Of a DNA stretch of 64,000 nt, positions 1 through 64,000 are shown one piece after another. Position numbers and translations under genes: made by a program. Below the pieces are notes generated by a model. That model was not told the origin of the DNA. It worked only from the letters and a program-made list of their open reading frames with translations, and ran no database searches. Within the stretch, counting starts at the first letter, position 1. Every line of letters begins with the position of its first letter. The stretch is from Cyanobium sp. Morenito 9A2 (GTDB lineage Bacteria; Cyanobacteriota; Cyanobacteriia; PCC-6307; Cyanobiaceae): contig NZ_JAGQBJ010000009.1 in the NCBI RefSeq assembly GCF_024345575.1, positions 62,001 through 126,000 of the forward strand, read 5' to 3'.

Positions 1-1
1 A

Positions 2-160
2 GAGTGCACCGCCGGCAACCCCCAGGACCATGACGGCGATGACGCCCCCGGCGCCAGGCAGGCGGAGCCCCGCTTTATGGGTTTCAAGGTCCACTTCGAC
101 GGCAGTTTTGACCACAGCCACCGCATGACGATCGACCAGAAGAGCTTGAGCTTCAGGTAG
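2..160 (+). CDS. 3' end of an unrecognised gene
   Basis: An open frame enters from the left edge and runs 52 codons to a TAG at 158-160. The visible C-terminus is acidic and then aromatic and basic, with a segment [16 protein letters not shown] near the end. I do not recognise the family. The stop lies 37 bases before the mnmG start on the same strand, so the two could be co-transcribed. Only the last 52 residues can be seen. The frame could be a chance opening in GC-rich DNA, although its residue mix looks protein-like rather than the Arg/Pro/Ala-rich pattern of antisense frames here. Confidence 0.45.
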
Positions 161-197
161 AAGGCCCAGGCGGCCCTGGACTGCGAAGGCGCCCTGC

Positions 198-2198
198 ATG
201 GCGAAGGCCAGTGTCAACCCATACATTGAAAGCATGAGATCCGAGCTGGCCCCCACCGAAAGCTTCGAGCTGATCGTTATTGGTGGCGGCCATGCGGGTT
301 GCGAGGCGGCGCTCACCGCCTCGCGCCTGGGGATCAGCACGGCCCTGTTCACCCTCAACCTCGACCGCATCGCCTGGCAGCCCTGCAACCCGGCCGTGGG
401 CGGTCCGGCCAAGAGCCAGCTGGTGCATGAGGTGGATGCCCTCGGTGGGGTGATCGGGCGACTGGCCGATGCCACCGCCCTGCAGAAGCGCGTGCTGAAT
501 GCCAGCCGCGGCCCGGCGGTGTGGGCCCTGCGCGCCCAGACCGACAAGCGCCAGTACGCCCGCCAGATGCTGCAACTGTTGCAGCACACCCCGAACCTGG
601 CCCTGCGGGAGGCGATGGTCACCGACCTGGTGGTGGAGGGCGACCCGGAAGCGGGGGACGCCCGGATCACGGGGGTGCGCACCTATTTCGGCAGTGTCTA
701 CGGGGCCGGGACCGTGGTGCTCACCACCGGCACCTTCCTGGGGGGCCGCATCTGGGTGGGGGACCGCTCGATGGCGGCCGGCCGGGCCGGGGAGCAGGCG
801 GCCGAGGGGCTCACCGAAGCCCTGGCTTCCCTGGGCTTTCGCACCGATCGCCTCAAGACCGGCACCCCGGCGCGGGTGGACCGCCGCAGCGTTGCCCTCG
901 ATCAGTTGGAGGAGCAACCCAGCGAAGCCGCCGATCGCTTCTTCTCCTTCGATCCGGCCGCTTGGGTGAGCGGGGAGCCGATGAGCTGCCACATCACCCG
1001 CACCACCGCCGCCACCCATCAACTCATTCGCGACAACCTGCACCTCACCCCGATCTACGGCGGCTTTATCGACAGCAAAGGGCCGCGTTACTGCCCCTCG
1101 ATCGAAGACAAGATCGTGCGCTTCGCTGATAAAGAGAGCCACCAGATCTTCCTGGAGCCCGAGGGTCGCGACACCCCCGAGCTCTACATCCAGGGCTTCT
1201 CCACCGGCCTGCCCGAGAGCCTGCAGCTGGAGCTGCTGCGCACCCTGCCGGGCCTGGAGCGTTGCGTGATGCTGCGGCCCGCCTACAGCGTCGATTACGA
1301 CTATCTACCGGCCACCCAGCTCAAGCCGTCCCTGGAAACCAAGCGCGTGGCCGGGCTGTTCAGCGCCGGCCAGCTCAACGGCACCACCGGCTATGAGGAG
1401 GCCGCCGCCCAGGGGCTGGTGGCCGGCCTCAACGCCGCCCGGCGCCTGCGGGGCCAGGAGCCCGTGCATTTCCCCCGCGAGGGCAGCTACATCGGCACCT
1501 TGATCGACGATCTGGTCACCAAGGACCTCAAGGAGCCCTACCGGGTGCTCACCAGCCGCAGCGAGTACCGGCTGGTGCTCCGCGGCGACAACGCCGACCG
1601 GCGCCTCACCCCCCTGGGGCGGGAGCTAGGGCTGATCGATGGCCGTCGCTGGGAGATTTTCGAGGCCAAACAGGCGGCGATCGAGGCCGAGGCCCGGCGG
1701 CTGGACACCGTGCGCCTCAAGGAGTCCGATCCGGCGGCGGCGGCGATCGCCGCCGAAACCGACGCCCCGATCAAGGGCTCGATCCTGCTATCGGAGCTGC
1801 TGCGGCGCTCCGGCTTCCACAGTGCTGATCTGGTGCGCCACGGCCTGATGGAGGTGGCGCTGCCGGTGGCGGTGCGCGAGGCGGTGGAGATCGACATCAA
1901 ATACAGCGGCTACCTGGCCCGCCAGCTGCAGCAGATTGAACGGGTGAAACAGCAGGAGCACCGGCCGATCCCCACCGGCACCGCCTATGGCGCCATCGCC
2001 ACCCTCTCCAAGGAGGCCCGTGAGCGCTTGGCGGCGGTGACCCCGCTGACCCTGGGCCAGGCCGCCCGCATCCCCGGAGTCAGCCCAGCCGACGTCACCG
2101 CCTTGATGCTCTTTCTGGAGTTGCAGAAACGGCAGCGGACCCCAGCACCCTCGTCACGCCCGCTCAACCCAGGTACCGTGCTCCCACCGATGCGCTGA
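198..2198 (+). CDS. mnmG: tRNA uridine-5-carboxymethylaminomethyl modification enzyme MnmG (GidA)
   Basis: MnmG is the FAD-binding partner of MnmE. Together they add the carboxymethylaminomethyl group to the wobble uridine (U34) of certain tRNAs in the cytoplasm. The N-terminus carries the FAD dinucleotide-binding motif [17 protein letters not shown] at about residues 28-44. The family signatures [21 protein letters not shown] and FTSRSEYRL-like ([18 protein letters not shown]) follow. The C-terminal helical region ends in a [16 protein letters not shown] segment. The protein has 666 residues against about 620-640 for the family; the extra length is at both ends. ATG 198 is used here, but ATG 234, 12 codons later, is a good alternative. 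The next gene starts 10 bases downstream, suggesting an operon. Confidence 0.97.
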
Positions 2199-2208
2199 GG
2201 GCACGTCC

Positions 2209-3258
2209 ATGGCTCCGCGAAGCAGCACCTCAAGAACCGTTTGGGAGCTGCGGGCCGAGCAGGTCATGGATCGGGTGTTCCAGGGGGCCTTCGCGGCCCC
2301 AGCCCCGGCGAGCACGGCACACCCTCCGGCGGCGGCCCAAAGCACCGCTGAGGCGGCGAGAGCGGCGGCCAGGGAGTCAGTACGAACGGCAGCAGCCGTC
2401 GCTGCAGGGGTGGGTGCTGTTGCCAGCCCAGCGGAGCCGGCGATTGAAGTGGAGGTGCGAGAAGAGCGCCCCTTTGGCTCCCGGTTCTTCGGCGGTGCCC
2501 GCCTCTTCCCGATCGATTGGCCCGCGCCCGAGTGGACCCGGGAAATGCGGCACTGGAAGCCCCAGCTCCCCAGCCTCAGCCTCGATGCCCAGCTCCTGGC
2601 GGCCGTGCTCGGCCTGTTGGCCCTGTTCACGGCCGGTTCCTCGGTGCTGCTCTGGCGCGGCTGGAACCAGGCCCGCCTGGACCTGCGCCAGGAGCGCAAC
2701 CTGCAGCTGCTGGAACGCCTGCGCACGATTGGCTTCGGCGCCACGGTTGCCTCGGCGCCCGCGGCGCCCCTGCTGGACCCTGCCAGCAAGGACAAGACCC
2801 TGACCCTGGGTGCCACCGGCGTCTCCACCCTGCCGCCACCGCCACCGGAGGAGGCCTGGATGCAGCAGCTGGAACCCCTCCAAGGTGGTGGGGGAGGCGG
2901 TGGTGGCGGCTCGGCCGCGGCCCCGCGCTCCTCCAACGTGCTGCGGGTGCCCGTCAGCCGCTCCCTCACCCATCCCGGCCCGCCACCGCCTGTCGGTGCC
3001 TCCTCGGCCGGAAGCTCCGTCTCCCGGAGCGATGGGGATGGGGGCAGTGCTGGAGGCGGGCCTGAGCTGGTGGGCGTGGTGCAAGTGCCAGGGCGCTCCG
3101 GCTCAGCGATCTTCCAGGTGGGCAGCAGCTCCTCCAGTGTTGGGGTGGGCGAGATGATCGGCTCCAGCGGCTGGCGGCTGCGCTCCGCCTCGGGCGACTC
3201 CGCCGTGATCGAGAAGGGCTCCACCCAACGGATGGTCAGCATCAGCGGCGGTTTTTGA
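2209..3258 (+). CDS. membrane-anchored Pro/Gly/Ser-rich protein, PilP/GspC-like C-terminus
   Basis: This is a 349-residue protein with an alanine-rich cytoplasmic N-terminus, one membrane segment at about residues 128-150 (LLAAVLGLLALFTAGSSVLL), and a periplasmic part. The periplasmic part holds low-complexity Pro and poly-Gly stretches around residues 205-245. The last 60 residues read like a small beta domain with VGVVQVPG, SAIFQVG and RMVSISGG. One TM helix, a flexible linker and a small beta domain resemble inner-membrane alignment proteins of type IV pili or type II secretion (PilP, GspC). That likeness is inferred from architecture and short motifs, not from a clear family match. It follows mnmG by 10 bases. 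Its stop codon is the first base triplet of a 15-bp tandem repeat. Confidence 0.85.
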   Translation: MAPRSSTSRTVWELRAEQVMDRVFQGAFAAPAPASTAHPPAAAQSTAEAARAAARESVRTAAAVAAGVGAVASPAEPAIEVEVREERPFGSRFFGGARLFPIDWPAPEWTREMRHWKPQLPSLSLDAQLLAAVLGLLALFTAGSSVLLWRGWNQARLDLRQERNLQLLERLRTIGFGATVASAPAAPLLDPASKDKTLTLGATGVSTLPPPPPEEAWMQQLEPLQGGGGGGGGGSAAAPRSSNVLRVPVSRSLTHPGPPPPVGASSAGSSVSRSDGDGGSAGGGPELVGVVQVPGRSGSAIFQVGSSSSSVGVGEMIGSSGWRLRSASGDSAVIEKGSTQRMVSISGGF

Positions 3259-3308
3259 CCAGCTCCGGTCTGACCAGCTCCGTTATGACCAACTCCGTCA
3301 TGACCCGA
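3256..3308 (+). repeat. 15-bp tandem repeat starting at a stop codon
   Basis: There are three near-identical 15-base units (3256-3270, 3271-3285, 3286-3300), each beginning TGACCA, then a fourth degenerate start at 3301. The first TGA is the stop codon of the preceding gene. Because the period is a multiple of three, every unit places another in-frame TGA. Confidence 0.8.
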
Positions 3309-3316
3309 TCGCAGCG

Positions 3317-3952
3317 ATGGTCCGTGCTGGCGCCGCAGCCATGAGCGAACCGAACCGGCTGCTGCCCTCCCCTCAAGCGCTCTGGCAGGCCCCCTCAGCC
3401 GCTGTCACCGCGGGCGAAGCTGGCGAGACCCTGAGCGGCCCCTGGAAACTGCTGCTGCTCGGGGACGGCAGCCCCACCCGCCACCTGCAGTTGCTCACCG
3501 GGGAGCCGGTGACGGTCGAGCTGATCGCCATGGCCCCCGATCGGGACCCTGATCCAGCCAGCCCCCCTGAGCGACCGGCGGAGGTGGCGGAACTGAGGCC
3601 GCCTCTGATCCGACGTCAGGTGTGGCTGACCTGCGGCAGCGCCACCCTGGCCTGGGCTGAGAGCTGGTGGAACCTGGAGGCGGCCGAGCGCCACCTCCAG
3701 GACCGTCAACAACCAATCTGGCGCAGCCTCACCGCCGATCGAGCCGAGCTGTTTCGAGAGGTGGATGGCCTGGCCCAGGTGAACGCCCCCTGGCTCCAGG
3801 GGCGCTTCGCCCAGCCGGGGCCGTTCTGGAGCCGCCACTACCGCTTCTTTCGCGGCGGCATGGAACTGACCGTGATCCGGGAGGTGTTCAGCCCCGCCCT
3901 GGAACGCTGGCTGGGGCCGAGCGGCGCTCCCTCCACCGGTCGCACTTCATAA
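3317..3952 (+). CDS. chorismate lyase, Ycf21 family
   Basis: The protein converts chorismate to 4-hydroxybenzoate and pyruvate, the entry step to plastoquinone head-group synthesis in cyanobacteria. The Ycf21/DUF98 pattern is clear: LLLGDGSPTRHLQLLTG near residue 45, RRQVWLTCG near 110, AESWWNLE near 123, PIWRSL near 140, and EVFSPALERWLG at the end. Its 211 residues fit the family. The start is either ATG 3317 or ATG 3341 (MSEPNRL); the later one is closer to the usual N-terminus. It lies 58 bases after the preceding gene, with a 15-bp tandem repeat between. Function rests on family knowledge; the family assignment is firm. Confidence 0.88.
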   Translation: MVRAGAAAMSEPNRLLPSPQALWQAPSAAVTAGEAGETLSGPWKLLLLGDGSPTRHLQLLTGEPVTVELIAMAPDRDPDPASPPERPAEVAELRPPLIRRQVWLTCGSATLAWAESWWNLEAAERHLQDRQQPIWRSLTADRAELFREVDGLAQVNAPWLQGRFAQPGPFWSRHYRFFRGGMELTVIREVFSPALERWLGPSGAPSTGRTS

Positions 3953-4051
3953 CAGTTCGCAGAGTCTGTAACGGCAGGCTGCGGAATTGACTTGACAGCT
4001 TGCACCTTGATGTGCATCTACCAGATTGTTGGCACCGACGCTTCCAACCCC

Positions 4052-4585
4052 ATGGCCGCCACCCGCTCAGCCCCCACCGCCAGCCCCCTCGGCCCCTGGC
4101 GATCCCTCACCGAACTCGGGCGTCTCCAAGGGCTCTCCGCCGTCCAGTTCGGGCGACTGCTGATTCAGGCGGGCCTTCGGGAGGCCAACGGCCAGCCCAG
4201 CGCCCGGGCGATCGCCCAGCGCGTGGCCCATGGGCTCCACGCGGATCAGCCGAACCGTCAGACCTTCTGGCACCAGGAGCGCTGCCTGCGCCTGCTCAAG
4301 GAACAAGGGCTGCTGCACCAGCGCACCTCCCCGTTGGTGGAGCAATGGAGCGAGCTCCTGGCTGCTCTTTTCATCGGCTCACCCTCGATCAGCACCTCGG
4401 CCGAGCAGATGGCCGAAGAGTTGCCCCTGGAACTGGTCGGGGACGTGAACCATCAACTCAAAGCCAAGGGCTGCCCCTTCCAGGTGAAGCCCCAGGCCAG
4501 CCAGCTCAGGTCAGGCGGAGGGCCTCGGCTTGCTTGCTCGCCGTCTCCAGCAGGCCCCGCAAACGGTCTTCGTCGGTATGGCTGA
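4052..4585 (+). CDS. hypothetical protein, possible helix-turn-helix
   Basis: This is a 177-residue protein from ATG 4052. A longer reading from TTG 3992 is possible but adds an unlikely N-terminus. The central part, from TELGRLQGLSAVQFGRLLIQ through RAIAQRVAHGL, is helical and looks like a small DNA-binding or protein-binding helical domain. A second helical part (FWHQERCLRLLKEQGL) follows. I do not recognise a named family. The last 27 codons overlap the 3' end of the convergent gene at 4506-5027, so the C-terminal tail may be shaped by that overlap. Function is unknown. Confidence 0.6.
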   Translation: MAATRSAPTASPLGPWRSLTELGRLQGLSAVQFGRLLIQAGLREANGQPSARAIAQRVAHGLHADQPNRQTFWHQERCLRLLKEQGLLHQRTSPLVEQWSELLAALFIGSPSISTSAEQMAEELPLELVGDVNHQLKAKGCPFQVKPQASQLRSGGGPRLACSPSPAGPANGLRRYG

Positions 4586-5027
4586 GGCTGGTGCGCAGCA
4601 ACCTGGCGTGGGGAGCGTGGCGGCGTAGGCGCTCCACCACCCGATCGGGAGTGGACTCGCGCACCAGCAGGCAGAGGGCGGCGCTGCCCCGGGGCAGGCT
4701 CTCGCCCACCTCCTTGAGGAAGTTGTCGTTGATGCCCAGATCGGTGAGCGCCCCCGAGGCCGCGCCCACCCCAGCGCCGACGGCCGCGCCCACCAGCGGG
4801 TTGAGGAACAGCAGCCCCACCAGCGAACCCCAGAAGCCACCGCTCACGGCGCCGGCCGTCGTGAGGTTGATCGCCTGACGGAGGTGCACGCCACCCTCGG
4901 CGTCGTGCTCCACCACCACCGCGTCCTCCAGGGAAATCAGGTGTTCCTGCTGGATGCTCACCAGCTCGCGCCGCACCTCTTCCGCTTCCTCCACCTTGGG
5001 GAAGCCGACCACCACCAGATTGCTCAT
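4506..5027 (-). CDS. DUF1269-family membrane protein
   Basis: This 173-residue protein resembles the DUF1269 family of small membrane-associated proteins. The N-terminus MSNLVVVGFPKVEEAEEVRR is a ferredoxin-like strand-helix start. The segment AVVVEHDAEGGVHLRQAIN follows, and then a glycine-rich hydrophobic hairpin (about residues 55-95, with NPLVGAAVGAGVGAASG) that should enter the membrane. The C-terminus has GINDNFLKEVGESLPRGSAAL. The ATG at 5027 fits the family N-terminus; a frame open to 5102 would only add low-complexity sequence. The biochemical role of the family is not known. Confidence 0.85.
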   Translation of the reverse strand: MSNLVVVGFPKVEEAEEVRRELVSIQQEHLISLEDAVVVEHDAEGGVHLRQAINLTTAGAVSGGFWGSLVGLLFLNPLVGAAVGAGVGAASGALTDLGINDNFLKEVGESLPRGSAALCLLVRESTPDRVVERLRRHAPHARLLRTSLSHTDEDRLRGLLETASKQAEALRLT

Positions 5028-5134
5028 CGCCAGGGCACAAGGATGGCTCCAACCTAGGCAGCGCGCTGCACCGCCACCAGCGGCGGCGGTGATCTGGAGC
5101 ACCTCAGCCGCAGCGCCTTGGCGCAGGCCGAGGC

Positions 5135-5944
5135 TCAGCCCCGGCGGCGGGTCGAGCGGGGGAGCGGGCGACCACCCTGACCAGCTGCTGGCGCCGCGGC
5201 GCTGGGCCCCTGCACAGGACCGGGTTCAGGCGCCGCCGAGCGGGCCGGTCGCTGCCAACGGGGGACGCTGAACTCATCGGCATCGGGCCAATCCTCTGCC
5301 TCGGCTGGGTTGGGGCCGGGCTGATCGACGCGGGTTCCATCGACGCCCGCTGTGCGGCCCTGGGGGGATGCGGACGGGCCCGCAGCGGAGCGCGACGGCT
5401 GCCAGCGGGCGGAATCGGAACGCGGCTCCCCTGCCGGCTGGGCGGCGCGGGCTTGCACGGGTGGAAGCAGCGGGGTGGCGCGGCGGGAGATCGCCTCCAG
5501 GGGCTGACGGCGCGACTGGGCCGGCGAGAACGGGGCGGCGCGGCGGGTCGGGGTGATCGGGCTGGGCGGCTCAGCGCGGTAGGCCGAACCCCTCGAGGCC
5601 GTACCCCCGTTGGGTTCAGCTCCGTAGGCACTCGGGCGGATGGGTGCCTGGCGAGCGCCGGCCGGCGGGCGGGACGGCTCCTGCCAGGGTTCGCGCCAGT
5701 CGTCTTCGTCTTCCAGGAGCCAATCGAGCCGGCCCTCCATCCAGCGGCCCAGGCCGCCCAGGCCCGCGCCCCCACCGGCGCGGCCTACGGCGGAGCGCCC
5801 GGACGGACGCGAGCCCGGGCGAGCCCCGGCCACCCCATCCACCAGTTGCCGTCCCACATCCAACAAACGATCGAAGCCCTGCTCTCGGCGGGCCTCGGAA
5901 GGCTCAGTGCCCCGACGGCGCGGGCGGTTGCTGGATCCGGCCAT
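5135..5944 (-). CDS. basic Pro/Arg-rich hypothetical protein
   Basis: This 269-residue protein has a conserved-looking N-terminus (MAGSSNRPRRRGTEPSE, then QGFDRLLDVGRQLVDGVAG) and an acidic aromatic patch (MEGRLDWLLEDEDDWREPW) near residue 70. About 170 residues of low-complexity Pro, Ala, Arg and Ser follow, with a short ordered patch EDWPDADEFSVPRWQRP near residue 215. No catalytic motif or membrane segment is visible. The pattern of short linear motifs in disordered sequence suggests a binding or scaffold protein. I do not recognise a named family. It lies 9 bases downstream of a possible 36-residue microprotein on the same strand. Confidence 0.75.
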   Translation of the reverse strand: MAGSSNRPRRRGTEPSEARREQGFDRLLDVGRQLVDGVAGARPGSRPSGRSAVGRAGGGAGLGGLGRWMEGRLDWLLEDEDDWREPWQEPSRPPAGARQAPIRPSAYGAEPNGGTASRGSAYRAEPPSPITPTRRAAPFSPAQSRRQPLEAISRRATPLLPPVQARAAQPAGEPRSDSARWQPSRSAAGPSASPQGRTAGVDGTRVDQPGPNPAEAEDWPDADEFSVPRWQRPARSAAPEPGPVQGPSAAAPAAGQGGRPLPRSTRRRG

Positions 5945-5953
5945 GGTTCGAGA

Positions 5954-6064
5954 TTACTGACGCTGGCCCCGGAGCCAGCGGCCCCGCAGCCAGCGCTCGC
6001 GCCCCAGGCCCACCAGGGCGATGCCCACACCGGAGCACTGAAGCACCAACAAGAAGGTGTCCAT
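5954..6064 (-). CDS. possible 36-residue membrane microprotein
   Basis: From ATG 6064 an open frame gives MDTFLLVLQCSGVGIALVGL, one hydrophobic helix of about 20 residues, followed by an Arg/Trp-rich basic tail and a TAA at 5954-5956. The positive-inside rule would put the tail in the cytoplasm. It fills the gap between the SprT-like gene and the Pro/Arg-rich gene on the same strand. Support is limited to its composition and placement. Confidence 0.4.
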   Translation of the reverse strand: MDTFLLVLQCSGVGIALVGLGRERWLRGRWLRGQRQ

Positions 6065-6132
6065 GGCGGCGGCGGCGGCAGATTGGAGATTAATGCGGTG
6101 GCCCCACGGGGCGGCCTCAGGCGCTAGAGCGC

Positions 6133-6660
6133 TCAGGCGGCGGTGGGCTCAAAGATCAACAGGCAGCTCTCATGCCAGCGGCCCCCGTGCAACCGGTCGC
6201 AGCAGAAGCGGCAGGCCAGCCCCTCGCGCCGGCGCCGGTACGGGGCGCTGACTCCGCAGCTCGGGCAGCGGGCCCGCCAGCGGGCGGCGCTGATCGGCAG
6301 CGGGTAGCGGTGGCGCAGGCTCACCTGGAACGTCCCCTGGGCGCCGTTGATCGCCGCCATCCGCGCCCGGAAGCAGGGGCCATGCACCTCCGGCACCTGC
6401 AACACCCGGTCCACCCAGGCATGGATCATCTCGTGGCAAAGGGTGCTGAGCGTGGCCTGCCGCGGCAGGGGCTCCAGCAGGGGCCGCGAGAGCACGATCT
6501 CGCAGAGGTCACGGCCGCGCTTGTAGAGGCCCGCGGTGCGGCTCATGCGCCCATCGCTCCAGCGCAGCTCCAGCCGGGGCCGATCGAGCGGGGCCAGGCT
6601 TCCGCCGAAGTGCTCCCGGTCGAGCCGGTGGAACAGGGGCAACAGGGGCTCGATGGGCAT
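6133..6660 (-). CDS. SprT-family zinc metalloprotease-like protein
   Basis: This is a 175-residue SprT-like protein. The zinc-protease motif HEMIH appears near residue 83 in LSTLCHEMIHAWVDRVL, followed by HGPCFRARMAAING, which supplies the third ligand region. The C-terminus carries a four-cysteine zinc ribbon (CPSCG and later CRFCC). ATG 6660 gives the usual SprT start with PLFHRLDREHFGGSL; reading further upstream would run into the divergent gene at 6760. Relatives act on protein-DNA crosslinks (Spartan) or have unknown roles (bacterial SprT); the substrate here is unknown. Confidence 0.88.
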   Translation of the reverse strand: MPIEPLLPLFHRLDREHFGGSLAPLDRPRLELRWSDGRMSRTAGLYKRGRDLCEIVLSRPLLEPLPRQATLSTLCHEMIHAWVDRVLQVPEVHGPCFRARMAAINGAQGTFQVSLRHRYPLPISAARWRARCPSCGVSAPYRRRREGLACRFCCDRLHGGRWHESCLLIFEPTAA

Positions 6661-6759
6661 GCCGCGACGGCCGCAGGTCACTGGGCCCAGTCTGAAGTGC
6701 CCCGCCTGCGCCGGTCGTCCGTCAGACTCATGGGCTCTTAAACGCCCGTTCGAGCCCCC

Positions 6760-9293
<2,534 letters not shown>

Positions 9294-9323
9294 CATCCGG
9301 CCACCCTGGGCCGCTGGCCGCCG

Positions 9324-10352
9324 ATGAGCACCACCCATCTGGTCCGCTACCTGCTGATCGTGGCCAGCGCTGCGGTCACCGTGGTGCTGTTCAACTACTT
9401 CGCGGGCACGATCGGCCTGTTCACCGCCGCCGGCATCGTGGCAGCGCTGCTGAACATCCCCCTGGCCTGGCTGGAGCGGCGGATCCCCCGGCCCCTGGCG
9501 ATCACGGTGGTGGCCCTTGGTGCCCTGGTGCTGGCGACCGCCTTCATCGCCCTGGTGGGCCTGCAGGTGCTTAACCAGGGCCAGAGCCTGGTATTCGACC
9601 TGCGTAACACCCTCAAAACCCAGGACCTCAGCCCCCTGCACCGTTACCTGGAGGGCTACGGCCTCGACAAGATCACCCAATTGCTGCAGGCGGGGCTGGT
9701 GACGGGGCTGGGGGTGCTGCAGACCCTCTTCACCAGCGCCTTCACGGGCATCTTCGGAGCGGTGATCAGCCTCTACCTGCTGATCGACGGCGAACAACTC
9801 TGGCGGGGCTTCCTGGGCTGGTTGCCGGATGCCCACCGGGACCGCTTCGAGCGCACCTTCAAGCAAAGCTTTCTGGGCTTCATCAACGGCCAGCTGCTGC
9901 TGATGCTGTTCCTCACCCTGAGCACGGCGGTGGTGTTCCCGCTGGTGGGGGTGAAGTACGCCCTGCTGCTGGCGGTGATCGTGGGCGTGCTCGATGCGAT
10001 CCCGGGTATCGGTGCCACCCTCGGGATCGTGCTGGTCACGGCGCTGGTGTTCGCCTCCCAGGGGGGCGACATCGCCATGCGGGCCCTGATCGCCTCGCTC
10101 GTGCTGGGCCAGATCCAGGACAACGTCGTGCACCCGCGGGTGATGGGCAAGGCGATGGAGCTCAACCCGGTGGTGCTGTTTCTGGCCCTCTTCATCGGCC
10201 AGCGGACCGCGGGCCTGCTGGGGGTGTTCCTCTCGATTCCGATCGCCGGCATGGTGGCGATCTGGCTGCAGTCACTGCGGCTGGAGGCGGCCGGAGCCCT
10301 GTCGCAACCGGCACCGATACCACCAGCCGCAGCGCCCCCAGCGCAGCCCTGA
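9324..10352 (+). CDS. AI-2E family transporter (PerM/YdiK-like permease)
   Basis: This is a 342-residue integral membrane protein with about eight hydrophobic helices. The family pattern includes two N-terminal helices (residues 5-45), a soluble middle, and the C-terminal core ILDAIPGIG-like segment (VLDAIPGIGATLGIVLVTAL) followed by VVHPRVMGKAMELNPVVLFL. The family contains the E. coli AI-2 exporter TqsA, but most cyanobacterial members have no known substrate. It starts 30 bases after ligA. It ends convergent with the large phosphatase-like gene. Confidence 0.9.
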   Translation: MSTTHLVRYLLIVASAAVTVVLFNYFAGTIGLFTAAGIVAALLNIPLAWLERRIPRPLAITVVALGALVLATAFIALVGLQVLNQGQSLVFDLRNTLKTQDLSPLHRYLEGYGLDKITQLLQAGLVTGLGVLQTLFTSAFTGIFGAVISLYLLIDGEQLWRGFLGWLPDAHRDRFERTFKQSFLGFINGQLLLMLFLTLSTAVVFPLVGVKYALLLAVIVGVLDAIPGIGATLGIVLVTALVFASQGGDIAMRALIASLVLGQIQDNVVHPRVMGKAMELNPVVLFLALFIGQRTAGLLGVFLSIPIAGMVAIWLQSLRLEAAGALSQPAPIPPAAAPPAQP

Positions 10353-10356
10353 GCAC

Positions 10357-10394
10357 ACCCGGTGCGAAGCACCAGGAGGTGCCCCGAACCGGGT
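10357..10394. terminator. inverted repeat between convergent genes, possible terminator
   Basis: Seven-base arms (ACCCGGT at 10357-10363 and ACCGGGT at 10388-10394) enclose a smaller perfect hairpin GGTGC-GAA-GCACC. The element sits in the 48-base gap between two convergent genes. No T-run follows on either strand, so an intrinsic terminator is only possible. Confidence 0.3.
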
Positions 10395-10400
10395 CGTTGG

Positions 10401-13400
10401 TCAGAACAGGTCCGGCCGCTGCTCGATCAGCACCAGCTGACCGCCCTCCACCAGGTAGCCGCTGCCGCCACCGAGGTTGCCGCCCGTGAGGCTGTGGGCC
10501 TGCACATCCGCCAGGAAGAAGCTGCCCGGTGCCGCGCCATAAATCGAGGAGACATCGATGATCCCTGAGGATTCCCAGTTGCCCGCATCCAGCGGTGCAC
10601 CATCGCTCTGGCCGTAGGCGCCGGGCACCGCGCTGCGGTCGATCTGGGCCCAGCGGCTGGTGAGCGCCTGGCCGGTGAGCGGATCGAGACTGGTGGGGTT
10701 CAGCTTCCAGATCGAGGCTTCCTGGGTGGCGAAGCTGGAGGGAGCCACGGAGCGGTCTTCCTGGATGTAGATGGAGCCGTCGGCGCTCCAGGCGAGGTTG
10801 TCCGGGCTGCGAATGCCCTCGGCGGGGTTGACGAGGCGATCGGCGTCGTAGATCACCCGCAGGGTGCTGGAGCCCGTGGGGGCCAGGGTGCCGTTGGCGG
10901 CGAAGGCGCCCATGAAATCGATGGTCTGCACATTGCCGTACAGATCAGCGCCACTGCCCCCGGTGGTGTTGAACACCACCTGCTGGCCGTTGCTGGGATT
11001 CACATCGCCGTCTTCAATCCGCTGGAACTGCTGGGCACCCTTGCCCAGGGCCAGAGTGCGCAGCTCGACTGCCGAGAGCGCCGACACGTCGGTGCCTGTG
11101 CCGAGCTTCACCCAGCGGCCCGCCACCGGGGTGGAGAGGGCCACTGCATTGAGGTCAGCCGTGTCTGCCCCGGCGCTGCCATTGGCATCGGGGAGACTGG
11201 TGGGCTTCCAGGCGTAGAGGGAGCCATTGGCGGCCGCGAGGCCGTTGCGCTCGAGGAATCCACCCGCTGTCTTGTTGCCCACCCAGAGGTACAGGGGGGC
11301 GGCTGAGTCATCAAACAGCAGCACCGCCACGGTGTTGGCACTGCCCGTGTTGATCAAGGTGGCGTTCTCGAAGCCGGCGCGGCCGAAGCCGGGAACCTCG
11401 TAGAGATCATCGTTGGCCACATCGAGGGCATAGAAGGCTCCGCCGGCGGGAGCACCGGGGTAGGAGGCCGCAGAGGATTCCTCCCCGGCCAGATAAAGGC
11501 GGTCGGCGAAGCCGAGGCCGGAGCCAAAGCTGTTGGCCTGCACCAGGGCCCCCGAGCAGAAGCGATCGAAACCGTTGGTGTCGGCGCCGATCACCTTGTC
11601 GTAGGCGAGGCCACCCCGCAGGATCTTCGACTGGAAGCCGTTGGCGGCCCTATCGTCGGTGTCGATGTCGACAATGAACTTGCTGATGCGGGCTCCGGTC
11701 ACAGGGCCCGTGAGCCCTTCAGCTGTGTACTGATAGCCGACAGCGGCGCCCAGCTCGCTGTTCACGAGCAGGGTGTAGGTGCCGTCGCCGTTGGCGTAGG
11801 CGCCCAGGCCGTCGAAGAGTCCCGTGGGGGTGTACGGAGTGCTGAAGGGGGTGAGTCCGGCCGTGACTTCACCATTGGTGATCAGGCTGTTGATCCTGAG
11901 CTCCGCGCCACCGGCCACATCCTTGAGCATGGTGCCCTTGAAGGCTCCGGCTCCGGCCACGGGCGGAGCCGCGATCAACGCCTGCAGGTCGAGGACATTG
12001 AGCGTGTTGGAGACTTCGTTGGAAACCACCAGCAGGTCGCGGCCGGTGGTGCTTTCGTCGGCCTTGATCACCTTGAGGCCCTCGGGGGAGAGGCTGCCGG
12101 GGATCACGGTGCTGGTCACGAAGCGGCTGGCGGCCGGATCGGTCACGTCGAACACCGCCAACAGGCTGCTGGTGGTGCGCTCGGTGCTGACAATCGCGTA
12201 AGTGCGACCCCTCAATTTGGCCACCACCACACCTTCGGGCTCGACGCCCTTGTCGTCGCTACGGCCGTCGTCGTAGACACCGGCGGCCACGGCGATCGTC
12301 TGGAGGATGTTGCCGCTGTCCCAGAGCAGGGCGCCCGTGTCGGCATCGAAGAGACTGATGCTGCGGCCGCCGAAGGTGGTGATGCGATCGGGGGCACCCA
12401 CCGTGGCGTCATCCTTGAGGCGCTTGACCCGATCGGCGCCGCTGCCACGCGCCTCATCGAGATAGCCGGGGTAGTCGCGGGCGTCGCCCTCGTTGGCGGT
12501 GATGAAGTAATCCCTGCCGCCCACCCGGTAGGCGGCAATGCCATCGGGTTGGCGCAGGCCCTCGTAGGGCTGGCCGATCATGGGCTTGAAACCAGCCCCG
12601 CTGGCATCACGGTCGGTGAGATCCACCAGTTGCTTGCTGAAATCAACGGCGCCGAGGGCAAAGATCTTCTCAATCGTCCTGCCCTCGAGGTTCACCTTTG
12701 CGACCCCATTGTTCTCCTGCAGGGTGACGTAGGCGTACTTGCCCAGAATCGAGACATACTCGGGCTCGATGTCGGTGAGCTGGCTGGTGCCCGGCGGACC
12801 GGAGATCCGGATCCCGCTGGGGAGGGTGAGGCCCGCAAAGGTCAGATCGGTGTAGGTGAAGGCCCTGCGGCCTGGCATGCCCTTGATATCGATGATGCCG
12901 ATGCTGCCGATCGGATCACCCTTGGAAGGGTTGAGCGGATCGGTGCCATAGCCGGCGATCGGCTCGCCTTCATTCGCGATCACGAGCTTGGTGCCATCGC
13001 CGTTGAAGGCGATGCTGTCGGGGAGGTACCCCACCTCCACATCCCTCAGCACGGTGACGCTGCCATCGCCGGCGAGGCGGTAGAAGCGCACCAGTCCCTT
13101 ACCGCCATTGGTGGCGTAGTCGATCGGGGAGAGGGCCACCGCCACCAGGTTGCCCTTGGTGGCCACCGACTGGCTGTTGTAGCCAGCGAAGGAGATCCGC
13201 TGGGGGGCAACGGCCGGGGCACCGGGCAGGGCCGGGTTGGTGGCGTCGGTCACCTGCAGGGTGCTGCCACCGCCGGAGGAAAGGATGAAAAGCTTGCCAC
13301 CGATTCTCACCGAGGCCGAGATCTCGGTCTGAAAGTTCTCGACCGGATTGGGGGTCTGGGGGCCGGTGGAGAGGTTGAGGCTTCCCAGCAGGGGGTTGGC

Positions 13401-13535
13401 CGGGGCCGGGGGGCGGCGGTCGCGGTCGTCGTCGCGGCCGCCCCTGGGCCCGTCATCCCGGCGGGAGCGGGCCGACTGCAGGAGATCGTCGAAGATCGAG
13501 CGCGCAAGGAAGCCAACCTTTTGCTGGGGTGCCAT
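10401..13535 (-). CDS. choice-of-anchor I / PhoX-like (DUF839) two-domain protein, likely secreted phosphatase
   Basis: This is a 1044-residue protein. Residues about 45-530 form a beta-propeller of the choice-of-anchor I type, with PDSIAFNGDGTKLVIANEGE, FITANEGDARDYPGYL and DKGVEPEGVVVAKLRGRTYA. Residues about 560-1044 match the DUF839/PhoX-like type, with GLGAYANGDGTYTLLVNSEL, GADTNGFDRFCSGALV and ADRLYLAGEE. Relatives of both parts are found among extracellular cyanobacterial phosphatases. The first 45 residues are charged and low in complexity and show no Sec signal peptide. The C-terminus lacks RTX nonapeptides. It is a monocistronic minus-strand gene, divergent from a small ORF at 13679. 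Enzyme activity is inferred. Confidence 0.85.
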   Translation of the reverse strand: MAPQQKVGFLARSIFDDLLQSARSRRDDGPRGGRDDDRDRRPPAPANPLLGSLNLSTGPQTPNPVENFQTEISASVRIGGKLFILSSGGGSTLQVTDATNPALPGAPAVAPQRISFAGYNSQSVATKGNLVAVALSPIDYATNGGKGLVRFYRLAGDGSVTVLRDVEVGYLPDSIAFNGDGTKLVIANEGEPIAGYGTDPLNPSKGDPIGSIGIIDIKGMPGRRAFTYTDLTFAGLTLPSGIRISGPPGTSQLTDIEPEYVSILGKYAYVTLQENNGVAKVNLEGRTIEKIFALGAVDFSKQLVDLTDRDASGAGFKPMIGQPYEGLRQPDGIAAYRVGGRDYFITANEGDARDYPGYLDEARGSGADRVKRLKDDATVGAPDRITTFGGRSISLFDADTGALLWDSGNILQTIAVAAGVYDDGRSDDKGVEPEGVVVAKLRGRTYAIVSTERTTSSLLAVFDVTDPAASRFVTSTVIPGSLSPEGLKVIKADESTTGRDLLVVSNEVSNTLNVLDLQALIAAPPVAGAGAFKGTMLKDVAGGAELRINSLITNGEVTAGLTPFSTPYTPTGLFDGLGAYANGDGTYTLLVNSELGAAVGYQYTAEGLTGPVTGARISKFIVDIDTDDRAANGFQSKILRGGLAYDKVIGADTNGFDRFCSGALVQANSFGSGLGFADRLYLAGEESSAASYPGAPAGGAFYALDVANDDLYEVPGFGRAGFENATLINTGSANTVAVLLFDDSAAPLYLWVGNKTAGGFLERNGLAAANGSLYAWKPTSLPDANGSAGADTADLNAVALSTPVAGRWVKLGTGTDVSALSAVELRTLALGKGAQQFQRIEDGDVNPSNGQQVVFNTTGGSGADLYGNVQTIDFMGAFAANGTLAPTGSSTLRVIYDADRLVNPAEGIRSPDNLAWSADGSIYIQEDRSVAPSSFATQEASIWKLNPTSLDPLTGQALTSRWAQIDRSAVPGAYGQSDGAPLDAGNWESSGIIDVSSIYGAAPGSFFLADVQAHSLTGGNLGGGSGYLVEGGQLVLIEQRPDLF

Positions 13536-13678
13536 GGATCAGGGGCTGGGGGAGATCGACACCTTCTTCTGGGCCGATTCCTGGCGTCGTTATCGGCAGA
13601 TGAGGGTCTGGTTAACGCCACAGCCCGGCGTTGCCCCTGGCACATGCCTAGGTTGGATCGGCTGCGCTTCGTCACGCC

Positions 13679-13894
13679 ATGGCCCCTGCCCAAGCAGTCA
13701 CGCCACCGGCCGTTTTCCGCTGGATCAAGACCGATTGCGGCCGCGCCCAGTACAGCGAGCTGGCCACCCGGCCCGGCCCCCTGGCCCGTCTGCGGCTGGT
13801 CTGGTTCGTGGTGGTCGCGGCGCTGCGGGACTGGCCCCTGGCTGAACCAGCCGACCCCTTGAATCCCGCCAACGAGGATCAGGGCAACTCCTGA
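13679..13894 (+). CDS. small hypothetical protein (71 residues)
   Basis: ATG 13679 opens 71 codons with an ordered centre, FRWIKTDCGRAQYSELATRP, then a short hydrophobic helix LVWFVVVAALRDWPL and a disordered tail. I do not recognise a family. Its last 16 bases overlap the 3' end of the convergent TVP38-type gene. It is transcribed away from the large phosphatase-like gene, from a shared 143-base intergenic space. Confidence 0.5.
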   Translation: MAPAQAVTPPAVFRWIKTDCGRAQYSELATRPGPLARLRLVWFVVVAALRDWPLAEPADPLNPANEDQGNS

Positions 13895-14493
13895 GTGTTG
13901 GCTTCCAGGGCCTGCCGCGCCGCCCGGCCCGCCACCCAGATCGAGGCGATCGTGGCCGCCAGCCCCACCAGACGCAAAGCCCAGGTGCCCGCATCCGCCC
14001 GGCCGGAGAGCACCTCGCCGAAACGCGCCACATCCCCTGCCAGGGCACCCAGGGCACAGAAGAGAACTGTGCCGGGCAGGATCGCGATCAGGCCGATCGT
14101 GTAGTCCCGGAAGCTCACCTCACTGAGGCCATAGGCCAGGTTCAGCAGGCTGAAGGGGAAGGCCGGCGAGAGGCGCGTGAGCACCACCAGCTTGAGGCCC
14201 TCACGGCTCACCGCCTGCTCGATCGCCAGCAGCCTGGGGCTGCTGGCCAGTCGCCGCCGCGCCCACTCCCGCAACCGGCTGCGCCCCAGCAGAAACACCG
14301 CCATCGCCCCCAGCGACGCCCCGACAAACACCAGCGCGCTGCCCAGCACCGTGCCGTAGAGGGCGCCGGCCAGCATCGAGGCCCAGACCCCAGGCAGCAG
14401 CAACGTCACCCAGAGGGCATAGAGGGGGATGAAGGCGACGGCCCCCAGGGGCGAACGCAGGGCGGAAAGCAGTTGATCAAGCAGCGAATCCAT
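13879..14493 (-). CDS. TVP38/TMEM64-family (DedA-like) membrane protein
   Basis: This 204-residue polytopic membrane protein belongs to the SNARE-associated/VTT group. Visible signatures are LLPGVWASMLAGALYGTVLG near residue 35, GASLGAMAVFLLGRSRLREW near 60, and LVVLTRLSPAFPFSLLNLAYGL near 105. The last two are the conserved re-entrant loop region of the VTT fold, in which relatives act in lipid or undecaprenyl-phosphate handling. ATG 14493 is chosen; a GTG at 14505 would add four residues. The following 270 bases on this strand, up to the DUF6880 gene, hold nothing recognisable. Confidence 0.9.
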   Translation of the reverse strand: MDSLLDQLLSALRSPLGAVAFIPLYALWVTLLLPGVWASMLAGALYGTVLGSALVFVGASLGAMAVFLLGRSRLREWARRRLASSPRLLAIEQAVSREGLKLVVLTRLSPAFPFSLLNLAYGLSEVSFRDYTIGLIAILPGTVLFCALGALAGDVARFGEVLSGRADAGTWALRLVGLAATIASIWVAGRAARQALEANTQELP

Positions 14494-14763
14494 GGCCCAG
14501 GTCACCTGAGCAGCAGGCTAGGAGCCGTCCCAGGAGCGGCCCCCTCCCTGCCCCAGGCCATGGACCAGCCCCCGAGTCGACCGCGTCGCGCTTCCGTCAT
14601 CCCGTCCCCAGCGAACCAGCTCCAGGGATTGGCTGGGGGAGCTGCGGGCCTGAATCGAGCGCTGCCACCTTGGCGGCGATGCCCACCAGGCCTGGACAGA
14701 CCTGCGGGCTCCTCGCACCACACTGAGCACCTGAGCCCGGTCTCGTTCAGTCTGCTCTGGCGC

Positions 14764-16155
14764 TCAGGATGCCCCAGTCAGCTCCCAGAAGCCGTACTTG
14801 CGGCCGTGGTCGCGCCGCAGGCGAGCCAAGTAGGCGTCATGGGGGTCAATGGCTCCCCAGATCTCGATCCTCGAGGCCAGCGTCGCGCAGGTGTCCAGAT
14901 GGCGGGCGGCGTGGCGGTAGCGGGTGGATCGGCCTTGCCCGAGGCTGAAATCGATCAGCGCCCGCAGGCAGAGCGTCGCGGCCAGGGGCTGCTCCAACTC
15001 AAGACGCTCGGCCACCGGGCCCAACAGCGCGTAGGCGTCACCATCGAGCTCGCCCTGGCGCGCCAGGATCAACCGGGCGGCCCGGCGCCGATCGGGCCAT
15101 TGGTGCAGGAACTGCAGGGCGAGGGGGAAGCTGGGGTGATCCAAGCCCAGATCGAGGGCCCGCTCCTCTTCCTCCACCTCCTCGAAATCGGGGAGTCGCC
15201 TGAGGTAGTCGCGCAGGTGGCGAATCGAGAGACTGCGCTCCACCTCCACCCAGCGCAGGCCCTGGGCTTCGGGGCCACGATCAAGGGCCTCCAGGGCCGC
15301 CAAGCGGGCGTCCAACCATGCGCCCCGGCCGGCGGTGCGGCGTTCATCCAGAACGGCGCCCTCCAACAGCTCCAGGGCCTCATCGGCCCGACCTGCCGGC
15401 GTGAGCCGCTCGGCCACCTCAGCAGCGATCGCCGGCAGCGACAGCAGCTTCGGATCATGGTCGCGGTACTCGGCCAGGTAGGCCTGGGCATCGCCGAGGG
15501 CATCGGCGATGTCGAGCATCGCCAGCCGCACGATCGACACCCGCGATGTGTGGGCCGCTCCAGAGGCTCGGCGGTCACGCAGCGTCTCCAGGCGCTGACG
15601 CAGATGGGCCAGGCCCGCCTCCCCTAGCGCGCCCGCAAGCTGCTCGATCAGGTGGTCGAACTGTCCATAGCCGTTGTCCATCAACGCCGCGTAGATCTGA
15701 TCCGCCAGCGCTTCGGGGTTCACAGCGCAGCGGGCCGCCACCACCCCCAGATCCGCCGTGGCCTGATGAAACAGCGGCATCACAGAGCCGTCGCTGTCAT
15801 CGCAGCGCTCGATCACCGGCTCCACCAGTTCCAGGAAGGTCCAGAGCAGCTCCACCGCCAGGGCCGGATCCTGTTCGGCAATCGGCCCGCTGATCGCCTG
15901 GCGTTGCTGCTCCAGGTCCTTCAGCAGCGTCTTGCGCTGGCGGCTGTCGAGGAAGCTGCCGGCGCGAGCCACGGTGGCCAGGCGTTTGCGCACCTCCCGG
16001 GCGATCTCCGCGGGCCCACTCTGCTGGGCCAGGGCGAGCCGCAGCAGCCGTTTGGCGGAGGCGTTGCCCTGCACCACCTCGATCAGCAAGTCCGCCAGCC
16101 GCGGAGCCCCGAGGGCCTCCAGGTTCTTCGCATTGAGGGTGGTGCCTGCTGCCAC
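14764..16155 (-). CDS. DUF6880 family protein
   Basis: This 463-residue, almost all-helical soluble protein resembles the DUF6880 family. The N-terminal pattern TTLNAKNLEALGAPRLADLL, then GPAEIAREVRKRLATVARA, is the typical family opening. The remainder reads as helical-repeat sequence (ERLTPAGRADEALELLEGAV), and a conserved C-terminal HLDTCATLASRIEIWG segment closes it. DUF6880 is known mainly from proteobacteria, so transfer is possible. The gene begins only 4 bases after the valS stop on the same strand and is probably co-transcribed with it. Function is unknown. Confidence 0.8.
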   Translation of the reverse strand: MAAGTTLNAKNLEALGAPRLADLLIEVVQGNASAKRLLRLALAQQSGPAEIAREVRKRLATVARAGSFLDSRQRKTLLKDLEQQRQAISGPIAEQDPALAVELLWTFLELVEPVIERCDDSDGSVMPLFHQATADLGVVAARCAVNPEALADQIYAALMDNGYGQFDHLIEQLAGALGEAGLAHLRQRLETLRDRRASGAAHTSRVSIVRLAMLDIADALGDAQAYLAEYRDHDPKLLSLPAIAAEVAERLTPAGRADEALELLEGAVLDERRTAGRGAWLDARLAALEALDRGPEAQGLRWVEVERSLSIRHLRDYLRRLPDFEEVEEEERALDLGLDHPSFPLALQFLHQWPDRRRAARLILARQGELDGDAYALLGPVAERLELEQPLAATLCLRALIDFSLGQGRSTRYRHAARHLDTCATLASRIEIWGAIDPHDAYLARLRRDHGRKYGFWELTGAS

Positions 16156-16159
16156 GGGC

Positions 16160-19027
16160 TCAGCCCAGCCCCTCCAGCCGCCCCCGGGCCAGGGCCGCCT
16201 GGGCTTCGGCGTCAGCCAGGTTGGCCTGGCATTCGGCCACCACCTCGGGCGGCGCCTTGCCAGCGAAGTTGGGGTTGGCCAGGCGGCCGGCCAGACCCTT
16301 GATCTCCTTCTCGGCCTTGGCGATGTCTTTCTCCAGTCGGCCGCGCAGGGCGTCGAGATCCACCAGGCCCTCGATCGGCAGCAGCACCTGCAGCTCGCCG
16401 CTCACCGCCGCCAGGGTGCGGGCGCTGGCGCGTTGGGCTGCGGCCGCCGGATCCAGCACCTGCACCGAGGCGGCGCGGGTGAGGGCGGTGATGTCGCCGC
16501 TGCCGGCGCGCAGCACGGTGGCCAGCTCCGGCCGTCCGGTGAGGAACACCACCGGCGCGGCCTGTGCGGGCTTCAGCCCCGCCACGGCGCGCAGGTTGCG
16601 CACCACCCGGATCGCCTCGATCAGTTCGGCGAACTGGGCTTCCAGGGCGGCGTCGAGGGCGGCCTTGTTGAGCGCCGGCCAGGCCTGCAGCGCCAGGAAG
16701 GTGCCTTCCGGCGCGCCGGTGAGCCCGTGCCAGAGCTCCTCGCTCAGATGCGGCATGAGCGGATGCAGCAACACCAGCAGCTCGTTGAGCACCTTGGCCA
16801 GCACCTGACGGGCCACGCGCTGGTCGGCGAGGGCTTCGGCGCTGAACGGCACGCCCTCGACGGCGGGGCGGGGATTGAGCCGCCGCTTGAGCAGCTCGAT
16901 CGTCCAGTCGCACACCTCGTTCCAGGCGAACTCGTAGAGCCCCTTGGCGGCTTCGCCCAGGGCATAGCTGCCGTAGCGCTCCGCCGTTTCGCCGTTCACC
17001 CGGGCCAGGCGCGAGAGGATCCAGCGGTCGGCCAGGGTGAGGTCGGCCGGATCGGGGTCCCCCAAGGTGGCGGGCGTTTCACCGCCCAGGTTCATCAGGG
17101 CGAAACGGGTGGCGTTCCAGAGCTTGTTGGCGAAGTTGCGCGCCCCCTCCACCGTGGCCGAGTCACCGCTGGCGCGGTCGTAGTCGAGGCGGATGTCCTG
17201 GCCGGCGCCGGCCACCTCGCGCACCAGGGCGAAGCGCAGGGCATCGGCGCCGTAGCGCTCGATCAACGGCAGCGGATCGATGCCGTTGCCGGCGCTCTTG
17301 CTCATCTTGCGGTTGTTCTCATCCCGCACCAGGCCGTGGATCATCACGTCGCGGAAGGGGATCCAGCTGGTGCGGCCGCCCACCGGCACGCCGTCGTCCT
17401 GCAGGAAGGCGCCGGCCAGCATCGTCATGCGCGCCACCCAGAAAAAGATGATGTCGAAGCCGGTCACCAGCACGCTGGTGGGATACCAGGTGGCCAGATC
17501 GGCGGCGTTCGGATCGGGCCAGCCGAGGGTGGAGAAGGGCCAGAGGCCACTGGAGAACCAGGTGTCGAGCACGTCGGGGTCCTGCTCCAGCTGCAGCGCA
17601 CGGCCCGCCGCCCGGCTGGCGGCGCCGAACTGGGCCTCCGCCTTGGCCTGGGCTTCCTCAGCATCGCGGACCACCACGTAGGGGGTGGCGTCCGTGATCA
17701 CGCCGCCCGTTTCACTCACCACGAACCAGGCGGGGATGCGGTGGCCCCACCAGAGCTGGCGGCTGATGCACCAGTCGCGGATGTCGGTGAGCCAGTCGCG
17801 GTAGACCTTCTCCCAGCGCTGCGGCACGAAACGGGGTTCGCCCTGATCGAGCGCCGCGCGGCAGCGGGCGGCCAGCGGCTCAGCCCGCGCGAACCACTGG
17901 GTGGAGAGCAGCGGCTCCACCGGCACCTTGCCCCGGTCGGAGAAGGGCACGCTGTGGCGGTGCGGCTCCACCTTCACCAGGAACCCTTCTGCCTCCATCG
18001 CCGCCACCACCGCCGCGCGCGCCTCGAAGCGATCGAGCCCGGCGAAGCGTCCGGCGGCGGCGTTCATCGAGCCGTCCTTGGCCATCACCGTGATCAACGG
18101 CAGGCCGTGGCGGGCGCCGATGGCGAAGTCGTTGGGGTCGTGGGCGGGGGTGACTTTCACGCAGCCGGTGCCGAAGGCCGGATCGACGTGCTCATCGGCC
18201 ACGATTGGGATCTGGCGGCCCACCAGGGGCAGGGTGATCGTGCGGCCCACCAGCGCGGCATAGCGGGGGTCGCCTGGGTGCACGGCCACGCCGGTGTCGC
18301 CCAGCAGGGTTTCCGGGCGGGTGGTGGCCACCACCAGATGATCGGTGCCATCGGCGGCGGTGCCATCGCTGAGCGGGTAGCGGAAGTGCCAGAGGTGGCC
18401 GTCCGTCTCCTTCATCTCCACCTCCAGATCGCTCACCGCCGATCCCGAGGCCGGGCACCAGTTCACCAGGTATTCGCCGCGGAAGATCAGCCCCTGCTCA
18501 TGCAGCCGCACGAAGGCTTCCACCACGGCTTTGTTGAGGCCGGGATCGAGCGTGAAGCGCTCGCGCCGCCAATCCACCGAGTAGCCGAGGCGCCGCAGCT
18601 GGCCCACGATGGTGCCACCGCTTTCGGCCTTCCAGGCCCAGGCGCGCTCAAGGAAGGCGTCGCGGCCGAGGTCGTCTTTGCTGCCGCCTTCCGCCTTGAT
18701 CTGCTTCTCCAGAATCGACTGCACGGCGATCGAGGCGTGGTCAGTGCCGGGCAGGCAGAGCACATTTTTGCCCTGGAGGCGCTGGAAGCGCACGACCGTG
18801 TCGATCAGGGCCGTCTCGAAGCCGTGGCCCATGTGCAGGCTGCCGGTCACGTTCGGCGGCGGGATCACCACCGAGAACGGCTCGCCGGGGGCGCTGGGGT
18901 CGGGGTGGAAAGCGCCAGCGGCCTCCCAGGCGGCCTGCCAGCGGGCTTCGGTGCCGGCCGGGTCGTAGGTCTTGGGCAGGGAGGCCTCGCTCACGGCGGG
19001 GATCGGGGCGGCAGCGGCCTCGGCCAT
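16160..19027 (-). CDS. valS: valine--tRNA ligase
   Basis: ValRS charges tRNA-Val with valine. It is a class I synthetase of 955 residues, the normal size. The HIGH-type motif lies in [13 protein letters not shown] near residue 60. The editing domain is in the middle ([17 protein letters not shown]). The KMSKS motif is in [11 protein letters not shown] near residue 575. The anticodon-binding domain follows, and a C-terminal coiled coil ([20 protein letters not shown]) is typical of ValRS. A Coq4-like gene lies 60 bases upstream and the DUF6880 gene 4 bases downstream, all on the minus strand. Confidence 0.97.
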
Positions 19028-19087
19028 GGGGCGGGATCGGTCAGTGGGCCCATGGTCGCAAAAGGAACGGGCGCCCCTGGCCCCGAC

Positions 19088-19789
19088 TCAGCTCAGCAGG
19101 GCCAGCTCCTCCTGGAACGGACTCCGGCGCAGCAGATCGCCGAGCCCCAGCCGCTCCCGCCAGATGGCGATCGGCTCCTGCCAGCCCTCCTCCCAGCGCA
19201 TCGCCAGCAGCCGGTGGTCCAGACGCTCCGCTACGGCCAGGCCGAAGCGGATCCCGTCCCAGATCGCTTTGTGCTCGGTCGGCTCCACCAGGCCGTGGAG
19301 GATCCAGGCGCTGAGGATCGCCACCGATCCCGGCTGGTAGAGGGCCGCCGCGTAATAGGTGGAGCCCGCCGCCTCCCCCGCCACGGTCACGGGCAGACCC
19401 AGCAGGGTGTGGTGCACGTCATGGGTGGAGCGCAGCCGCAGCTGCAGATAGGCCCCATCGCCCTCGATCGCCCGGATGTCCGGTGCCGGCGTGGGCGCCA
19501 GGCCGAGCCGGTCGAAGCGCGACTGATGGACCCGCCCCAGGCTCCCGGGGGGCAGGGCGCGGAACTGCTCCGGCTCGGGCCAGGGGCCCCGGTAGCGCTC
19601 CCGGGCCAGCTCCAACAGCGCCGGGTCCTGCAGCAGGAGGCGGCGGCCGCTGTCGCCCAGCGGGGAATGGCTGACCACATCGAGCATGGGAACGGCGTGG
19701 ACCAGCGCGTGATCGGGATCGCGGGCGGTTTCCAGCACGCCCACCGCAGCCCGCAGGGCCCGGTGGCGCAGGTCGGAATCGATCGGCAT
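19088..19789 (-). CDS. Coq4-like protein
   Basis: This is a 233-residue protein from ATG 19789. The Coq4 pattern is visible: LPPGSLGRVHQSRFDRLGL near residue 68, RLRSTHDVHHTLLGLPVTVAGE near 110 (the HDxxH-type metal-binding motif of Coq4), and a helical C-terminus. In eukaryotes and some bacteria Coq4 takes part in ubiquinone assembly or in oxidative decarboxylation of the quinone ring. Cyanobacteria make plastoquinone, so the substrate here is open. It is followed by valS on the same strand. Reading upstream of 19789 gives only low-complexity sequence, so that start is rejected. Confidence 0.82.
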   Translation of the reverse strand: MPIDSDLRHRALRAAVGVLETARDPDHALVHAVPMLDVVSHSPLGDSGRRLLLQDPALLELARERYRGPWPEPEQFRALPPGSLGRVHQSRFDRLGLAPTPAPDIRAIEGDGAYLQLRLRSTHDVHHTLLGLPVTVAGEAAGSTYYAAALYQPGSVAILSAWILHGLVEPTEHKAIWDGIRFGLAVAERLDHRLLAMRWEEGWQEPIAIWRERLGLGDLLRRSPFQEELALLS

Positions 19790-20305
19790 GGCGGTGACGT
19801 TGGAGGAAGCGAGGGGTGACCGTGACGGTTCCCAGGGACGGCCGCGGCCCGGCCACCAAGGTCGCGTCTCACCAAGCCTGACCCCATGGCCGAGAGCGGG
19901 GTGACACGGCTGAAAATCGGCGCCGGGCCGGCCTGATCGAGTCTGCCGCCGTTGGGGCGATCCAGGCGTGGGAGCAGGCCAAGCCGAAGCCCCCAGCGGC
20001 TGCGGGTGCCGGTGCCGGTGCTGGGGGGATCCTCCTGACGGACCAGCGTTACACCAGACAGAAGGCCCACTGGCCCATGGGGCTGCTGCTATGGGTCCTG
20101 GGCGCCGGCCTGGCTCAGGGTCGGAGAGGACCCCAAGGCCGTGGTGGTGCCAGAGGCAGGTGCTGCTCTGGCTCGGCGGGGGTGGGCGAGACGCGATCGG
20201 ACCCATGGGCGATGGGGGAACGGCCTTCTGTCCGGGCAGATCATGGACGTTGGCACCCCGTCGCTGAGGCTCTCGCCGGGGAGCAACCGGGAGTTCAGGG
20301 CCGAC
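19790..20305. other. 516-base gap without a supported gene
   Basis: Open frames here are short and Arg/Pro/Gly-rich on both strands. No family motif, RNA gene or repeat was recognised. It separates the Coq4-like gene from the end of the phosphate-transport operon. Confidence 0.5.
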
Positions 20306-20950
20306 TCATGGCGGGGCCGTCAGGCGCTTGAGGTAGTCCGCCTGGGTGCCGGCGTTGATCCAGCCGGTGGCGATCGTCTTCGTGTGGTTGTGGCTGATCC
20401 GACCCCGGTGGAGGTGGGACAACCCGGCCGGAAAGATCAGGAGCTTGCCGCGCACGGCCTCCTCGTGGTGCCCCTGCCAGTGGAACTCGGTTCCCCCCTC
20501 GCTCACATCATTGCAATACAGGATCCAGGCCAGAACGCGCCGGATCGGCTCGGTGCCCTCCTCGCTCGTGGTCCAGTCGCAGTGCCAGCGATAAAAACCC
20601 TCGCCGGGGGCGTAGCGCTGCAGGTTGAAAATCGGGTTGACAAACATCGCCTGCTCCGGGCAACACTGCCGCAACAGCGGGCGCTCCTCCAGGTAGCGCC
20701 CCAGGCCGGCATGGACCCCGCGGAGGATCACAGCGGCGAGGGCGAAGGCCTCTGGATCGGAGCGGTCGATCGCCACCAGGGAGATGTCGGTGGAGACCTT
20801 GGCGGGGCCTGACTCACCGGCCTGGCCAGCCGATTCGCCCCCGAAGGCCACACCCCGGCGCTGCAGATCGCTGCGGCGCTCGAAGAAGGCCATCGCCCCA
20901 TCGGCGAGGGCCTCGAAGCCGGCGTTGCGGTAGGAGGCGATCAGGCGCAT
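20306..20950 (-). CDS. 2-oxoglutarate/Fe(II)-dependent oxygenase (prolyl-4-hydroxylase-like)
   Basis: This is a 214-residue double-stranded beta-helix oxygenase. The iron-binding HxD is H123-C-D125 in YRWHCDWT, preceded by PIFNLQRYAPGEGFYRW. The core strand continues with LAWILYCNDVSEGGTEF. The distal histidine and the 2-oxoglutarate-binding basic residue fall in SHLHRGRISHNHTKTIATGW. All three iron ligands and the Lys/Arg site are therefore present. The substrate (protein side chain or small molecule) is unknown. Its ATG overlaps the end of the preceding ORF by 10 bases, which makes it the last gene of the Pit operon. Confidence 0.88.
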   Translation of the reverse strand: MRLIASYRNAGFEALADGAMAFFERRSDLQRRGVAFGGESAGQAGESGPAKVSTDISLVAIDRSDPEAFALAAVILRGVHAGLGRYLEERPLLRQCCPEQAMFVNPIFNLQRYAPGEGFYRWHCDWTTSEEGTEPIRRVLAWILYCNDVSEGGTEFHWQGHHEEAVRGKLLIFPAGLSHLHRGRISHNHTKTIATGWINAGTQADYLKRLTAPP

Positions 20951-21396
20951 CGCTCCCCCCAGGGCACAGCCACCAGCCCCTCCAACACCTGCCACTGCTC
21001 GCGCCCAGCCACACGCTCGCCCAGACCCACCCGTTCCAGGGCCACCGCCACGCGCGGGAGCTCCGGGGCGGCAGCGCCCACCAGGGGCAGTGCCAACACC
21101 TGGGCCTCGGCCGGATCGGCCAGGAGTTTGAGCTCCAGATCCCCCAGCTCCCGCTCGAAGAACACCCGCCGCAGACGGCCCGTGAGCCTGGGCCCCAGGG
21201 CGGCCGCGAACTGCTCCAGGGCCTCCCGCTCGCCGGAGCAGCCGCAGTTGAGCGCCAGCCAGATCATCAACTTGGCCCAGCTCTCCAGTGTCCAGAGGGG
21301 CTCAAAGCTCTCGCGGTGCTGACGCACCAGTTCGCCAATGGCGAAATCGAACAAGGTGGCCTGCAGGGCGGTCGGATTCACGGGGGTGGGCGTCAC
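20941..21396 (-). CDS. hypothetical protein of the Pit operon
   Basis: This 151-residue protein starts at GTG 21396, which overlaps the pit stop as GTGA. The start codon was chosen for this coupling and because the N-terminus NPTALQATLFDFAIGELVRQ is helical and sensible from here. A small CGCSGE motif lies near residue 55, and the C-terminal half is alpha/beta. I do not recognise a family. Translational coupling on both sides (pit upstream, the oxygenase downstream) suggests a shared process. Confidence 0.7.
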   Translation of the reverse strand: MTPTPVNPTALQATLFDFAIGELVRQHRESFEPLWTLESWAKLMIWLALNCGCSGEREALEQFAAALGPRLTGRLRRVFFERELGDLELKLLADPAEAQVLALPLVGAAAPELPRVAVALERVGLGERVAGREQWQVLEGLVAVPWGERCA

Positions 21397-22517
21397 AGAG
21401 CGGCGGTCAGGGAAGGGGCGAGCAGGGCAGGGGCCTCGGAGGGCAAGGCGGCCACCGGCAGGAACACCTGCTGTCCGAACACGTTCTGCACCACGAACAA
21501 CAGCACGAAACCCATCACCGCCGCGATCAGGGGCGTGGTGACCCAGCCCGAAGCGATCCCCCCCAGCACGCCCCACCTGATCTGGCGCACACCCTTGAGC
21601 CCCTGCAGCAGACCGATGCCGAGCACCGAGCCGATCACGGCCTGGGATCCGGACACCGGCAGCAGCGGAATCGTGGGCAGTCCCCAGCCCGCCAGCAGGC
21701 TTTCCAGCGCCGTGGAGGAAAAGATGAACAGCACCAGCGAATGGGACACCACCACCACGAAGGCAGCGAGGGGCGAGAGGGTCAACAGCCCATCACCCAC
21801 GGTCATCATCACCTTGCGGGAATAGGTGTACACACCGACGGCCACGGCGATGGCGCCAATCAGGAAGAGTTGCTCCACCGACGAGACCGAGAGCGACCCC
21901 AGAGTGAGGTCGCGGAAGGGCGAGGCCGCCACGAAGAAGCCCATCACATTGCCGATGCCATTGGCGCCGATCGCATAGGAGCCGAAGATGCCGGCCAGAA
22001 TCAGGCCGCTGCGGGTGTTGCGGTCAAGCGAGAGCAGGTGGGGACGGGTGAGCCGGATCCACTCCACCAGGAACTTGTAGAGCAGCATCGCGAAGATCGC
22101 CCCAAGGATCGGCGAGATGATCCAGGTGGAGAGGATGCGGCGCAGGGTGCCCAGGTCGGTGGGCGAGCCGCTGAACAGGTTCCAGCCGATGATCGAGCCC
22201 ACCACCGCCTGGCTGGTGGAGGCCGGCAGGCCCAGCTTGCTCATCCAGGCCACCGTGAGCGCGGCGGCCAGGGCGGCGGTGAATGCTCCGGGCAGGGTGT
22301 TGATCGCCCCCAGCTGGCCCAGGCCCTCGGCGGCGCCGGCGCCGCTGGTGACCGCCCCGATGATCACGAACACGCTGCACAGAAAGGCGGCGGTGGAGAA
22401 GCGGATCATGCGCGTCGCCACGGCGGTGCCGAAGGCATTGGAGGCGTCGTTCGCTCCCATCGACCAGCCCAGGAACAGGCCGCTGGAGAGAAAGATCAAG
22501 GTGACGATCAGATCCAT
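21393..22517 (-). CDS. inorganic phosphate transporter, PiT family
   Basis: This is a 374-residue low-affinity phosphate permease of the PiT (Na+ or H+ symport) family, with about ten membrane helices. The duplicated family signature is visible in both halves: MGANDASNAFGTAVATRMI near residue 21 and IGANGIGNVMGFF near 185. ASTSQAVVGSIIGWNLF lies between them, and the second-half partner VSGSQAVIGSVLGIGL follows. The cognate DUF47 gene lies 33 bases upstream. Two further genes overlap or follow directly downstream, giving a four-gene operon. Confidence 0.93.
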   Translation of the reverse strand: MDLIVTLIFLSSGLFLGWSMGANDASNAFGTAVATRMIRFSTAAFLCSVFVIIGAVTSGAGAAEGLGQLGAINTLPGAFTAALAAALTVAWMSKLGLPASTSQAVVGSIIGWNLFSGSPTDLGTLRRILSTWIISPILGAIFAMLLYKFLVEWIRLTRPHLLSLDRNTRSGLILAGIFGSYAIGANGIGNVMGFFVAASPFRDLTLGSLSVSSVEQLFLIGAIAVAVGVYTYSRKVMMTVGDGLLTLSPLAAFVVVVSHSLVLFIFSSTALESLLAGWGLPTIPLLPVSGSQAVIGSVLGIGLLQGLKGVRQIRWGVLGGIASGWVTTPLIAAVMGFVLLFVVQNVFGQQVFLPVAALPSEAPALLAPSLTAAL

Positions 22518-22550
22518 GGCTCAGGCGGCCCTCCCCCCACGACGCGGCGC

Positions 22551-23216
22551 TCAGAGGGCACGTTTGATCGCGAAGATGGCGAGCTCATCCCCCAGGCGTT
22601 CGGCCTTGTCCGCCAGGCCATCGAGCATGTCGGCGGCATTGCGGAGGCGGCACTTGGACTCGTAATCGTGGTCGGTGGCGAAGGCACGGGTCTTGATGCG
22701 CAGGGCGATGCGGTCCGACTCCGCTTCGTAAAGGCGCACTTCATTGATGTGATCGCGCACGGCGGCCGGGTCGCGAAAGAAGGTGCGTGAGGCGTTCAGC
22801 ACCGCCCGCACGGACCCGAGGGCCGCAGCGTTGAGCTCCTCGAAATCAGCCCGGTAGCCCGTGGGAGCGCCCGTGGGCTGCTCGATCATCAGGTTCTGGA
22901 AGTCATTGCCCATGTCATCGAGCAACTCGAAGAGATCACCGAGCAGGCGGAACACATCTCCGCGGGCATCGGGTATCAGCATCTCCGAATAAAGCAAGGT
23001 GGCGATGCGACGCCTCAGCTCCGCGCATTGCTCCTTGACCTGGAGGATCTGATCGAGCTTCTCCTGGCACACCGGGGACCGACCCTCGCTGGCGAGGTAG
23101 GCCTTGACCCCCAGTTCCAGGTACAGGCTCCCCTCAACGATCTTGTCCAGCAACTCCTCGATCAGTCCCTCAAGGAAGCGGGTCTTGCCGAACACCGGAG
23201 TTCCGCCCTCAGCCAT
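22551..23216 (-). CDS. PhoU-like DUF47 protein, Pit accessory
   Basis: This is a 221-residue all-helical protein of the DUF47/TIGR00153 group. The start at ATG 23216 gives GGTPVFGKTRFLEGLIEELL, the usual N-terminus. The PhoU-like helices include RRIATLLYSEMLIPDARGDV, FELLDDMGNDFQN and CRLRNAADMLDGLADKAERLGDELAIF, the last containing the acidic/asparagine pattern of the second metal-binding bundle. Members of the group are usually encoded beside Pit permeases and are thought to control their activity. The order here, DUF47 first and then pit, is the common one. Confidence 0.92.
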   Translation of the reverse strand: MAEGGTPVFGKTRFLEGLIEELLDKIVEGSLYLELGVKAYLASEGRSPVCQEKLDQILQVKEQCAELRRRIATLLYSEMLIPDARGDVFRLLGDLFELLDDMGNDFQNLMIEQPTGAPTGYRADFEELNAAALGSVRAVLNASRTFFRDPAAVRDHINEVRLYEAESDRIALRIKTRAFATDHDYESKCRLRNAADMLDGLADKAERLGDELAIFAIKRAL

Positions 23217-23332
23217 CGGCAGCAGCCTTCCGGCGCCCAATCCGGCAACTTTAGGGGCGCTGGCGGGTCCCTACCGCTGGCCGGAAGCGACGGCCAGGGT
23301 CCAAACTGCACAGGCGTGAACGTGACAGAACG

Positions 23333-23590
23333 ATGGCCCTGGACCTGAACGACCCGGATCTGGAGTTCGCCGATCTGGTCGAGGCCTACCAGAGCTGGGT
23401 GATCGCGGTGATCAACGATGAGAAGCTCGGCGGCGACGAAAAGCTCCTGAACGACGACATCGCCGAAGACGCCCTCAATGCCATGCGCTTCCTGCCTGGG
23501 GAGGTGACCGCCGCGATCGAGACCACCCTGGCCCGCGTCTACGACGTGGATGCCGACGAGCTCGCGGCCCTGCTCTTCCCGGAAGACTGA
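23333..23590 (+). CDS. conserved small acidic protein (85 residues)
   Basis: This is a strongly acidic helical protein (MALDLNDPDLEFADLVEAYQ, then VIAVINDEKLGGDEKLLNDD, then LPGEVTAAIETTLARVYDVD). The composition and lack of low complexity are protein-like, and it resembles small conserved picocyanobacterial proteins of unknown function. It has no membrane segment or metal motif. It is transcribed away from the DUF47 gene and lies 10 bases upstream of a methyltransferase on the same strand. Confidence 0.8.
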   Translation: MALDLNDPDLEFADLVEAYQSWVIAVINDEKLGGDEKLLNDDIAEDALNAMRFLPGEVTAAIETTLARVYDVDADELAALLFPED

Positions 23591-23600
23591 GCGGCGGCCC

Positions 23601-24446
23601 ATGGCGGCGGGAGGCACGCCGGCTGATCGGCCGAGCGACACCTACGTGCTGGGCACCGACCCGGCGGAACGGGAGCGCCTGCGGCTCCAGCACGAGCTCT
23701 GGCGGCCCGCCGCCCGGGAGGCCTGGGGCCGCGCTGGCCTCGCTCCCGGCCAGCGGGTACTGGATCTCGGCGCTGGACCGGGCTTCTGTGCCCTCGAACT
23801 GGCCCGGGCCGTGGGGCCGACGGGACAGGTGCTGGCCCTGGAGCTCAGCTCCGCTTACCTGCTGGACGGCCAGCGGGCGGCGGCGGCAGCGGGCCTCAAT
23901 CAACTGGAGCTGCGCCGCCACGACCTGAGCAGCGAGATCCTCGCCGAGTCAGGCTTCGATCTGGCCTGGTGCCGCTGGGTGGCGATGTTCCTGCCAGCCG
24001 TTAAGCCCCTCGTCGAGACCCTGGCGGCGGCGCTGCGGCCCGGCGGCCAGGTGGTGCTGCACGAGTACATCCACTGGGACAGCTTTGGGCTCCATCCCCA
24101 CGGGCCAGCCCTTGGCCGTTTCGGGGCCGCCTGCCAGGCCAGCTTCCGCGCCAGCGGCGCTGACCCGGACGTGAACCGGCGCCTGCCGGCGCTGCTGGCG
24201 GCGCGGGGCTTTCGGATCGATGAGCTGCGCCCCCTGCTGCTGCTGGGACAACCGGGAGATCCGGTGGCGGCCTGGATCGAGCGCTTCGTGGCCACCTACG
24301 GACCCGAACTGGTGCGCCAGGGCCACTGGAGCGCGGCCGAGGCCGAGGCCGGCGCCGCCGAAATCACCGCGGCCCACCAGACCCCCGGCGCCTTCTGGGT
24401 GGCGCCCACGGTGATGGAGCTGCGGGCGACAAGATTGCAGCCATGA
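23601..24446 (+). CDS. class I SAM-dependent methyltransferase
   Basis: This 281-residue protein starts at ATG 23601, ten bases after the previous stop. Motif I is VLDLGAGPGFCALELA near residue 55. Motif II region is LALELSSAYLLDG, and FDLAWCRWVAMFL follows. The post-motif LRPGGQVVLHEYIHW is typical of methyltransferase type 11/25 domains. The C-terminal 110 residues form a cap with no recognisable substrate signature. The substrate cannot be named. Its stop overlaps the next start as ATGA, so the two are translationally coupled. Confidence 0.87.
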   Translation: MAAGGTPADRPSDTYVLGTDPAERERLRLQHELWRPAAREAWGRAGLAPGQRVLDLGAGPGFCALELARAVGPTGQVLALELSSAYLLDGQRAAAAAGLNQLELRRHDLSSEILAESGFDLAWCRWVAMFLPAVKPLVETLAAALRPGGQVVLHEYIHWDSFGLHPHGPALGRFGAACQASFRASGADPDVNRRLPALLAARGFRIDELRPLLLLGQPGDPVAAWIERFVATYGPELVRQGHWSAAEAEAGAAEITAAHQTPGAFWVAPTVMELRATRLQP

Positions 24447-25354
24447 ACTGGACCACCGACGACCTCGGCGACCTCAGTGGCCGCCTGGCCCTGATCACGG
24501 GCGCGAACAGCGGCCTGGGGCTGGAGTCAGCCCGGGCCCTCTCGGAACACGGTGCCACGGTGGTGCTGGCCTGCCGCTCCCGCCGCCGCGCCGAGGAGAG
24601 CCGTGACGCCCTGCTGCCCAAGGCCAAGGGCGGCCTTGAGGTACTGGAACTGGATCTGGCCGATCTGACCAGCGTGGCGGCGGCGGCCCAGCGGTTGGCG
24701 GACACCTGGGGCCGCCTCGACCTGCTGCTCAACAATGCCGGCGTGATGGCCCTGCCCCGCAGCCTCACCCGTGACGGCCTCGAGCGCCAGTTCGGCATCA
24801 ACCACCTGGGCCACTTCGCCCTCACTCTGCAGCTGCTGCCCCTGATGGAGGGGCGGCCCGGGGCCCGGGTGGTGACCGTCACCTCCGGCGCCCACCTGTT
24901 CGGCCGCATCGCCTTCGACGACCTGCAGGGGGAGCGCCGCTACAACCGCTGGAGCGCCTACGCCCAGAGCAAACTGGCCAATGTGATGTTCGCCCTTGAG
25001 CTGCAACAGCGCCTGGAGGCTGCCGGCAGCGGCGTGTCCTCCCTGGCGGCCCACCCGGGGATGGCGCGCACCAACCTGCAGCCCAGTTCGATCAGCGCCA
25101 ACGGCTCCTGGATCGAGCCGATCGCCTACCGGCTGATGGCTCCGCTGTTCCAAAGCGCCTCTATGGGGGCCCTCCCCCAGCTCCATGCCGCCGTCGCCGC
25201 CAGCGCCAGGGGCGGAGAGCTCTACGGCCCGGATCAATGGGGTGGGGCGCGCGGTTATCCCGCCAGGGGCCGCTTCGCACCGGCCGCCCACGATGACGGC
25301 GCCCGACGCCGGCTCTGGGCGGTGAGCGAGGAGCTCACCGGCGTGGGCGCCTGA
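24443..25354 (+). CDS. short-chain dehydrogenase/reductase
   Basis: This is a 303-residue classical SDR of the retinol-dehydrogenase/protochlorophyllide-reductase-like branch. The nucleotide-binding motif is ALITGANSGLGLESA near residue 18. NNAGVMAL lies near 95, the catalytic Ser is in VVTVTSGAHLFG, and the catalytic Tyr/Lys are in YAQSKLANVMF near residue 173. AHPGMARTNLQ follows. All catalytic residues are present. The ATG overlaps the stop of the methyltransferase gene, implying a joint role. The substrate is unknown. Confidence 0.92.
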   Translation: MNWTTDDLGDLSGRLALITGANSGLGLESARALSEHGATVVLACRSRRRAEESRDALLPKAKGGLEVLELDLADLTSVAAAAQRLADTWGRLDLLLNNAGVMALPRSLTRDGLERQFGINHLGHFALTLQLLPLMEGRPGARVVTVTSGAHLFGRIAFDDLQGERRYNRWSAYAQSKLANVMFALELQQRLEAAGSGVSSLAAHPGMARTNLQPSSISANGSWIEPIAYRLMAPLFQSASMGALPQLHAAVAASARGGELYGPDQWGGARGYPARGRFAPAAHDDGARRRLWAVSEELTGVGA

Positions 25355-25601
25355 GCACGAGCCGGGGCCTTCCGTCTGTGTTCTCGATCAAGGCGACGCT
25401 CGGAGAACATTTAATCTATGTTCAAGTTTCTACTGAACAGACGCGGGCTCAACACGTTCCGTGGTCGTTAAGCGATTCCTTTTCTGAAGCTTACAAGGCA
25501 AGGCAACTCTTGCCACAGAACGTTCACGAGGAAAGGATCGCCCCCATGGCCAAGGATGGAAGGAGTCAAGGGATGAGCCAACGAGGGATACCCCTTGGTC
25601 G
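25355..25601. other. AT-richer gap, no supported gene
   Basis: Composition shifts to clearly lower GC after the SDR stop. Open frames are short and unconvincing. It could hold a promoter for the small ORF at 25602. Confidence 0.4.
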
Positions 25602-25838
25602 ATGACTCTCCTGGCAACGAAGTCGCTGCAAACAACGTTGTTGTTGAACTCACAGCGTCAGGCACTCCTGCAATCGCTGGAGAAAGCACACGCGCCCTCT
25701 TCAAGCGATGGAGCTGCCATGTTCGATGCGGCAATGAGCCGACTCGGCAAAGCGGGGCTTTTGGGGAACAATGCCGAGGCCAACGTTGATACGCCAATCC
25801 AGTTCAAAGCGGAAGAGGATTTCGATCGGATTCCTTAA
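25602..25838 (+). CDS. possible small protein (78 residues) in AT-richer DNA
   Basis: The frame opens at ATG 25602 with a helix LLATKSLQTTLLLNSQRQAL, then LQSLEKAHAPSSSDGAAMFD, RLGKAGLLGNNAEA and an acidic end FKAEEDFDRIP. Its composition is unlike the Arg/Pro-rich shadow frames of the window, and its codons end less often in G or C than those of neighbouring genes. I do not recognise a family. No strong ribosome-binding site is visible. It may be a recently acquired gene or the remnant of one. Confidence 0.35.
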   Translation: MTLLATKSLQTTLLLNSQRQALLQSLEKAHAPSSSDGAAMFDAAMSRLGKAGLLGNNAEANVDTPIQFKAEEDFDRIP

Positions 25839-26329
25839 ATCAATGTTAAAGGTGTTTGCCTAGACTGAAAGAAGGGACAACGCGGCTTCAAAGGAATGGG
25901 CGGATCATCAATTTCTCTTCTTCAATGAATCGTCTGACATTTTCAGCCCATGGAGCATCCTCAGCGACCAAAGCTGTCGTGGAGCAATGAACTCGTGGCT
26001 TCGCCAAAGAAGTCGGAGCGCGGGCCATCACCATGAACTCCATTCACCGGAGTCCATCCATGCCGATCCGTTTTTAAGGGTGAAACCAAGAACACAATCC
26101 AGCGTCTGACCTCCATGGCTGTATTGGAAACGGTTTGGTTAACCGGAGAACATCTTTTGGGCTGTTCTTTTTCTGGGTGGTGCGTCTGCGGGATAGGCAA
26201 TGAAACACACTCAAGCTGTGAATGGAGGTTGTGCCAGGTTGACGCCGTAGGGCAACCCGGTTGAAGCGGACAGGCCAAGCGGATCGCTCCTGAAGCCGCG
26301 GCTGTCGACATCCGGCCCGGCGGAACGCC
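25839..26329. other. AT-richer gap of about 490 bases, no supported gene
   Basis: Lower GC than the window average on both strands. Only short frames without recognisable motifs are present. No inverted terminal repeats, transposase motif or RNA gene was seen. Confidence 0.45.
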
Positions 26330-27496
26330 CTATCGCTCCAACTTGCTGGGGATGGCTTTGACGCTGCCTGCCAGGCTCTGGCGCGAGCGGCTGCCGCCCC
26401 AGGAAGCCAGATAGAGACGCGTCTCGCTCTCCAGTTGCCGCAGGTCGGAGAGGTTGGCGTTCTCCACCACCGCGCCGGTACCGACTCCTGACTCGAAATC
26501 CTGCGGGCTGCGGGGATCCACCGGCGTGGCCGCCTCAGCTGTGCCATAGAAGAAACGGGTGCGCTCCAGTCGGACCCCATCAAGATCGGCGCCGCTGAGG
26601 TTGGCCCCCGCCAGGTTGGCATCCGACAGATCGGCGCCCCGCAGGTTGGCCCCCCCCAGGTCGGCGCCGTTGAAATCCACCCCGCGCAGGTCCACGCCCG
26701 AAAGATCCACCCCCCGCAGCATCTGGTGCAGGCAGATCACGGGCACCCCATCGAGTCGGTCCACCTCGTAGTTGCCCTCGCCATCGAGAATCGCCCGGCC
26801 CAGGCGCTGGTCCCGGCGCAGGGGCGTGAGCAGGCGGGCGTGGGCGAGGAAGCGCAGGATCTTGGCCTTGCCCTCGCCGTCGATGCTGCCGAACACCGCC
26901 GCCATGCGTCCCTCGGCGAGCATGCGTTCCAGCGGCCAGTCCTCCAGCAGCCCGTCCTCGTCACTGATCAGCTCAGAGATGCCCTGCATGAAGCTGTCGA
27001 TGGTCTGGGCCTGGGTGATGCGGTTCTGCTGGGTGGTGAGCCGCTGGTCGACCACGAACTGACGCCAGGCGATCGTCAGGGCCACGAAGGCCACCAGGAT
27101 CTGGCCGAAGGCTCCGATCACCCCCTCCCCCACCGCCCCGATCGCGTTCCAATCGCCGCTGCGGTAGATGGCCGCCAGCGGTTCCCACCAGCCCAGGGCC
27201 ACGCTGATCGCCACGGCCCCCAGCACCAGACCCAGCAGCGCCAGGGTCTGAACCGTGGCGGGCTCCTCAAGCCGCGAGCGCAGCACCACCCACAGGGGCG
27301 GCAGCAGTTGCAGCAGCGAGAGCACCAGGGTCACCAGACCCACCAGCAGCGCCAGCCAGCTCCAGCCCAGGGCCAGGGCCGCCAGGGTGGCGGTGGCCGC
27401 CAGCAGCAGCTGCAGGGCCGGCAACTCCTGGAGCCGGGCCAGAGCCGCCCGGCTGCGGAACGGCAGCACCGGTCGATCGTCGGGGGTGGCGGCCAT
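26330..27496 (-). CDS. membrane protein with pentapeptide repeats
   Basis: This 388-residue protein has four hydrophobic helices in its first 145 residues (for example LLLAATATLAALALGWSWLA and LALLGLVLGAVAISVAL). A cytoplasmic helical segment follows (QQNRITQAQTIDSFMQGISE). A run of about eleven pentapeptide repeats of the A(D/N)LxG type lies at about residues 258-315 (GADLGGANLRGADLSDANLA). The C-terminal 70 residues carry no clear domain. Similar cyanobacterial proteins have unknown roles. It starts 5 bases after the Ca2+/H+ antiporter stop, so the two should be co-transcribed. Confidence 0.88.
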   Translation of the reverse strand: MAATPDDRPVLPFRSRAALARLQELPALQLLLAATATLAALALGWSWLALLVGLVTLVLSLLQLLPPLWVVLRSRLEEPATVQTLALLGLVLGAVAISVALGWWEPLAAIYRSGDWNAIGAVGEGVIGAFGQILVAFVALTIAWRQFVVDQRLTTQQNRITQAQTIDSFMQGISELISDEDGLLEDWPLERMLAEGRMAAVFGSIDGEGKAKILRFLAHARLLTPLRRDQRLGRAILDGEGNYEVDRLDGVPVICLHQMLRGVDLSGVDLRGVDFNGADLGGANLRGADLSDANLAGANLSGADLDGVRLERTRFFYGTAEAATPVDPRSPQDFESGVGTGAVVENANLSDLRQLESETRLYLASWGGSRSRQSLAGSVKAIPSKLER

Positions 27497-27501
27497 GGCG
27501 C

Positions 27502-28581
27502 TCAGGCCGCCTGGAAGTAGAAGCCGGCCGCCAGGATCAGGTAGGCCGCCAGCAGCAGCGCCCCCTCCAGCCAGTCGGAGCGGCCATCCACGCTCACCAG
27601 GTTGCTGACCAGCACCGCTGTGATCACCGTCACGAGTTCGAAGACATCAAAGCTCAGATCGAGGGGATGGCCCAGCAACGGCCCGACGAGCACCAGCACC
27701 GGCACCACCAGCAGGGCCACGAGCAGGGTGGAGCCCAGGGACACCGACACCGAGAGATCCATCTTGTTCTTGCGCGCCATGGTCACGGCGGTGAGATATT
27801 CCGCCGTGCCCCCGAGCAGCGGCAGCAGCACCACGCCGGTGAACAGAGCGGTGAGCCCCAGGCCCTCGGTCACGGACTCGACCACACCAACGAAAAGTTC
27901 CGATTCGTAGGCCAGCACCGCGGTGGCCGCCAGCAGCACCCCCAGCCAGGGCAGCAGCGGCGGCTTGTGGGCGCTGGAGCCCTCCTCCTGGGCCTCCAGA
28001 TCGGCGGCGGCCACCTCGTAGAGGCTGCGGTGGGTGCCCAGGGAGAACAGCAGGGTGAGGCCGTAGACCGCCAGCAGCACCCAGGCCACGAAGGTGGAAA
28101 AGCCCTGGGTGCTCTCCGCCGTATGGCCGCCCGAGAGCACCGAGAGGCTGGGGATCAGGATCGCCAGCACCGCCAGGGTCATGGCCGAGCCGTTGACCCG
28201 TGCCACCACCGGCTGGAACGTCTGTTCCTTGCGGCCGATGCCCCCCACCAGCATCGAGAGCCCCAGGGCGAGCAACAGGTTGGCCATCACCGTGCCGGTG
28301 ATGCTCGCCTTGACGATCTCCACCAGGCCGGCCTTGAGCGCCACCAGGGCGATGATCAGCTCTGTGGCGTTGCCGAACACCGCGTTGAGCAGGGCGCCGA
28401 TCGAGGGCCCCAGGGTGATCGAAAGCTCCTCGGTGGCGGTGCTCAACCAGATCGCCAGCGGAATGATCGCGATCGCCGAGGTCACGAACACGGCGCCGTC
28501 GCCCCAGTGCAGGGCCTCGGCGGCGATGGACACCGGCACCATCGCCAACAGACCGATGGAGGCCGTACGGCGCAAGGACAT
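27502..28581 (-). CDS. calcium/proton antiporter (CaCA superfamily, Cax/ChaA-like)
   Basis: This is a 359-residue antiporter with about eleven membrane helices. The two inverted-repeat signatures are present: GNATELIIALVALKAGLVEI near residue 65 (c-1) and GGTAEYLTAVTMARKNKMD near residue 270 (c-2). An acidic loop between the halves (AAADLEAQEEGSSAHKP) is normal for Cax proteins. It should export cytoplasmic Ca2+ in exchange for H+. ATG 28581 (MSLRRTASIG) is chosen because the sequence upstream of it is low-complexity and family N-termini are short. The pentapeptide-repeat gene follows at 5 bases. Confidence 0.9.
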   Translation of the reverse strand: MSLRRTASIGLLAMVPVSIAAEALHWGDGAVFVTSAIAIIPLAIWLSTATEELSITLGPSIGALLNAVFGNATELIIALVALKAGLVEIVKASITGTVMANLLLALGLSMLVGGIGRKEQTFQPVVARVNGSAMTLAVLAILIPSLSVLSGGHTAESTQGFSTFVAWVLLAVYGLTLLFSLGTHRSLYEVAAADLEAQEEGSSAHKPPLLPWLGVLLAATAVLAYESELFVGVVESVTEGLGLTALFTGVVLLPLLGGTAEYLTAVTMARKNKMDLSVSVSLGSTLLVALLVVPVLVLVGPLLGHPLDLSFDVFELVTVITAVLVSNLVSVDGRSDWLEGALLLAAYLILAAGFYFQAA

Positions 28582-28694
28582 GACCCGGCAGCGAATGGCC
28601 CGCATTCTGCTGGCCCCGGGGCCCGTGCTCCAGGCGACGGCACGGGGGCCAAGGTCGGCACATCGCCCCCCGCTGAACCCGGCAGCCTTTGGGC

Positions 28695-28880
28695 ATGGCC
28701 TGGAGCCCGCTCCAATCGATGCACCCAGAAACGCTGGCGGCGCTGAAGCAACTGGCGGGGGCCCTGCAGCGGCATCCCGAAGATGTGGCCGAACTGGCCA
28801 TGGCCAGCGACCTGCCGGATCAACTGGGCCGGCTGATCGAGGATTACTTCGACCCCGACGCCCACGACTACGAGGAGTGA
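28695..28880 (+). CDS. small conserved acidic protein (61 residues)
   Basis: The core from ATG 28719, MHPETLAALKQLAGALQRHP, then DVAELAMASDLPDQLGRLIE, and an acidic end DYFDPDAHDYEE, is a compact helical protein of a kind seen in picocyanobacteria without known function. ATG 28695 adds eight residues; either start is possible. It is divergent from the antiporter gene and 57 bases upstream of the saccharopine-dehydrogenase-like gene. Confidence 0.7.
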   Translation: MAWSPLQSMHPETLAALKQLAGALQRHPEDVAELAMASDLPDQLGRLIEDYFDPDAHDYEE

Positions 28881-28937
28881 GGAGCACGGGCCTGCCTACG
28901 TTGACGGCAGCGCTTCCGCCCCCTGGGCACCCCTTCC

Positions 28938-30293
28938 ATGACCCCAGAGCCCAGCGATTCCAGCGGCCCCTGCCCGGATACCACGGTGGTGTTCTTCGGG
29001 CTCGGGGCCGTGGGTTCGGCGATGCTGATCTGCCTGGCGGAGCTGGCCGAGCGCGACGGGGTGCCCCTGCACTTCGTGGTGGTGGTGCTCAATCCCGATC
29101 TCGCCAGGGATGCCCTGTTCCATGCCGAACGGCTGTTCGATCGCATCGACTTCGTCGGCGTCGATGATTTCGCACCCCTCTGGAGTGGCGCGGGGGAGCG
29201 GGCCGAGTCACTGGCGGGGGCCACGCTGCTGGTGAACGCGGCCCTGCCGGAGTTCAACCAGCCCTTGATCGCGCTGGGCCTGCGTCTCGGCGCCCACACG
29301 GTGGATCTGGCCTCGGACATGTACGACGCCGAGACCGAGCGGACGCTCACCTTTGCCCAGTACGGCTTCGATGGGGCCCTGCGCCAACGGGGCACGGCGG
29401 CGCTGATCAACCTGGGGATTTCACCGGGGGTGACCAACTTCCTGATCGGCCAGCGGCTGCACGAGCTGCGCTCGGCCCGGCGGCGGGAGCTGGAGATCGA
29501 AAGCGTCGATCTGTTCCTGCTCGAAGACATCGACTCCGACGAGGTGGTGTTCTCCTGGTCGCCGGTGGTGGCCCTCGAGGAGCTGGCCCAGCAACCACGG
29601 CTGCTGCGCAAGGGCCGGCTGCAGGTGCTCGAACCCTTCAGCGCCGCCCGCGATTACACCTTCGCCTACGAGGCCAGGCCGACCCGCCAGTACCCCCTCT
29701 ACCAGGAGGAACTGCTGTCGCTGCACCGCTCCTTCCCGGAGATCGAATCGATCGGGGTCTATACGGGCGGCTCGGAGGTGGAGCTGGTGAAGGCCCTGTT
29801 CCAGCTCAACCTGCTCTCCAAGCGCACCCTGCCCCAGCAGGGGGAGCTGACGATCGAGACGATGGTGCGGGCGATCCTGCCGGGGATGAACAAGCCCCGG
29901 CGCATCGAGGAGTACCTGCGCAACGGCGTGATCCGTCGCACCCACTTCGCCGCCGCCGCCGAGATCCGCGTCACTGAGAACGTACGCAACGACCGCCAGA
30001 CGGCGATCGAAACCGTGGGGCTCAGCTACCGCCGCTACCGCGAACTGCTGGGCACCCCCTATGCCGGCGCCACCTACATCTCCTACCCCACCGCCGTGGG
30101 GGCGGCGATCCTCACCTGGCATGCCCTGGCCCTGATCCGCAGCGACCCCGGCGTGCTGGTGGGGGTGATCACCGGCGAAGACCTGGCCCGGCTGCTGCCC
30201 CGCCCCCTGGCCGATGCGGTCCGCCGCGATCTGGTCGCCTGGGACATCGACCTGTTCGAAAGCGTGCGCGACGCCACGGCGCCGGATCACTGA
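28938..30293 (+). CDS. saccharopine dehydrogenase-like NADP-binding protein
   Basis: This is a 451-residue protein with an N-terminal Rossmann domain (VVFFGLGAVGSAMLICLAEL near residue 16) typical of saccharopine dehydrogenase-like enzymes. The conserved GISPGVTNFLIGQRLHEL segment near residue 157 and SYPTAVGAAILTWHAL near 379 belong to the C-terminal catalytic-type domain. True saccharopine or carboxynorspermidine dehydrogenases share this layout. The polyamine genes elsewhere in the window do not prove a link. The substrate is unknown. Its stop lies inside a 24-bp tandem repeat. Confidence 0.88.
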   Translation: MTPEPSDSSGPCPDTTVVFFGLGAVGSAMLICLAELAERDGVPLHFVVVVLNPDLARDALFHAERLFDRIDFVGVDDFAPLWSGAGERAESLAGATLLVNAALPEFNQPLIALGLRLGAHTVDLASDMYDAETERTLTFAQYGFDGALRQRGTAALINLGISPGVTNFLIGQRLHELRSARRRELEIESVDLFLLEDIDSDEVVFSWSPVVALEELAQQPRLLRKGRLQVLEPFSAARDYTFAYEARPTRQYPLYQEELLSLHRSFPEIESIGVYTGGSEVELVKALFQLNLLSKRTLPQQGELTIETMVRAILPGMNKPRRIEEYLRNGVIRRTHFAAAAEIRVTENVRNDRQTAIETVGLSYRRYRELLGTPYAGATYISYPTAVGAAILTWHALALIRSDPGVLVGVITGEDLARLLPRPLADAVRRDLVAWDIDLFESVRDATAPDH

Positions 30294-30334
30294 GCGCCTG
30301 CGGCGCCGGATCATGGAGCGCCTGCGGCGCCGGG
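30278..30334 (+). repeat. 24-bp tandem repeat at a gene 3' end
   Basis: Two 24-base units (30278-30301 and 30302-30325) starting GGCGCCGGATCA differ only around three bases in the middle. A third partial unit follows (GGCGCCGGG). The stop codon of the upstream gene (30291-30293) lies in the first unit; the second unit has lost that stop. Confidence 0.8.
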
Positions 30335-30766
30335 CCCCCACGGCCATTTGCGGTTCCACGAACTCAGGGGACAGAACACTCTCCGTTTCCTCAGGGATCG
30401 GAATGCCGATGCAGAAGAAGACCACACGCGTGCCGCTCAGATCGATGGGCCGGATGGACCAGCCCGGATCGTCCCCATCTCAGCCCAACACCCTCCAGCC
30501 GGGCCGACCGTCCTGGGCACGGGCAGCGGTCGCCGATGACCGCCGCGCCCCAGGGGAACCGGCCCCCACCCTCCAGCGCCCAGCCACTCGAGGCCTTGGG
30601 TCATGAAGCAGTCGCCCCGTCGCATCAGCCCGCCCCATCGCAGCGATCGACACCCAGACCCCCTCGATCCACCGTTGCGTCCGCTCGGCCCACCCCGCAA
30701 CCGTGGATGACACTGCCGAAGGACTCCTCGATCCGCGGGCCCTGGACAACCGCCTGCCAATCTGCT
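30294..30766. other. 473-base gap without a supported gene
   Basis: After the tandem repeat the frames on both strands are short or low in complexity. One minus-strand stretch reads VVFFCIGIPIPEETESV, which looks protein-like but has no extended context. No RNA gene was recognised. Confidence 0.45.
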
Positions 30767-30780
30767 AGTACAGATGTACA
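30767..30780 (+). promoter_or_regulatory. LexA-like (SOS box) operator
   Basis: AGTACAGATGTACA contains the perfect inverted repeat GTACA-GA-TGTAC and fits the cyanobacterial LexA box consensus (AGTACAnATGTACT type), missing only the last base. It lies 18 bases before ATG 30798 of the cysteine-rich gene, the place expected for a repressor site over the promoter. Confidence 0.6.
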
Positions 30781-30797
30781 CCCTGCCGTGCCGACCG

Positions 30798-31091
30798 ATG
30801 GTGACCCTTCCCCTCGCTGGCCTTGAGCTCTCCCGCCTTGAGCCCTCCCGCTGGGAAGCGATCGAAGACTGGCCCTGGCTTGGGCACCCCCTGCTCAACG
30901 CCACCCGCAGCCGCAAGGTCTGCATGACCTGCCACTGGTTCCGCCACCACGCGGCCCCCGGCGGAATTCCCGTGCTCACCTGCCAGCTGCACCAGGGCCT
31001 GCTAGCCCACGGCGACCACCTCACCCACCGCTGCTCGGGCTGGACGGACGACCTGCACCGCCAGCGCGGCTGGGCACCGGAAGTGGCCTGA
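30798..31091 (+). CDS. cysteine-rich small protein, possible metal-binding, behind a LexA-like box
   Basis: This is a 97-residue protein from ATG 30798. ATG 30774 is also in frame but lies inside the LexA-like box. The N-terminal half is helical (LPLAGLELSRLEPSRWEAIE). The C-terminal half carries KVCMTCHWFRHHAA, then VLTCQLHQGLLAHGDHL, then RCSGWTDD: four cysteines in the order C-x2-C-x16-C-x16-C followed by x2-W-T, with several histidines. This is a plausible zinc or iron-sulfur site. The same cysteine and WT spacing recurs in the protein at 45778-46035. Function is unknown; the upstream operator suggests induction by DNA damage. Confidence 0.78.
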   Translation: MVTLPLAGLELSRLEPSRWEAIEDWPWLGHPLLNATRSRKVCMTCHWFRHHAAPGGIPVLTCQLHQGLLAHGDHLTHRCSGWTDDLHRQRGWAPEVA

Positions 31092-31158
31092 GGGGGGCTG
31101 CCCGCATCCACGGCCAAGGTTGCGCCATGCCACGATTGAGTCACCCCATGGTTGTTCC

Positions 31159-31824
31159 ATGGCCACCAGTCATCGCTACAGCGACGCTCTTCAATGGGCC
31201 TCAGAGCTGCATCGCGAGCAGACGCGTAAAGGCAAGCCGGTTCCTTACATTTCCCACCTGATCGCCGTCAGTGGCCTGATCTGGGAAGACGGTGGTGACG
31301 AAGACCAGGCGATCGCCGGCTTGCTCCATGACGCGATCGAAGACGCCGGCCAAAGCGAGGCCTCGATCGCGGCGCGGTTCGGGGGTCGGGTGGCGGCCAT
31401 CGTTGCCGACTGCACGGACACGGTCGTGGGGCGCACGGGCGAGCACAAGGAGCCCTGGCTGACGCGAAAAACCCGCTATGTGGCCTCCCTCGAGCACAAG
31501 CCCCTGGATTCCCTGCGCGTCACCGCCGCCGACAAGGCCCACAATGCCCGCGACCTTGTGCTGGATGCCCGGCGGGAGACCAGCAGCTGGGAACGCTTCA
31601 ACGCCGGTCTCGAGGGCACCGCCTGGTACCTGCTTCGCATCCACCAACTGCTGAGCCATCGGCTGCCCGGCAGTCGCTCCAACGAGCTGCTGGGGGAAGC
31701 GGTGCTCGAGATTCTGCACAACCCCGCCTTCATCCGCCGGGTACCGCGGGGGATGGCGCCATCAGTCTGGGCGGCCGGCTACGCCGAACGCCAACTGGCG
31801 GGGGCCGGCGAGCTCGGCCGTTAG
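31159..31824 (+). CDS. HD-domain hydrolase, RSH/MESH1-like
   Basis: This 221-residue protein has the ppGpp-hydrolase-type HD domain. The visible elements are ASELHREQTRKGKPVPYISH near residue 13, AIAGLLHDAIEDAGQSEASI near 52 (the HDxxED motif) and LRVTAADKAHNARDLV near 118, all typical of the hydrolase domain of RelA/SpoT and of stand-alone MESH1 proteins. There is no synthetase, TGS or ACT domain, so it would be a small hydrolase only. ATG 31159 (MATSHRYSDA) fits the family start. Whether it acts on ppGpp or another nucleotide cannot be told. Its last four bases overlap the convergent methyltransferase gene. Confidence 0.85.
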   Translation: MATSHRYSDALQWASELHREQTRKGKPVPYISHLIAVSGLIWEDGGDEDQAIAGLLHDAIEDAGQSEASIAARFGGRVAAIVADCTDTVVGRTGEHKEPWLTRKTRYVASLEHKPLDSLRVTAADKAHNARDLVLDARRETSSWERFNAGLEGTAWYLLRIHQLLSHRLPGSRSNELLGEAVLEILHNPAFIRRVPRGMAPSVWAAGYAERQLAGAGELGR

Positions 31825-32504
31825 GACGCAGCGGCGGCGGCCCCAGGGACAGAGGGCTTGCGCCATAACCCCAGCCATTCGCCGTCACGGAGGTTGACTG
31901 AACGACCTTCCTGGGCCTCGGCCGACGTTTCTTCAGCGACGGCGCCAGGCACCGGCTCCCAGAGCTCGGCCACCAGGCCGGCGCCGCTGAGCTGCGCCTG
32001 CACAACCTCGGGCTGGGCGCCATAGGGCGGGCCACCGGGGCGGCCATGGCACCAGAACAACCCCAGCAGCCAGCCCCCCGGCTCCAGCAACGCCGCCACG
32101 GTGCGGGCATAGGCGGTCCGCAGGCTCGGATCAATGGCGCAGAAACAGGTGTGCTCCAGCACGCCCCCCAGACTCCCAGCCCCCAGGCCAGCGGCGACCA
32201 GAGCCGGGCCATCAAACAGATCCGCCTGCAACCAGCGCAGCGCCACCGCCGTCGTGCCGTACAGCCGCCGCGCTTCGCCCAGAGCTTCGCTGCTGAAATC
32301 CAGCCCCACCACCTCAAACCCCCGATCGGCCAGCAGCCGGGCCTCATGGCCGCGGCCGCACCCAGGCACGAGCACCTGCGCCGGAGGCTGCGGCGCCCGG
32401 GGATCGGTGGCGATGAACCGCGCCAGCACGGGCACCGGTTGGCCCAGCTCCCAGCCGTCGCGGCCCTCGCGGTAGCGCTGGTCCCAGGAGGAAGCCGTCA
32501 TCAC
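31821..32504 (-). CDS. thiopurine S-methyltransferase-family methyltransferase
   Basis: This is a 227-residue SAM methyltransferase of the TPMT/thiol methyltransferase type. It starts SSWDQRYREGRDGWELGQPV, the usual W-x2-RY-x5-WxxG opening. Motif I is VLVPGCGRGHEARLLADRGF near residue 45, then VVGLDFSSEALGEAR. HTCFCAIDPSLRTAYARTV near residue 118 is characteristic of the group. The C-terminus is a disordered alanine tail. Members methylate thiols, halides or selenium/tellurium compounds; the substrate is not known. Confidence 0.88.
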   Translation of the reverse strand: MMTASSWDQRYREGRDGWELGQPVPVLARFIATDPRAPQPPAQVLVPGCGRGHEARLLADRGFEVVGLDFSSEALGEARRLYGTTAVALRWLQADLFDGPALVAAGLGAGSLGGVLEHTCFCAIDPSLRTAYARTVAALLEPGGWLLGLFWCHGRPGGPPYGAQPEVVQAQLSGAGLVAELWEPVPGAVAEETSAEAQEGRSVNLRDGEWLGLWRKPSVPGAAAAAS

Positions 32505-32618
32505 CGGTGGGAGCTAGGGAGATCCGCTTCGATCCAACCATGGCCTGCCGATTGGGCGCGCCACCGCATCCCTCCAACCCAGAGGAGAAGCCTTCAGCGG
32601 CCCCAGCCACGACGCACG

Positions 32619-32742
32619 CCGCATCGGAGTCAAGCCTCTGGGTCTCCCACCAAAGGGCGAAACGGCCGGCTGGCCATGCTGGGTTTTCTTCCAGACCGGC
32701 GTGGCGACGGAGGCCCTCAGCGACCGACCTCCTGTGGCCTGA
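32619..32742 (+). pseudogene. relic of a high-light-inducible protein gene
   Basis: Positions 32658-32687 encode RNGRLAMLGF, the chlorophyll-binding helix signature of HLIPs (identical to NGRLAMLGF in the intact gene at 37603-37752). After the Phe codon the HLIP-like sequence continues better in the next frame (QTGVATEALSDRPPVA, then TGA at 32740-32742), implying a frameshift. Upstream the expected FGF-x3-AE lead is blurred. There is no usable start codon nearby. I read this as a decayed hli copy; the exact left boundary is uncertain. Confidence 0.5.
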
Positions 32743-32745
32743 GAG

Positions 32746-33018
32746 TCATGGGGCGGTAGCGGCGCGCTGGTCACCGGCGAGCCCCCGTAAAGCGGCCCCT
32801 GCAGACCGGTGCAGCGCCCCAGCGCCAACGGCTTTCAACCGACGCAGGCGGATCCGGTACGTGGCATGGACGGCCCCCAAGTGCTGAATCAGCGCTTCCC
32901 TGGCCTCGTGGTGCAAGCCCTCGATCGAACCAGACTCCACGGTCAAGCCCGCCTGGGGCGCCGTGGCCTGTACGAAGCCAGGCCGCTCCTGGGACAGCTC
33001 GAAAACGATCTCCCGCAT
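32746..33018 (-). CDS. orphan HicB-like protein
   Basis: From ATG 33018 a 90-residue protein begins MREIVFELSQERPGFVQATA, continues GLTVESGSIEGLHHEAREAL, and ends in a basic tail. The strand-strand-helix pattern, with the E-x8-EA helix, is that of the partially degraded RNase H fold of HicB antitoxins and stand-alone HicB-like proteins. A good AGGAGG lies 14 bases upstream of the ATG. No HicA toxin is recognisable on either side: the expected short ORF with a GSHHxF-type motif is absent. It could be an orphan antitoxin or a HicB-fold protein with another role. The C-terminal 25 residues may be degraded. Confidence 0.6.
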   Translation of the reverse strand: MREIVFELSQERPGFVQATAPQAGLTVESGSIEGLHHEAREALIQHLGAVHATYRIRLRRLKAVGAGALHRSAGAALRGLAGDQRAATAP

Positions 33019-33251
33019 CGATGGGATGGACACCTCCTCAATCCTGAACAAGAAGCGAGCCAAGATGGGGGCGCCGAGGGTACGGAGGACCGATCCTTGC
33101 CCCCCTGCTGCGACCCCGGGCGGATGCAGCCCATGGGCGCACCGGAGTGGGAGCAGGACTGAGCGATCTGATGGCCAGCGACGAAGGCCTGGGGGAGCTC
33201 CCAACCCCTCCAGCCCCCCCCCCTCTTCCAGCCCAATGAGGCCGGCCAACC

Positions 33252-34202
33252 GTGCAGCACCTCAAGCCAAGCGCGCTGGCCCTTGCGCTCCTAACGGGAC
33301 TGGCCTTGGCAGGAGCCTTCATGGCTGGGGCTGTCTTGAGCGGCGGCCTCCAGCGCGCAAACGACCGTGGTGGCGCCCAGGCGCCCGGGGCCAGGAGCGC
33401 TGAAGCTGGTCTGCGGTACACGGTGGAGGAGCGTGTCGGTGAACGCCTTCACCTCCTGACGATCCCGAACACACCGGCGCTGGCGATCGTTCCGGTTGTC
33501 AGCAACCCGCTGCGTCCCCTGGAGGCCGTGGCCCGCGCCCGGCGGGCCCTCGCCGGAATCAATGGCGGCTACTTCGATCCCGCCAACCAAAAGACGAACG
33601 CCTGGGTGCTCGCGGGTGGCCAGGTGCTCGCCAACCCCAGAGACAATCGGCGCTTGATGCGGAACCCGGCCCTGGGGCCCTACCTGGAGGCGATCTTGAA
33701 CCGCAGCGAATTCAGGCTCTACCAGTGCCAGGGCCACCGTCGCAACGCTATTGTGCCTCATCGATCAGCGGTGCCTCCGGGCTGCCGGTTGGAGCTCGCC
33801 CTCGGCGGCGGCCCCCAGCTGCTGCCAGTCATGACGACCGAACGGGAGGCCTTCACGGCTCATGAGCGCGGGGTCTTGGTCCGTGATGCCATTGATGCCT
33901 TCGGTCCCAACGCCCGCACGGCCCTGGGGATCAAGGCCGATGGCCAGCTCCTCTGGGTGATGGTGGAGCAACGCCCGGGACGGGCCCGTTCAGGGCTGAC
34001 CCTGGGCGAGCTGGCACAGTTTCTGCACCAACACGGCGTCCGATCGGCGTTGAACCTCGACGGCGGTTCGTCCTCGTCGCTGTACTTCAAGGGGGAGAGT
34101 CATCTGGGCAAGCATGAGGCCGACGGCGCGCCGGTGTCCAGGTCGGTTCACTCTGTTCTGCTCGTTGTTCCCACCCCCCACGACCAGCGCCCGCCCCGCT
34201 GA
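33252..34202 (+). CDS. phosphodiester glycosidase (NAGPA/DUF2233) family, secreted
   Basis: This 316-residue protein has an N-terminal signal or anchor helix (residues 6-31, LALALLTGLALAGAFMAGAV). The NAGPA domain follows: RRALAGINGGYFDPANQKTN near residue 97, LGGGPQLLP near 190, ARTALGIKADGQLLWVMVEQ near 222, and NLDGGSSSSLYFKG near 273, the family's conserved end motif. Relatives uncover GlcNAc-phosphodiesters or process cell-wall glycans in the periplasm. The start is GTG 33252. It stands alone, flanked on both sides by relics and empty DNA. Confidence 0.88.
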   Translation: MQHLKPSALALALLTGLALAGAFMAGAVLSGGLQRANDRGGAQAPGARSAEAGLRYTVEERVGERLHLLTIPNTPALAIVPVVSNPLRPLEAVARARRALAGINGGYFDPANQKTNAWVLAGGQVLANPRDNRRLMRNPALGPYLEAILNRSEFRLYQCQGHRRNAIVPHRSAVPPGCRLELALGGGPQLLPVMTTEREAFTAHERGVLVRDAIDAFGPNARTALGIKADGQLLWVMVEQRPGRARSGLTLGELAQFLHQHGVRSALNLDGGSSSSLYFKGESHLGKHEADGAPVSRSVHSVLLVVPTPHDQRPPR

Positions 34203-34639
34203 GCGTTGGGTCGGTGGCAGCCATCGGGACCACCTCGAAGGGCACCGCCACTGGGCCGTGGCCTGCGTGGGCGACGGTTTGCGCTGGTCATCCTCATCGC
34301 TGGGGAGGGTGGTCCTGCACCCCAGCACCACGTGAAGCCACGGCTGGCTCCCAGCCCAGCCGGTGACGGGGCCATGGACCCCTGGCAGGAGGGCCGTCCG
34401 TCCTTGGGTGCCTGCACCAACTCGATCCTGCGCTGGCCTCGGCGCCTCGGATCGCCAGGATCCCTGCGGCTGGCCATAGACACGCGGTCACCGAACAGAA
34501 CGAGGAGCAGCGCTCCCGTTCGTGAACTGATCGCAACCCAGGCCCGCCGCCGGGGTCAAGTTGGGGCCGTGGCTGTACCAGGACAACCAACCAAGGGCGC
34601 CGAGATGGGTACCTTGTCATTCGCCTCCAGATCATCCCC
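34203..34639. other. 437-base gap without a supported gene
   Basis: No family motif, RNA gene or repeat was recognised. It lies directly upstream of the cyAbrB relic and may include its former promoter. Confidence 0.45.
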
Positions 34640-35033
34640 ATGGCGCTGACGGGAGCAGACCTGCTGGCGAAGGTGAACGAACTGGGTGATGCCGGCAAGT
34701 CCGAGCTGGCGCGGGCAGCTGGTTAGGTTTCCACCATGAAGGAAGGGACGGAACGGCTGAGTTTCACGGCGTTCTCCCTCGGCAAAGCCTTGCCAAAGAA
34801 GGCCTCCCCTGGAGGCCAAAGATGTCAGCCTGGGCGACATTGGCGGTAAGCCAGGTGGCAAAGACAACCGCAAACTCAGCGACATGGCCGCGGAGCAGGC
34901 CAACGGCACTGTGTTGGTGGGCAAGGCCTACAAAGGCCTGCTCGATCTGGCCCCGGGGGCTGAAGTCCAAATCAAGATCTCTCGCAAGCAAATACGCCTG
35001 GTGCCCGCCGGCTCCGCCGACGATGGGGATTGA
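34640..35033 (+). pseudogene. decayed cyAbrB-type transcription regulator gene
   Basis: ATG 34640 opens the cyAbrB N-terminus MALTGADLLAKVNELGDAGK and SELARAAG, where a TAG (34724-34726) stands in place of the usual Tyr codon before VST. The frame then resumes VSTMKEGTERLSFTAF and is lost. Downstream, in another frame, the rest of the protein is intact: LEAKDVSLGDIGGKPGGKD, NGTVLVGKAYKGLLDLAPG, AEVQIKISRKQIRLVPAGSA, ending at TGA 35031-35033. A stop plus a frameshift with a short insertion means no full-length cyAbrB can be made. Intact cyAbrB proteins regulate carbon and nitrogen genes; another copy is presumably elsewhere in the genome. Confidence 0.85.
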
Positions 35034-35523
35034 TCCTGTGCACGCAGTGGGCAGGGTTGTGCTCGGCCTCAGGTCCACGGCCGAAGCCCCCGGGCTGACC
35101 CGGCCCCGGGGGCCTCTTGGGACCGACGGGTTGGGCTGGTTGAACAACGGCCTGGTGGATGATGCGGCGGTGCAGGGCGACCGCCGGGAACAAAGCCACC
35201 TCCGTCGCCCCATGGCCCTGGCTCCCTGGATCGGCATGGGGATCGCCCTGGTTCGTCAGGTCGGGGAGCGGCTGTGCCCAGGCCTGAGCCGGCAGGCGGT
35301 GGTCGCCAACGCCGCTGACAACACCTACACCCCCTTGGACCTCCAGGCGTTGATCGACGGCCGCCATCGGGCCGAAGCGGAACTGCAACACAGCCAGCCG
35401 GTGCTCTACCGCGATCGGTTTGCGCTGGAGTTCTTCACCCCCCGGGGAGAGGCGCTGGCGGCCCAGGCGGACGCTATCTCCCTCACGCTACGCCACCAGG
35501 GATGCCCCTACGGCAACCGCTGA
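35023..35523 (+). CDS. hypothetical protein (up to 166 residues)
   Basis: The frame from ATG 35023 overlaps the last bases of the cyAbrB relic. The first 60 residues are weak; from about residue 64 (MALAPWIGMGIALVRQVGER, ATG 35212) it looks like real protein, with NAADNTYTPLDLQALIDGRH and LYRDRFALEFFTPRGEALAA. The true start may therefore be 35212. I do not recognise a family. The following 296 bases to the next gene hold nothing I can support. Confidence 0.45.
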   Translation: MGIDPVHAVGRVVLGLRSTAEAPGLTRPRGPLGTDGLGWLNNGLVDDAAVQGDRREQSHLRRPMALAPWIGMGIALVRQVGERLCPGLSRQAVVANAADNTYTPLDLQALIDGRHRAEAELQHSQPVLYRDRFALEFFTPRGEALAAQADAISLTLRHQGCPYGNR

Positions 35524-35819
35524 CGCACGGCCGGGGACCGCAAGCCCAGCGCGATCAGGCGACATCCTGCTGCTTCCAGAGCGGGTTCCAAAGGGGCGCG
35601 CCGTCGGATGGGCTGCGGACGTGCGCTGGTGCATCTGCTGAGACCACACACCTGGGGCCCGGGGTTCAACGGTCATGGACGTTCAGGGCTCACCCCACTC
35701 CATCAGTCCCCGTCGGCGCCTTCAGCCAGACCGAGCTGGGGGCACCAAGGGCTTCCCTCGGGGCTCTCAGCGCGGCCTCGGGGCTCGCCACCATGGCGTG
35801 GTGGTGATGGCAAGCGCTG

Positions 35820-36473
35820 ATGGTGGTCCTGGTGCTGAACGAGAGAGAGCGACGCAAGCGTGACCCGTCCGACGACGCCCTCTTCTACGCCGAGCCCCGT
35901 TTCGTGCATCACCTCGACGTTGCCTTCCGCCAACGGCTCACGGCCCTCTATCGGGAGCGGCTTCCGCCCGGAGCCGTGGTGCTCGACCTGATGAGCAGCT
36001 GGGTGAGCCACCTGCCGGAGGAAGCCAGCTACCAAGAAGTGATTGGCCATGGGCTCAATCCAGACGAACTGGCGGCCAACCGACGCCTTGATCGCCATTG
36101 GGTTCAGAACCTCAACCTCAACCAGCGGCTGCCCCTGGCCGATGTCAGCGTGGACGCTGTGCTGATCGTGGCCGGTTGGCAATATCTGCAGCAGCCCGAA
36201 CAGCTGGCCGTCGAACTGCTGCGGATCGTGCGCCCCGGCGGTCAAACGATCGTGGCCTTCTCCAACCGGATGTTCGCCCAGAAGGCTCCGCACATCTGGA
36301 CGGAAGGCAGTGATCAGGAGCACCTGGCCTATGTGAGCCGGGGGCTCCAAGCGCAGGGTTGGCCCTCACCACTGCTGATCGCCGAGACCACCCGGGCCGA
36401 GGGTCCGCTGGGCTGGCTCGGGGGACAAGGGGATCCGTTCTTCGCGGTGGTAGCCAAGAAGGCTCAGCCCTGA
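35820..36473 (+). CDS. class I SAM-dependent methyltransferase
   Basis: This is a 217-residue protein. AVVLDLMSSWVSHLPEE near residue 55 stands in the place of motif I but lacks the usual glycines. VIGHGLNPDELAANRRLDRH follows as the acidic-loop region, then VDAVLIVAGWQYLQQPEQLA and LRIVRPGGQTIVAFSNRMF, the post-motif of type 11 methyltransferases. The C-terminus is GDPFFAVVAKK. Similar cyanobacterial proteins with the DLMSSWVSHLP motif are known but uncharacterised. The unusual motif I leaves SAM binding probable, not certain. Confidence 0.82.
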   Translation: MVVLVLNERERRKRDPSDDALFYAEPRFVHHLDVAFRQRLTALYRERLPPGAVVLDLMSSWVSHLPEEASYQEVIGHGLNPDELAANRRLDRHWVQNLNLNQRLPLADVSVDAVLIVAGWQYLQQPEQLAVELLRIVRPGGQTIVAFSNRMFAQKAPHIWTEGSDQEHLAYVSRGLQAQGWPSPLLIAETTRAEGPLGWLGGQGDPFFAVVAKKAQP

Positions 36474-36545
36474 AGCAGCTGAAGCAGACCCCCTGGCTCG
36501 CGCTTAACACTCCTTTACATTAGCTTTAAAGAAAGGTGTAGGTCC

Positions 36546-36758
36546 ATGCTCGAAGCCCTCTTCCCCATCGTCTATTTCGTGAGTTTCGCTGTGATCGCTG
36601 GTGGAGCCTTTGCGCTGATGACCCAGAACCTCCGCCGTTCCACAGCCGTTTCCAGCCCCCGTCAGCGCCACCCGGAAGCGCCCACCCCGGGAGAAGCGCT
36701 GCTCTATGTGGACCTGGGTCGCGAACGCCTTGAGAAGCTCTACGAGCTGCCGTCTTGA
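36546..36758 (+). CDS. DUF2973-like small membrane protein
   Basis: This 70-residue protein has one N-terminal membrane helix (MLEALFPIVYFVSFAVIAGG, to about residue 25) and a cytoplasmic tail RRSTAVSSPRQRHPEAPTPG ending LLYVDLGRERLEKLYELPS. The layout, and the closing VDL...LEKLY pattern, match small cyanobacterial DUF2973-type proteins of unknown role. An A-rich AAAGAAAGGTGTAGG stretch before the ATG can serve as ribosome-binding region. It is convergent with the next gene, one base apart. Confidence 0.75.
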   Translation: MLEALFPIVYFVSFAVIAGGAFALMTQNLRRSTAVSSPRQRHPEAPTPGEALLYVDLGRERLEKLYELPS

Positions 36759-36759
36759 A

Positions 36760-37524
36760 TCAAGGCTTGCCCTGGGAGAACACAGTGATGTTCGCCTGCT
36801 CCCGATAGATCTCATCAGCCATGTCGTCCACCGTGAAGGCGGTCCAGGTAGCGGAAAGGGCCGCATCAGAGAAGGCAATGGGCCATTCGATCCTGTGCCG
36901 CTGGTAGGTGAGACCCACACAGGTGAGGTTTTGGTCATCCGCCATGAGCGACCAGAGCAGCCGCAGGTCGCCACGGTCGTAGACGATTGGATTAATACCA
37001 CGGCTGGCCTCGACCGGATAGCCCGGCAACAGCTCAAGGCTGCGACTGTTCTCCCAGCAGAGATAGTCACCGTTATCAGTGGGATAGAACCAACAGGTTT
37101 CGTGATCGATTTCCGCCATGGCCACGTGATCCAGGCAGGAGATCCGATCGATGGCCATCGGGGGGCCCTGTTGAGGGATCGGCTCCGCCCAAGGGGTCCC
37201 ATGAAGTTCGTAGGCACCGAGCCAAAGGGACTTGGTTTCAAAGCCAGGGATCAGCGCATCGCAGATCAAACGACGGGGCGTAAAGATCCCAGACGCTGGG
37301 GCCGTGAGGGCCGGAAGGAAAGGATCGGTGCCGCTGGCGTTGGCCTCGCCCGAACCCACCAGGTCATCAAGGCTTTGCTCGACATCGGCGGGGACCCGAT
37401 ACATCCGCAGGGCCGTACCCTTAGCGACACCCTGGCGCTGGGCGGCCAAAAGCCCCTCCCAGTCGACAGAGTCGCCGGGAAGGGCCTCCTGGGGAGCCAG
37501 AACGAAGACGAGGGCGTGCTCCAT
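36760..37524 (-). CDS. hypothetical soluble protein (254 residues)
   Basis: From ATG 37524 (MEHALVFVLAPQEALPGDSV) the protein has an ordered N-terminal alpha/beta region and a second half rich in aromatic residues: DHETCWFYPTDNGDYLCWEN, LLWSLMADDQNLTCVGLTYQ and ATWTAFTVDDMADEIYREQA. No signal peptide, membrane helix or catalytic motif stands out. I do not recognise the family. A frame open to 37572 adds only low-complexity residues, so 37524 is preferred. It lies 78 bases downstream of the HLIP gene on the same strand. Confidence 0.7.
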   Translation of the reverse strand: MEHALVFVLAPQEALPGDSVDWEGLLAAQRQGVAKGTALRMYRVPADVEQSLDDLVGSGEANASGTDPFLPALTAPASGIFTPRRLICDALIPGFETKSLWLGAYELHGTPWAEPIPQQGPPMAIDRISCLDHVAMAEIDHETCWFYPTDNGDYLCWENSRSLELLPGYPVEASRGINPIVYDRGDLRLLWSLMADDQNLTCVGLTYQRHRIEWPIAFSDAALSATWTAFTVDDMADEIYREQANITVFSQGKP

Positions 37525-37602
37525 GGTTCTGGGGGTTGGGACGGCAGCATCGGCCCGGCTGGACGGTCTCATCCTGGCCGATGCTGCAGAGAAGGGGCTG
37601 GA

Positions 37603-37752
37603 TCAGCCGAGGCCGATCTGGCTGAGAATGCCCTGGCCGGTGAGGAGCTCGGTGCCCAGGCCGATCACGAAACCGAGCATGGCCAGGCGGCCATTCCAGG
37701 TTTCAGCGAAAGCCACGAAGCCGAAGCGGGAGTCTGAGGAAGAGGTGGTCAT
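37603..37752 (-). CDS. hli: high-light-inducible protein (HLIP/Scp)
   Basis: This is a 49-residue single-helix protein. MTTSSSDSRFGFVAFAETWN leads into NGRLAMLGFVIGLGTELLTG and QGILSQIGLG. The E-x2-NGR-x-AM-x-GF chlorophyll-binding motif is intact. HLIPs bind chlorophyll and carotenoid in the thylakoid and protect photosystems during strong light or assembly. ATG 37752 gives the normal HLIP length; longer frames do not. A sigma-70-type promoter lies 30-57 bases upstream. Confidence 0.92.
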   Translation of the reverse strand: MTTSSSDSRFGFVAFAETWNGRLAMLGFVIGLGTELLTGQGILSQIGLG

Positions 37753-37781
37753 GGAGGGGAGGGTGTCGATGAACTCATCAA

Positions 37782-37809
37782 ATTGTAAAGCCTCTTGAAG
37801 CCATGTGAA
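37782..37809 (-). promoter_or_regulatory. sigma-70-type promoter of the HLIP gene
   Basis: On the minus strand TTCACA (37804-37809) is followed after 16 bases by TACAAT (37782-37787), each one base from consensus. Transcription would start about 25 bases before the HLIP ATG. Confidence 0.5.
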
Positions 37810-38240
37810 GTTTTTCTTGGCTGGGTGCCTGCTCGCCGACGCTGGGGCATGGGCCACCTGTTCGCCGGCGCCCAGTGCAGGCCTGAGCCCGACGCGCCCT
37901 GTCCTGAGCGTTCCCTGGCCCCTTCGTCAACCTCCAGCAACCCTTCCGCAGCGCCGGCCAGGCCATGCCAGCGGGCTCGCACCCTGGGCACGGCTTGGAT
38001 CTGCATGCGCAGCACCGTGGGGCTGGAGCCGCCTGTAGCAAGCTTGAAGCCACAGCTTTGCTGCGTCCACCGTCAAGCTCGAGGGGGCGACATGCCGTCA
38101 CCACGTGGCTGACGAGCTCTAAACGTCGGCCAGGAGGAGCAAAAGAGTCAGAGGTGAAAGCCCTGGCAAAGCCTATCGGCGGGTGAGGCAAGGGTTTAAA
38201 AAGGTTGCCAAAACCACTGTGCTGAAGGCGTTTTTGCGTA
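37810..38240. other. 431-base gap between HLIP gene and tRNA, no supported gene
   Basis: No convincing frame or RNA was found. A T-run (TTTTT after GGTTTTGGCAACC on the minus strand) downstream of the tRNA may help end tRNA transcription, but the hairpin is weak. Confidence 0.4.
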
Positions 38241-38312
<72 letters not shown>

Positions 38313-38385
38313 GAGGTGGCCATTGTGAACGATCACGCTCCAGCCAGCGCCAGGGGCCGCTCAGGCCGGTGTCGGCAGAAGGGGC

Positions 38386-38991
38386 TCAAAGCAGGTAGAT
38401 GATCCCGAACAGCACCACCCAGATGCCATCAACAAAGTGCCAATAGAGCTCGGCGGCCTCCAGGCCGAAGTGCTGATGGCTGGTGATCGAGCCACCCTGA
38501 CGCGCCTGCCACCAGACGATCAGCATCAACATCACCCCAAGGCTGACGTGCAGGCCGTGGAAGCCGGTCAGCACGTAAAAGGTGCTGGCATAGAGGTTGC
38601 TGGTGAGACCGAAGGGGAGGGTGAAGTACTCGCGCATCTGGCTCACCAGGAAGGCCACCCCGAGGGCCACGGTGATCATGAGCCAGAGGCGGCAACCGGA
38701 TGAATTCTCGGCGCGCAACAGCTTGGCGGATCGATGGAAGGTGAAACTGCTGAGCACCAGCAGCACGGTGTTGATCGTGGGAAGCAGCAGTTCGAGCTCG
38801 TAGATCCCACCGGTGGGCAGGGGGTTGACGGCCCGGAAGGTGAGGTAAGCCGCGAACAGACCGGCGAAGGTCATGCCGTCGGCCACCAGGAACAACACCA
38901 GGCCGAACAGCCGGAAATCTCCGTGCTCCTCGTGTTCGACCGCAGCAGAAGGTTCCTGCAGCTCGGTGCTGATGGAGGGCAGGGTGGTCAT
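38386..38991 (-). CDS. ctaE: cytochrome c oxidase subunit III
   Basis: This is a 201-residue subunit III with five membrane helices. The segments are FRLFGLVLFLVADGMTFAGL near residue 28, ELELLLPTINTVLLVLSSFT, TSNLYASTFYVLTGFHGLHV near 120 (the conserved GFHGLHV), and LEAAELYWHFVDGIWVVLF near the end. It belongs to the aa3-type terminal oxidase in the thylakoid or plasma membrane. ATG 38991 overlaps the ctaD stop as ATGA and gives the family length; the frame beyond it is rejected. Confidence 0.95.
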   Translation of the reverse strand: MTTLPSISTELQEPSAAVEHEEHGDFRLFGLVLFLVADGMTFAGLFAAYLTFRAVNPLPTGGIYELELLLPTINTVLLVLSSFTFHRSAKLLRAENSSGCRLWLMITVALGVAFLVSQMREYFTLPFGLTSNLYASTFYVLTGFHGLHVSLGVMLMLIVWWQARQGGSITSHQHFGLEAAELYWHFVDGIWVVLFGIIYLL

Positions 38992-40610
38992 GGTTGGGGC
39001 TCCGCTCCGTAGCCGTAGGGGTGACGCACATGGGGAGCTGGTCCGTGCCAGTTTTCCACCGGGGGCGGAGAACTGGTGAGCCATTCGCTGGTGAGCGCTC
39101 GCCAGGGATTATCACCGGCCACCTTCCCCTTGAAGTAGCTGGCGATGACGTTGTAGAGGAACGGCAGGGTGCTCAGGGCCATCAGCAGGGCGCCGACACT
39201 GCTGATCTGGTTCAGCAAAGTGAACTGCGGGTCGTATTCCGCCACCCGTCTGGGCATGCCGTTGATCCCGAGCCAGTGCTGGGGACCGAAGCAGAGATTG
39301 AACCCGATGAAGGTGAGGGCGAAATGCAGAAGGCCAAGCCGCTCATCGAGCATCTTTCCGGTGAACTTCGGATACCAGTGGTAGATGGAGCTGAAAATCA
39401 CGAACACCGTTCCGCCATAAACGATGTAATGGAAATGGGCGACCACGAAGTAGGTGTCATGCACGTGGATGTCGAACGGCACCTGGGCCAGGGCCACGCC
39501 CGTGATGCCCCCGAGCACAAAATTGACGATGAAGGCACAGGCGAAGAGCATGGCGGAATTCAGGGCGATTCTTCCGCCCCAGAGCGTTGCCAGCCAGTTG
39601 AAGAACTTGATGCCAGTGGGCACGGCAATGAACGAGGTGGCGATCGTGAAGAACAGCCGCATCCAGGGGGGTGTGCCGCTGGTGAACATGTGATGCGCCC
39701 AGACGATCAGGCCCAGGAACACGATCGCCAGAATCGAATACACCATGGTGGTGTAGCCAAATAACGGTTTGCGGGAATGCACCGGAAGGATCTCACTGAC
39801 GAGCCCAAAGGCCGGCAGCACCATGATGTAGACCGCCGGATGGGAATAGAACCAGAACAAATGCTGGTAAACCACCACATTGCCGCCCTGGCCTGGGTTG
39901 AAGAAGCCCGTGTGGGCCACGATGTCGAAGGCCAGAAGGATCAAGGTGCCCGCCAGCACCGGCGTTGACAGCACCACCAGGATGCTAGTGCCCAGCATGG
40001 CCCAGCAGTACATCGGCAACTCCATGAGCTTGAGGCCGGGGCGGCGCAGCTTCAGGATCGTGGCGATGAAGTTGATGCCCCCGAGGATGGAGCTGCCCCC
40101 CAGCAGAATCACGCTGAAGATCCAGACCAGCTGCCCCGCCGCTGGAGTGGTGAGACTCAAGGGGGGATAGGCCGTCCAGCCTGATTGAGAAGCCCCACCG
40201 ATGAAGTAGCTGGTGATCAGCATCACCCCGGCGGGGGGAATCAACCAGAAGGCAATGGCATTGAGGCGGGGGAAGGCCATGTCACGGGCGCCCACATAAA
40301 AGGGGACCAGATAGTTGCCGAAGGCCCCGTTCACCACCGGCACAATCCACAGGAAGATCATGATCGTGCCGTGGAGTGTCAGCACCTCGTTGTAGGCCTC
40401 ACGGCTGAGGAAGTCGGAGATCGGAGTGGTCAGCTCGGTGCGGATCATCCCGGCCAAAACACCGCCCACGAGGTAGAAGAAGAAGCTCGTGACCAGATAC
40501 TGAATGCCGATTACCTTGTGATCGAGGCTGAAACCGAAGTAACGCCGCCAGTCCTCAGGCTCCGGCCCGTCGAAGAGCCCAGGGGATGGGGAGGAGGTGG
40601 TGGTGGTCAT
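38988..40610 (-). CDS. ctaD: cytochrome c oxidase subunit I
   Basis: This is the 540-residue catalytic subunit with twelve membrane helices. Haem and copper ligands are visible: EVLTLHGTIMIFLWIVPVVN (low-spin haem His), FWFYSHPAVYIMVLPAFGLV (CuB His and the cross-linked Tyr region), LIVWAHHMFTSGTPP (CuB His pair), and DTYFVVAHFHYIVYGG (haem a3 and haem a His). ATG 40610 is used; 18 more codons upstream would be possible but are Arg/Pro-rich. It reduces oxygen to water in respiration. It is the middle gene of ctaC-ctaD-ctaE. Confidence 0.97.
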   Translation of the reverse strand: MTTTTSSPSPGLFDGPEPEDWRRYFGFSLDHKVIGIQYLVTSFFFYLVGGVLAGMIRTELTTPISDFLSREAYNEVLTLHGTIMIFLWIVPVVNGAFGNYLVPFYVGARDMAFPRLNAIAFWLIPPAGVMLITSYFIGGASQSGWTAYPPLSLTTPAAGQLVWIFSVILLGGSSILGGINFIATILKLRRPGLKLMELPMYCWAMLGTSILVVLSTPVLAGTLILLAFDIVAHTGFFNPGQGGNVVVYQHLFWFYSHPAVYIMVLPAFGLVSEILPVHSRKPLFGYTTMVYSILAIVFLGLIVWAHHMFTSGTPPWMRLFFTIATSFIAVPTGIKFFNWLATLWGGRIALNSAMLFACAFIVNFVLGGITGVALAQVPFDIHVHDTYFVVAHFHYIVYGGTVFVIFSSIYHWYPKFTGKMLDERLGLLHFALTFIGFNLCFGPQHWLGINGMPRRVAEYDPQFTLLNQISSVGALLMALSTLPFLYNVIASYFKGKVAGDNPWRALTSEWLTSSPPPVENWHGPAPHVRHPYGYGAEPQP

Positions 40611-40624
40611 GGTTGGAGGCTTCC

Positions 40625-41452
40625 TCAGGCGGCAACGGGGTCGGGGCTGTTCTGCTTCAGCCATTGCTCATAGGCATCCTGCCCATGCACCACAACGGAG
40701 GTGCGCATGCCGCCGTGGTAAGGCCCGCACAGCTCGGCGCAGATGATCGGGTAGGTGCCTTCCCGGGTGGGGGTGAAGGCGAGAACGGTCGGCTGGCCGG
40801 GGATGATGTCCTGCTTGAGGCGGAACTGGGGCACCCAAAAGGCGTGGATCACATCATTGGCCTTCATGTGCAGTTCCACCGGCTGACCCACAGGCACATG
40901 CAGTTCGCCGCTGATGATGTTGCTTGAGGGGTAGCTGAAGATGAAGGCGAACTGCATCGCCGTGACATCGACCGTTGTGGCAGGAGTCAAGCCGGTGGCG
41001 GTTCCGATGCCCCCCCAGACCTCGCCGGCGGGGCGCTGATCCATGGCGGTCATGGCCTCCATGGAATGCATGCCGCCGTGATCCCCGAGGGAGGTCATGC
41101 CACCCATGCGGTCATAGATGTTGTAGCTGTAGAGGCCGACGAACAGCACCACCACAGCCGGAATGGCCGTCCAGACGATCTCCAGGGGCAGATTGCCCTC
41201 GGTCGCCGCCCCATCACTGACATCACCTGCGCGGCGCCGAAAGCGGATCAGGCTGTAGATCAGTACCCCGAAGACCCCCAGGAACAGGATCGTTCCAATG
41301 CTGTACAGCACCCGAAACAGCTGGTCGTAGAGGGGAGCGTTGAGGCTCGCCTGCACAGGCAACAGCGAACTGTCGCTGCCCACCCAGAGGCCGATGAGGA
41401 TGATCGCCACGACCAGGGAGACGACGACCACCCTCGAACGAACGGAAACCAA
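40625..41452 (-). CDS. ctaC: cytochrome c oxidase subunit II
   Basis: This 275-residue subunit has two N-terminal membrane helices (about residues 8-26 and 50-70), then the cupredoxin domain that holds CuA. The ligands lie in ANDVIHAFWVPQFRLKQDII near residue 197 and in CAELCGPYHGGM near 240 (two Cys, one Glu, His and Met). It accepts electrons from cytochrome c6 or plastocyanin. A His/Met/Gly-rich insert (GDHGGMHSMEAMTAMDQ) after the second helix may be a lineage feature. It is first of three oxidase genes; ctaD starts 14 bases downstream. Confidence 0.96.
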   Translation of the reverse strand: MVSVRSRVVVVSLVVAIILIGLWVGSDSSLLPVQASLNAPLYDQLFRVLYSIGTILFLGVFGVLIYSLIRFRRRAGDVSDGAATEGNLPLEIVWTAIPAVVVLFVGLYSYNIYDRMGGMTSLGDHGGMHSMEAMTAMDQRPAGEVWGGIGTATGLTPATTVDVTAMQFAFIFSYPSSNIISGELHVPVGQPVELHMKANDVIHAFWVPQFRLKQDIIPGQPTVLAFTPTREGTYPIICAELCGPYHGGMRTSVVVHGQDAYEQWLKQNSPDPVAA

Positions 41453-41569
41453 GCTCAGGCGGGCAAATCGGCTTTCACATTATGGAAAGCGGATCGGTTG
41501 GTGCGATCGCCGGGGGGATTGTGTTGAAGGACGGATCGAAACCGGGCTGAGGGCCGGGGGTGACCACGC

Positions 41570-41665
41570 TCAACCGCCGGCGGCGAACGCGGAGAGCACC
41601 AGCACGGACAGCAGCATGCCGGGCAGGAGCAGCATCACCAGCTGGCCCAGATCGTGGATGGTCAT
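41570..41665 (-). CDS. possible 31-residue membrane microprotein upstream of ctaC
   Basis: From ATG 41665 the frame reads MTIHDLGQLVMLLLPGMLLS followed by VLVLSAFAAGG and TGA. This is a single hydrophobic helix with a short polar N-terminus, the size and look of small thylakoid or oxidase subunits. It lies 117 bases upstream of ctaC on the same strand and could be the first cistron of the oxidase operon. There is no family match to support it beyond composition and position. Confidence 0.45.
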   Translation of the reverse strand: MTIHDLGQLVMLLLPGMLLSVLVLSAFAAGG

Positions 41666-41785
41666 GGCCGAAGCAGGAGCACGGCAATGAGGTTAAGCAG
41701 GCAGGCCACTGAAAACAGATGTTGACAGATTGATTCAAACCGGCTCGGCCTGCCTTAGCTGAGGAAGTGCCCCATCAGATCCCCC

Positions 41786-42049
41786 ATGGACCGCCACCAG
41801 GCCTATCAGCTCCGCTGCACCCTGACCTTTGGGGACATTTACGGACAGATTCTGATCTGGTTGTTGATCATCTTCGTCAGCCTGGCGGCCGGCATGGCAT
41901 TGATGGGGGCGAGCAGCCCGATCTACGCCCTGGTGGTGGTGGGGGTGATCCTTGTGCTCTCGCTGCCTTTCCTGCTGTTCGCCTTCACCACGACCCTGCT
42001 CAACCACATCGCCCTCGATCCGTCGGCCGAGCCGGCCCAAGCGCCCTGA
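41786..42049 (+). CDS. small two-helix membrane protein
   Basis: This is an 87-residue protein with two strong membrane helices (about residues 18-42, GQILIWLLIIFVSLAAGMAL, and 46-70, IYALVVVGVILVLSLPFLLF). A polar N-terminus MDRHQAYQLRCTLTFGDIY precedes them. I do not recognise a named family. It is divergent from the oxidase operon and 3 bases upstream of the DUF2227 gene, so the two are probably co-expressed. Confidence 0.75.
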   Translation: MDRHQAYQLRCTLTFGDIYGQILIWLLIIFVSLAAGMALMGASSPIYALVVVGVILVLSLPFLLFAFTTTLLNHIALDPSAEPAQAP

Positions 42050-42052
42050 ACC

Positions 42053-42610
42053 ATGGCCAGCGGCCGCGAGCACGATCGCCTGACCCTGCGGCTCAGCCTG
42101 CCCTTCGCCCTGCTCTGGTGGCCGGCCTTGGGCCCATCGGGTGTCGCCACGGCCCTGGTCAGTTTTCTGGTGGGGGGGCTCTGGCTCTCCCCTGACCTGG
42201 ACACCCCCTCCAACCCCACCCGCCGCTGGGGCCCCCTGGCGCTGCTCTGGCTCCCCTACCGCAAGCTGCTGCGCCACCGCTCCTCCCTCTCCCACACGCC
42301 GTTGGTGGGCACCGCCGGGCGTCTCTTGTACCTGACGGCGCTGCTGCTGGCCCTGGGCCTGCTGCTGAAGCCTCTGGGGTTGGCCCACCTGGGACTGGGG
42401 GGGGGCGCCGGACTGCTGGCGGCGGCCGAACAGCTCTGGCGGCAGCAGCGGCCCCTGGTGCTGCTCGCCCTGGGGGGGCTGGAGGCCAGTGCCTGGCTGC
42501 ACCTGCTCCAGGACGGCGATCCCATGCCCAAGCGGCCAAGGCTGTTGCGGCGCAGCTCGCTGTTGAGACGCAGCTCGCTGTTGCGGCACCGGCGTTCGAT
42601 GCGAAGGTGA
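42053..42610 (+). CDS. DUF2227 family putative metal-binding membrane protein
   Basis: This is a 185-residue protein. The DUF2227 pattern is clear: ASGREHDRLTLRLSLP at the start, GLWLSPDLDTPSNPTRRWGP near residue 42, and HRSSLSHTPLVGTAGRLLYL near 75. The conserved His and Asp residues are the suggested metal ligands. A hydrophobic region follows, then WLHLLQDGDP near the end. The last 25 residues are an Arg/Leu/Ser repeat encoded by an 18-bp tandem repeat and are probably not part of the domain. Function of the family is unknown. Confidence 0.85.
   Translation: MASGREHDRLTLRLSLPFALLWWPALGPSGVATALVSFLVGGLWLSPDLDTPSNPTRRWGPLALLWLPYRKLLRHRSSLSHTPLVGTAGRLLYLTALLLALGLLLKPLGLAHLGLGGGAGLLAAAEQLWRQQRPLVLLALGGLEASAWLHLLQDGDPMPKRPRLLRRSSLLRRSSLLRHRRSMRR
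42542..42592 (+). repeat. 18-bp tandem repeat in the 3' end of the DUF2227 gene
   Basis: Two 18-base units (42542-42559 and 42560-42577) starting CTGTTG and ending CGCAGCTCG are followed by a partial third from 42578. They encode LLRRSS-type repeats in the C-terminal tail. Confidence 0.75.
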
Positions 42611-42644
42611 GCGCCCTACGGCCCCCGCAGCCCAGCGCCCGTCC

Positions 42645-43496
42645 ATGTGCACCCCTCCCCCCCCTGAGCATTCCTCCACCGACGCCCTCGCCGAGCTGGT
42701 GGCCGTGGTGGACCGGCTGCGGGACCGGGAGGCCGGCTGCCCCTGGGACCTGAAACAGACCCACGCCTCACTGATCCCCTACGTGCTCGAGGAGGCCCAT
42801 GAGGTGGCCGATGCCATCCGCCACGGGGACGATGGGCACCTGTGCGAGGAGCTGGGGGACCTGCTGCTGCAGGTGCTGCTGCACGCCCGCATCGCCGCCG
42901 AGGCGGGGAGCTTCGACCTGGCGCAGGTGGCCCGGGGGATCAGCGCCAAGCTGATCCGGCGTCATCCCCACATGTTTGAGCCGGAGAACGGCACCCCCGC
43001 CAGCTGGGAGGCGATCAAGGCGGCCGAGCGGGCCGCCCGCGGCGAAAGGGAGGCCAGCCTCAGCGATCGGCTGGGCGCGAAGGTCCGCGGCCAGTCGGCC
43101 CTAAGCGGGGCGATGACCATCTCGAGAAAGGCCGCCGCGGCCGGCTTCGAGTGGGAATCGATCGCAGGGGTGTGGGGGAAGGTGGAGGAGGAGCTGGGGG
43201 AGCTGCGGGAGGCGGTGGCCAGCGGTGATCGGGCCCACGCCCAGAGCGAGCTGGGGGATCTGTTGTTCACCCTGGTGAACGTGGCCCGCTGGTGCGATCT
43301 GGATCCCGACGAGGGCCTCGCCGGCACCAACCGTCGCTTCCTGGCGCGCTTCGCCCGGGTGGAGGAGGCCCTCGGGGGGGAGCTGGAGGGCCAGAGCATC
43401 GAGCGGCTTGAGGGCCTGTGGCAGCAGGCCAAGGCCGCGATCCGCGCCGAGACCACTGGCGCGGAGGTGGGCCGCTCCGGGGAGGCCCTCCCCTGA
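42645..43496 (+). CDS. mazG: nucleoside triphosphate pyrophosphohydrolase MazG
   Basis: This is a 283-residue double-MazG protein that hydrolyses (d)NTPs to NMPs and pyrophosphate. The first domain has CPWDLKQTHASLIPYVLEEA near residue 31 and LCEELGDLLLQVLLHARIAA near 66. The second has VWGKVEEELGELREAVASGD and HAQSELGDLLFTLVNVARW near 205. Both acidic ExxE...ExxD metal sites are present. The short disordered ends are not conserved. It lies 57 bases upstream of speE on the same strand. Confidence 0.95.
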   Translation: MCTPPPPEHSSTDALAELVAVVDRLRDREAGCPWDLKQTHASLIPYVLEEAHEVADAIRHGDDGHLCEELGDLLLQVLLHARIAAEAGSFDLAQVARGISAKLIRRHPHMFEPENGTPASWEAIKAAERAARGEREASLSDRLGAKVRGQSALSGAMTISRKAAAAGFEWESIAGVWGKVEEELGELREAVASGDRAHAQSELGDLLFTLVNVARWCDLDPDEGLAGTNRRFLARFARVEEALGGELEGQSIERLEGLWQQAKAAIRAETTGAEVGRSGEALP

Positions 43497-43552
43497 GGTG
43501 TGCGGGACGACAACGGCGAACCGCTTAGCTGGGAGGACCCGATCGAGCCCCC

Positions 43553-44404
43553 ATGGACTCCAACGACGGCTGGGTGGATGAGATCCACGCCGGCTGCCGC
43601 TACGGCCTGAAGGCCAAAGTGCTGGTGGACACCCACAGCCCCTTCCAGCGGGTGACCGTGATCGACAGCGAGCCCTACGGCAAGGCGCTGTTGCTTGATG
43701 GCTGCTGGATGACCGCCGAGCGCCAGGAGCGCCAGTACCACGAATCCCTGGTGCACCCGGCCCTCACCTCGGCCGCCTCGATCGAGCGCGTGCTGGTCAT
43801 CGGTGGCGGCGATGGCGGCACCGCCCGCGAGGTGCTGCGCCACCCCGGCGTGGCCCACCTCGACATGGTGGAGATCGATGGGCTGGTGGTGGAGCTCTGC
43901 CGGGAGCACCTGCCCGGCCTGGGAGCCACAGCCTGGAGCGACCCCCGCTTCAACCTCACGATCGGCGATGGCCTCGCCTGGGTGGCCGCGGCCGCGGACG
44001 CCAGCTACGACGTGGTGATCGTCGATGGCTCCGACCCCGCCGGCCCCGCCGAGGGCCTGTTCAACGAGGCCTTTTTCCAGAACTGCCGCCGCCTGCTCAG
44101 GCCCGGGGGCGTGTTCGCCACCCAGAGCGAATCCCCCGAGGCCTTCCGCCAGGTACACATCGACACCGTGCGCCTGCTGCAGCGGGTGTTCGGCCACGCC
44201 GATCCGCTCTATGGATGGGTGCCCATGTACCCCAGTGGCTGGTGGAGCTGGATCTTCGCCGCCGTCGATGGCCCCCGCTACCTCACGCCCCAGCTGGAGC
44301 GGGCCGAAGCGGTGGCGGCGGGCTGCGAAATCTGGAGCCCCCGCTGGCAAGGGGGTGCCTTCGAGGCGGTGCCGGCGGCAATCGAGCGGGAGCTCAACCG
44401 ATGA
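43553..44404 (+). CDS. speE: spermidine synthase-type aminopropyltransferase
   Basis: This is a 283-residue enzyme that transfers an aminopropyl group from decarboxylated SAM to putrescine. The motifs are [19 protein letters not shown] near residue 22, [19 protein letters not shown] near 57, [20 protein letters not shown] near 81, [20 protein letters not shown] near 105, and [20 protein letters not shown] near 155 with the catalytic Asp. All polyamine-synthase residues expected are present. The stop overlaps the speB start as ATGA, so two polyamine genes are translationally coupled. Confidence 0.95.
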
Positions 44405-45270
44405 GTGAGCTGTTCGATCAAGGGTTGTTTGACACAGATGGCGCCATCTACATGGGCAGCCGCCGGAACCCCGCTGGCTGCCGCGTCGGCCTGTTCGGAG
44501 TGCCCTACGACGGCACCACCTCCTTTCGCCCCGGCACGCGCTTCGGACCAGCGGCGATCCGGGAGGTGAGCAGCGGCCTGGAGACCTACGACCCCCAGCT
44601 CGACCTCGACCTGGAGGAGGCCGCCATCGCCGATCTGGGCGCCCTCGAGATCCCCTTCGGTGCCCCCGAACCCGTGGTTGAGGCCGTGGGCCGCGCCACC
44701 CGGGCGGTGCTGGGCCTTGGCCTCAAGCCCCTGATGCTGGGCGGAGAGCATTCGATCAGCAGTGGTGCCGTGGCGGCGGTGGCCGAACGGCACCCGGCTC
44801 TGGTGCTGGTGCAGCTCGATGCCCATGCCGACCTGCGCGAGCAGTGGCTGGGGGCCCGCCACAGCCACGCCTGCGCCATGCGCCGCTGCCTGGAGGTGCT
44901 GCCCAGCGGCGACCTGCTGCAGATCGCGATCCGCAGCGGCACCCGCGAGGAGTTCGGCGAACTGCGCCGCAGCGGCCGCCTGATCGGCCTTGATGGCCTG
45001 GTGGCGGCCCTCACCCCCCTGCGGGGGCGGCCCGTGTACCTGACGGTGGATCTGGACTGGTTCGATCCGGCGGTGCTGCCGGGCACGGGCACCCCCGAGC
45101 CCGGAGGGTTCCACTGGCACCACTTCGCTGCCCTGGTGGACGAACTCCGCCAGCACCGGCTGGTGGCCGCCGATGTGGTGGAACTGGCGCCCCAACTGGA
45201 CCCCACCGGGGTCAGCGCTGTGCTGGCGGCCAAGGTGGTGCGCAGCCTGTTGCTTCTCCTGGATCAATAG
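44401..45270 (+). CDS. speB: agmatinase / ureohydrolase
   Basis: This is a 289-residue ureohydrolase that should split agmatine into putrescine and urea. The binuclear Mn site is intact: [18 protein letters not shown] near residue 115, [17 protein letters not shown] near 136 and [19 protein letters not shown] near 213. A short N-terminal extension precedes [23 protein letters not shown] 44401 is set by the overlap with speE. The released urea would match urea metabolism in this genome. A guanidinobutyrase or similar activity cannot be ruled out from sequence. Confidence 0.93.
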
Positions 45271-45695
45271 CAGCAGGTGCCGCTGGTGCGCTGCTCCCGC
45301 AAACGGTCGTGCTGCTGGGCGATCAGGTGAATCGCCAGGGTGGGGTGGTTGTGGAGGAGGTTCAAGAAGCGCAGCCGATCGAGGCGCAGCACCTCCACGG
45401 GCGTTCGCGCCACCGCCTGATTGCGGTAGTGGCCATCGCTCCAGACGATGTCCTGATAACTGAAGAGCTCCCCCGGGCGGTGACAGACCTTGTCCCCGTC
45501 GGGACTGAGCACCTCGACGATGCCACGGCGCACGGCGTAGATGGCGTTGGCCGCCTCCCCCGCCGAAAACACAGGGGCACCGGTGGGAAACGTGAGCATC
45601 TCACTGTCGATCTGAGCCCCGAGCAGCTCAGCAGGAGTCGAACTTGCCAGCAACGTGACCAATAACCCACCTCCACGGTGAATTGGGTGACTCAT
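45264..45695 (-). CDS. cyclic-nucleotide-binding domain protein without effector domain
   Basis: This is a 143-residue protein made of a single cNMP-binding (Crp-type) beta-barrel: EMLTFPTGAPVFSAGEAANA, IYAVRRGIVEVLSPDGDKVC, HRPGELFSYQDIVWSDGHYR, then VEVLRLDRLRFLNLLHNHPT. No helix-turn-helix follows, so it is not a complete Crp/NtcA-type regulator. The phosphate-binding PGE(L/I)-x5-R segment is only partly kept. ATG 45695 has GAGGGG upstream; longer frames are unlikely. Its last 7 bases overlap the end of speB. Confidence 0.82.
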   Translation of the reverse strand: MSHPIHRGGGLLVTLLASSTPAELLGAQIDSEMLTFPTGAPVFSAGEAANAIYAVRRGIVEVLSPDGDKVCHRPGELFSYQDIVWSDGHYRNQAVARTPVEVLRLDRLRFLNLLHNHPTLAIHLIAQQHDRLREQRTSGTCCY

Positions 45696-45777
45696 CAGGA
45701 TGGCACCCCTCACTCCCGGGGCAAGTGCTGGCAGGCACGTTTGCAGGGATTGCTTGGTGGCGACGCCCCCAGGCCCC

Positions 45778-46035
45778 TCAGCTTTCCACCAGCAGGGGCG
45801 TGAGGGCCAACTGACCATTCGCCTCGGTGAGGGGCCATGGTTCAGGTGCCTTGCCCGCTGCGTCCGGACCTGTGGCTGGCAGGCGTGGTGGCAGGGCCGT
45901 CCAGTGGTGGCACCAGACCTCGCCACTGAGCTCGGGGTGGATCGCCAGGTGCCGCAGCTTGCACCAGCCCAACACCGCCGCCGTCTGGGGCGTGCAATGG
46001 AAGCAACTGCGGCAGCTGGGGCGCTTGCCCATCAA
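45778..46035 (-). CDS. cysteine-rich small protein, possible metal-binding
   Basis: This is an 85-residue protein. Near the N-terminus RPSCRSCFHCTPQTAAVLGW leads to CKLRHLAIHPELSGEVWCHH and WTALPPRLP. The cysteine order C-x2-C-x13-C-x16-C followed by x2-W-T closely matches that of the protein at 30798-31091 (C-x2-C-x16-C-x16-C-x2-W-T). A further Cys and several His could complete a zinc or iron-sulfur site. The tail is disordered. No function is known. No LexA-like box was noticed upstream of this one. Confidence 0.75.
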   Translation of the reverse strand: MMGKRPSCRSCFHCTPQTAAVLGWCKLRHLAIHPELSGEVWCHHWTALPPRLPATGPDAAGKAPEPWPLTEANGQLALTPLLVES

Positions 46036-46187
46036 GGGATCCTTGGGCCCCTCAACGTAATGAGAGCGCCCTGGCCTGGCCAGGGTGCAAGCCGAACCTG
46101 CTGGATCTTTTCGGATTCGGGCCCGGCCCGGCCGCAGCCAGCAAGGGCCTCCATAGGATCCGCCCCATCCCCGCGCCCCTCCCCGCC

Positions 46188-47321
46188 ATGGCCAACGCCC
46201 TGAAGCGCACCCCCCTGTTCGAGGCCGCCCGCAGCGCCGGGGGCCGCCTGGTGCCCTTCGCCGGCTGGGAGATGGCCGTGCAGTTCGGCGGGCTGGTGGT
46301 GGAGCACACGGCCGTGCGCGAGCGCTGCGGTGTGTTCGACATCTCCCACATGGGCGTGCTCACCCTCAACGGCGATGGTCTCAAGGACGCCCTCCAGGCC
46401 CTGGTGCCGAGTGACCTGCACCGCATCGGCCCCGGTGAAGCCTGCTACACGGTCTTGCTCAACGAGGCGGGCGGCATCCGTGACGATCTGATCGTCTACG
46501 ACCGCGGCCGGGTGGTGGGCCCCGAAGGCGAAACCGATGAGCTGGTGCTGGTGATCAATGCCGCCTGCGCCGAGTCCGACACCGCCTGGATTCGCAGCCA
46601 GCTGGAACCCCAGGGGTTCACGATCGTCGACCGCAAGGGCGACGGGGTGCTGCTGGCCCTGCAGGGGCCCGAGGCTGCTGCTCGCCTGGAGACCCTTAGC
46701 GGGGCCGATCTCTCCGGCCTGCCGCGCTTCGGCCATCGGGAGCTGACCCTGGCGGGCACGGCCACCGGCGCCGCCCAGGGGGCGCCGGTGTTCGTGGGGC
46801 GCACGGGCTACACCGGCGAAGACGGCTTCGAGCTGCTGCTGGGGCGTGAGGCGGGCCTGGCCCTGTGGCAGCAGCTGCTGGCAGGCGGTGTGAGCCCCTG
46901 CGGCCTGGGCGCCCGCGACACCCTGCGGCTGGAGGCGGCCATGCACCTCTACGGCAATGACATGGATGCCTCCACGACGCCGTTGGAGGCCTCCCTGGGC
47001 TGGCTTGTGCATCTGGAGATGCCGGCCAGCTTCATCGGCCGCGGAGCCCTGGAACGCCAGACGGCCGAAGGCGTGCCGCGCCGGCTGGTGGGCCTCAAGC
47101 TCTCTGGCCGCGCCATCGCCCGCCACGGCTACCCGGTGCGGCAAGGGAGCCAGGTGGTGGGGGAGGTCACCAGCGGCACCTGGTCACCGACGTTGGGCGA
47201 AGCGATCGCCCTGGCCTACGTGCCTGCCGCGGCCGCCAAGCTCGGCACGGAGCTGGCGGTGGAGATCCGCGGCAAGGCCGAACCCGCTGTGGTGGTGAAG
47301 CGACCCTTTTATCGGCGCTGA
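46188..47321 (+). CDS. gcvT: aminomethyltransferase, glycine cleavage system T protein
   Basis: This is a 377-residue T protein that moves the methylene group from the H-protein arm to tetrahydrofolate and releases ammonia. Signatures include LVPFAGWEMAVQFGGLVVEH near residue 21, CGVFDISHMGVLTLNGDG near 47, GRTGYTGEDGFELLL near 205, ARDTLRLEAAMHLYGNDMDA near 244 and the C-terminal VGLKLSGRAIARHGYPV. The catalytic Asp lies in FDISHMG. In cyanobacteria it works in photorespiration. It is a single gene here; gcvH and gcvP are not in the window. Confidence 0.96.
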   Translation: MANALKRTPLFEAARSAGGRLVPFAGWEMAVQFGGLVVEHTAVRERCGVFDISHMGVLTLNGDGLKDALQALVPSDLHRIGPGEACYTVLLNEAGGIRDDLIVYDRGRVVGPEGETDELVLVINAACAESDTAWIRSQLEPQGFTIVDRKGDGVLLALQGPEAAARLETLSGADLSGLPRFGHRELTLAGTATGAAQGAPVFVGRTGYTGEDGFELLLGREAGLALWQQLLAGGVSPCGLGARDTLRLEAAMHLYGNDMDASTTPLEASLGWLVHLEMPASFIGRGALERQTAEGVPRRLVGLKLSGRAIARHGYPVRQGSQVVGEVTSGTWSPTLGEAIALAYVPAAAAKLGTELAVEIRGKAEPAVVVKRPFYRR

Positions 47322-47873
47322 CGCCCAACAGCCCGGCGCTGACCCATCAACGAACGACCAAGCCACAATGGTCCTTCTCCAGAAGAAACAAACGCAAGGA
47401 TTCGCTGGGGGGTGCTGAATCCGCAAGGCTCCTAGGAACGGCGGGCCGCCTCGTCCTTCGCATGGGAGGCCAGGGCAGGCAGACCGGAGAGGCCCCTGTC
47501 TGACGGGTGCGCCGCAAGGCGTCCTAAGGCAGACCCGCCCCCACCCCCTTGCCCTGCCAGGGGCGGCTGACCGCCGGGCAAGGCCGCTGCGCAGCCCCTC
47601 GGGCGCGGCCTCCAACGCCACCCCACCCATCACCATGGCGTAGCAACCGATCACCTGCTCCTCTTCAGGGGCGGGGGAGCCCTGAGCAACGTGGCCGATC
47701 GGCTCCGCCAGGCGAAGCCATCGAGCGGGTGCTGGAGCGGATGACAGAACTGGCGACGGAGGCGGCCATGGCAGCAGAACCAGCAGGAACTGGGCCTGGC
47801 CATAAGGCCCGCCACGGTGGGGACTGGGTCCCCGGGCGCCATGGGAAAATCCATGATTGCTTGTCTTTTCCCC
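47322..47873. other. 552-base gap between gcvT and aspS, no supported gene
   Basis: No convincing frame or named RNA was found. The frames are Arg/Pro/Gly-rich. One minus-strand stretch (EEEQVIGCYAMVMGGVALEA) looks protein-like but is isolated. The aspS promoter must lie here or in gcvT. Confidence 0.45.
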
Positions 47874-49694
47874 ATGCGGAGCCACGGATGCGGCGACCTG
47901 CGCAGCGCTGACGCCGGCCGGTCGGTCCAGCTCTGCGGCTGGGTGGACCGGCGCCGGGACCACGGCGGGGTGATCTTCATCGACCTGCGCGACCGCAGCG
48001 GCACCATCCAGGTCACCGTTGACCCCGACCGCGGGGACGGGGCCTTCGCCGCCGCCGAGCAGCTGCGCAGCGAATACGTGCTGCAGATCCAGGGCACGGT
48101 GCGTCAGCGGCCGAGCGACTCGCTCAACGAACGCCTGGCCACCGGGGAGATCGAAGTGCTGGCGGAAACGATCACCGTGCTGAACACGGTCAAACGCACC
48201 CTGCCCTTTGCGGTCTCCGTTCACGACGACGAAAACGTGCGCGAGGAACTGCGCCTGCGCCACCGCTACCTGGACCTGCGCCGCGAGCGCATGAACGGCA
48301 ACCTGCGCCTGCGCCACAAAACCATCCAGACCGCCCGCCACTTCCTGGAGGCCGAGGGCTTCATCGAGGTGGAAACCCCCGTGCTCACACGCTCCACCCC
48401 CGAAGGTGCCCGCGACTACCTGGTGCCTTCAAGGGTCAACGGCGGCGAGTGGTTCGCCCTGCCCCAATCGCCCCAGCTGTTCAAGCAGCTGCTGATGGTG
48501 GGCGGCCTCGAGCGCTACTACCAGGTGGCCCGCTGCTTCCGCGATGAAGACCTGCGGGCCGACCGCCAGCCGGAATTCACCCAACTGGACATGGAGATGA
48601 GCTTCACCACCCAGGAGCAGATCCTGGCGCTCAACGAGGGCCTGATCGCCGCGATCTGGAAGGCGGTCAAGGGGATCGAGCTGCCCCGGCCCTTCCCCCG
48701 GCTCACCTGGGCGGAAGCGATGGAGCGCTACGGCACCGACCGGCCCGACACGCGCTACGGCCTGGAGCTGGTGAACGTCAGCGACATCGTGGCGACCAGC
48801 GGCTTCAAGGTGTTCTCCGGGGCCGTGGCTTCGGGCGGGGCCGTGAAGGTGATCGCCATCCCCGGCGGCAACGACGCCCTCAGCAACGTGCGCATCAAGC
48901 CCGGCGGCGATGTGTTCTCCGAGGCCACCACCGCCGGGGCCGGCGGCCTGGCCTTCATCCGCGTACGCGAAGGCGGCGAGATCGACACCATCGGCGCGAT
49001 CAAGGACAACCTCTCAGAAACCGGCAAAGCCGAGTTGCTGCGCCGCACGGGCGCAGTGCCCGGCACCCTGCTGCTCTTCGGCGCCGGCGACACCGCCACG
49101 GTGAACAAGGCCCTCGATCGCGTCCGCCAGTCCCTGGCCAAGGAGCTGGGCCTGGTGGCCGAAGGGCGCGCCAACGACGCATGGAACTTCCTCTGGGTGG
49201 TGGATTTCCCGATGTTCGAGTTCAACGCCGGTGAACACCGCCTTGAGGCTCTGCACCACCCCTTCTGCGCCCCCAACACCGATGACCTCGGTGCCGATCC
49301 GGCCGCCTGGGCCGAGCGGCTGCCCGGCGCCCGCGCCCAGGCCTACGACCTGGTGCTCAACGGGCTCGAACTCGGCGGCGGCTCCCTGCGCATCCACGAT
49401 TCCGCCCTGCAGCGCCAGGTGCTGCAAACCATCGGGCTGCCCCTGGAGGAGGCCGAGCGACAGTTCGGCTTCCTGATCGAAGCTCTCGATCTGGGGGCGC
49501 CACCCCACGGCGGTCTGGCCTTCGGAATGGATCGGATCGTGATGCTGCTGGCGGGCGAAGACTCGATCCGTGACACGATCGCCTTCCCCAAGACCCAGCA
49601 GGCCCGCTGCCTGCTCACCGGCGCCCCAGCCGGGGTGGCGACGGGGCAACTGGAAGAGCTGCACGTGGCCAGCACCTGGGTGGATCCCCAATAG
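47874..49694 (+). CDS. aspS: aspartate--tRNA ligase
   Basis: This is a 606-residue bacterial-type class II synthetase. The N-terminal OB fold is [20 protein letters not shown] near residue 18. Motif 1 is near [16 protein letters not shown], motif 2 is [19 protein letters not shown] near residue 220, and motif 3 is [18 protein letters not shown] near 545. The bacterial GAD insertion (about residues 290-420) is present. ATG 47874 gives the family N-terminus [13 protein letters not shown] 47841 would add 11 residues. A discriminating or non-discriminating specificity cannot be read directly. Confidence 0.96.
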
Positions 49695-51941
<2,247 letters not shown>

Positions 51942-51950
51942 TGGGGCCGG

Positions 51951-53114
51951 CTAAATCTGCTTGAGCGCGTCGGTCTTGTCCTTGAAGTCAGCGAGCAACA
52001 GCTGCAGGTAAGTCACCTTGCGCAGCTTGATGTTGGCGGTCAGGGACATGCCCACCTGGAGGGGCAACAGCTGACCGTTCCTGAGCTTCAAGGTTTGAGT
52101 CGAAAGCTGGATCTGGGCGGGGAAGCGGTAGGTCTGCTTGAGCTGATCGGGGGGCAGGGCGTCGGAGCCGATCTCCTTGACCGATCCCTCGATCACCCCG
52201 AAATCGGAGGAAGGAAACGAATCGATGCTGATCTCCGCCGGCTTGCCGACCCGCACGAAGCCGATCTTGTCACTGGGGATCTCCACCTTCGCCAGCAGAT
52301 TGGAGTAGGGCACGATCTTCATGATCGGCTCGCTCCCCTGGGCCACGAAGCCCGGCCCCGTGGGCTTGAGATCGAAGACCACCCCATCCACCGGTGAGCG
52401 GATGTCCTGGTAACGGATGTTCACCCGCAGTTCGGTGAGCTTGCTGCGCAGATCGGCCAGCTCACCCTTGAGCTGCTCGATCGCCTGCTCGACGATGGCG
52501 CTCTGGCGCAGGCGGTCCACCCGGGTCTTGTCGATGTCTCCCTGCACCTCCTTGACCTTGTTGCGCTGCTGGAGGTATTGCAATTCGGCCGAAGCCCCCT
52601 GCTTCTTGAGCGATTCCAGGCGATCGAGGATCTCCTGCTCCAGGTCGCGGTTGCGGCTGAGCACCACTTGCTCTGTGTCGTTGAGGTTGAGGTAGCGCGC
52701 CAGCTCCACCGACTTGAGCCGCAGCTGCTCCTCCTTGGCCGTGATGGTCTTGAGCAGGCTGCGCTGGCGATCGAGGGTGGCCTCGTTGTCGAGGCGCAGC
52801 AGCACCTGGCCACGCTTCACGCGCTCACCATCGTTGACCAGCATCGTGTCGAGCACACCACCCACGGGCATCTGCACGATCTTGACGTTGCCGATCGGCT
52901 CCAATTTGCCGGGGGCCACCACCACCTCCTCCGTCTTGGCCAGGGCCAGCCAGGCCAGCGCCAGGCCGGTGCAACCGATCAGGGTCCAGGTGAGAGTACG
53001 GGCGAGAAAGCGCGACTGCTGCAGCGCCAGCTCCTCATGGCTGCGCTGGGCCCGCCGTTCGATGGCACTCTGGGCGGCGCGCACGAGGGCACCGGGTTTG
53101 TTGGGGCGGGCCAT
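51951..53114 (-). CDS. HlyD-family membrane fusion protein
   Basis: This 387-residue periplasmic adaptor of type I secretion has one N-terminal membrane helix (about residues 33-55). It continues with the lipoyl-like half VAPGKLEPIGNVKIVQMPVG and GVLDTMLVNDGERVKRGQVL. A long coiled coil (about residues 125-235) follows, then the returning half DIRSPVDGVVFDLKPTGPGF and the beta-barrel region VEIPSDKIGFVRVGKPAEI. It would connect the ABC transporter to an outer-membrane TolC-type channel, which is not in the window. Its ATG overlaps the stop of the transporter gene by one base. Confidence 0.93.
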   Translation of the reverse strand: MARPNKPGALVRAAQSAIERRAQRSHEELALQQSRFLARTLTWTLIGCTGLALAWLALAKTEEVVVAPGKLEPIGNVKIVQMPVGGVLDTMLVNDGERVKRGQVLLRLDNEATLDRQRSLLKTITAKEEQLRLKSVELARYLNLNDTEQVVLSRNRDLEQEILDRLESLKKQGASAELQYLQQRNKVKEVQGDIDKTRVDRLRQSAIVEQAIEQLKGELADLRSKLTELRVNIRYQDIRSPVDGVVFDLKPTGPGFVAQGSEPIMKIVPYSNLLAKVEIPSDKIGFVRVGKPAEISIDSFPSSDFGVIEGSVKEIGSDALPPDQLKQTYRFPAQIQLSTQTLKLRNGQLLPLQVGMSLTANIKLRKVTYLQLLLADFKDKTDALKQI

Positions 53115-56065
53115 CAGTCGTCCTCCTGCTGCTGAACCAGGGCGTAGTAACGGCCCCGCTGGGCCATCAATTCATCGTGGGTACCCGTCTCGGCCACGGC
53201 GCCCTCGTGGAGCATCACGATCCGGTCCACCCGCCGGATCGTGGAGAGCCGGTGGGTGATGAAGAACACCGTGGCGTGCTTGACGTTCTCGATCAGGTTG
53301 TCGAACACCTGGCGCTCGGTGGCGTAATCCAGGGCGCTGGTGGCCTCATCGAGCACCAGCAGCTTGGGACGGCTCAGCAAGGTGCGGGCCAGGGCGATGC
53401 GCTGGCGCTGCCCCCCCGAGAGGCTCGCCCCCCTCTCGCCCACGTTGGTGCTGTAGCCAGCCGACAATTCCATGATGAAATCGTGGGCACAGGCCAGCCG
53501 AGCCGCCGCCACGATCGCGTCACTGGTGGCATCCGGATCGGTGAGGGCGATGTTCTCGGCCACGCTGCCGGAGAACAACAGCGGATCCTGGGGCACGATG
53601 CCGATCTGGCGCCGGAGCGAATACAGCTCGACTTTGTCGATGTCGTGGCCATCAATCAGGATCCGGCCGCTCTGGGGGGAATAGAGGCGCGAGAGCAGCT
53701 TGGTGAGCGTGCTCTTGCCACTGCCGCTCTGACCCACCACCCCCACGAAGGTGCCGGCAGGAATCGACAGATCGATGTGGCTGAGCACCGCAGGGGTGCC
53801 GCTCTGGAAGCTGAAGCTCACATCATCGAAGCGGATCGCCCCGTCGATCGGGGGCAGGGGGATCTTCTGCTTGTCGGCCTCATCGGATTCCTCCGGTGTG
53901 TCGACCACATCCGCCAACCGCTCGAAGGACACCTTCAGCTCCTGGATCGTCTGCCAGATCGAGGAGAGCCGCAGCAAGGGCTGGGTGACGTAGCCGCTGA
54001 TGATCCGGAAGGCGATCAACTGACCCAGGGTGAGCTCCCCTTTGAGGACCAAGGTGGTGCCCACCCAGAGCACCAGCAGCTGGGAGAGCTTCTGCAGCAC
54101 CTGGCTGGTCTCGTTGAGGGCCGTGCCCGTAATCGTCTTCTCAAAGCTGCGGGCGATGTACTTGGCATAGAGGTCCTGCCACTTCCAGCGGCTGATCATC
54201 TCCACGTTCTGGGCCTTCACGGTCTGGATGCCGCCGAGCACCTCCACCAGGTGGCTCTGGGTGCGCGCGTTTTCCTGGGCCGCGTCGCGGTACTGGCGCC
54301 GGAACAGGGGTGCCCCGAGCACCGTGAGCAGCACCTGGATCGGCACCACGCAGAGGGCAATCAGGGTGAGCAGCCAGCTGTAGAACACCATCACCACGAT
54401 GTAGATGACGGAGAAAGCCGCATCGAGGAGGGTGGTGAGCGCCTGGCCAGTGAGGAAGTTGCGGATCTTCTCGAGCTCGGCGATGCGTGTCCCCAGTTCC
54501 CCCACCGGGCGGCGATCGAAGTAGCCCAGGGGCAGCCGCAAGAGGTGATCGATCACCTCGGCGCCGAGGCGCATGTCAAGGCGGTTGGTGGTTTCAGTGA
54601 ACAGGAACGTGCGCAGGGAACCGATCACCCCCTCCATCAAAGTGACCACCACCAGGGCAAAGCCGAGCACCTGCAGGGTGTCGAGGCTGCGCTGGTTGAT
54701 CACCTTGTCGATGATCACCTGGATCAGCAGGGGGTTGGCCAGGCTGAACAGCTGAACAACGAACGAGGCCAGCAGCACCTGGAAGAGGATGCCGCGGTAA
54801 CGACTGAGGGCAGGCCAGAACCAGCTGAAGCCGAACGTCTGCTCCGGTGTGGCGCTGCTGCGCTCCACCAAAAGCAGGTCGATGCCCTCAGGGAAGGCCT
54901 CCGCCAGGCGAGCGGGCGGCAACTCCACCCAACCCTCCCGGGGCGAGGCCAGCAGCAGGCCGCGGGCGTTGCTGGAGCGCACCAGGGCGAAGCCCCCCTG
55001 CCAGGGGATCAGGGCCGGGGTCATCAGTCGCGTGCCCTGGGAAGCCGGCACGCGCACCCCGCTCACGTGCAGGCCCATCATCGCGGCCAGGTTGCCGCAG
55101 AGCTGCAGGTCGGGGGTCTGGCCGCGACGGAGGGCATCGCGAAGGATCTTCTCGATCGCATCGCGGCGGAAGGGCAGCCGCAGCTCCGTCGCCAGCATCT
55201 GAAAGCAGGCGAGGGTCTCTTCCAGCGGGCCATTGCCGCGCAGGAGCCGGAAAACGGGGCGATCCCGCTGGCCCAGATCCAGGCCGGAGGCCAGGGGCGG
55301 GCCGGCGAGATCGGAGGAACCGGCGGCCACCAGGGCCGATCCCTCCCCATCCAGCAGCTCGGCCTCGAGCACGGGCGTCGTCCCGATCTCCGCCTCCAGT
55401 GCCCTGGGCAGGGCGATCAAACGGGGGGGGAGCGGCGGCAGGGTCTCGGGGACCCCGGCGCTGGGATCCAGGCGACTGCCGATCGGATGGCGCTCGATGT
55501 TGTTGCTGGATACCAGCAGCACCTGATCGTCACTCAACAGCGCCAGCACCTCTTGGCTGGGGGCCAGCAGCCGGGCCTCGGGCCGGATCCGCTCGAACTG
55601 CTCCAGCAGGGTGAGGCGGACCTGGGGGTGCTGGCGGCGCAGCTCCTGGAGCAGGGCCACCAGTTCGGCGCTGAACAGCTGGGCGGCGCACCAGGCAGCA
55701 AAGCTGGGTTCGCCCTGCAGCAGCTGCAGCACCAGGGCATCCGAGAGGGAAGCGGCCACCAGATCGTCGGCGGCGCTCACGTCCTCGCAGGGAGCCGCCC
55801 GGAGCAGGGAGGCCAGTCCGACGAAATCACCCGGACGCAGCTTGGTGAGCGTGAGCAGGCGGCCGTCATCACGGACCAGCAGCCGCGCCTCCCCCTCCAG
55901 CAGCAGCAGGATCGCGCTGGGAATCAGCCCTGAGCTGGAGAGGGGCTGACCCAGGGCATAGCGGCTCAGCTGGGCCTGGCCCTCCAACAGGGCGCGGCCT
56001 GCGGGGGAGAGCTGGGCGAAGGCTGGGTGGGCCAGAAGGGCCGCCAAGAAAGGGGCCTGGGTCAT
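53114..56065 (-). CDS. type I secretion ABC transporter with N-terminal cNMP-binding domain and degenerate C39-like domain
   Basis: This is a 983-residue exporter. Residues about 10-150 form a cyclic-nucleotide-binding barrel (LLLLEGEARLLVRDDGRLLT, RPGDFVGLASLLR). Residues about 285-400 look like a peptidase-C39 fold, but the catalytic Cys and His are not in place: the expected CGPA and HFVV positions read ETLACFQML and GGFALV. Six membrane helices follow (about 425-700). The ATPase has Walker A GVVGQSGSGKSTLTKLL near residue 775, signature LSGGQRQRIALARTLL, Walker B KLLVLDEATSAL and the H-loop FFITHRLSTI. It should therefore export without cleaving a leader. It overlaps its neighbours on both sides. 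Confidence 0.93.
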   Translation of the reverse strand: MTQAPFLAALLAHPAFAQLSPAGRALLEGQAQLSRYALGQPLSSSGLIPSAILLLLEGEARLLVRDDGRLLTLTKLRPGDFVGLASLLRAAPCEDVSAADDLVAASLSDALVLQLLQGEPSFAAWCAAQLFSAELVALLQELRRQHPQVRLTLLEQFERIRPEARLLAPSQEVLALLSDDQVLLVSSNNIERHPIGSRLDPSAGVPETLPPLPPRLIALPRALEAEIGTTPVLEAELLDGEGSALVAAGSSDLAGPPLASGLDLGQRDRPVFRLLRGNGPLEETLACFQMLATELRLPFRRDAIEKILRDALRRGQTPDLQLCGNLAAMMGLHVSGVRVPASQGTRLMTPALIPWQGGFALVRSSNARGLLLASPREGWVELPPARLAEAFPEGIDLLLVERSSATPEQTFGFSWFWPALSRYRGILFQVLLASFVVQLFSLANPLLIQVIIDKVINQRSLDTLQVLGFALVVVTLMEGVIGSLRTFLFTETTNRLDMRLGAEVIDHLLRLPLGYFDRRPVGELGTRIAELEKIRNFLTGQALTTLLDAAFSVIYIVVMVFYSWLLTLIALCVVPIQVLLTVLGAPLFRRQYRDAAQENARTQSHLVEVLGGIQTVKAQNVEMISRWKWQDLYAKYIARSFEKTITGTALNETSQVLQKLSQLLVLWVGTTLVLKGELTLGQLIAFRIISGYVTQPLLRLSSIWQTIQELKVSFERLADVVDTPEESDEADKQKIPLPPIDGAIRFDDVSFSFQSGTPAVLSHIDLSIPAGTFVGVVGQSGSGKSTLTKLLSRLYSPQSGRILIDGHDIDKVELYSLRRQIGIVPQDPLLFSGSVAENIALTDPDATSDAIVAAARLACAHDFIMELSAGYSTNVGERGASLSGGQRQRIALARTLLSRPKLLVLDEATSALDYATERQVFDNLIENVKHATVFFITHRLSTIRRVDRIVMLHEGAVAETGTHDELMAQRGRYYALVQQQEDD

Positions 56066-56931
56066 CGCACCCGGGGGGTTGCGGCCGGCGGGTGCGCGGC
56101 GGCTTTCGGTTCAGACGTCCCCTCCTGGGCGAGACGCTTCAGTCGCAGCAGCACCTGCTCCTCCGCCCATTCCTCCAGCAGTTCCGCCGCCATCTGGCGG
56201 CGGGTGGCCTCATCGAGACTGGCGTCGGTCTGGCTCTCGAGCCGCACCACCAACCACCAGGACTCCACCTGGAACGGTTCAAGCACCACTCCCACCGCGG
56301 CACTACGCAACCGCTCCACCAGGTGCGGGTGGGCCTGGGCCAGGGGAACGGGGCCGACGATGCCGCGGGACTCCTTCTCAGGCCCCTGGGAATAGCGCAC
56401 CGCCAGGTCGCTGAACTCGGCTTCCCCTTCGGCGATGCGCAGGTACAGCTCCCGTGCCAGCCCAGGATCCTGCACGCGCAGCAGGCTGTAGACGAGGCGA
56501 TCGAGCTGGGGCTTGCGGCTCAGGAAACGGGCGCCCGCACGGGCCAGGAAACGAGCCTCTAGGGCCTTCTGGAGCCGATAAGGCTGCTCGGCCGACACCC
56601 GCAGATCGGCTTCATGGAGCAGATTGGCGTCCAGGAAACCGGCCAGAGCCTCCGGTTGCTCCAGCCCCCGCTCCTTGCGAAAGGAGGCGAAACAGGCCCT
56701 GGCTTCCGGATCCGGCAAGGGGAAGTCCGCCGCCAGCTCAGCAAGCGCCTGCTGCTTGAGCAGGGGGCGCAACAGGTTGTGGCGGGCCAGCTGGGAGACC
56801 ACGGCGGGCGTCAGCCACAGGTCTGAGGACAAACCACCAAGGCAGGATTGGACCAAGGTTATGTGCCGGTTGCTGTGCGAACGGTTCTTGACGGATCGGT
56901 TGGATAGGGTTCCTTCAGCCAACGTGCGCAC
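56062..56931 (-). CDS. parvulin-like peptidylprolyl isomerase of the export operon
   Basis: This is a protein of up to 289 residues. The N-terminal 110 residues are SurA-like helices (FASFRKERGLEQPEALAGFL, then DLRVSAEQPYRLQKALEARF). The C-terminal half resembles a parvulin domain: LRIAEGEAEFSDLAVRYSQG, then SRGIVGPVPLAQAHPHLVER, then EPFQVESWWLVVRLES. No signal peptide is seen, so it may stay in the cytoplasm and handle the substrate before export. ATG 56931 is the first start, but a TTG start further in is possible because the first 25 residues are poor. Its stop overlaps the transporter ATG as ATGA. Confidence 0.82.
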   Translation of the reverse strand: MRTLAEGTLSNRSVKNRSHSNRHITLVQSCLGGLSSDLWLTPAVVSQLARHNLLRPLLKQQALAELAADFPLPDPEARACFASFRKERGLEQPEALAGFLDANLLHEADLRVSAEQPYRLQKALEARFLARAGARFLSRKPQLDRLVYSLLRVQDPGLARELYLRIAEGEAEFSDLAVRYSQGPEKESRGIVGPVPLAQAHPHLVERLRSAAVGVVLEPFQVESWWLVVRLESQTDASLDEATRRQMAAELLEEWAEEQVLLRLKRLAQEGTSEPKAAAHPPAATPRVR

Positions 56932-56939
56932 GAGGCCAA

Positions 56940-57602
56940 GTGGACGGGCCCCAGGGGGCGGACCTTCCGGTGGTGGAAACCTTCCACTCCCTCCAGGGGG
57001 AGGGCCTCCACACCGGCCGCAGTGCCTTCTTCATCCGGCTGGGGGGGTGCAAGGTGGGGTGCCCTTGGTGTGACACCAAGCACTCCTGGCCCGAGGCGGT
57101 CCATCCCCGGCGCCGCCTGGAAGCCCTGGCGGCAGAAGCCTCGGAAGCTGGCCGCGCCGGTGCCGGTTTCGTGGTGATCACCGGCGGAGAGCCGTTGCAC
57201 CACGATCTGACGGACCTCTGCGAAGCCCTGGGGGCCGCCGCCCTGCCCTTGCACCTGGAAACCAGCGGCGTCGATCCCCTCAGGGGGCGTTTCGACTGGA
57301 TCAGCCTGTCGCCCAAGGTCCATCAGCCCCCCACCGAGGCCTTGCTGGCCACCTGTGATGAGCTCAAGGTGGTGATCCACGGCCCGGAGGATCTGGCGTT
57401 CGCTGAAGCGATGGCCGCCGCCGCCCGGGCCGCTCGCTCCTCCGGCACCGACGAGACGGGCGCTGGGGCCACCGGCCCGCACCTGCTGCTGCAGCCTGGC
57501 TGGGACTCCCCTGAGGGGGAATCCCTGGCGATCGCCCACGTGCGCCACCATCCCGCCTGGCGCCTCAGCCTGCAGAGCCACAAGTGGCTGGGGGTCCGCT
57601 GA
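56940..57602 (+). CDS. queE: 7-carboxy-7-deazaguanine synthase
   Basis: This is a 220-residue radical-SAM enzyme that contracts 6-carboxytetrahydropterin to 7-carboxy-7-deazaguanine on the way to queuosine. The cluster motif C-x3-C-x2-C is in GGCKVGCPWCDTKHSWPE near residue 33. The N-terminus VVETFHSLQGEGLHTGRSAF is typical, and FVVITGGEPLHHDLTDLCEA and HLETSGVDPLRGRFDWISLS follow. The start is GTG 56940, only 8 bases from the start of the divergent parvulin-like gene. queC lies 0.7 kb downstream, beyond a gene on the other strand. Confidence 0.94.
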   Translation: MDGPQGADLPVVETFHSLQGEGLHTGRSAFFIRLGGCKVGCPWCDTKHSWPEAVHPRRRLEALAAEASEAGRAGAGFVVITGGEPLHHDLTDLCEALGAAALPLHLETSGVDPLRGRFDWISLSPKVHQPPTEALLATCDELKVVIHGPEDLAFAEAMAAAARAARSSGTDETGAGATGPHLLLQPGWDSPEGESLAIAHVRHHPAWRLSLQSHKWLGVR

Positions 57603-57633
57603 GGCGCCCCGACCAGCCGGCGCCGCTGGGGTC

Positions 57634-58206
57634 TCAGAGCTGGCGGGCGCTGCGGCTCTCCCTCTCCGCCTTCCAGATCCGCCAACGCAACTCGTAGCCC
57701 CTGGGCGTGTAGACGACGATCGGCAGGCTGGCGTTATAGGGCACCACGAAAGGCTTGCTGCCGGCGACCACGAACTGGGGCGTGGGGGGTTCGCCGGGGG
57801 GGCAGCCCTTGCGGGTGGAAAGCATCGGACCCACATCCTTCAACCGGAACAGGGTGTAGCCCCAGCCGGGGATCGTTTCGGGCTTGAGCTTGCCGCCGAG
57901 GCGGTGCAGGTTGCAGTCGACAGGCACGGTCTTGCCGACGATCAGCTGCACGCGCCAATCGGCTGGATCGGGGGAAAGGGACGGATCCCTGGTGGGGGGC
58001 AGCAGACCCGGCAGCTGGATCACCCAGCGCAGCTCGTCGGCCGCCGGCGCCGGATAGGGCCTGAGATCCAGCCGGGGTATCGCCTGGGCGGACCGCACGG
58101 CCGAGAACGCCAGGGCTGTCAGCAGCGCCCCCAGGGCCAGGGGCGCCGCCAACGACCTCCCATGGCTCAGCCGGCCCTGGTCACCCCCCGCGTTTGCTCC
58201 GGCCAT
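57634..58206 (-). CDS. eco: ecotin-type serine protease inhibitor, periplasmic
   Basis: This 190-residue protein has a signal peptide (hydrophobic residues about 19-36, ending SAQA). The ecotin fold follows: [60 protein letters not shown], and [20 protein letters not shown] with WRIWKAERE at the end. Both disulfide cysteines are present. The reactive site, STMMACP in E. coli ecotin, reads STRKGCP here, so P1 is Arg and P1' Lys, which favours trypsin-like proteases. It is antisense between queE and queC, with its 5' end 53 bases from the queC start. Confidence 0.93.
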
Positions 58207-58259
58207 CGCTCCATGGATCCAACTGCCATGATCATGGCCGCCACCAGCCCCCAGAGCCG

Positions 58260-58955
58260 TTGGCTTCTGCGTTTTCCGCTTCCGGCGCCACGGCCGTGGT
58301 CCTGCTCTCCGGCGGCCTGGATTCAGCCACGGCCGCTGCCCTGGCGATCGAGGCCGGTCAGCGGGTGATTGGTCTTTCCTTCGACTACGGCCAGCGCCAC
58401 CGCCGCGAGCTGGAGGCCGCCCGGGCCCTGGCCGCTCACCTTGGCCTGGCGGACCACCTCACGATCGCCGTGAACCTGGCGGCCTGGGGCGGCTCCTCCC
58501 TCACCGATGGCTCCCTGGCGGTGCCCACGGAGGGTGTGGAGACAGGGGTGATCCCCTCCACCTACGTGCCCGGCCGCAACACGGTGTTCATCGCCCTGGG
58601 GCTGAGCCTGGCGGAGGCGCGCGGCGCCCGGCGGCTGGTGCTGGGGGTGAACGCCGTCGACTATTCCGGCTACCCCGATTGCCGGCCCGACTACCTGGAG
58701 GCATGTCAGACCCTGGCGGATCTGTCCTCCAGGGCGGGGCGTGAAGGCCGGGGCATCCAGCTCTGGGCGCCGTTGATCCACTCGAGCAAAACCGAGATCG
58801 TGCGCGAGGCCCTGCGGCTGGGGGTGCCGATCGAGGCCACCTGGAGCTGCTACGCCGGTGGCACTGAGCCCTGTGGCGTCTGCGACAGTTGCCGCATCCG
58901 CGACGCCGCCCTGGTCGAAGCGGGGCGCCCGGATCTGGCCAGCCAACGGCCGTGA
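58260..58955 (+). CDS. queC: 7-cyano-7-deazaguanine synthase
   Basis: This is a 231-residue enzyme that converts 7-carboxy-7-deazaguanine to preQ0 using ATP and ammonia. The PP-loop is [20 protein letters not shown] near residue 12. [40 protein letters not shown] and [20 protein letters not shown] follow. The zinc site C-x7-C-x2-C-x2-C is in [15 protein letters not shown] near residue 205. No ATG occurs in frame; TTG 58260 fits the family length, and TTG 58194 is the alternative and would overlap the ecotin start. The stop overlaps the next GTG as GTGA. Confidence 0.92.
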
Positions 58956-60301
58956 GGCGGGAGCTTTCCTGGCGGGATCCCTGGGCTCTGGTGGCGGCCC
59001 TGGCGAACGCCTTGGGACGCGACGGACTGGTGTGGCTCGATGGAGAGGAGCCCCCCGCCGGGGGCTCCGGCGCCGAAGCGTTCAGGCCGGGATTGAGGGC
59101 GCGCAGCTGTGTGGGCTTGGCCCCTCTGGAAACCTTGAGCTGCCGGGGCCTGCCGGGGGAACCCGGCGCCCTCGATCCCTTCGAGGCCCTCCAGCGCATG
59201 GAGCAGTCCGGTCGCCATTGGCTGGGCTGGCTGGGCTACGAGGCGGGGGCCTGGGTGGAACCAGGCGCGCACTGGCAGCGTCCGGCGATGGCCACCCTCT
59301 GGGCCGGCCGCTATGACCCCCTGCTGCACATCGACCTGCAGGCGAGGAGGCTGTGGCTGGAGGGCAGCTCCCCCGAGCGGCTGGACGCCTTCGTCGCCGT
59401 GGTCGAGGCCCTTACCGAGAAGGCTGAGGTGGTTCCCCTCGCCGATCCGGCACCGATCCCGGCGGCGGCCTGGCATTGGCACACCGACGCCAACGGCTTC
59501 GCCGCCCAGGTGGCACAGCTGCTGAGCTGGATCGCCTCCGGCGATCTGTTCCAGGCCAACCTCACCGCCTGCTGCGAGACCACCCTGGCGGCCCCCCCCG
59601 ACCCCCTGGCCCTCTATGGGCGCCTGCGGCGCTCCTGCCCGGCCCCGTTCTCGGGTCTGGCGATCGCCAGCGGCGCGGCCAGGGGGGAGGCGGTGCTCTC
59701 CGCATCGCCGGAGCGCTTCCTGCAGCTGGGCGCTGATCGCCTGGTGGAAACCCGGCCGATCAAGGGCACCCGCCCCCGACAGGGCGACCCCGACGCCGAT
59801 GCCCGGGAGGCCGCCGAACTGATCACGAGCCCCAAGGACCGCGCCGAGAACGTGATGATCGTGGATCTGCTGCGCAACGACCTCGGACGGGTGTGTGTGC
59901 CGGGCTCGATCAACGTGCCCCAGTTGGTGGGGCTGGAGAGTTACCGCCAGGTGCACCACCTCACCTCGGTGGTGGAGGGACGGCTGCGGCCGGGGCTGGG
60001 GGTGGTGGACTTGCTCAAGGCCAGCTGGCCGGGGGGCTCGATCACCGGCGCCCCCAAGGTGCGGGCCTGCAGACGCCTGAACGATCTGGAACCCGTGCCC
60101 CGAGGGCCCTACTGCGGCTCGCTCTTTCACCTGGCGCCCGGCGGGTGCTTCGATGCCAGCATCTTGATCCGCAGCCTGCTGATCAATGGCCGCCAGCTGC
60201 GGGTCCATGCCGGCTGCGGCATCGTGGCGGATTCGGACCCGGCCGGGGAAGCCGAAGAGATGGGCTGGAAGATCCGGCCATTGTTGGAGGCGCTGGCATG
60301 A
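58952..60301 (+). CDS. pabB: aminodeoxychorismate synthase component I
   Basis: This is a 449-residue chorismate-utilising enzyme that makes 4-amino-4-deoxychorismate for folate. The motif [14 protein letters not shown] near residue 268 has the PIKGT form; anthranilate synthases have PIAGT, so PabB is preferred over TrpE. Other signatures are [48 protein letters not shown] and [11 protein letters not shown]-like ([18 protein letters not shown]). GTG 58952 overlaps the queC stop. The stop overlaps the pabC ATG as ATGA. No fused glutaminase is present; PabA must be elsewhere. Confidence 0.92.
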
Positions 60302-61158
60302 ACCCGATCGCCTGGATCGGCGATCCCTCTGGAGGTCCCCTCACAGGACAGTGGGGGGAGCCCGGTGCCCTGGGCCTGCCGCTGAATGACCGGGGACTCA
60401 GCCTCGCTGATGGCCTGTTCGAAACCGTCCTGGTGGAGGACCGGGAACCCCTGCTGCTGGCGGAACACCTGGAGCGCTGGCGGCAATCTGCCGAATGGCT
60501 CGCGCTGCCTCCCCCACCCGGGGCCGATCAGGTGCGGGCCTTGCTGGCGGAAGCCCTGCGGCGCCGTGGCCACGCTGACGGTGCCCTGCGGCTGAACGGG
60601 AGCCGGGGGGCGGCCGACGGCCGCGGCATCGAGCTGCCCAGCACTGCCGCCGAATCCGCGCGACCCGCAGAAACCGCCTCGCGCTTCTGGCTGCAGTTCA
60701 ACCCCGGCGTGGCCCAGTTCACGCCGGTGCCGGTGCTGATCAGCCGCCTGGAGCGCCGTAATGCCTCCAGCCTGGTGAGCCGTTGCAAGACCTTCGCCTA
60801 CGGACAGGCGATCCAGGCCCGCCGGGAAGCGCGAGCCGCCGGCGCCGGGGACGCCCTGCTGCTGAGCACCGCCGGCGGCCTCAGCTGCGGCACCACCGCC
60901 AACGTGCTGATCCAACGCAACGGCAACTGGTGGACACCCCCCCTTGCCAGCGGCTGCCTGGCCGGGGTGATGCGCGGCCGGGCCCTGGCCCTGGGGCTGG
61001 CCGCAGAAATGGACCTCAGAACAGACGATCTGGTCAACGCTGATGCCGCCCTACTGATCAACAGCCTCGGCTGCCGACCGATCACGGCCGTGGACGGGGT
61101 GCCGCTGAACGGCCCGGGCGCAACGGAAGCAGAAGCCTTCTGGCGCCGCTTGCTCTAG
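60298..61158 (+). CDS. pabC: 4-amino-4-deoxychorismate lyase, class IV aminotransferase
   Basis: This is a 286-residue PLP enzyme that releases pyruvate from aminodeoxychorismate to give 4-aminobenzoate. NDRGLSLADGLFETVLVED near residue 31 is the class IV opening. The PLP lysine should be the K in LVSRCKTFAYGQAIQARREA near residue 163. GDALLLSTAGGLSCGTTANV and DDLVNADAALLINSLGCRPI follow. Coupling to pabB through the ATGA overlap supports PabC rather than a branched-chain or D-amino-acid aminotransferase. The following 120 bases hold nothing before the catalase relic. Confidence 0.88.
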   Translation: MNPIAWIGDPSGGPLTGQWGEPGALGLPLNDRGLSLADGLFETVLVEDREPLLLAEHLERWRQSAEWLALPPPPGADQVRALLAEALRRRGHADGALRLNGSRGAADGRGIELPSTAAESARPAETASRFWLQFNPGVAQFTPVPVLISRLERRNASSLVSRCKTFAYGQAIQARREARAAGAGDALLLSTAGGLSCGTTANVLIQRNGNWWTPPLASGCLAGVMRGRALALGLAAEMDLRTDDLVNADAALLINSLGCRPITAVDGVPLNGPGATEAEAFWRRLL

Positions 61159-61278
61159 CTCCAACCGGGCCTCGATCCGCCAAGGCAGGACCCAGGTCGT
61201 TCAACCCCCGCATCCCTCCCGTCAGCCGTTCCAAACACTCGCGCGCCCAAACGGGAGCCGATCGCGGGGCGCCCTGCG

Positions 61279-62020
61279 CTAGCGGCCAATGGGACGGCGG
61301 GCAATAGAGAGGGCATGGACGCCGGGGCGGGGCTTGAGGATCGGGTCATCGGTAGCCTCCATGCCCTCGACGAACAGCAACCGGTCATCAACGAGGCTCT
61401 TCAGTGGCGGCACCCCTCTGGGGGCTGGCGGCATTGAGGGTGAGTGGGCCCACCGTTCACGGGCCTGCATTCGCTGGGCCAGGCCGCGCTGGGGATCATT
61501 GTCCACGTCTCCGGGCGGCCCGGTTGAGCAGGACGTTGGGCCCAGCGCAGGTGAGCCCTTCGGCCGAGAAGCGCTGCTCGCCATCGCGGGGCTCAAACGC
61601 CCAGCGCACCAGGGTGGAGCGACCGAAGCCGTTGATGAAGCGGAAGGCATGCGGCCGTAGGAGGCCGCTGTGGCGAAGCCCCCCGGCGGATTGTTGGCCG
61701 CCAGGAACGCCGCCTGGGCCTGACTGTCGGGGTCAGGCCCAGGCGCTGACCACCCCTACGCCGTGGAGCTGGAACCGGAGGCCGGGGCCCCGGGAGATCC
61801 CAGTGGTGTCCGGTGCCTTGGGTTGGTCGCCCGCGAGGGAGAAGCGCGCCTCCAGGGGGATCGGCAGACCGGAGCAGAGGAAGCCAGAGGGAGTACCAGG
61901 CCGCCCGGGCCATGGCCACGAAACGGCCCGCGGATTGAGGTGGCCTTGGTGTGGTTGCGGCGCTGGGGGGGTGATCGCGAAGCTGAGCTTGAACGTGTCG
62001 ATGGGCTGGGTGGGCCCGAT
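61279..62020 (-). pseudogene. frameshifted catalase-family peroxidase relic
   Basis: Pieces of a catalase-related peroxidase appear in order on the minus strand but in different frames. They are DTFKLSFAI near 62000, RRNHTKATSIRGPF near 61925, IPLEARFSLAGDQPKAPDTT near 61830, GPGLRFQLHGVG near 61775, AAFLAANNPPGGFATAASYG near 61690, AFRFINGFGRSTLVRWAFEP near 61615, TLNAASPQRGAATEE near 61430 and DPILKPRPGVHALSIARRP at the end (TAG 61279-61281). At least four frame changes and an internal TGA are needed to join them. Family order and spacing match small haem catalase-like proteins. The left boundary is approximate. Confidence 0.75.
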
Positions 62021-62178
62021 CGCCGAGGCCGGAAGGCCGGCCCGGCCCCCCTCGGCAGGGCATCGATCGGCGAACCCATGCCATCCGAAGACGGCACCTA
62101 CGGTCCCGACCGAACCAGGTGCCTCTGGCCCCAAGGGTTCTGGGCGGGGTTGGCCGCCTGGCAGGACCCAAGGCTGGC

Positions 62179-62922
62179 TCAGACGCTCAAGAAGCGATCG
62201 ATCACCGCCTTGCTCAGTTCGCCCGTGGGCCCGCTGGCCACCACACCACCCTTCTGCATCGCGTAGTACCAATCGGCCTGGCGCACGAAGTGCAGGTGTT
62301 GCTCCACCAGCAGCACACTGATGCCGGTGGTCTTGATGATCCGCTGCACCGCCCGCTCGATGTCGAGCACCACCGATGGTTGAATGCCTTCGGTGGGCTC
62401 ATCCAGCAGCAGCAGTTTGGGCTTGCCCAGCAGGGCCCGGGCAATCGCCAGCTGCTGCTGCTGGCCACCACTGAGGTCGCCGCCACGGCGGCCCAGGAAC
62501 TTCTCAAGGATCGGGAACAACTCGTAGACCAACGGATCAATGTGGCGGTTGCGAGCCAGGCCGCCCGGCAGGGCCTCGAGCCCCAGCAAGAGGTTTTCAC
62601 GCACCGTGAGCTGGGGGATGATCTCCCGCCCCTGGGGCACGTAGCCGATGCCACTGCGGGCGCGGCGATGGGGTGGGAGAGCCGAGAGATTGCGATCCTC
62701 CAGCTCGACCACGCCACTGCGTTGGCGCAAAAGGCCGATGACGGTTTTCAGCAGGGTGGTCTTACCGACGCCATTGCGGCCGATCAGGCAGACCATCTGC
62801 CCAGATTTCACGCTGAGGTCGACGTTACGCAGGATATGGCTCTCGCCGTAGTAGACATTGAGGCCGCGCACCTGCAAGAGTGAGGTGGCGACTGGAGTCG
62901 GGGGAGCCTGGAGGGTGGTCAT
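62179..62922 (-). CDS. urtE: urea ABC transporter ATP-binding protein UrtE
   Basis: This is a 247-residue ATPase of the branched-chain amino acid/urea type (LivF-like). Walker A is CLIGRNGVGKTTLLKTVIGL near residue 38. SGIGYVPQGREIIPQLTVRE near 91, signature LSGGQQQQLAIARALL and Walker B LLLLDEPTEGIQPSVVLDIE follow. The EGIQPS loop after Walker B and PGR-type KFLGRRGGDLSGGQQQQ fit UrtE. The ATG overlaps the urtD stop. It is the last gene of the operon, and 158 bases separate it from the relic downstream. Confidence 0.94.
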   Translation of the reverse strand: MTTLQAPPTPVATSLLQVRGLNVYYGESHILRNVDLSVKSGQMVCLIGRNGVGKTTLLKTVIGLLRQRSGVVELEDRNLSALPPHRRARSGIGYVPQGREIIPQLTVRENLLLGLEALPGGLARNRHIDPLVYELFPILEKFLGRRGGDLSGGQQQQLAIARALLGKPKLLLLDEPTEGIQPSVVLDIERAVQRIIKTTGISVLLVEQHLHFVRQADWYYAMQKGGVVASGPTGELSKAVIDRFLSV

Positions 62923-63701
62923 GCGCTGGCCTCGTCATCGCTTTCATTGCCCAGATAAACCTCAATCACCTTGGGATCGTTCTGCACCTGATCCATCCGC
63001 CCCTCACAGAGCACATGGCCCTCATGCAGCACCGTGACCTGGGAATCGAGATCGCGGATGAACTCCATGTCGTGCTCGATCACCAGCACCGTGTGGTCCC
63101 CGGAGAGCTGCTTGAGCAGATCGGCGGTGCGATGGGTCTCCTCGTCTGTGAGGCCGGCCACGGGCTCATCCACCAGCAGCAGATCAGGATCCTGGGCCAC
63201 CAGCATGGCGATCTCCAGCCACTGCTTCTGGCCATGGGAGAGGCCCCCGGCCGGCAGGTGGGCATGGGCCTCCAGACCCACCACCGCCAGGAGCTGCTGC
63301 ACCTTGTCGCGATCCTTGGACTCGAGAGCACCGAACAGCAGTTCGATCGGGCCGTTGCGCTTGGCCACCGCCAGCTCGAGGTTGCGCCGGGGCGTGAGGT
63401 TCTGGTAGACGCGGGGCGTCTGGAACTTGCGGCCAATCCCGAGCCGAGCAATCTTGTGCTCCGGCGTGCCCACCAAGGATTGCCCTCGGAAGAACACATC
63501 GCCCTTGGTGGGCTTCACCTTGCCGGTGATCACATCAAGGAAGGTGGTCTTGCCGGCGCCGTTGGGGCCGATCACGGCACGCAACTCACCCGGGGCCAGC
63601 TGCAGGTTGAGGTCGTTGAGGGCCCAGAAGCCATCGAAGCTGACGCTCACCGAGCGCAGCTCAAGCAGGGGCCTCACGCCGGTGGAGGGGGGGGCGCTCA
63701 T
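62919..63701 (-). CDS. urtD: urea ABC transporter ATP-binding protein UrtD
   Basis: This is a 260-residue ATPase of the LivG type. Walker A is AVIGPNGAGKTTFLDVITGK near residue 42; the DVITGK end and the following PTKGDVFFRGQSLVGTPEHK are UrtD-like. Signature LSHGQKQWLEIAMLVAQDPD and Walker B LLLVDEPVAGLTDEETHRTA are intact. With UrtE it powers high-affinity urea uptake through the UrtB/UrtC permease, fed by the UrtA binding protein. Its ATG overlaps the urtC stop, and its stop overlaps the urtE start. Confidence 0.94.
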   Translation of the reverse strand: MSAPPSTGVRPLLELRSVSVSFDGFWALNDLNLQLAPGELRAVIGPNGAGKTTFLDVITGKVKPTKGDVFFRGQSLVGTPEHKIARLGIGRKFQTPRVYQNLTPRRNLELAVAKRNGPIELLFGALESKDRDKVQQLLAVVGLEAHAHLPAGGLSHGQKQWLEIAMLVAQDPDLLLVDEPVAGLTDEETHRTADLLKQLSGDHTVLVIEHDMEFIRDLDSQVTVLHEGHVLCEGRMDQVQNDPKVIEVYLGNESDDEASA

Positions 63702-64000
63702 GATTCGGCTCGTTGGGCGGGTGGTGGGGTGAGCTCGGCAGCCTCTGCCTGCACCGCAGGATCAAGATCCAAGGCCGGGTAGGTGGGCACCACGGGGGGC
63801 CAGCCCACCATCGCCTGGAGCTGACGGGGACCGCCCTGACGCCACCAGCCCACCAGGCCATCCGGCAAGGCCGTGACCACCAGCAGGAACAGACCCCCCT
63901 GGATGAACAACCAGGTTTCGGGCAAGGCCTCACTCACCAGACTCTTGGCGTAGTTGATCAGAACGGCACCGAGGATGGCGCCAATCAAGGTGCCACGACC
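63698..64000 (-). CDS. urtC: urea ABC transporter permease UrtC, C-terminal part
   Basis: This is the last 100 residues of a LivM-type permease, cut by the window edge. A membrane-helix end (TLIGAILGAVLINYAKSLVS), SEALPETWLFIQGGLFLLVV and TALPDGLVGWWRQGG are typical of the UrtC C-terminus. A hydrophilic tail with VVPTYPALDLDPAVQAEA follows. Gene order urtC-urtD-urtE with ATGA overlaps supports the name. Confidence 0.9.
   Translation of the reverse strand, partial: GRGTLIGAILGAVLINYAKSLVSEALPETWLFIQGGLFLLVVTALPDGLVGWWRQGGPRQLQAMVGWPPVVPTYPALDLDPAVQAEAAELTPPPAQRAES

Follow-up and report, generated by a model that had tools for sequence, protein, structure and literature searches.

Organization of the locus

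The window (the whole 64-kb stretch of DNA analysed here) carries a small gene for a protein with four conserved cysteines, preceded by a predicted promoter and a LexA-type operator that overlap one another, and followed on the same strand by a phosphohydrolase-like gene. The features of the locus are the following:

30743..30748, + strand: predicted -35 element TGGACA, from sequence, with a 17-bp spacer to the -10 element
30763..30771, + strand: predicted extended -10 element TGC-TAGTAC, from sequence, with putative promoter function
30767..30780, + strand: LexA-type operator AGTACAGATGTACA, which overlaps both the -10 element and the probable start of transcription; from sequence and conservation
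30774..30776, + strand: alternative in-frame ATG inside the operator, giving a 105-aa form; less likely start
30798..31091, + strand: gene for the 97-aa four-cysteine protein, stop codon 31089-31091; purifying selection and conserved residues
31159..31824, + strand: HD_4-domain phosphohydrolase-like gene (Pfam PF13328, E 8.8e-19), with an in-frame TTG at 31120

The operator described in the initial annotation, AGTACAGATGTACA with its perfect inverted repeat GTACA-GA-TGTAC, is present at 30767-30780 and ends 17 bases before ATG 30798. Translation probably begins at this ATG, since the alternative ATG at 30774 would precede the predicted transcript. The operator covers both the -10 element and the predicted transcription start, so that LexA bound there would exclude RNA polymerase.

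In the sister species (G001), the region from about 30740 of the window through the HD_4 gene is collinear, including the gene, its promoter with a predicted -35 element, and the downstream HD and methyltransferase genes; the operator of this syntenic copy has 2 mismatches. The HD gene may therefore be co-transcribed with the four-cysteine gene within the genus, and the two possibly form a local SOS operon. A conserved operon partner was not found among 82 loci (the best 80 of 209 named relatives, one further copy, L083, and the window gene), in which the largest cluster of neighbouring ORFs comprised 20 of the 82 loci at scattered distances. A DUF1651 gene follows the copy at L083 (positions 2949-3206 of that locus, the only one with a Pfam match), and DNA similar to this stretch lies downstream of the copies at L223, L231 and L035.

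Conservation of the operator upstream of related genes

The palindrome alone proves nothing, because pattern counts exceed controls neither in the window nor in the genome: AGTACN4GTACT with at most 2 mismatches occurs once in the 64-kb window against 3.3 times expected by shuffling, and AGTACNNNTGTAC with at most 1 mismatch has 29 matches genome-wide against 41 for the reversed control, i.e. without enrichment. A weight matrix was derived from the boxes of 73 loci among the best 80 of 209 named relatives, namely those with a box at no more than 2 mismatches and enough upstream sequence; the window gene was left out, and the background base frequencies were of our own choice. With this matrix the window operator scores 19.6 and the next-best site in the window 7.9, and none of 20 Markov copies of the window reached 19.6 (highest score 16.9). 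The final base of the window operator is A where the consensus has T.

Decisive support for the predicted operator comes from its conservation upstream of relatives. After 3 of the best 80 of 209 named loci had been dropped for short upstream sequence, 65 of the remaining 77 carried, in the 260 nt upstream, a box differing at no more than 1 position (31 of these boxes were perfect), counts that do not represent independent events because the named loci include close relatives. In the same test, 59 permuted palindromes averaged 0.5 of 77 and never exceeded 7. Position is conserved as well, with 66 of the 73 boxes at no more than 1 mismatch over the best 80 of 209 loci lying within 200 nt before the conserved domain. 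The initial annotation had proposed to look for the box in front of orthologues, and there it is indeed found: among the 70 intact named loci (best 80 of 209), 62 have it at up to 1 mismatch, 7 at 2 mismatches, and a single one, L113, lacks it. The 7 broken loci of the same set divide into 3 with a box at up to 1 mismatch, 1 at 2 mismatches and 3 with none. A lone 2-mismatch box is weak evidence, since permuted controls at this threshold average 7.6 of 77 (maximum 24); that of the broken locus L115, which lies at another position, is probably due to chance.

A box at up to 1 mismatch also precedes 27 of 30 best-match loci, the exceptions including L034 (2 mismatches) and L037 (at a contig edge, none); at L062, a perfect box lies just within the start of the match. 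The proportion is 12 of 20 for further copies, and 14 of 30 for all places, fragments included, in five genomes; the boxless 8 and 16, respectively, are mostly, though not all, fragments or stop-bearing. In genome G271, which we take to be that of strain WH7803, a perfect box starts 24 nt before the matched stretch.

The promoter context recurs together with the box. A T directly precedes it in 63 of the 66 loci whose box has no more than 1 mismatch (best 80 of 209 named), which yields the hexamer TAGTAC. Upstream of this hexamer, TTGAC was encountered 50 times at a distance of 16-18 bp, and 15 times at a 13-bp spacer, in 73 loci of the same set.

The same operator type in the host genome

The 3.10-Mb genome from which the window is taken encodes one LexA (TIGR00498 search) and one RecA above the NCBIfam cut-off. 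The LexA ORF contains the stretches VAAGG, GDSM and TTLKH, which we take, by eye, to be those of LexA cleavage and catalysis. A second TIGR00498 match is confined to model positions 80-199 and leaves out the DNA-binding part; this umuD-like gene is followed, 0.7 kb further on, by a umuC-like gene in the same orientation. Operators were found upstream of recA (GGTACGTCTGTACT, matrix score 18.5), of the umuD-like gene (GGTATATTTGTACT, 18.3) and of dprA (AGTACAAATGTATT, 24.1), and a weaker one in front of lexA (GGTTCATCTGTATT, 11.3). The comparison with the genome's own lexA and recA suggested at the outset thus reveals one operator type, shared by recA, umuD and dprA and more weakly by lexA.

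The likeness to the cyanobacterial LexA operator noted initially also holds against the literature. According to the available text of PMC2921402, TAGTACA-N2-TGTACTA precedes recA, umuC, umuD and lexA of Prochlorococcus, and the corresponding part of PMC3091678 gives the LexA operator of marine picocyanobacteria as AGTACWNWTGTACT, i.e. the same consensus. The box of dprA is in line with the suggestion, made in the accessible portion of PMC7393227, that DprA is a LexA target in strain WH7803.

Only 4 sites in the genome match AGTACNNNTGTAC with zero mismatches, and 2 of these, the window operator among them, precede the two longest copies of the four-cysteine family. The second long copy (C8:29565-29813) has a perfect box in front; a third place, on contig C20, is a fragment without box. 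Other box-like sites were observed along the way. The dprA box (L018 1494-1514, C11:17173) has 1 mismatch and lies 7 nt before the ORF start. The umuC-like gene has a box-like site of its own 25 nt before the ORF start (L009 1476-1514, C2:17983). Another site (L026 1501-1515, C25:76734) extends exactly to the start codon of a 334-aa ORF whose matches, all weak, are to Pyr_redox; the ORF is possibly a further LexA target.

A conserved four-cysteine protein

In the ORF from ATG 30798, cysteines stand at positions 42, 45, 62 and 79, confirming the C-x2-C ... C-x16-C pattern noted initially (C62-x16-C79). Residues C42, C45, C62, F48, G72, H74, L75 and W82 are invariant in 58 aligned sequences, and C79 is kept in 57 of the 58. 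W25 and L33 are also conserved, the motif GWxPEVA stands at the C-terminus, and 40 of the 58 sequences end in AA or VA. Ratios of dN/dS between 0.13 and 0.45 in eight pairs of family genes indicate purifying selection. A second copy, L079, has lost some cysteines, so the full set is not kept in every copy. C42, C45, C62 and C79 are candidates for metal ligands, and it is these four conserved cysteines that suggest metal binding.

That the protein belongs to no named family, as first stated, holds for Pfam, NCBIfam, PHROGs, PADLOC and the sequences of the PDB. Searches with 24 members returned no convincing family match in the first four of these: the top Pfam matches had E 0.0011 in one member and E 0.0014 in two, and the lowest E values elsewhere were 0.0044 (PHROGs), 0.014 (NCBIfam) and 0.015 (PADLOC, where 3 of 24 members gave matches at this value or worse and the window protein none). 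Several candidates were judged to be chance matches, namely Csf1 (PADLOC, E 0.015, 2 of 24 members), starch synthase (the best PDB sequence match, E 0.026), and HiPIP and zinc-finger models matched by single members at E 0.001-0.1. No transmembrane stretch was seen by eye in the protein. Two AlphaFold models, with mean pLDDT of 45.2 and 43.5, were too poor for use and therefore lend no fold support to metal binding.

Distribution and copy number

When 60 genomes, its own among them, were searched for the window protein, 31 contained matches, and all of these belong to the same taxonomic family, presumably Cyanobiaceae. A profile search of genomes at least 90% complete recovered the four-cysteine family from 248 of the 271 genomes belonging to that taxonomic family, and all 13 genomes that matched in a draw of 194 from the phylum also belong to it. 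The best 80 of 209 relatives examined in the named collection are titled Prochlorococcus, Synechococcus, Cyanobium, Synechococcaceae, Prochlorococcaceae or unnamed cyanobacteria. The initial annotation had treated a single gene; the gene stands as described, but it is in fact one member of a multi-copy family. Several copies are found in many genomes, and the most observed is 15 places in one 2.5-Mb genome (G124:C1, which we take to be Synechococcus CC9605), many of them fragments and some with perfect boxes. Such a pattern is one of rapid birth and death of copies.

Some copies within a genome are alike over only about 335 bp, from near the promoter to the stop codon, which may reflect either mobility or selection acting on this unit; other pairs share longer flanks. 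A family gene with its box was found on one IMG/VR contig. A tblastn search with the window protein returned nothing from 50,697 phage records or from 72,556 plasmid records.

Mitomycin-induced genes and a second small family

In genome G270, apparently that of strain CC9311, umuDC occupy 1,476.7-1,478.4 kb, and a family gene with a 1-mismatch box lies at 1,489.7 kb, beside ruvA and 11.3 kb past umuDC. The available text of PMC3744912 describes a mitomycin-induced cluster downstream of umuDC in CC9311 (sync1608-1613, 1615 and 1620-1623). Judged by position, the family copy would lie near or inside this cluster, and its place fits the vicinity of sync1620-1623. The same text reports that mitomycin C raises recA, lexA, umuC and the uncharacterized sync1474/SYNW1405 in two strains, and that 15 of 27 genes with a predicted LexA box in CC9311 and 10 of 46 in WH8102 were up under mitomycin C, so that a box does not guarantee induction (PMC3744912).

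The idea that the four-cysteine family is itself sync1474/SYNW1405 was rejected. Interpolation between lexA (sync_0831) and umuD (sync_1606) places sync1474 near 1,356 kb of the CC9311 chromosome, and tblastn of the CC9311 copy against a 280-kb stretch found only itself, at 1,489.7 kb. Close to the interpolated position lies a DUF3104 ORF (PF11302, E 9.2e-27; L253 18480-18794, chromosome approx. 1,358,479-1,358,793), immediately preceded by the LexA-like box AGTTCAGACGTACT. This ORF is probably sync1474/SYNW1405 and would represent a second SOS family of uncharacterized proteins, an assignment that depends on the interpolation and on the presumed identity of the strain.

LexA control of the four-cysteine family was not found in the open-licence literature, where the gene is unnamed in the binding and expression results found; the supplementary tables of predicted LexA sites in PMC3091678 may include some members as hypothetical genes. 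The part of PMC9426592 that is available holds nothing on the family gene.

Proposed function and alternative explanations

Because it shares its DNA switch with DNA-repair genes, the four-cysteine gene very probably belongs to the DNA-damage response, and we are confident, on the strength of the conserved operator, that it would prove a direct LexA target. In the mechanism that we infer, a LexA dimer on the operator of the undamaged cell would cover the -10 element and the start of a sigma-70-type promoter and keep the gene off. Upon damage, RecA filaments on single-stranded DNA would lead to LexA self-cleavage and thereby free the promoter. The small four-cysteine protein, probably zinc-binding and probably cytosolic, would then be made briefly and, while the cell pauses after damage, would most likely bind another protein or a nucleic acid, a role like that of non-homologous small SOS proteins in other lineages. 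We put this proposal forward tentatively, at somewhat less than an even chance, in the form of a lineage-specific SOS effector that has a metal site. It is tempting to go further and see in the protein the missing picocyanobacterial SOS checkpoint effector, released from LexA, zinc-containing and rapidly degraded (as its frequent C-terminal AA or VA, in 40 of 58 sequences, might imply), which would halt division or replication during repair and whose dosage would be set by duplication of the cassette; so specific a scenario is speculative and, taken as a whole, quite unlikely.

Different functions can be imagined for a gene under the same switch. The unit of promoter, operator and gene might be a spreading, partly selfish element (a toxin gene, a gene of phage response or one belonging to an island) that borrows the SOS switch to time its own expression. 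Up to 15 places per genome, many of them fragments and some with stops, the likeness between some copies over no more than a promoter-to-stop unit of about 335 bp, and the lack of conserved neighbours all fit such an element, as do a cluster of recombinase-like ORFs near 11 of 82 loci (one a confirmed Pfam Resolvase), the gene and box on an IMG/VR contig, and the DUF1651-like gene after some copies, a domain that the available text of PMC5490813 reports in host responses to cyanophage. Nevertheless, we consider it unlikely, given the occurrence of the gene throughout most of the taxonomic family (248 of 271 genomes), purifying selection, the longer flanks common to other copy pairs, the want of a match for the window protein in the phage and plasmid records and in PADLOC (where the best of the matches by 3 of 24 members had E 0.015), and the fact that no partner gene is kept beside the family gene. 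Under LexA control, the protein might instead hold an iron-sulphur cluster and act as a redox carrier or sensor for oxidative damage by light or UV, rather than in a checkpoint or in repair. The four conserved cysteines have aromatic residues nearby, and the Pfam HiPIP model (PF01355) gave a very weak match to a single member; an E value of 0.09 in 1 of 24 members is at chance level, however, the 2-16-16 spacing of the cysteines is unlike that of HiPIP, and no usable fold is at hand, which together make this role improbable.

The remaining alternatives concern the switch itself. Another repressor of the same operator type, such as a second LexA-like helix-turn-helix regulator, might occupy the site, given that LexA binding is deduced here from sequence and that the box of lexA itself is weak (11.3). 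This is very unlikely in a genome with one LexA over the TIGR00498 cut-off, a second match devoid of the DNA-binding part, and an operator common to recA and umuD. Finally, a chance palindrome in front of a gene unrelated to SOS would be compatible with the insignificant pattern counts in window and genome; it is contradicted by conservation before relatives, position-specific enrichment and the matrix score, and its probability is negligible.

Relation to known SOS systems

Cells of Prochlorococcus and Synechococcus are exposed to intense sunlight, and their means of coping with DNA damage are understood only in part. A family that is present in 248 of 271 genomes and carries a recA-type switch is a strong candidate for an unstudied SOS output, and suggests that the picocyanobacterial SOS set holds lineage-specific unknowns besides DUF3104. 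The gene for the small protein occurs with a box in what appear to be the cultured strains WH7803 and CC9311.

Among known systems, SulA, YneA and SosA are small, lineage-specific effectors under SOS control that are non-homologous between lineages. The four-cysteine protein resembles them in its small size, its putative SOS-type box and its lack of homology, and differs from them in its four cysteines, in the absence of a profile match to a named family and in having no transmembrane stretch by eye. A degradation signal in its apolar, Ala-rich C-terminus is an idea only. A 'sulA' homologue is listed separately for picocyanobacteria in the available text of PMC5101192.

DUF3104 (PF11302) offers a further parallel, as a small uncharacterized protein with a LexA-like box directly before its gene in CC9311; it is nevertheless another Pfam family, and sync1474, probably its representative, is mitomycin-induced according to the accessible text of PMC3744912. 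Compared with the picocyanobacterial LexA regulon (recA, lexA, umuCD and dprA), the four-cysteine gene shares the operator and its closeness to the start codon, and its genome encodes a LexA of the cleavable type. Unlike the genes of that regulon, it often occurs in several copies, was confined, among the genomes searched, to the window's taxonomic family, and encodes a product without a match to known families of repair, recombination or mutagenesis. As judged from these sequence features, the four-cysteine family is very likely a new, well-conserved, lineage-specific and multi-copy member of the known LexA/SOS regulon.
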